This document shows, piece by piece, positions 1 through 22,495 of a DNA stretch of 22,495 nucleotides. Below the pieces are notes generated by a model. It was not told the DNA's origin. It searched no databases and saw only the letters and a program-made list of their open reading frames with translations. This stretch comes from a virus. Numbering within the stretch: the first letter of the stretch is position 1; each line of letters starts with the position of its first letter. The stretch is from positions 1-22,495 of IMG/VR virus record IMGVR_UViG_3300043409_000960, one strand, 5' to 3'. Both the position numbers and the translations under genes were made by a program.

Positions 1-3
1 GAT

Positions 4-597
4 ATGGACAAACCAATAAAAAAAACCGCGACGGCTAAAGCCGTAAAGATAGCACCAAGAAAAAAGCCAGTTAAAAAAACAGGGGTTACTAAGTTAGTCA
101 AGTTGACAGATAAACAAAGGTTTGAAAACGTAATATTTTTAATTCGAGAAAATGGGTTTTCTTTGGTTAAAGCATTAAAGAACAATAAAATAAGCTCTGA
201 AACATTTTACAAGTGGCTAGACTTTGGAATTGATGCAAAGGACGAGGAAAGCCCTCAATTCACAAAATTAGCTTACACGCGCGCGTGCGAGCAAAGAGAG
301 GCTTTAATTTTTGATGAAATAATTGAGATAGCAGACGACAGCTCACAGGATAAGATAATTAAAAAAAGCAAGTCGGGCAACGAGTACGAATGTGAAAACT
401 TTGAATTTGTAAACAGGTCACGTTTAAAAATTGACGCTAGGAAATGGATTTTAGGAAAATTAAACCCTACAAAATACGGGGACAAAACGACAATCTCAGG
501 GGACAAGGAAAACCCGTTACAGGTTGTGCATAATGTAGTATCTTTAGGCTCAGGAATTGACCCTAACCAAACCGAAGAAATAAAAGTAATTGAGTAA
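4..597 (+). CDS. terS: Terminase small subunit, Sf6-type
   Basis: This 197-residue protein probably binds phage DNA and hands it to the large terminase for packaging. Residues about 1-35 are very Lys-rich and likely disordered. A helix-turn-helix-like segment follows (about residues 37-75, with SLVKALKNNKISSETFYKWL). The part YTRACEQREALIFDEIIEIADD and the later RLKIDARKWILGKLNPTKYGDK are typical of the Sf6-like small terminase family; the second is the family's most recognisable signature. It is the first gene of the window and is separated from TerL only by the HNH gene, which fits a terS-terL pair split by an inserted endonuclease. The start at 4 is the first ATG available in the window, so a slightly longer N-terminus cannot be excluded. 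The family call is firm; the DNA-binding role is known for the family, not shown here. Confidence 0.9.
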   Translation: MDKPIKKTATAKAVKIAPRKKPVKKTGVTKLVKLTDKQRFENVIFLIRENGFSLVKALKNNKISSETFYKWLDFGIDAKDEESPQFTKLAYTRACEQREALIFDEIIEIADDSSQDKIIKKSKSGNEYECENFEFVNRSRLKIDARKWILGKLNPTKYGDKTTISGDKENPLQVVHNVVSLGSGIDPNQTEEIKVIE

Positions 598-635
598 TTT
601 TATGCACGCAAGAACCCCCGTTAATTTAAAATAGT

Positions 636-643
636 TATATTTG
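636..643 (+). promoter_or_regulatory. Bacteroidetes -7 box (TAnnTTTG) before the HNH gene
   Basis: TATATTTG matches the Bacteroidetes -7 consensus TAnnTTTG exactly and lies 5 nt before the ATG at 649. No clear TTTG-type -33 box is seen at the usual distance. Because the box is so close to the start codon, the transcript would begin at or next to the ATG, i.e. be leaderless or nearly so. It would give the endonuclease gene, and the overlapping terL, an entry point independent of terS. Confidence 0.55.
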
Positions 644-648
644 TTTTT

Positions 649-1155
649 ATGAAAAGCATTTTAAACACAAATTACAAAATAGATAAATTAGGTAATGTTT
701 ACGGCTTGTCTAATAACAAGCTAAAACCAGCAACCGACAAAAAGGGTTATTTGAGAGTTGGATTAATGATCAATAAAAAGTTGCAAACTAAAAAAGTTCA
801 CAGGTTAGTAGCTCAAGCGTTTATTGAGAACCCGCAAAACAAGCCTTGTGTCAATCACATAAATTGTGTAAAATCAGATAATAGGGTTTTAAATTTAGAA
901 TGGTGCACACACAAAGAGAACACGCAACACGCTATTAAAAATAATATTTTCTCATTCCAAAATAGTGAGAAATCAATAAACATAAACCCGAAAAAAGGGG
1001 AGTTAAACGGTATGGCTAAATTAAAAGTCGAGCAAGTTTTACAAATTAGAGAGTTATTTAAACCCCGAATTTTTACAAGAAAAATGTTAGCTGAAAAGTT
1101 TAACGTTACGGAAAATTGTATTAAGGACGTTTTAAGTTTTAAAAGTTGGAAATGA
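649..1155 (+). CDS. Free-standing HNH homing endonuclease
   Basis: This 168-residue protein is an HNH-family homing endonuclease. Residues about 9-40 (YKIDKLGNVYGLSNNKLKP and following) resemble a NUMOD4-like DNA-binding segment. The HNH core spans about 50-95: H51, then VNHINCVKSDNRVLNLEW with H70 and N82, then H95 after CTHKENTQ. Residues about 118-168 form a helix-turn-helix module (KVEQVLQIRELF, MLAEKFNVTENCIKDVL, KSW) common at the C-terminus of such enzymes. It sits between terS and terL, has its own promoter-like box, and its TGA overlaps the terL ATG by ATGA, which suggests translational coupling. Free-standing HNH genes often lie beside the gene whose conserved site they cut. Here the neighbouring terL carries an in-gene insertion at the Walker A codons (1236-1278), so this enzyme is the natural candidate for spreading it. 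Cleavage site is inferred. Confidence 0.93.
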   Translation: MKSILNTNYKIDKLGNVYGLSNNKLKPATDKKGYLRVGLMINKKLQTKKVHRLVAQAFIENPQNKPCVNHINCVKSDNRVLNLEWCTHKENTQHAIKNNIFSFQNSEKSININPKKGELNGMAKLKVEQVLQIRELFKPRIFTRKMLAEKFNVTENCIKDVLSFKSWK

Positions 1156-2499
1156 AATTATTATTGAAGCAAGAACACGCAACGTTTTATATGAAAGACA
1201 GCACTACCACAGAGTTACTCTATGGGGGCGCTGCCTTTTATCCCCCGCTTATTTAATTAGGTGGGGGAGATTTTAGCTGGTGGCGGGAAAACCGCTTACG
1301 GTTGCCTTTGGTTAATTGAAGGTTGCCAAACTTATGCGGGTTCACGTTGGTTAATGGGGCGTAGTAAATTAAAAGCCCTCAAAGAAACAACCTTAAACAC
1401 ATTCTTTGAGGTCGCAAGCGAATTAAATGTAAGCGATCAATTCACTTTTAACGCTCAATCAAATATCATTTACTTTAAAAATGGTTCTGAAATTCTTTTA
1501 AAAGATTTGTTTCTATATCCTAGTGACCCCCTTTTTGATTCTTTGGGGTCGCTTGAGATTACGGGCGCTTTTATTGACGAATGTAACCAAGTGACATTTA
1601 AAGCGTGGCAAACAGTTAAAAGTCGTATTCGTTACAAATTAGATGAGTTTAATTTAATACCTAAACTTTTAGGGAGTTGCAACCCCGCCAAAAATTGGAC
1701 TTACAAAGAATTTTATAAACCGAGCATGGCAAAATCTTTGAAACCATATCGAAAGTTTATTCAAGCTTTACCAACAGATAACCCGCACCTCCCGCCGTCG
1801 TATTTAGAAAGTCTTTTGCAATTAGATAAAAACAGCCGTGAGCGTCTTTATTATGGTAACTGGGAATACGACGACGACCCGAGTACATTAATTGACCAAG
1901 ACGCAATAACTGACTATTTTAACCCCGTCCATTTGTTACCTACCGGTAAAAAGTATATTACAATTGACGTTGCGCGAAAAGGTCGGGACAAGTCAGTTAT
2001 TCGGGTTTGGTTCGGCTGGCTTTGTATTGAGGTTGTCGAAATTGATAAGAATACAATAACCCAACTGGCGGCAATTGTCAGGACTTTACAAGCCAAACAC
2101 TCAATATCAAACAGTCACACGGTAGCGGACGAGGACGGCGTCGGGGGCGGGCTTGTCGATGTTTTAAGATGTGACGGGTTCGTTAATAATTCAAAGGCTT
2201 TAAACGGCGAAAACTACGAAAATCTAAAATCACAATGCAGCGTGTCAATGGCTCAAAAGATTCAAGCCCGACAAACAGGCGAAACAAATACGCAAGGAAT
2301 AACCCGTGATATTATAGGCGAAGAAATGGAGCAAATAAAGCTCAAGGACATTGACAAAGACGGGCGTATCGGTATTGTCTCAAAAGATGTTATCAAAGCA
2401 AACATAGGACGAAGCCCCGACCATTGGGACAGTATAATGATGCGCTTTTATTTTGAACTTAAACCCCGAATATCAAAACCGACAAGCCGTTTATTATGA
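1152..2499 (+). CDS. terL: Terminase large subunit, reading frame split by a 43-nt bypass-like gap
   Basis: This is the ATP-driven packaging motor and nuclease. It is encoded in two frames: 1152-1235 gives 28 residues ending YGGAA, and 1279-2496 gives 406 residues starting GGGKT. Joining them gives a 434-residue TerL of normal length. Numbered on the joined protein: Walker A G26-x4-G31-K32-T33; Walker B FIDE at 126-129; a coupling-type motif GSCNPAKNW from about 160; RNase H-like nuclease with D258 (TIDVARKGRD), D312/D314 (ADEDGVGGG) and D409/D412 (SPDHWDS). Without the join, the upstream frame stops at TAA 1254, and the downstream frame opens only after TAG 1258. Initiation at GTG 1261 would give a 412-residue protein lacking the first Walker A glycine. 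Everything downstream looks intact, so I favour an expressed gene with translational bypass (see the gap at 1236) over a pseudogene. The TerL identity is firm; the bypass is inferred. Confidence 0.92.
1236..1278 (+). other. Coding gap inside the terL Walker A codons, candidate translational bypass element
   Basis: Ala codon GCC (1233-1235) is the proposed take-off and Ala codon GCT (1276-1278) the proposed landing site, both readable by one tRNA-Ala. Re-pairing there skips 43 nt and resumes at GGT 1279, restoring YGGAAGGGKT. The gap holds a stop TAA (1254-1256), a hairpin (1241-1268), a GAG 6 nt before the landing codon (1267-1269), and a TTTTA repeat at each edge (1236-1240 and 1271-1275). 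T4 gene 60 bypass uses the same parts: matched codons, a stop in a stem-loop after take-off, and a GAG shortly before landing. An alternative pairing is GCT 1230 to GCT 1276, which drops one Ala but still leaves GxxxxGKT. At about 43 nt it is too small for a self-splicing intron or an intein. Confidence 0.8.
1241..1268 (+). promoter_or_regulatory. 11-bp mRNA hairpin with the stop codon in its loop
   Basis: Bases 1241-1251 pair with 1258-1268 without a bulge: U-A, five C-G, G-U, C-G, U-G, U-A, A-U. The six-base loop (1252-1257) is UUUAAU and contains the UAA that ends the upstream terL frame. The stem begins 5 nt after the proposed take-off codon. It also buries the GTG at 1261, making that codon a poor separate start. 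Confidence 0.8.
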
Positions 2500-3224
2500 T
2501 AAAATTCAAAAGCAAACTAAAAAGCTTCGAAATCCCGTCAAGTTATGCGGATTTGAAAGTAAAAGATTTAAACTTTCTTATTGAGAACGCTCAAAATGAA
2601 TTATTACTACTCGAGAACTTAACAGGGTTAAACGCAATTGAATTGTCAATGCTGGATTTATCGTTAATCCCTGAGTGTTTATCTTTTTTACACACCGACC
2701 CGTTAGAAGTTGCCGAAGAAAGCGACACAATACAAATAGACGGCGAATTTTACACGTTACCCGAAAGTCTAGGACAATGCACATACGGGCAAAAGATTAT
2801 TTCAAGCGCTGCAATCGCAAAAAATAACCCCTTACAAATACTTTCAACGTATTTACAACCGATTCTTGAGGGTAAAGACTTTGATTCTTTGCGTTTAAAA
2901 GACATTGAGGACGTTTTAAAAGAGCTTGACGTCGAAAGTGTTTATTCGTGTGTTAAGTATATCTTTAACAGGCTTAAAATAATCATTGAAAAAGAAAACG
3001 ATTTACTCAAGTCAGATATAAGTTATGAACAAAAGGCGGCGGGAATTGAAAACTTTAACGTTTTAGGGGATTTTAATACAATTGATTTGATCGCTTCAAA
3101 GTATGCATACACCCACCAAGAAGTCGAAGGGTTGAAATACGATTTAATTTTCTTAATTTTGTATAAATCAAATTTAACAACTAAGTTTGAAAAGGCTTAC
3201 ACCGAAATAATGCAAAACAAATAA
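2496..3224 (+). CDS. Unknown phage protein, possible tail assembly chaperone
   Basis: I do not recognise a characterised family with certainty. The 242-residue protein is acidic and mostly helical (for example VKDLNFLIENAQNELLLLENLTGLNAIELSMLDL near residues 22-55), has one short beta-like stretch (DTIQIDGEFYTLPESLGQCTYGQKI, about 77-101), and carries no signal peptide or membrane segment. It overlaps the terL stop by ATGA and opens the tail module. Its size, acidity and place upstream of the tail genes resemble proteins of Bacteroidetes phages that sit where tail assembly chaperones are found. No slippery site for a chaperone-type frameshift extension was seen at its end, where 3225 is followed by a separate gene. 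The chaperone role is an inference. Confidence 0.5.
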   Translation: MIKFKSKLKSFEIPSSYADLKVKDLNFLIENAQNELLLLENLTGLNAIELSMLDLSLIPECLSFLHTDPLEVAEESDTIQIDGEFYTLPESLGQCTYGQKIISSAAIAKNNPLQILSTYLQPILEGKDFDSLRLKDIEDVLKELDVESVYSCVKYIFNRLKIIIEKENDLLKSDISYEQKAAGIENFNVLGDFNTIDLIASKYAYTHQEVEGLKYDLIFLILYKSNLTTKFEKAYTEIMQNK

Positions 3225-3225
3225 A

Positions 3226-3663
3226 ATGATTCAACAAACGATTAGCGCTTTAGTTGCTCAAATGGATGCAAACGGCGACACATTCGCATTTTTACACGGA
3301 GACAAAGACTGGCAAAACATAACAGCGGACGAGGAAACGTTACCAGCCGTTTATTTGGATATGCCTATACGTTATAAAACGGTCACGTCACAAACTGGCT
3401 ACAAAGAAAAAACGTATTTTCTCGCTGCATTGTTTTTGTACAAATCACAACTGGACGATACACCACTTGAAAAATATGAAGTGTTTGAACTTGCCGAAGA
3501 GGCTCAAAGAAATTTTGAAATCTTAATCGACAACGACACCGATAACATAAAGAGCTGGACGGTCGGCGAATGTTACCAAGTTGAAAACCTTTTTAATTGC
3601 AACGTGTCGGGCGTAATTATGCCTTTTACTGTAACCCTTGTTAATGCTGATTCCGTATGTTAA
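3226..3663 (+). CDS. Putative tail terminator / tail completion protein
   Basis: This 145-residue protein starts 1 nt after the preceding stop. It has an N-terminal helix (MIQQTISALVAQM), a central beta-rich part (LPAVYLDMPIRYKTVTSQ, EKTYFLAALFLYKSQ), a helix (EKYEVFELAEEAQRNFEILIDN), and closing strands ending in MPFTVTLVNADSVC. This small alpha/beta layout and a conserved-looking C-terminal strand are similar to tail terminator-like proteins found beside connectors in Bacteroidetes prophages. Position fits too: it precedes a connector-like gene and the large tail proteins. The residues alone do not prove the role; it could equally be another small neck component. Confidence 0.45.
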   Translation: MIQQTISALVAQMDANGDTFAFLHGDKDWQNITADEETLPAVYLDMPIRYKTVTSQTGYKEKTYFLAALFLYKSQLDDTPLEKYEVFELAEEAQRNFEILIDNDTDNIKSWTVGECYQVENLFNCNVSGVIMPFTVTLVNADSVC

Positions 3664-3851
3664 GCCGCCAACAAAAAAACGCTTTAGTCAGAAGATTAAA
3701 CGACCCCGCAAAAGCAAAAGGAATTTTAAATAATTTTTACGACAGCGAATTAAAACACCGCCGAAAACTAAAAGAAAAAAGACGGTTTAAAATCGCTCAG
3801 ATAGTTATCATTTGTTTATTTATTGGACTCACTATTTTACTTTTTGTTTAA
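3657..3851 (+). CDS. Small single-pass membrane protein, unknown function
   Basis: This 64-residue protein has a strongly basic N-terminal two thirds (RRKLKEKRRFK at about 35-45) followed by one hydrophobic helix at residues 46-64 (IAQIVIICLFIGLTILLFV) that runs to the end. That suggests a tail-anchored inner-membrane protein with a basic cytoplasmic side. It overlaps the previous gene by 7 nt and the next by one base (TAATG), so it is translated as part of the tail operon. A membrane protein here is unexpected for a virion-building segment; an exclusion or accessory role is possible, but nothing in the sequence shows one. Confidence 0.6.
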   Translation: MLSRQQKNALVRRLNDPAKAKGILNNFYDSELKHRRKLKEKRRFKIAQIVIICLFIGLTILLFV

Positions 3852-4309
3852 TGGCTTCGGATGCTGAAATACTAAAGCAATTCGCCGACGTAATCGTCCC
3901 AGCGCTTCAAAGTGTTTCAAAACGTTTCGCGCCCTCTATTGAGTCCGAAATAACAGAAACAAGTTTAACCATTTACGCAAGTCCTTATATTACAACCTTA
4001 ATCGACGGGCGCCGCCCGACAAGTTCAAACGCTAGGGCTGGAACTCCAAACCTTCAAAAGATTCTTTTAGAGTGGATTAAATCAAAAGGAATAACACCGA
4101 GAGCAAACAAGGCGGGAAACATACCAAGTTTAGAAAGTTTATCGTTTGCAATGAGTAAAAGTATGCACAAAAAAGGCGACTTGCTTTACCAACGTGGCGG
4201 CGGTAATAACATCTTTGAAACGATTATAACAGACAACCGATTAAATAATTTACTAAATTTATTCGGTGAAAAGTATTTAACCGAGATTCAAAACATAAAT
4301 ATAAGATGA
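3851..4309 (+). CDS. Putative head-tail connector / neck protein
   Basis: I take the start at ATG 3851, which overlaps the previous stop as TAATG; the open frame continues upstream to an ATG at 3812, but that would overlap the membrane protein's TM-coding part. The product is 152 residues: an N-terminal helix (DAEILKQFADVIVPALQSVSKRF), strands, a Gly/Arg/Pro-rich loop (LIDGRRPTSSNARAGTPN), a helix (LQKILLEWIKSKGI), and a C-terminal FETIITDNRLNNLLNLFGEKYLTEI. Such small basic proteins with a DGRRP loop and a terminal helix are usual in Bacteroidetes phage neck regions and may correspond to HK97 gp10-like proteins. Assignment rests on size, order and general appearance. Confidence 0.45.
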   Translation: MASDAEILKQFADVIVPALQSVSKRFAPSIESEITETSLTIYASPYITTLIDGRRPTSSNARAGTPNLQKILLEWIKSKGITPRANKAGNIPSLESLSFAMSKSMHKKGDLLYQRGGGNNIFETIITDNRLNNLLNLFGEKYLTEIQNINIR

Positions 4310-5361
4310 GTGTAACAATATTGACACGTCCCGAAAAATCAATTAATGGACATTTGACAAAATGGAATAGTGTCCACCAGCCTATTGTTTTTGAGTTGCA
4401 GCGAAAAGATGCGGCGGTAAATCTTAAAAGGCTCAATTATTTGGGTTTTGTTCAATTGAGAATGGCGACAACGATTCCCGCCCTTGTCGAAGTTGGTCAA
4501 AGTGTCTATTACTTTTCGGGAACTCAGAAATACACGTGGACGATTACCGCAATAGACGGGCTTTGGTTAACAACTGACGGAACGGTAACGGGGACAGTTT
4601 ACGGCGGCGGGTTAAACTGGGTCGATGCTTATAAAAACTATTATATTGAAACAAAAATATTAAACGTTGACGATTCAAACACCTATGTAAATCTAGGGCT
4701 ACAAAAGAACAAAACAGATTTAACGGGAAAAGCTACGGTCAATGTTCAACAATGGTTAAAAACGGCGGTTATCTTTAAAAATAATTTTCTTTATAATCAA
4801 ATAAACAAGAAGCAAGCGGGCGAAGGTTCTAAATTTTCAATACAATACCGAGAGGCTTATAATGGAATTGTCGGCGGCTTTTCGGTTATCTCAGGGTTAA
4901 ACTACTGGACAAATTCAGCAAAGCAAATTCAAGAAGCTTACGGCTCAAATATGGGGGATTTTACACCGACCTATGACAACGACCGAACGGCAAAAGCAAA
5001 GTTTCAAAGTGTGTTTGATCGCCCGACTTATTTTTTAAATTATCCTTTCAGTTTGAATTTTATTTACTCAGATAATTTATTAAACTACCAAGTTATTCGA
5101 CGTGAAATTACTCGGGACATTAACGGAACCCAAACAGGAACGACAAGCGACGATATTTCTATGACTCAAAGATTTTTTTCGAATAGATTAATGTTAAAAG
5201 GCGGTTATGATTCAACGGTTAAAACGGTTGATGTTTGGCTCGAGACTGGAAGCGTTACAACTTTAAGCCCAACCGAAGGGAGCGGCGGTTATTCAACGGG
5301 CGGGCTGTTTAATCCATTCCGTCCAGTCGAAGCGCCTTACTCAATACGACCTACAAAATGA
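4306..5361 (+). CDS. Phage tail structural protein, unknown subtype
   Basis: The 351-residue protein is beta-rich with many aromatic residues (for example YYIETKILNVDD near residue 120, FLNYPFSLNFIYSDN near 245), no signal peptide and no membrane segment. A Gly/Ser-rich tail ends it (EGSGGYSTGGLFNPFRP). It overlaps both neighbours by ATGA and lies between connector-like genes and the 654-residue tail protein, upstream of the tape measure. This suggests a virion component such as a distal-tail or baseplate protein. I do not recognise a named domain. The reversed order, with these proteins before the tape measure, is unusual compared with lambda-like phages, in which the tip proteins follow it. 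Confidence 0.5.
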   Translation: MSVTILTRPEKSINGHLTKWNSVHQPIVFELQRKDAAVNLKRLNYLGFVQLRMATTIPALVEVGQSVYYFSGTQKYTWTITAIDGLWLTTDGTVTGTVYGGGLNWVDAYKNYYIETKILNVDDSNTYVNLGLQKNKTDLTGKATVNVQQWLKTAVIFKNNFLYNQINKKQAGEGSKFSIQYREAYNGIVGGFSVISGLNYWTNSAKQIQEAYGSNMGDFTPTYDNDRTAKAKFQSVFDRPTYFLNYPFSLNFIYSDNLLNYQVIRREITRDINGTQTGTTSDDISMTQRFFSNRLMLKGGYDSTVKTVDVWLETGSVTTLSPTEGSGGYSTGGLFNPFRPVEAPYSIRPTK

Positions 5362-5819
5362 TAGTAACAGAAATTAAAACAATGAAAATTGATAGGGAGT
5401 GCAAAACAAGCCCTGTTTTCATTTCGTGGGTTAATAACTACGGAGGGCGCGAACATTGGATATTTGAAAAGGTGCAAACAAAAGCACTTGTAACTCAAAG
5501 CAATGGAACGATTGAGCCGTACGATATTGATATTGAAAACTCGAGAGGTCGTATTTTAGAAGTGTCCAAAGATGCCACGCCTTTATTAGTTTGTTTTGCT
5601 TACGTTGACATTGAGGACATTGAAGGGATTAAAACTTTGCTTTTTTCGCCTTGCGTTGAATTATTAATGAACATTGACACCGTGAGCGCTTCGGTTGCGC
5701 CTGTTTGGCAAACTGTAAGACCGTTACAAGGTTCGTTTAAACTATACAATACAAATCAATTTAAAACCGACTTAGAAATAACTTTTGAGCTTGACCCCTT
5801 AAACAATGTTTCTCGATGA
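5358..5819 (+). CDS. Small tail-module protein, unknown function
   Basis: This 153-residue, beta-rich protein has ATGA overlaps on both sides, so it is made with its neighbours. Visible features are MKIDRECKTSPVFISWVNNYGGREHWIFEKVQTKALV near the start and a C-terminal LYNTNQFKTDLEITFELDPLNN. Acidic and aromatic residues alternate as in compact beta-sandwich virion proteins. It has no catalytic motif, membrane segment or coiled coil. Its place between two larger tail proteins suggests a tail accessory or baseplate subunit. Confidence 0.5.
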   Translation: MIVTEIKTMKIDRECKTSPVFISWVNNYGGREHWIFEKVQTKALVTQSNGTIEPYDIDIENSRGRILEVSKDATPLLVCFAYVDIEDIEGIKTLLFSPCVELLMNIDTVSASVAPVWQTVRPLQGSFKLYNTNQFKTDLEITFELDPLNNVSR

Positions 5820-7780
5820 AAGAGCTATTAATAAACGGCAAACGAATTGATTTGGGCGAAGATTCAAAAATCGGTGTTACGTTTCAAGCGAATAATATCG
5901 GAGAACTTCAAAATAGACAAGGTACAACGACAAATACTTTTTTAGTTCCAAACACTCAAAACAACGCCGAAAAATTAGAACATTCGAACTTAGTAACCTC
6001 GTCCAGTTCTTTACCTTACGAAAAATTAACCGCTACTTTTAAGGACGGCGGGATTGAAATAATAAGCGAAGGGAGCGCGTATATTATCAGTTCAACAAAT
6101 AACAGTTATTCAATTGAAATTGTCGGGGGAAACGTTGATTTATCTATAAAATTAGGAGACACGGCGGTCGGGGAATTATACGCCGACGATGAGGTTTATG
6201 ACTGGACACTTGACAATATCGTTGACGCCCGAAATTTAGATTTATATTTTCATTATCCAGCCGTTGACTTTCGAAGCGATATAGACACGTTCTTTACAGT
6301 TCCAACCGTCAACGCTCAGGCTTTAATACCTTGCGCCGTTATTTCAAAAATGTTTGATAGGCTTGAAACTTTCACGGGTTACACTTTTACGGGTTCGTAT
6401 TTTGATAGCAGCGATCATTTAACAATGATTTTGACACCTGACAGTTTTACAGTCAACCCCTTGTATATTAGTCAAGAAGAAACCGAAGCAAGTTTAGCCC
6501 CGTCGGTTTATGTTTATAATGAACTCGGGGAGTTGTTTATCGGACAAGGCTCAGGCGTGACAATAGCGCAATTTTTCCCAGTTCAAAACGTATTTGACAC
6601 GGACTTTTTAAGTAACAACTATTCACCCACAGATACGCATATCGGAAAACTTACTTTTGTTTCTCAATATAACTTTATTTGGCAGCATATTAACACCGTG
6701 AGCGCGACAGGCTGGGACGACGAAGAGTCGTTTTATGTAGTTACTCAAATTAAAAGATTCTCAGATAATGAAGTGCTCGCAGAAATAACAAGCGAAACCG
6801 TTACAACTCAATATAGTACTGGGTTTGTTGGGGAAAATGATTTTGTTGTTTCGGTTGAAACTGACGAAATACAACTCGATGCGGGCGAAGTTTATTTTTG
6901 TGTCCATAAATTGTATATTGCTTCTTTTGACGACCAAGACACAACGATTACAATGTACGAAATCGAAAGCGTTTTTAAACATACACCGACTTTGTTAATT
7001 GCTTTCGGTACACCTATGCGCTTTAGGGATTTATTCCGAATGAAAGTAAAGGACGTTTTAAAAGACATCTTAAATTTAAGGGGCTTAATCATTCAAACAA
7101 ACAACTACACAAAAGAGGTTTCATTTAATTTCTTTGAAGATTTGAACACAAATAAGGCAATAGCTAAAGATTGGAGTAGTAAAGTTGTTTCGACTGAATA
7201 TAAATTACAGTATTTGTTTGGGAACTATGCACAAAAAAACTACGCTCGATTTAAACCCGACAAAGAAGTAACCGAGTTTCTCGGGGATTCATTCTTTGAA
7301 GTTGATAACGAAAACCTAGACAAAGAAAAAACAGTAATACAAATAAACCATTCAGCAACCGAACAAGAAAATAGATATTTAGGTTATAATATCCCAAACA
7401 TTAAAGCAATAAACAGCGCGACGCTTTGGCAAAAACCGACCTACCGACTTTTAAATTCAGAAATACAAGACACTTCATTCAGTGTAAATTTCACGGACGG
7501 GGTGGATTCTTTGAATTTAACAAATAATATTCCCTTTGCTCGGTTTATTGGTTTCGATGTTTTGATTCCTGAGTATTACGAAACTTTAATTTCGATTCTT
7601 GACCAAACAAAATTTATTGTTTTGAGTGTGAATTTAACCGCTATCGAGATTCAAGAACTTGACTTTTCAATTCCGATTTATTTAAAATTGATTGATCGCA
7701 ATATTGACGGCTATTTTTATATTAACAAAATTGAAAACTACAAAGGCGGGGCGACCCGTTGCGAATTTATACGACTATGA
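5816..7780 (+). CDS. Large tail structural protein (tail hub/fibre-like)
   Basis: The 654-residue protein begins MKELLINGKRIDLGEDSKIGVTFQANNIGELQNRQGTTTNTFLVP, an N-terminal pattern often met in large tail proteins of Bacteroidetes phages. The middle is beta-rich, with several jelly-roll-like stretches (about residues 190-400). Residues about 400-440 hold a helix (RFRDLFRMKVKDVLKDILNLRGLIIQTNN) followed by strands, as in tail hub proteins. It ends just before the tape measure, overlapping it by ATGA at 7777. It is most likely a tail-tip or fibre-hub component that contacts the cell surface; the sequence shows no enzyme motif. The assignment to a subtype is uncertain. Confidence 0.6.
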   Translation: MKELLINGKRIDLGEDSKIGVTFQANNIGELQNRQGTTTNTFLVPNTQNNAEKLEHSNLVTSSSSLPYEKLTATFKDGGIEIISEGSAYIISSTNNSYSIEIVGGNVDLSIKLGDTAVGELYADDEVYDWTLDNIVDARNLDLYFHYPAVDFRSDIDTFFTVPTVNAQALIPCAVISKMFDRLETFTGYTFTGSYFDSSDHLTMILTPDSFTVNPLYISQEETEASLAPSVYVYNELGELFIGQGSGVTIAQFFPVQNVFDTDFLSNNYSPTDTHIGKLTFVSQYNFIWQHINTVSATGWDDEESFYVVTQIKRFSDNEVLAEITSETVTTQYSTGFVGENDFVVSVETDEIQLDAGEVYFCVHKLYIASFDDQDTTITMYEIESVFKHTPTLLIAFGTPMRFRDLFRMKVKDVLKDILNLRGLIIQTNNYTKEVSFNFFEDLNTNKAIAKDWSSKVVSTEYKLQYLFGNYAQKNYARFKPDKEVTEFLGDSFFEVDNENLDKEKTVIQINHSATEQENRYLGYNIPNIKAINSATLWQKPTYRLLNSEIQDTSFSVNFTDGVDSLNLTNNIPFARFIGFDVLIPEYYETLISILDQTKFIVLSVNLTAIEIQELDFSIPIYLKLIDRNIDGYFYINKIENYKGGATRCEFIRL

Positions 7781-10569
7781 GCGAAGAGAAAATAATTTTA
7801 TTAAAAGTTGAATTAGACGTTGCGGGACTTCAAAAGAACGCAACCGAAGCCGAAAACAAATTAAAACAACTTGTCCCAGCTCTCAAGTCAATAAAAGACG
7901 CTCAGGGGGTTAATACTATTGAATACAAGAAAGCTCAAGCCGAAGTAAAGCAATACAATAAACAATTAACTGACTCGGTTAAGGCTTTACAATTAAACGA
8001 AAATACAACGCGTAATAATTCGGGCTCAATCAATGACATGAGAGAGCAACTAAGCGCGGCAACTATAGCTTACAATGCTTTGAGTAAAGAGCAGCGGGAA
8101 AATGCCGACATTGGCGGTAAAATGCAAAGCGAAATAAAAGGAATTTCGGACGCTTTAAAAGACCAAGAAAGCGCAATAGGTGACAACCGCCGAAACGTTG
8201 GAAATTATGCGGGTTCACTTGCTGAATTAAAAAAGGAATTAAAAAACCTAAAAGGCGAAATGGTCGGGCTTGATGCTGGTTCTGACGAATACCAACAAGC
8301 CAGCGAGAAAGCGGGTAAATTAGGGGACAAAATAAAAGAGGTTAACGAAAACGTAAAAGCGTCAAGCGGTGGCACGGGCTTTGAAAAGTTATCTAATAAC
8401 ATGGGGCTCATTAAAGGCGACCTTGAAAATATGGACTTTGCGGGCGTTTCTGAGAAAATGAAGCAAATGGCTGTTATCTCAAAGGGAATGACTTTTAAAG
8501 AAGTTATTGGAGGTTTAAAAGATATGGGCTCAAGTCTTTTGAGTTTGGGTAAAGCTATTTTAATGAACCCTTTATTTTTAATGGTCGGCGCAATTGTAGC
8601 TATTGGAGTAGCTTTAAAAATGTGGAGTGACTCAGTAAAACAAGAAGCCGTTGAGGCACAACAAGCGCACACAAAAGCGATTGAAAAAAATATTGAAGCT
8701 ATGGATTTGCAAGCTAAAAGAGCCAAAGAAATAAGCGACTTGGTTATAAAACGCGCGGAACTTGAGGGCAAATCGACAAAAGAAATCGGAAACTTAAAAC
8801 TCAAAGCTTTAAGAGATGAGCACCAAAACGAAATAAACGAACGGGCTTTACAGATTCAAGCGGTAACCTCACTTGTAAAGAAAAAAAGACTAGCAGAAAC
8901 AAAAGAGGACAAAGAAGCAATTCAAGAAAAAATTGATAACCACATTAAAGAGGCAAACGATTTATATTTTAACCAGCAAACATTTAACGAACGTTACAAA
9001 CAACAACAAAGAGAAATTAATAACCAAATAGCCGAAGAAGAAAAAGCAGCTCAGGACAAACGAATAGCTGCAGCACAAAAAGCACATGACGACCGAATAG
9101 CTTTAGAGCGTCGAATAAAAGATTTATTACTCGAGAACACCGATTTAACGATTGAAAACGAAGAAAAGGCAATTGAGGCAAAATATAAGTTTTTAACTGA
9201 CACAGCCGAAGAAAACAACGAAGAACTTTTAAGACTTGAAAAGGAAAAGAACGAAGAATTAACGGCGCTGGATTTAAAAGCAAAGGAGCAGGACAAAGCA
9301 AATTTAAACGAAAGTTATAAACGTGAAATTGAGGATGCCAAAGGACAAAAAGAAGTAATAAAAGATTTGAAAGCAAACCAAGTTTTAGAACTTGCGGCAA
9401 TTGATACGGATTATGAACAAAAGAAAAAAGACAGGAACGCCGCAACGGCAAAAACTGAAAAGGATTTAAACGCCCAAAAAGTAAAAGACGAAAAAAGAAC
9501 CGCCGCAGAAATTGAAGTAATAAGTGCGGAATTGGAATTAGCAAAGGTCAAAGGTAGCGAAGGCGAATTTAATGCGTGGTCAAATCTTCAATTTGCAAAG
9601 ATACACCAAATAGAAGCTTTAGCGGCTTTGGAACTTGAGAACGCAAATTTAACAGCAGCACAAAAAATAAAGATTGCAAAAGAGTCTGAATTAGCAATTC
9701 AAAATATTCATAACGAAACCTTCGCAAACAGCAAAACAAAAAGCGAAGAAGCAACGGCAATTTTAAGTACTGAGACAGCAAACAAAGCAACCGTTGCGCT
9801 TAACACGGCTGGACAGCTTTCGGATTCTCTTTTTCAAATTGCACAAAATCAAAACGCTCAAGAACTGATTGACGAACAAAACAAGTTCGATGCAAAAAGC
9901 AAATTATTAAACGACCAGCTCGCAAACAATTTAATAACTCAAGCTCAGTTCGACGGGCAAATGAGCGCCTTGAGTTCATCTTTTAACGCCAAAGAAAGCG
10001 CCTTAAAAGAGAAAGCATTTAAACAAAATAAAGCAAGTCAATTAATTAGTGCGACAATAGCCGCAGCCGTTGGGGTTGTTAGCGCTTTAGCCGCACCGCC
10101 GCCCGCTGGTTTGGTTTTGGCTGGAATTGCTGGGGCTTTGGGAGCGGTACAAATTGCTTTGATCGCTTCGCAACCGACGCCGAAATTTGCTAAAGGTGGA
10201 ATTTTCGGGGGCAAATCACACGCCGAAGGGGGGACGCGCGGAACCTTTGACGACGGTACACAGATTGAAGTTGAAAAAGATGAGGCGTTTGTTATTATAA
10301 ACAAGCGTTCGACTGGTATGTTATCGAGGCTCTCAGATATTAATCAAATGGGGGGTGGTGTTCCATTAATGGAGAAAGGCGGTTTAATGAAATTCGCAGG
10401 GGGTGGGGCTATCGCTTCGGGGCTTTCGCAACCTATCGACGATAAATTTAACACTCAAAACCAATTAATACAAGCCTTTAGTTTGATTCCGTCGCCCGTT
10501 GTTTTAGTACAGGACATAAATAGCGCTCAGGGCAATTTGTCAAGGGTTACCGACCGAGCAAATTTTTAA
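7777..10569 (+). CDS. Tape measure protein
   Basis: I choose ATG 7777 (overlapping the previous stop, product MSEEKIILLKVELDVAGL) over the upstream ATG at 7759. The product is 930 residues. It is overwhelmingly helical and charged, with long coiled-coil stretches (about residues 290-680, rich in Glu, Lys, Ala). There is a hydrophobic segment at about 261-285 (AILMNPLFLMVGAIVAIGVAL) and another at about 758-799 (TIAAAVGVVSALA and following). A Gly-rich C-terminal part (FAKGGIFGGKSHAEGGTRGTFDDG) is typical of tape measure proteins. It sets tail length and is ejected with the DNA; hydrophobic parts are thought to help membrane passage. At roughly 0.15 nm per residue it would predict a tail near 140 nm, a rough inference. 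Size and composition make this call firm. Confidence 0.93.
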   Translation: MSEEKIILLKVELDVAGLQKNATEAENKLKQLVPALKSIKDAQGVNTIEYKKAQAEVKQYNKQLTDSVKALQLNENTTRNNSGSINDMREQLSAATIAYNALSKEQRENADIGGKMQSEIKGISDALKDQESAIGDNRRNVGNYAGSLAELKKELKNLKGEMVGLDAGSDEYQQASEKAGKLGDKIKEVNENVKASSGGTGFEKLSNNMGLIKGDLENMDFAGVSEKMKQMAVISKGMTFKEVIGGLKDMGSSLLSLGKAILMNPLFLMVGAIVAIGVALKMWSDSVKQEAVEAQQAHTKAIEKNIEAMDLQAKRAKEISDLVIKRAELEGKSTKEIGNLKLKALRDEHQNEINERALQIQAVTSLVKKKRLAETKEDKEAIQEKIDNHIKEANDLYFNQQTFNERYKQQQREINNQIAEEEKAAQDKRIAAAQKAHDDRIALERRIKDLLLENTDLTIENEEKAIEAKYKFLTDTAEENNEELLRLEKEKNEELTALDLKAKEQDKANLNESYKREIEDAKGQKEVIKDLKANQVLELAAIDTDYEQKKKDRNAATAKTEKDLNAQKVKDEKRTAAEIEVISAELELAKVKGSEGEFNAWSNLQFAKIHQIEALAALELENANLTAAQKIKIAKESELAIQNIHNETFANSKTKSEEATAILSTETANKATVALNTAGQLSDSLFQIAQNQNAQELIDEQNKFDAKSKLLNDQLANNLITQAQFDGQMSALSSSFNAKESALKEKAFKQNKASQLISATIAAAVGVVSALAAPPPAGLVLAGIAGALGAVQIALIASQPTPKFAKGGIFGGKSHAEGGTRGTFDDGTQIEVEKDEAFVIINKRSTGMLSRLSDINQMGGGVPLMEKGGLMKFAGGGAIASGLSQPIDDKFNTQNQLIQAFSLIPSPVVLVQDINSAQGNLSRVTDRANF

Positions 10570-10577
10570 TATATTTG
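10570..10577 (+). promoter_or_regulatory. Bacteroidetes -7 box (TAnnTTTG) before the small HTH gene
   Basis: TATATTTG matches the -7 consensus exactly and lies 4 nt before the ATG at 10582, directly after the tape measure stop. A TTTG occurs at 10536-10539, but 30 nt away, which is longer than the usual spacing, so a -33 box is not convincing. It would start a near-leaderless transcript reading the HTH gene and the fibre genes. Confidence 0.5.
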
Positions 10578-10581
10578 TACT

Positions 10582-10809
10582 ATGAAAATTGAACTTTTAG
10601 ATAAATTACACGACAACGGAGAATTAAGGGAGTTGGTACATTCGGGACTCGTTTCGCCGTCGGTTATTAAGTGGCGTAAAATTTACCACGCTTACAATTT
10701 ACAAATAAATAAGGGAGTTAAAAAGACTCAAGCGATAACAGATATAGGGGACGTTTTCGACGTTTCAGAAAAGACAGTTTATTTAATACTTAAAAAATTC
10801 AAAGAATGA
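10582..10809 (+). CDS. Small helix-turn-helix protein
   Basis: This 75-residue protein is mostly helical. Residues about 48-75 (KTQAITDIGDVFDVSEKTVYLILKKFKE) form a typical helix-turn-helix of the Trp-repressor/transposase-like type, with DVFDVSEKTVYLILKKF as second and recognition helices. The N-terminal half (ELLDKLHDNGELRELVHSGLVSPSVIKWRKIYHAYNLQ) looks like a further helical bundle. It has an exact TAnnTTTG box 4 nt upstream and overlaps the next gene by ATGA. Placement between tape measure and fibre is odd for a regulator. It could control the fibre genes or could bind DNA without regulatory function; no target is visible. Confidence 0.65.
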   Translation: MKIELLDKLHDNGELRELVHSGLVSPSVIKWRKIYHAYNLQINKGVKKTQAITDIGDVFDVSEKTVYLILKKFKE

Positions 10810-12215
10810 AAATTTATAAACAAGGCAATTACATTAATTTAGTTGATGAGTCAAGCGATTTACTAAAAAGCGAACATTCGGCTCAAGTTAAAATAACAAG
10901 GTCAACAGAAAACGCGTCAAGCTATACGATTCAATCGGACGATATAGGAATAATTAACATTGATTTTTCAGATATTAAAGATGAGTTCGGGGACGCTTAC
11001 GCAAGTCAAGAAGCTTTTAATAGTTGGTATTCCAGTAATACGGGTTTTAATACGGCAACGGGCGGGAGCGTTGCAAACACGATTAAATTTATTGCGGAAA
11101 AATCAAATTTTCCAGCGGCTCAAACTGGCGTTATTACCTTAGAAGATAATGTAACTTATTTCATAACCTCAGAAATTGATTTGACGGGCGACCGTCTTTT
11201 ATGCGGTGTCAATACCGTTTTAATTGGTGGCTCGTCTGAAAATTGCCGTATTAAATCGACGGGGCTTGTTTCGGCTTTGATAACTTCAAATTATTCTTTA
11301 CCTATTCGAAACTTGACAATAGAAGCGGACCTAACTTTAAATTTAGATGGTGATGGAACTACAACGGCTTTAGATTGGTTCGGTGTAAACTTTACTGATT
11401 GCGCTGTTATTGGAACTATTAAAGACTATTCAAATTTTATAATGCAGGATTGTGCATTTCTTAATTCGGGTGGGTTAACGTTTGATGGTGCTATCGGAAC
11501 TATCGGAATATCTCAATGTTTGATTGATTGTAACGCTGCAAATACGGCTATTATATTACCAGCAACGTTAACAGTTTCAAGACGTTTTAGAATTATTTAT
11601 ACTTCGTTTGTTGTGCTAAGCGGTGAAACTGGTATAAATGTAAATGCAAGTGCAACAATTTCAGATGAGCGATACATATTAGATACGGCAAACTTTGCAG
11701 GGGGTGGGACGTACATAACGGGAGTTACTCAAACATCTAATAAAGCGTTGTTTATTAATTGCGTTGGGGTTACAAATACAGCCGTAAATGGTCAAATTTA
11801 TATGCAAGGCAACGCAACGGCTACAACTATATCAGTTCAAAATACCTTTTATAAGGTAGCAGGAACAACAACGGCAAGTGCGGACAATGCAAAGTATTTA
11901 ATGCCTTCAGATAATAGATTAACAAATGATGCTACTGTAACACGAAAGTATTTGATTCAATGCGTTCTTTCTTTCAATGGAACGGCAAACGATGTTTATC
12001 AATTTGGATTTTTTGATAGCGTTTTAAATGCAGTTAGAACACCCTCAAAAACTAAAGCAACGGCAAACGCTGCGGGACGAGCTGAAAACGTGGCTTTCGC
12101 TTGCGTTGTTTCACACGTTGCGGGGGATTACTTAGAAATTCACGCAACAAATACAAGCGGCGCGAGAAACGCAACGATTGACGCAATGAACTTTATTGTA
12201 ACAGAAATAAAATAA
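10806..12215 (+). CDS. Beta-helix tail fibre/spike-type protein
   Basis: The 469-residue protein has an N-terminal domain of about 90 residues (MKIYKQGNYINLVDESSDLLK, ending near ATGGSVANTIKF) of the kind that attaches Bacteroidetes phage appendages, followed by a long Gly/Thr/Asn-rich, beta-repetitive part (about 100-340: ITLEDNVTYFITSEIDLTGDRLLCGVNTVLIGG and so on) consistent with a right-handed beta-helix. The last 120 residues (RKYLIQCVLSFNGTANDVYQFGFFD to NFIVTEIK) look like a compact beta-sandwich cap. No hydrolase motif is obvious. It probably forms a trimeric fibre or spike that binds the host. It starts inside the HTH gene's stop (ATGA). Confidence 0.7.
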   Translation: MKIYKQGNYINLVDESSDLLKSEHSAQVKITRSTENASSYTIQSDDIGIINIDFSDIKDEFGDAYASQEAFNSWYSSNTGFNTATGGSVANTIKFIAEKSNFPAAQTGVITLEDNVTYFITSEIDLTGDRLLCGVNTVLIGGSSENCRIKSTGLVSALITSNYSLPIRNLTIEADLTLNLDGDGTTTALDWFGVNFTDCAVIGTIKDYSNFIMQDCAFLNSGGLTFDGAIGTIGISQCLIDCNAANTAIILPATLTVSRRFRIIYTSFVVLSGETGINVNASATISDERYILDTANFAGGGTYITGVTQTSNKALFINCVGVTNTAVNGQIYMQGNATATTISVQNTFYKVAGTTTASADNAKYLMPSDNRLTNDATVTRKYLIQCVLSFNGTANDVYQFGFFDSVLNAVRTPSKTKATANAAGRAENVAFACVVSHVAGDYLEIHATNTSGARNATIDAMNFIVTEIK

Positions 12216-12238
12216 TACCTTTAACAAAAATAAAAATT

Positions 12239-12610
12239 ATGAAAAATGAGTATTTAAAAAATGGGGACATTCTTTTTTTCAATTCAAAAGGATTAAAGAG
12301 AATTTTCAAAGGGTTAAACAAAACAAATACGGCTATCTTTTTAATCATTGAGGGCGAAAGCGTTGTTTCTTTTTTCAATGGTCGAAATGTAATCATTCAA
12401 AGCTATTTTAAATTTAATAACGATTTTAATTATATTTCAGCTTCGCCCCTTTGGATTAAAAACCCGTTAAAAGATGTTGTTATTCGTTTAGGCTTTTCGA
12501 ATTATAAAAATAGCGATCAGTATATCGGTGAACTTTTAGGGGCTAAAGATTTTGAAGCGTTTAAAACTGGCGACACTATGAATTTTTGTATAAAGAATGA
12601 ATGGTTATAG
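12239..12610 (+). CDS. Unknown small phage protein
   Basis: I do not recognise this 123-residue protein. It is basic in the first third (GLKRIFKGLNKTNTAIFLIIEGE) and has alternating strands and short helices. It has no signal peptide or transmembrane helix. The start follows an A-rich stretch (caaaaataaaaatt) typical of Bacteroidetes initiation. Its end overlaps the glycosyltransferase start by 10 nt, so the two are likely co-translated. It may be a fibre-associated or accessory protein, but the sequence gives no direct function. Confidence 0.55.
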   Translation: MKNEYLKNGDILFFNSKGLKRIFKGLNKTNTAIFLIIEGESVVSFFNGRNVIIQSYFKFNNDFNYISASPLWIKNPLKDVVIRLGFSNYKNSDQYIGELLGAKDFEAFKTGDTMNFCIKNEWL

Positions 12611-13251
12611 GCGTTTTAATTCCTGACAGACGAGACCGAAAAGACTTTTTAAATCACTGTCTTTTAATGGTCGGTAATCAAACCCGTTACCCTGACTTTA
12701 TCGAGCTGGTAAATTACGAGCCGTTAAGTAAAAGCGTTGATTTAACCCAAAGAGTTAAAAAAGGGTTTCACTCTTTGAAGGCTCAGGGGTGCGATTGCGT
12801 TTTAATAATGGAAAACGACGATTATTATTCTAAAGAGTATATTCAAACACTTTCAGAAAATTGGAATAATTCGGGACGTCCTGACATCTTCGGGACAAAT
12901 CAAACTATTTACTATCATTTAGGACAAAGAAAATACAACGTTTTAAAACATTCGGGGCGGGCTTCTTTAATGAATACTTTAATAAATTGTAACGCTGTTT
13001 TTGATTTTCCAGCCGACGATTTAATTTATTTAGATATTTATCTTTGGGAAAATTTAAACGGTAAAACCTTCACCCCTTATAATTTTTTGTCTTTAGGAAT
13101 AAAACATGGCGTCGGGCTTTGCGGTGGCAATGGTCACAATTCAATGCGATACAAAAACGACGATAAAGATTTAACATTTTTGAAATGTATTGAGCGCGAC
13201 AGTTTTAATTTCTATTCGTCCATATCGGTAAAAATGCAGACAAAGCGCTGA
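12601..13251 (+). CDS. GT-A-type glycosyltransferase-like protein
   Basis: The 216-residue protein begins with a nucleotide-sugar-type fold (MVIGVLIPDRRDRKDFLNHCLLMVGNQTRYPDFIELVNY) and has an acidic motif ENDDYY at residues 71-76 after CVLIM. This fits the metal-binding DxD-like position of family 2 (GT-A) glycosyltransferases. A catalytic-base-like acidic cluster may be ADDLIYLD near 138-145. It lacks membrane helices and is short for the family, as is common in phage versions. It lies downstream of the fibre genes and converges with the minus-strand gene, overlapping it by 47 nt. Possible roles are modifying host surface glycans or virion proteins; the substrate cannot be told from sequence. 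Confidence 0.72.
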   Translation: MVIGVLIPDRRDRKDFLNHCLLMVGNQTRYPDFIELVNYEPLSKSVDLTQRVKKGFHSLKAQGCDCVLIMENDDYYSKEYIQTLSENWNNSGRPDIFGTNQTIYYHLGQRKYNVLKHSGRASLMNTLINCNAVFDFPADDLIYLDIYLWENLNGKTFTPYNFLSLGIKHGVGLCGGNGHNSMRYKNDDKDLTFLKCIERDSFNFYSSISVKMQTKR

Positions 13252-13738
13252 AACTTGAGCCGACATACAAAGACACCCCGCGAGCGTTTAACGCTTTTTT
13301 AAGCTCTTTAAAATCTGTTAACGCCTTGTCTTTTGAATTGCCTTTAAAATGTTTATGCGTTTGAAAGTCGGCGCCGTGTAAAACGATACATTTCGCCCCC
13401 ATTTTAAAAGCTAGGATTACAGCGACGTAAGTACTATTATTTGAATAGCAAAATTTATTATTATCAATTTCAGATACAAAACCCCGACCCCTATTAAATT
13501 CTATTTTGTTAAAGTTTGGTATAAAAGACCACTCGTCAAGCTGGGAATAAAAGCCCTCGCAATTTGTACTTTTTAAGATCGCTAAACGCTCACTATTAAA
13601 AGCCGTTGGAATATCAACGCAAACGACAAAATCGGTTTTAATTTTGCCGTGTATATCGTTGACACCTATCGTTGTGCAACCGTCGGGCTTATATTCGCTC
13701 AGGCTTTCGCCCATTCCTAAAACGTGTATTAATTCCAT
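13205..13738 (-). CDS. Rossmann-type protein, DUF115/GT42-like
   Basis: This is the only minus-strand gene here and encodes 177 residues. Residues about 4-15 read IHVLGMGESLSEY, close to the GNGPSL nucleotide-binding signature of DUF115 and sialyltransferase-like proteins. TIGVND at about 23-28, a central acidic VCVDIP, and a C-terminal NNSTYVAVILAFKMGAKCIVLHGADFQTHKHF fit the same fold. These proteins act on sugars or glycans (motility accessory factor and related enzymes); a direct assignment is not possible. It converges on the glycosyltransferase and shares the last 47 nt with it. Its start is 54 nt from the protease start on the other strand. The orientation suggests an acquired accessory (moron) gene. 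Confidence 0.65.
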   Translation of the reverse strand: MELIHVLGMGESLSEYKPDGCTTIGVNDIHGKIKTDFVVCVDIPTAFNSERLAILKSTNCEGFYSQLDEWSFIPNFNKIEFNRGRGFVSEIDNNKFCYSNNSTYVAVILAFKMGAKCIVLHGADFQTHKHFKGNSKDKALTDFKELKKALNARGVSLYVGSSFSALSAFLPIWTNRN

Positions 13739-13778
13739 AATTGTAAAAAGTGGGTTAATTTTTCGCCGAATTTAAGAA

Positions 13779-13794
13779 ATAGTTTTGTAACTAT
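13779..13794 (+). promoter_or_regulatory. Promoter -7 box in an inverted repeat at the protease start
   Basis: TAgtTTTG at 13780-13787 matches the Bacteroidetes -7 consensus. It lies inside a 6-bp inverted repeat (ATAGTT at 13779-13784, AACTAT at 13789-13794, four-base spacer) that runs into the protease start codon at 13793. The transcript would start at or next to the ATG. The repeat could be an operator. The -33 region is not convincing. Confidence 0.5.
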
Positions 13795-14893
13795 GACAGG
13801 ACACGTTTATATTAATGGACAAATAGGGAACACTTACGACGATAACGGCGTGGTAACTCAAAAAGGCGTTGAATTAATCGACGTAGTTTCTCAGGTTGCC
13901 GAATTTGGAGACGTTGAAAACATACACGTACACATTGATAGTTGCGGGGGTTTTGTTTCGGTAGGTAATTCAATAGCCGAATTTTTAGGCTCGTTAAAAA
14001 ATTGCTTTACAATTGCAGAAAATCAATGTGCTTCAATTGCGACGGCTATACATTTGAGCGTTCCGCTTCAAAATAGAATGATTCAAGAAGGTTGCAATTA
14101 TTTAATCCATAATCCTTTTTTGCAAAGTGTAAGCGGTGACGCTTCGCAGCTTCAAAGTTTAGCGGATTCGATAAAAGAAACTGAAAGCGAATTAATCAAT
14201 ATGTATGTTAAAGCGACGGGAGTCAGCAAGGAAGCAATTAGCGGACTTATGGCAATCGAAACGGCTTTAACACCTGAGCAATGTATTAAAATGAAATTCG
14301 CGTCAACAATTACGCAAAAAGAAACGGCGCGCGCGGTTGCGCTTATTTATACACAAAAACAAAATGAAATGAACAAACCTTTATTAAGCCGAATGGCTTT
14401 AGCGATGGCGGTTTTAGCTGGGACAGCGACAGCCGTAACAAACACACGTGAGGCAATGGCAATGACTTTAGTAACTGACTTGGGTACTTTAGAGACTCCA
14501 TTTTCGGACTTAATGGTCGGAGACGCTGCAACCTTAAACGGTGCACCCGCAGAAAGTGGGACTTACACACTTGAGGACGGAACGATTTTAGAAATCGTTG
14601 ACGGTGTTATTATGACAATCACACCAGCGGAAGCACCAGTCGAAAACTCGATTGAATTGCTTAACGCTAAAATCGAAGAGTTAACAGCTCAAAACTTTAT
14701 TTTAGAAACTGAGAAAGCCGAAGCAAACGAAACAGCTTTGAAAGTTGTCGAAGAAATGGAAGCTTTAGCAAAAGTAAAAAGCAATTTTACACCGCCTCAA
14801 GCTCGCGCAGCTTTCAAGCCTGTAATTGCTCCAATAGTGGAAAAATCAATTAAAGAGAAAGCAGCCGAAAAAAGAGCTGAATTATCAAAGTAA
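13793..14893 (+). CDS. ClpP-type prohead protease fused to scaffold domain
   Basis: Residues about 1-175 form a ClpP-like serine protease: IDSCGG at 48-53, catalytic Ser81 in CASIATA, His106 in LIHNP, and E156 in the place usually held by the catalytic Asp, with the following LTPEQC matching the family pattern. A Glu here is common in phage members. Residues about 193-366 hold a scaffold-like part: a predicted beta domain (TYTLEDGTILEIVDGVIM, about 260-285), a coiled coil (about 285-330, LLNAKIEELTAQNFILETEKAEANETALKVVEEMEALAKV) and a basic tail. The protease would cleave the scaffold during capsid maturation. The gene lies 35 nt upstream of the capsid gene, as expected. An in-frame ATG at 14369 (codon 193) in A-rich sequence could start a separate scaffold. 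Confidence 0.88.
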   Translation: MTGHVYINGQIGNTYDDNGVVTQKGVELIDVVSQVAEFGDVENIHVHIDSCGGFVSVGNSIAEFLGSLKNCFTIAENQCASIATAIHLSVPLQNRMIQEGCNYLIHNPFLQSVSGDASQLQSLADSIKETESELINMYVKATGVSKEAISGLMAIETALTPEQCIKMKFASTITQKETARAVALIYTQKQNEMNKPLLSRMALAMAVLAGTATAVTNTREAMAMTLVTDLGTLETPFSDLMVGDAATLNGAPAESGTYTLEDGTILEIVDGVIMTITPAEAPVENSIELLNAKIEELTAQNFILETEKAEANETALKVVEEMEALAKVKSNFTPPQARAAFKPVIAPIVEKSIKEKAAEKRAELSK

Positions 14894-14928
14894 AAGAGTA
14901 AACAAAACAATATTTAATATTCAAAATT

Positions 14929-16011
14929 ATGGCACTAATAACAGTTGCAGATTTAACATTCAACGGCGAAGAAATTAAGTCGTTAAGTGAGGCGGTTTTT
15001 GAAAGCGGATTTTCAAAGCCTGAGTTATCAAAATTCCATACCGTTGTCAATGGTATTGTCCAAAAAAAGCAAATCGTAATTCTTGGGAGACTTTCGGGGC
15101 TTGTAGGTTTGGGAGCTGGTGGGTGTGACCCAACCGCAGCAACAAACACAGTAGCAATGAGCGAAAAGTTTTGGGAGCCTGTAACGGTTTCAGATCGCTT
15201 TACAGCTTGTTATACTACCTTGGAAGAAAGTTTTTGGGCGTATGGCTTACAAATCGGAGTACAAAAAGCTGACTTGACAGCTACGGAATTCTTTATGTTT
15301 GTTCAAGACTTAGTAACTGACGCGATTCAAGAAGCGATTTATCGTATTGCTTGGTTTTCTGACGTTGACGCTGCGGACGTTAACGATTCGCCAGCGGGTG
15401 TTTTAACAGCGGGAACGACAGTAGGGTATTTCAATAAAATCGACGGTTTGTTTAAACAAATCTTTGCAATTGTTGCCGCTGACTCGACAAGAAAAACGGC
15501 GGGACTTACTACTAAAAACGATGAGGCGACATTTGCTTTACAAGCTTTTAGTACAACCGACACGACAAACCGAGTAGTAACAAACACTTTGCAAAATATG
15601 AAGTTTGGAGCTGACTATCGATTGAGAGAAAAGGCGGGACTTGTTTACGTTGTTACGGCGTCAGTTGCCGACCAATACGAGCGCGAGTTAATCGCTGCAA
15701 ACGTTGCATTTACTACTGAGAGAATGGAAAACGGAATTACCATATTGAAAAATGGCGGTATTGAAGTAATTAGTTTTAACCTTTGGGATAGAATTATACG
15801 CTCTTATTATTCAGACGGTACAAAGTATTATTTACCTCACAGAGCTATCTTATTGACTCCTGACAATATTCAAGTTGGAACTCAAGAAAGTTCACAGATG
15901 AGCGGGTTCGATGTAATCTTTGACCGTACAACGAAGAAAAACCACATTGACTTTGCTTTCAATATTGACGCGAAAGTTATCGTTGACCACGAAATACAAG
16001 CGGCTTACTAA
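14929..16011 (+). CDS. Major capsid protein
   Basis: This 360-residue protein follows the protease-scaffold gene, which is the standard place of the major capsid protein. It has a helical N-terminal arm (SLSEAVFESGFSKPELSKFHTVV), a beta-rich body with Gly-rich and Thr-rich loops, a helix (FFMFVQDLVTDAIQEAIYRIAW, about 125-145) and a C-terminal part (IDFAFNIDAKVIVDHEIQAAY). These features and the length fit an HK97-fold capsid protein of a Bacteroidetes phage, although no single motif proves it. The start follows an A-rich leader (caaaatt before ATG). A strong terminator lies just after the stop, as usual for a highly expressed gene. Confidence 0.8.
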   Translation: MALITVADLTFNGEEIKSLSEAVFESGFSKPELSKFHTVVNGIVQKKQIVILGRLSGLVGLGAGGCDPTAATNTVAMSEKFWEPVTVSDRFTACYTTLEESFWAYGLQIGVQKADLTATEFFMFVQDLVTDAIQEAIYRIAWFSDVDAADVNDSPAGVLTAGTTVGYFNKIDGLFKQIFAIVAADSTRKTAGLTTKNDEATFALQAFSTTDTTNRVVTNTLQNMKFGADYRLREKAGLVYVVTASVADQYERELIAANVAFTTERMENGITILKNGGIEVISFNLWDRIIRSYYSDGTKYYLPHRAILLTPDNIQVGTQESSQMSGFDVIFDRTTKKNHIDFAFNIDAKVIVDHEIQAAY

Positions 16012-16019
16012 ATTTAAAG

Positions 16020-16046
16020 AGCTGGTTTAAAAGCCAGCTTTTTTTT
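16020..16046 (+). terminator. Intrinsic terminator after the capsid gene
   Basis: A stem of 8 bp (16020-16027 with 16032-16039, one G-U) closes a TAAA loop and is followed by a T tract reaching 16046. It starts 9 nt after the capsid stop. Partial read-through would lower expression of the downstream genes relative to capsid. Confidence 0.85.
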
Positions 16047-16068
16047 AATCTTTTAAAAAATAGAAAAA

Positions 16069-16797
16069 ATGAAAAAATTAATGAGTTTTTTATTATCGCT
16101 TACAATGCTTTTATGCTTGTCGGCTATTATTTCAACGACTGGACTTAATCCGATTTTATCGGTAGGGGTTGCCGTTGGTGTTACTGTTATTCATTCTTTT
16201 GTTGCTCCGATGTTTCAAGGTGTTTCAATGGTTACGGTTTGCGGTGAAATTTCAGCGAGTATCTTAAAAAGTTGCGATGTTCCAGTTCAAGGCGGGACAC
16301 GTGATAGGGCTGTTATTATGAACTTTGACGATGTATTAAGTTATTCTTATGCTGCGGACGGTGAAACAATTACGGATATTATACTCGCGTCAGGTGCAAC
16401 GGCTTATCAAATCGACGGAAAAAACAATTCTATTGCTCCAAAGGCTTCTTTAGTGAAGGTCGGGTTTAATAAAATGTTTGACCATACGGTAATGGCTAAA
16501 GGTTTTGATATTTCGCCAGCGATTAAGTCGCAATTAAATTCAATGAAAGACGGTCGTTTTATTATAATTACAGAAAATTATTTTAAGGGAACGGCGGGAA
16601 ATTCAGCGTTTGAAGTTTACGGCGCTACGTCGGGGCTTGAGTTAACTGTAATTGAAAGAGACCCGAATAACGCAGACACTCAAGGGGCGTTTGATTTTAC
16701 ATTCTTTACAGATGTAAACAAAGAGCCACGTTTACCAAATGCTTTATTTATAACTAGCTACGCGGCTTCTAAAGCAATCGTTGACGCATTATTATAA
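16069..16797 (+). CDS. Probable tail tube-like structural protein with hydrophobic N-terminus
   Basis: The 242-residue protein starts with two hydrophobic segments, about residues 4-25 (LMSFLLSLTMLLCLSAIIST) and 28-50 (PILSVGVAVGVTVIHSFVAPM). The remainder is beta-rich: GGTRDRAVIMNFDDVLSYSYA, then FDISPAIKSQLNSMKDGRFIIITENYFKGTAGNSAFEVYGATSGLELTVIERDPNNADTQGAF. This part, with the ENxxKGTAGNSAFEVYG stretch, resembles structural proteins encoded after the capsid gene in Bacteroidetes phages and may be the major tail tube protein. The hydrophobic start is not typical of a tube subunit and may be removed on maturation. It lies between two terminator hairpins. Confidence 0.5.
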   Translation: MKKLMSFLLSLTMLLCLSAIISTTGLNPILSVGVAVGVTVIHSFVAPMFQGVSMVTVCGEISASILKSCDVPVQGGTRDRAVIMNFDDVLSYSYAADGETITDIILASGATAYQIDGKNNSIAPKASLVKVGFNKMFDHTVMAKGFDISPAIKSQLNSMKDGRFIIITENYFKGTAGNSAFEVYGATSGLELTVIERDPNNADTQGAFDFTFFTDVNKEPRLPNALFITSYAASKAIVDALL

Positions 16798-16818
16798 TAG
16801 AGTGAATTTTTATTAAAA

Positions 16819-16827
16819 TATATTTTG
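16819..16827 (+). promoter_or_regulatory. Weak near-match to the -7 promoter box
   Basis: TATATTTTG differs from TAnnTTTG by one extra base in the spacer. It lies just upstream of a terminator hairpin and 39 nt before the ATG at 16867. If used, the transcript would open with that hairpin. Evidence is weak, as there is no clear -33 box. Confidence 0.25.
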
Positions 16828-16834
16828 TATTTTT

Positions 16835-16866
16835 AAAAGGTGTAATATAAATTACACCTTTTTTTT
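16835..16866 (+). terminator. Intrinsic terminator ending at the next start codon
   Basis: A perfect 12-bp inverted repeat (16835-16846 with 16851-16862) closes an ATAA loop, and a run of eight T (16859-16866) ends directly before the ATG at 16867. The innermost T's are part of the stem. It could end the tail-tube transcript, and because it abuts the next gene it could also act as an attenuator or hide that start codon. Confidence 0.8.
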
Positions 16867-17418
16867 ATGCTTGAATTAAAAGAAATAGTTTTAAAAAGCG
16901 AAGGCACGAAAGAGATTTGGCGCAAAGATACCAATTCAATCGAATGGAAAAATGCGAATAAACTAAACTTTCTTTTGACTGGTATAGGATTGAATAAACG
17001 CGCAAAATGTGAATGTATAGAGGATTTATTTATTATGTTAAAATTTACAAATATCAATAATAAAATTATGAGCGAAACAAATCGACAATTTCACTTGCAT
17101 AAAGGAAAGGTTGTGACATCTTTTCAATGTGACACAATTACGGAACACTCAAGCGACGAGCAAATGATCGCGGCTTTAAAAGCGGTTCCCGCCTTAATTA
17201 AATTCTTTAAGCGTGTACCTGACAATTGGAGGGAAATTTGCGATTTGTCAGAAATCAAAAATGCGGTTAAAGACAAGGTCGAAGATATTGAGGACTTTTT
17301 AACAATTGAAGATTTAAAAGTTCCCGAGTTAATTGCGATCTTAAAAAGTAAAGGCGTTGAATATCCAAAGAACCCGAAAAAAAACCTGTTAATAACATTG
17401 GTTAAATTAAATTCATAA
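16867..17418 (+). CDS. HeH/LEM-domain phage protein
   Basis: The 183-residue protein has two visible parts. Residues 1-67 (SEGTKEIWRKDTNSIEWKNANKL, LNKRAKCECIEDLFIMLKF) form a small basic, cysteine-containing unit like those found beside Bacteroidetes phage capsid genes. Residues about 144-183 (FLTIEDLKVPELIAILKSKGVEYPKNPKKNLLITLVKL) match a HeH/LEM helix-extended-loop-helix domain, a fold often used for DNA or protein binding. M68 (17068) in MSETNRQFHLHKGKVV is an alternative start in an A-rich context, which would leave a 116-residue protein and make the first part a separate gene lost by fusion. It lies between tail tube and portal genes, so a virion or portal-assembly role is possible. 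Function is not shown. Confidence 0.6.
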   Translation: MLELKEIVLKSEGTKEIWRKDTNSIEWKNANKLNFLLTGIGLNKRAKCECIEDLFIMLKFTNINNKIMSETNRQFHLHKGKVVTSFQCDTITEHSSDEQMIAALKAVPALIKFFKRVPDNWREICDLSEIKNAVKDKVEDIEDFLTIEDLKVPELIAILKSKGVEYPKNPKKNLLITLVKLNS

Positions 17419-17419
17419 A

Positions 17420-18799
17420 ATGGCAAAGATAAAAGCGACAGCCTTAAAAGTTGAAAAGCGAATAACTGAGGTCGAAGATAAGACACTCGGGATTTTAAAC
17501 TTTGACTTTGACAACCTTTACCCGCAACGCGTTGACAATATCACAAACGACAGCGGAACGGCTCAAGCTTGCCTAAAAACCTTTATTAAATTTATAATGG
17601 GGAACGGGGCGACTGATAACGATTTTTACAAAGCCCGTGTTAACGAAGATAATTTAACAGTCGATAAATTTATCCGTAAAATTTGCAATTCAAAAGGTCG
17701 CTTTGACTCGGTAGCTATTCACATTAATTTTAACGGATTAAAGCAGCACGTAACCGCTACGCCTATTCCGTGGGAATATTGCAGACTTACAAGCCCCGAC
17801 GGTGTACACGCTGGGAAAATTGCCGTTTATGACGACTGGGGCAAAACAAAACGAAAGACTTTTAAAAAAGAATTAATACAATATATTGACCTTTACGACT
17901 TATCAAAAGTTGACGAACAAGTCGAAGCCGCCGAAGGCTGGGAAAACTACAAAGGACAAGTTTATCTTTGGAGCGTCAACGGCGAAAATGAATATTCTTT
18001 AGCTCCTTACGATGCTGTTTTAGAAGATATGCAAACCGAAGCGCAATTAAAGCGTTTTAAACATTCGACAAGCGCTAAAAACTTTCTCGCTTCTTATATT
18101 ATGCGTGTCGGTAAAGACGAAAGCCCTGAAGCCGCACAAAACGCCGAAGTATTCGACGATAATTTGCGACAGTTTCAAGGTGGCGACGGTGCGGGAACTA
18201 TTCTAGTTTTAGAAGAAGAAAACGGCGCCGAAAATATTAAGCTCGAAAAGATTGAGATTCAAAACTATGACCGTCTTTATGAATATACTGAAACGTCAGC
18301 TCAAGAAGCAATCCGCAAACAGTTTTTTATACCAGCCGTTTTACTTTTGGAAACGTCAACGGGCTTTTCAAGTGACGAGCTTTTAAATGCTAAAACTTAT
18401 TACAATGACATTACAGCGGGCGACCGTTTAGTTATAGAAGAAATCCTAAAAGATATTTTTTCAAATTGGAGTTTTCCGATTTGTCCCTCAAATGATTATA
18501 GTTTAATTCCTATACCTTCGACAAAACCGATTGACGCCATTTATTTACCTTATTACACTAAAAACGAAATAAGGGTTAAAAATGGGGATGCCGCCGCAGA
18601 CGATGCAAAGAGCGACACCACTTTATTGGCGGTTACTTTGGGAGTTGGTGGGATGCAAGCGTTAACAGCGATTTTGTCCAGTTTAGATTTAAGCGACGAA
18701 CAAAAAAAGGGTTCTATGAAAGTACTTTTCGGATTAAGCGACGAACAGGCAAATCAAATGCTAGGTATTACAACCGAGCCGACAACTTTAAACCGTTAA
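17420..18799 (+). CDS. Portal protein
   Basis: The 459-residue protein contains DNLYPQRVDNITNDSGTAQACLKTFIKFIMGNG near the N-terminus, the typical opening of Bacteroidetes phage portal proteins. The middle holds stretches such as TPIPWEYCRLTSPDG, and residues about 300-330 (YTETSAQEAIRKQFFIPAVLLLETSTGFSSDEL) look like the stem helix and adjacent tunnel loop. A helical C-terminal part follows (DEQKKGSMKVLFGLSDEQANQMLGI). Portals form the 12-subunit ring through which TerL packages DNA and to which the tail attaches. It starts 1 nt after the HeH gene and is followed 3 nt later by the connector. In most phages portal lies next to terL; here it is about 15 kb downstream. Confidence 0.88.
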   Translation: MAKIKATALKVEKRITEVEDKTLGILNFDFDNLYPQRVDNITNDSGTAQACLKTFIKFIMGNGATDNDFYKARVNEDNLTVDKFIRKICNSKGRFDSVAIHINFNGLKQHVTATPIPWEYCRLTSPDGVHAGKIAVYDDWGKTKRKTFKKELIQYIDLYDLSKVDEQVEAAEGWENYKGQVYLWSVNGENEYSLAPYDAVLEDMQTEAQLKRFKHSTSAKNFLASYIMRVGKDESPEAAQNAEVFDDNLRQFQGGDGAGTILVLEEENGAENIKLEKIEIQNYDRLYEYTETSAQEAIRKQFFIPAVLLLETSTGFSSDELLNAKTYYNDITAGDRLVIEEILKDIFSNWSFPICPSNDYSLIPIPSTKPIDAIYLPYYTKNEIRVKNGDAAADDAKSDTTLLAVTLGVGGMQALTAILSSLDLSDEQKKGSMKVLFGLSDEQANQMLGITTEPTTLNR

Positions 18800-18802
18800 G
18801 AA

Positions 18803-19333
18803 ATGGAAACGCAATTAATAACACTTTCAGACATTCGAGATTTTAAGGGAATTTCTTTAAATATTGCTCAGGAAAAGGAATTAAACCCTTTGATTTTAGA
18901 AGCTCAGGACTTTGATTTACGCGCCTTTTTAGGTGACTCTTTTTATATTGCTTTGATTGAAGATTTTGAAGCGTCGCCCTCTTTGTCGGCTTATTCGGAA
19001 TTATGGAACGGGAAAAAATACACGTTTAATAATTTGGAATATAAATTTGAAGGGTTACGGGCTGTTTTGGTTTATCATTCTTACGCTCGTTTCGTCGCTT
19101 TAGACGGTATTACGTCAACGCCGACGGGGTTTGTTAATAAAACAACTCAATACAGCGAGAGAGCCGACCCGAAAGCGATTAGCAGACTTGTAACACAAGC
19201 CCGAAGCGGCGCAACGGTACACGAAGAAAGGACACGTTTATTTTTAGACCGTCACAGCTCAGATTTTCCGCTTTGGAGTTATGCAGGACGCACGACAAAT
19301 TTTAAACACGGTATAAAAATGAGACAAATTTAA
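18803..19333 (+). CDS. Head-tail connector (DUF6712-like)
   Basis: The 176-residue protein is helical with a gp6-like adaptor appearance: LITLSDIRDFKGISLNIAQEKELNPLILEAQDFDLRAFLGDSFYIALIEDFE (about 4-58), LEYKFEGLRAVLVYHSYARFVALDG (about 77-101) and a C-terminal VTQARSGATVHEERTRLFLDRHSSDFPLW. This pattern matches the DUF6712 connector family of Bacteroidetes phages. It follows the portal gene by 3 nt, as adaptor proteins do. It would bind under the portal to join head and tail. Confidence 0.75.
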   Translation: METQLITLSDIRDFKGISLNIAQEKELNPLILEAQDFDLRAFLGDSFYIALIEDFEASPSLSAYSELWNGKKYTFNNLEYKFEGLRAVLVYHSYARFVALDGITSTPTGFVNKTTQYSERADPKAISRLVTQARSGATVHEERTRLFLDRHSSDFPLWSYAGRTTNFKHGIKMRQI

Positions 19334-19339
19334 CAACCT

Positions 19340-21574
19340 ATGAACTCAGACGATTTAATTTTACGCGAGCTTATAAATTCGCCACTTACAACAAAGGACG
19401 ATTTTTTAACAAACGAGGACTTTGATAATAATAACATTAATATTTTTAACGACCTTGTCGCTTTATGTGTTACAAATGGCGTAATCGCTTTTGATGAACT
19501 GGAAACATACGACGACACCGTTTTAAATTATTCAACGTATGGCGGTCGTTTATACGAGTATGTTAATGCTGCGCCCTCAATTGGTGTAACCCCGTCAACC
19601 GACGAAGCTTACTGGGTTGAAGTTTTCCCCGCTATTTTAGCACACAAAAAAAATGCTGACACGGTTTTAAACGAAGGGGGTGCTAACGAAGTCACAGCCG
19701 CAGAAATTAGGGCTTTTATTGACGCTGGATTAACGACAACGACCGACCTAGCAATAACAACAAAAACGGCGAACACGTTTTTATTAACCAGTTCAACGGG
19801 TGCGGACGTAACAATCCCCGCGTCAACAGTAAGTGAGGCGGGTTTAATGATTGCAGCGGACAAGGTTAAAATAAACCAAGTCTCAGGGGTTAATACGGGC
19901 GATCAAAGTTTGGTTAGTTTAGGAGCCGAGGACGCAAACAACAAAGTTACTGACTTTTCAACTTTAAACGATGTACTTTTTCCGACAGTTCAAGCCGTTG
20001 AAACTCAAATCGTGGCAAAGATTGACGCTTTAGTAAATGCAGCTCCCAGCGCTTTAGATACTTTAAATGAGCTGGCTGCAGCTTTAGGGGACGACGCTAA
20101 TTTTTCGGGTACAATGACAACGGCTTTAGCAGCCCGAGAATTATTAACAAATAAACAAACTGATTTAACGGCAAGCGCTACAAAATACCCAACAGTTGAC
20201 GCGGTTAATACTGGTTTAGCTTTAAAACCTAATATTTCAACTTTTGCCGCTTTAGCGACTGGAATTTTAAAGAATACAACAGGAACGGGCGCGCCCTCAA
20301 TTGCGGTCAATTCAGATTTACCAGCAATGAGCGCAACGGTAGGGGGCGCGGTTCCTACACCTCCAAACAATACAACTACTTTTTTAAGGGGCGACGGAAC
20401 TTTTGCGGCGCCTTCGTCAAGCTCGGGTGTTTGCGGTATTGCGGACGCTTCGGGGGTTTATACTTATTACGCTACTTTGACACTAGCAATTGCGGCAGCT
20501 TCAAGCGGAACAACAATTGAAGTATTTACCGATATTACAGAAACGGGAGCTGTTTCAATTGCTTTAAAAGACGGAGTTAATATTAATTTAAACGGTCACA
20601 CTTATACAGCTAGTAATTCAGGCACAAATAATTCATTTGGGGATAATAACGTCGCTTTGACTTGCTCTATTTTTAATGGTATAATTAAAAGGTCGGGCGC
20701 AACTTCTAATATGTTTAACGCTCTCGGCTTATACATTGATAATGTAGCCTCAAAAATTACTTTACACGGCGTCGACGTTGTTTCAACTTTTGGCTATGCA
20801 ACTTTAACGGAGGGAATTTTAGTAGGTGGTAACCATTTATCGACTGGTGCAAGTGGTGCATATGGGTTAAATTGTCGCTCAGGCTCTAGGGCTTACAGAT
20901 GTTACGGGTATAGTAAATTTTCAGTCGGAATTTATGTAGATACAGGCGACCTTTACGACTCGACGGGACACTCTGACGGCGGGATAGCAATTGCGACAAA
21001 TTCAAGCGCCAAACTATTCAATTGTACGGGTAGAAGTTCAGCGGGAGAAGGGATCAATATTGGTGGAACGGGTGGATTTATGCAAAATTGTAACGGTTAT
21101 TCGACTTCCACTTATGGAATAATATGTTCAGGATATGCGACGGGGTGCAGCGGCTTTTCGAGTGCTAGTTATGGCTTTAGAGCGCTAGAAGATATTTACA
21201 ACTGTAACGGTTATTCGACGGCAAACTCAGGAATAAACGTTGAAACATCGACAAAAAAGGCGTATAATTGCACGGGTATATCGACAGCAGCTTATGCTAT
21301 ATATTGCAAAGGTTCCTTACATAATTGTACAGCACGAAGCACTTGGAACAATGCGGGAGGACACGCGGTCAGTAGTAACGCAGCTTTTACAGATGTTTTT
21401 AACTGTCATTTAGAAGTTACACACGCCTCCGCTAACTGTTTACATTTTGGCTCAGCTATTAACGTATATTTTGGGGCAAACGTTTACAAAGGCGCAACAA
21501 CAGCTGTAAATGCTAATATAACACAAGCGCAAACAAACGCTCCCGACACATACGGAAACATTAAAATAGGTTAA
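19340..21574 (+). CDS. Large tail fibre/spike protein with beta-helix repeats
   Basis: The 744-residue protein has an N-terminal acidic part (about 1-120) that likely attaches to the virion. A fibre-type region with repeats follows (about 165-330: SEAGLMIAADKVKIN, VNTGDQSLVSLGA, TFLRGDGTFAAPSSSSGVCG), as in other tail fibres. A right-handed beta-helix (about 360-700) comes next, with a ladder of short rungs reading NCTGRSS, NCNGYST, GCSGFSS, NCNGYST, NCTGIST, NCTARST. A 17-bp exact repeat (21089-21105 and 21203-21219) lies in it. It ends with a compact cap. It is likely a trimeric receptor-binding spike; no catalytic residue pattern could be seen. It begins 6 nt after the connector stop and ends 12 nt before the lysis cassette. 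Confidence 0.82.
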   Translation: MNSDDLILRELINSPLTTKDDFLTNEDFDNNNINIFNDLVALCVTNGVIAFDELETYDDTVLNYSTYGGRLYEYVNAAPSIGVTPSTDEAYWVEVFPAILAHKKNADTVLNEGGANEVTAAEIRAFIDAGLTTTTDLAITTKTANTFLLTSSTGADVTIPASTVSEAGLMIAADKVKINQVSGVNTGDQSLVSLGAEDANNKVTDFSTLNDVLFPTVQAVETQIVAKIDALVNAAPSALDTLNELAAALGDDANFSGTMTTALAARELLTNKQTDLTASATKYPTVDAVNTGLALKPNISTFAALATGILKNTTGTGAPSIAVNSDLPAMSATVGGAVPTPPNNTTTFLRGDGTFAAPSSSSGVCGIADASGVYTYYATLTLAIAAASSGTTIEVFTDITETGAVSIALKDGVNINLNGHTYTASNSGTNNSFGDNNVALTCSIFNGIIKRSGATSNMFNALGLYIDNVASKITLHGVDVVSTFGYATLTEGILVGGNHLSTGASGAYGLNCRSGSRAYRCYGYSKFSVGIYVDTGDLYDSTGHSDGGIAIATNSSAKLFNCTGRSSAGEGINIGGTGGFMQNCNGYSTSTYGIICSGYATGCSGFSSASYGFRALEDIYNCNGYSTANSGINVETSTKKAYNCTGISTAAYAIYCKGSLHNCTARSTWNNAGGHAVSSNAAFTDVFNCHLEVTHASANCLHFGSAINVYFGANVYKGATTAVNANITQAQTNAPDTYGNIKIG
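20897..21447 (+). repeat. Beta-helix rung repeats in the spike gene
   Basis: About nine imperfect protein rungs of 19-26 residues start with an [NG]C[TNS]G-type motif followed by Ser/Thr residues. At nucleotide level a 17-bp segment recurs 114 bp apart (two rungs). The rungs stack Asn and Cys in columns, which is expected of a right-handed parallel beta-helix. Confidence 0.7.
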
Positions 21575-21586
21575 TAAATTATAATT

Positions 21587-21763
21587 ATGGAAAATTTACA
21601 ACAAATAGTAGTGCAAATTGAAACGGCTCCTTTTGTGAGAGCTTTAGCTCAATACGGTTCTGAAATAATGCCAACAGAACAAAAAGAAATTATTTATTCG
21701 GAGCTTTCAGGTGGCGAAAAGAATATTTTTGATAGTTTTGTTGAAATGATAAAAGCTAAGTAA
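21587..21763 (+). CDS. Small protein, lysis cassette, unknown function
   Basis: This short frame encodes 58 residues, starting MENLQQIVVQIETAPFVRALAQYGSEIMP and ending FVEMIKAK. It follows an A/T-rich leader (taaattataatt), usual for initiation here, and its TAA overlaps the next ATG as TAATG. It is acidic, helical and without a membrane segment. It is too short for domain assignment. Its position with the holin-like genes suggests a role in lysis or virion assembly, unproven. Confidence 0.55.
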   Translation: MENLQQIVVQIETAPFVRALAQYGSEIMPTEQKEIIYSELSGGEKNIFDSFVEMIKAK

Positions 21764-21999
21764 TGAACCCTCAAGAAATTCAACAAATAACACAAAATTC
21801 GATAAATGGAAACTGGATTCCATTTGGTATTGTTTGCGCTTTGCTCGGTGTTATTGTTGTAATGGTAGTTCGAAACAACGATAAAAAACACGCTGAAACT
21901 TGCGAAATTTTAAAGGAGCTTTCAAAGAATAATAACTACCTTTCAAAAATGATAGCCGTTCACGACTCAGAGTTAAACCACTTAAAAGAAAAAATTTAA
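21763..21999 (+). CDS. Holin-like small membrane protein
   Basis: The 78-residue protein has one hydrophobic helix at about residues 18-36 (WIPFGIVCALLGVIVVMVV), then a charged helical tail (KHAETCEILKELSKNNNYLSKMIAVHDSELNHLKEKI) suited to a coiled coil. This is the layout of small phage membrane proteins next to endolysin genes. It overlaps the preceding gene by one base and precedes another membrane protein. Whether it is the holin, antiholin or a spanin component cannot be told. Confidence 0.6.
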   Translation: MNPQEIQQITQNSINGNWIPFGIVCALLGVIVVMVVRNNDKKHAETCEILKELSKNNNYLSKMIAVHDSELNHLKEKI

Positions 22000-22014
22000 C
22001 CAAAAATAAACAAT

Positions 22015-22215
22015 ATGAAATTAATTGACAGGATTAGATCGCGTACACCAATGAGCGACAAAAGAAAAGGAAAAATTGCAACGGCTATAGGTATAACTTG
22101 CGCGACCATTTTAACTTTAGGAGTCGTTACCGCTCCAATTGGTATTGCTTTACTTTCGGTAGGCGCTGCGGTGTTTGGTGGTAAAGCTGTCTTTCACGCT
22201 CAAAAGAAGATATGA
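22015..22215 (+). CDS. Putative holin
   Basis: The 66-residue protein has a basic start (MKLIDRIRSRTPMSDKRKGK) and two closely spaced hydrophobic helices at about 21-39 and 41-59 (IATAIGITCATILTLGVVTA, PIGIALLSVGAAVFGGKAV), followed by a short basic end. Two helices with charged ends fit a class II holin that opens the inner membrane for the endolysin. It overlaps the M15 endolysin gene by ATGA, supporting the role. A general small membrane protein is the alternative. Confidence 0.65.
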   Translation: MKLIDRIRSRTPMSDKRKGKIATAIGITCATILTLGVVTAPIGIALLSVGAAVFGGKAVFHAQKKI

Positions 22216-22495
22216 CACAATTAACAACCGAGCAGCTCAATAAAAAGTACGGTGTACCGACACCCGAAGGGGCGGGGCTTGTTTCAATTAAATTGCCTTA
22301 TTCATTTTTGTACGACGGCAAACCAGTTAAAACAATGAGATGCCATAATATGGTAGCGGATGCCTTTTTAAACGTGTTTAACGACATTTTAACCGCTTAT
22401 GGTATAGATAAGATTAACGAACTAGGAATAAACAAATACGGGGGCTGTTTTAATTATCGTTTAATGCGTGGCTCGTCAACTAAATTAAGCCGTCA
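22212..22495 (+). CDS. M15-type endolysin (partial, runs off the window)
   Basis: Only the first 94 residues plus two bases are visible. The N-terminal part (MTQLTTEQLNKKYGVPTPEGAGLVSIKLPYSFLYDGKPVKTMRCH) is unremarkable. The segment NKYGGCFNYRLMRGSSTKLSR is the entry to an M15 (VanY-like, D-Ala-D-Ala peptidase) active site; the next, incomplete codon (CA-) would be the zinc-binding His of the SRH motif. It starts inside the holin gene stop (ATGA). It would cut the peptide part of peptidoglycan to release the phage. The remaining catalytic residues lie outside the window. Confidence 0.82.
   Translation, partial: MTQLTTEQLNKKYGVPTPEGAGLVSIKLPYSFLYDGKPVKTMRCHNMVADAFLNVFNDILTAYGIDKINELGINKYGGCFNYRLMRGSSTKLSR

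Follow-up and report, generated by a model that had tools for sequence, protein, structure and literature searches.

Hairpin elements interrupting the Walker A motif of phage terminase genes are probably bypassed by the ribosome

The window analyzed here is the whole 22,495-nucleotide stretch of the viral record IMGVR_UViG_3300043409_000960 (positions 1 to 22,495). This 22.5-kb record encodes the small terminase subunit (TerS), an HNH endonuclease, the large terminase subunit (TerL), a portal protein, a protease and further structural proteins. A minus-strand open frame of 177 aa (13205-13738) lies amid the plus-strand structural genes. The terS gene (4-597, plus strand), upstream of the genes of interest, matches Pfam Sf6_terminase (E 6e-22) and phrog_1482. 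It is followed on the same strand by an HNH (HNH_3) endonuclease gene (649-1155; PF13392, 2.5e-7; phrog_59, 1.6e-40), the putative homing partner of the element described below. The stop codon of the HNH gene overlaps the start of terL in the sequence ATGA (1152-1155).

The terL gene as a whole extends from the ATG at 1152 to 2499 on the plus strand and is broken inside the Walker A motif, after the second alanine codon. Its first reading frame comprises 28 codons (1152-1235), reads MKLLLKQEHATFYMKDSTTTELLYGGAA and ends in YGGAA; the product shares 89% identity with the first 28 residues of TerL from a near relative, L003, in which the gene is uninterrupted. The frame then continues through TTT TAT CCC CCG CTT ATT up to a TAA at 1254-1256. 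The second reading frame (1279-2499, plus strand), 406 codons starting at the resume codon GGT and encoding GGGKT onwards, matches Terminase_3 (2.1e-10); it is closed upstream by a TAG at 1258-1260 and is open from 1261 to the TGA at 2497-2499. Because the upstream frame ends at the TAA and the downstream frame is blocked by the TAG, the two do not overlap. An earlier sequence-only reading had described this arrangement and proposed that ribosomes hop across the gap; its coordinates are correct throughout. When GCC 1233-1235 is joined to GGT 1279, the result is, as that reading had it, a protein of 28 + 406 = 434 residues with the canonical Walker A motif YGGAAGGGKT. After the first 28 residues, the joined protein is 92% identical to the TerL of L003. 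Relatives with uninterrupted codons do exist: the nearest, L002 and L003 (TerL 92% identical), carry an unbroken YGGAAGGGKS. The place that the HNH gene takes in the window, between terS and terL, is filled in L002 by a pentapeptide-repeat ORF (3257-3904) and is empty in L003.

Codon comparison across the elements described below defines a take-off codon, GCC (Ala, 1233-1235), and a synonymous landing codon, GCT (Ala, 1276-1278). Between them lie 40 nt (1236-1275) that are putatively bypassed and that have homologs in about 70 other terL genes. The hop had originally been put at 43 nt; the gap is real, and the untranslated stretch is about 40 nt, the figure of 43 including the landing codon. 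In the element alignment, the take-off codon is followed by U at +4 (53/53 elements) and A at +5 (43/53), here at 1239-1240. Next comes an 11-bp hairpin (1241-1268, with 1241-1251 paired to 1258-1268), supported by folding and by covariation across 57 distinct rows. Its loop, UUUAAU (1252-1257), holds the UAA at 1254-1256, as had been noticed before; the hairpin has a predicted energy of -19.6 kcal/mol (z = -4.4), and none of 200 shuffled sequences was as stable. The G-rich 3' arm, a feature of 53/53 elements, forms part of a Shine-Dalgarno-like GGGGGAG (1263-1269) 6 nt before the landing codon, and the spacing first reported for GAG (1267-1269) relative to GCT (1276-1278) is accurate. The GA that follows the arm (1269-1270; consensus R A, with R in 52/53 and A in 49/53 elements) faces U+4 A+5. 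All these features are on the plus strand. No Rfam family matched at the insert site.

A first scan of TerL relatives revealed four others interrupted by a similar hairpin, three at the same codon (L004, L005 and L012) and one two codons earlier (L053). A pattern derived from the hairpin revealed the same element in the Walker A motif of a second, distant TerL family, where it splits QGGTSA from GKT. The first wide-gap scan, with TATCCCCC...GGGGGAGA, gave mostly chance hits and was superseded by stricter and then by insert-blind patterns. For the latter, we scanned 2.9 million viral contigs for an interrupted Walker A motif with two patterns in which the flanking Walker A codons were fixed and the 25-55 bases between them were free, blind both to the sequence of the insert and to its last codon. 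These scans returned 20 loci in TerL family A and 53 in family B. Every hit contained the hairpin element except L254, a chance hit lacking a hairpin, which we rejected. Since the patterns demanded neither a hairpin nor a matched last codon, these features are not products of the search.

Altogether, about 70 further terL genes from the two distant families are interrupted, and they yield 53 distinct element sequences. The search patterns covered these two families and one motif, Walker A. The uninterrupted genes used as controls were the best-scoring relatives rather than a random sample, and the sequences are related to one another, meaning that counts are not independent. In about 70 further contigs, drawn from numerous metagenomes, the same element occupies the same place in terL, and a chance origin of the window's insert is ruled out. 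In bacterial genome contigs, the strict pattern gave 28 matches, none of which was seen in a terL Walker A motif; the family B pattern found no element in 395 Bacteroidia genomes, nor did the covariance model among the portion of candidates scored in three genomes. Every record that bears the element is a metagenomic contig. We found no phage isolate with the element, and the TerLs of the nearest isolates are uninterrupted. In both TerL families, the closest isolated phages have Bacteroidota as hosts, and the element-bearing phages probably do too.

The 53 distinct elements share a common anatomy: the take-off codon, three free bases, U+4, A+5, the hairpin, R A, a short A/U-rich spacer, the landing codon and the resume codon. 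The hairpin is mostly 9-11 bp long and starts at +6 or +7, with a C-rich 5' arm and a G-rich 3' arm in 53/53 elements; the last GGG of the 3' arm lies 6-10 nt before the landing codon in 50/53. U+4 keeps a constant register with the take-off codon while the distance to the landing codon varies, which suggests that the ribosome takes its position at take-off. The gap measures 29-42 nt, and its length modulo 3 is 0, 1 and 2 in 29, 17 and 7 elements, respectively. A stop codon is the first codon after take-off in 7/53 elements and the second in 28/53; in the window it is the seventh. The approximately 28 residues that precede the take-off codon, the region relevant to a nascent-peptide stimulator of the T4 type, differ between families A and B. 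In every element, joining the frames restores a P-loop, either YGGAAGGGKS/T or QGGTSAGKT.

The codons at the two ends of the gap are closely matched. At offset 0, the first two bases of the take-off codon recur in the landing codon in 43/53 elements; no other offset between -12 and +6 gives more than 11/53. The remaining ten pairs are all GCN to GTA or GTT. Among the 47 Ala-type elements, the landing codon is accordingly GCN in 37 and GTA or GTT in 10, with no other change; GTA and GTT would still be compatible because changing the middle C to U keeps a G.U pair with the alanine anticodon. Where the element is inserted at a glycine codon (L053, L249, L250, L255, L257 and L287), the landing codon is also glycine. 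The take-off codons themselves are GCT in 30 elements, GCC in 10, GCG in 7, GCA in none and GGN in 6. Thus GCA is found at take-off in 0/47 Ala-type elements, compared with 45/115 uninterrupted relatives. At landing, GCA is the codon in 28/47 Ala-type elements, though it never serves for take-off. This asymmetry suggests that pairing is weak at take-off and strong at landing; alternatively, the avoidance of GCA at take-off could reflect the target preference of an endonuclease.

The hairpin is conserved in structure. Across 57 distinct rows, 91% of cells are paired, and 85 cells are changed on both sides, compared with 28 in shuffled alignments and at most 10 in slid ones; the covariation score is 0.46 versus 0.15. 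This alignment was fitted to the model's structure and is biased towards it; the same pairs appear when each element is folded alone. The closing pair of the hairpin by itself occurs as UA, GC or AU. The elements in the two families are evidently related: one from family A and one from family B can share as much as 86% identity, and a covariance model trained on family B alone still recovers the family A elements, the window's at E = 4.7e-8. In 22 longer records, the full model found one element per record; a second, low-scoring match in one of them was the opposite strand of the same hairpin. Model R1 found no element in 152 uninterrupted or otherwise element-free TerL loci.

The interrupted genes are under strong purifying selection. 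The dN/dS ratio is 0.013-0.07 between interrupted terL genes and 0.09 between the window's gene and the uninterrupted L002 and L003, and the downstream terL frames reach conserved lengths. The sequence-only reading had recognized that a second, intact terL in the same genome would mark this copy as dead; we found no second terL in the records searched, which may be incomplete.

An HNH gene adjoins terL at 26/71 interrupted loci (9/21 in family A, 17/50 in family B) versus 1 of about 108 uninterrupted loci (0/71 in family A, 1/37 in family B). Only interrupted loci with enough upstream sequence were counted, and L196, a long-branch chance entry among the family A controls, was excluded (hence 71 controls, not 72). 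At the 26 loci, 49-88 nt separate the end of the HNH gene from the element, which places that end at the terL start or slightly within the gene. A naive Fisher test gives p ~2e-11 for loci that are related to one another. The element has often been gained or lost, since its state changes on supported branches of the trees at least 7 times in family A and at least 10 times in family B. In independent pairs corrected for kinship, the HNH gene goes with the element in 1-2 of 7 cases in family A and 3-6 of 10 in family B and almost never goes the opposite way; the median p of this test is 0.5 (A) and 0.125 (B), not significant alone. The window's HNH gene does not figure in the sequence-only reading. 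The closest relatives of its protein by sequence alone, those of L371 and L372, are also encoded upstream of interrupted terL genes.

Three other loci have HNH genes in distinct settings. The sole uninterrupted terL with an adjacent HNH gene is in L298 (1850-2520), where the Walker A motif has AGT GCA at the position of TCN GCT/GCC/GCG in interrupted genes and the HNH motif reads VDH in place of VNH. In L373 (2093-2200), a family B terL follows directly after an HNH relative, and this terL has, in place of the Walker A motif, a 14-nt stretch without a hairpin, which breaks the frame; the region reads GGCACG TAACTTCATCTTCC AAAACA. Cleavage, or the loss of an element, may have left this stretch behind as a lesion. 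Finally, the related HNH gene of L392 (2501-3300) seems to be carried by a sequence, perhaps a group I intron, that interrupts a terminase gene.

What is the 40-nt insert in the window? By far the best explanation, to which we assign a probability of roughly 0.86 from the comparative sequence evidence, is that it is a programmed translational bypass element. The bypass proposed in the sequence-only reading gains support from gap lengths in every frame, a landing codon that fits the take-off tRNA even where the insertion site differs, a hairpin at a constant distance from take-off, an intact conserved TerL and the lack of a second copy in the searched records. No rival accounts for the whole of the comparative evidence. 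Its argument that a frameshift is inadequate can also be extended from the window, where the frames do not overlap, to the family, where all three frame relations occur: because gap lengths fall in all three frames, neither a single frameshift nor readthrough suffices. The first frame is open through the insert in a few elements (L004 and L005), as programmed frameshifting or stop-codon readthrough would allow, but in-frame stops are found elsewhere in the family, and the P-loop of the product would be enlarged by about 14 residues. We find this alternative scarcely credible.

The most serious competing view, though an unlikely one, is that an unfamiliar mechanism splices the insert from the mRNA as a tiny intron, perhaps the remnant of a group I intron. 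Removing exactly the insert restores TerL, a hairpin is present, and introns also harbor HNH genes from this broad family, apparently including that of L392 within a terminase gene. Yet there is no Rfam match and no conserved intron core, and 29-42 nt is far shorter than known self-splicing introns. Nor does splicing explain why the insert should end in a codon that matches the one before it, why that match should shift with the site from Ala to Gly, why landing codons should vary only among those that pair with tRNA-Ala, or why take-off codons should be free of GCA. The same codon matching would be left unexplained by skipping at the level of DNA or transcription, whether by excision in a sub-population or by RNA polymerase slipping past what is certainly a strong hairpin; we know of no mechanism for either and give this reading hardly any weight. 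It is also very improbable that the gene makes two polypeptides, the 28 residues and a reinitiated C-terminal TerL, functional or not. A GTG at 1261 does lie in the downstream frame, but the reinitiated product would lack a P-loop Gly at the canonical distance, association of fragments is not expected to repair a split inside the P-loop, and the N-terminal codons are conserved and the junction exact in 53 distinct elements. Finally, the element-bearing records are without exception metagenome assemblies, as might be expected if terL were a pseudogene or the insert a sequencing or assembly artefact. The recurrence of one element family in many independent metagenomes, its covariation, dN/dS ratios of 0.013-0.09, intact C-terminal frames of conserved length and the lack of a second terL in the searched records make this more improbable still.

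Both the ribosomal event and homing are inferred from sequence, and we propose that they would work as follows. The ribosome would decode GCC (Ala28) into the P site, and the hairpin, with its base one codon beyond take-off at U+4, would hinder normal decoding in the A site. Peptidyl-tRNA-Ala would then release the take-off codon, which is never GCA, the best partner of tRNA-Ala(UGC). The folded hairpin would be passed without decoding, and the tRNA would re-pair at the landing codon, GCU in the window and usually GCA elsewhere. Decoding would restart at GGU and yield the full-length 434-residue TerL with its Walker A motif intact. If peptidyl-tRNA is released and re-pairs in this way, matched codons, a match that follows the site when it moves, and avoidance of GCA are all expected. 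The G-rich 3' arm may aid landing in a Shine-Dalgarno-like manner; its role is uncertain because Shine-Dalgarno pairing is believed to be little used in Bacteroidota.

The bypass element is probably mobile, and its neighborhood makes homing by the adjacent HNH enzyme, in a T4-like cassette, likely. The enzyme would cut the uninterrupted terL of co-infecting phages, and the element would be copied in during repair. Once in place, the element would make the site uncuttable and so protect it from the homing endonuclease, as has been proposed for T4 gene 60. On balance, we lean towards a fuller account in which these are dispersed homing elements that ribosomes skip, in contrast to introns, which are taken out of RNA, and inteins, which are taken out of protein, and that are spread between the phages of the two TerL families by adjacent HNH endonucleases targeting Walker A and need little beyond a hairpin and a tRNA-compatible codon pair.

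To our knowledge, there is one well-studied case of efficient bypassing in bacteria and their phages, T4 gene 60. The literature we searched contained no description of a family of bypass elements in terL. The sequence-only reading had taken the window for a rare bypass in a packaging motor gene; bypass in terL is supported, and the window's case is one of a large family rather than a single one. The rules of gene 60 came from one sequence, and about 53 natural variants in gap length, codon pair, site and hairpin would make the minimal requirements readable and testable. If the link to HNH genes holds, it would provide a general route for bypass elements to arise and spread and, next to introns and inteins, a third means by which an endonuclease target can survive an insertion. 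A further consequence is that in many viral genomes the annotation of terL shows a broken gene or misplaces its start.

Ribosomes also skip numerous short inserts in the mitochondria of Magnusiomyces capitatus, where the take-off and landing codons of the byp elements sometimes match only in part (PMC5009743). Those elements belong to fungal mitochondria with relaxed decoding, whereas the present ones belong to bacterial viruses, with one gene, one motif and one element per record. The Streptomyces phage Hau3 also has a putative bypass in a terminase gene; that case is proposed to be tied to the rare UUA codon and to regulation, not to the skipping of an insert, and involves other hosts (PMC5009743). 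In Bacteroidota, a 29-nt hop was reported in the Prevotella loescheii adhesin gene and proved hard to reproduce in E. coli (PMC5009743). It concerns a cellular gene and is a single report without follow-up, and it is of interest here in view of the Bacteroidota hosts of the nearest isolates in both TerL families.

The closest parallel is T4 gene 60 itself, with a bypass of 50 nt and a neighboring homing-endonuclease gene (PMC5009743, PMC3014915, PMC11194080), and with a small stem-loop in the A site and a Shine-Dalgarno-like GAG 6 nt before landing (PMC11194080, PMC3014915, PMC5009743). Both systems combine a gap of similar length, a hairpin at the take-off site, a GAG or Shine-Dalgarno-like sequence 6 nt before landing and out-of-frame resumption, and both lie in a phage gene adjoined by an HNH endonuclease gene (PMC5009743, PMC3014915, PMC11194080). 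They differ in that the present elements interrupt terL at Walker A, use alanine (or glycine) codons that are often only synonymous, and have a single hairpin one codon past take-off whose G-rich arm mostly ends 6-10 nt before landing. A stop immediately after take-off, which stimulates bypass in T4 and is no requirement for it as such, is found here in 7/53 elements. T4 offers one element, compared with about 53 distinct related ones here, in phages whose hosts are probably Bacteroidota. The terL elements are probably an instance of the same process as in T4 gene 60, but in the form of a dispersed, probably mobile family with an anatomy of its own.
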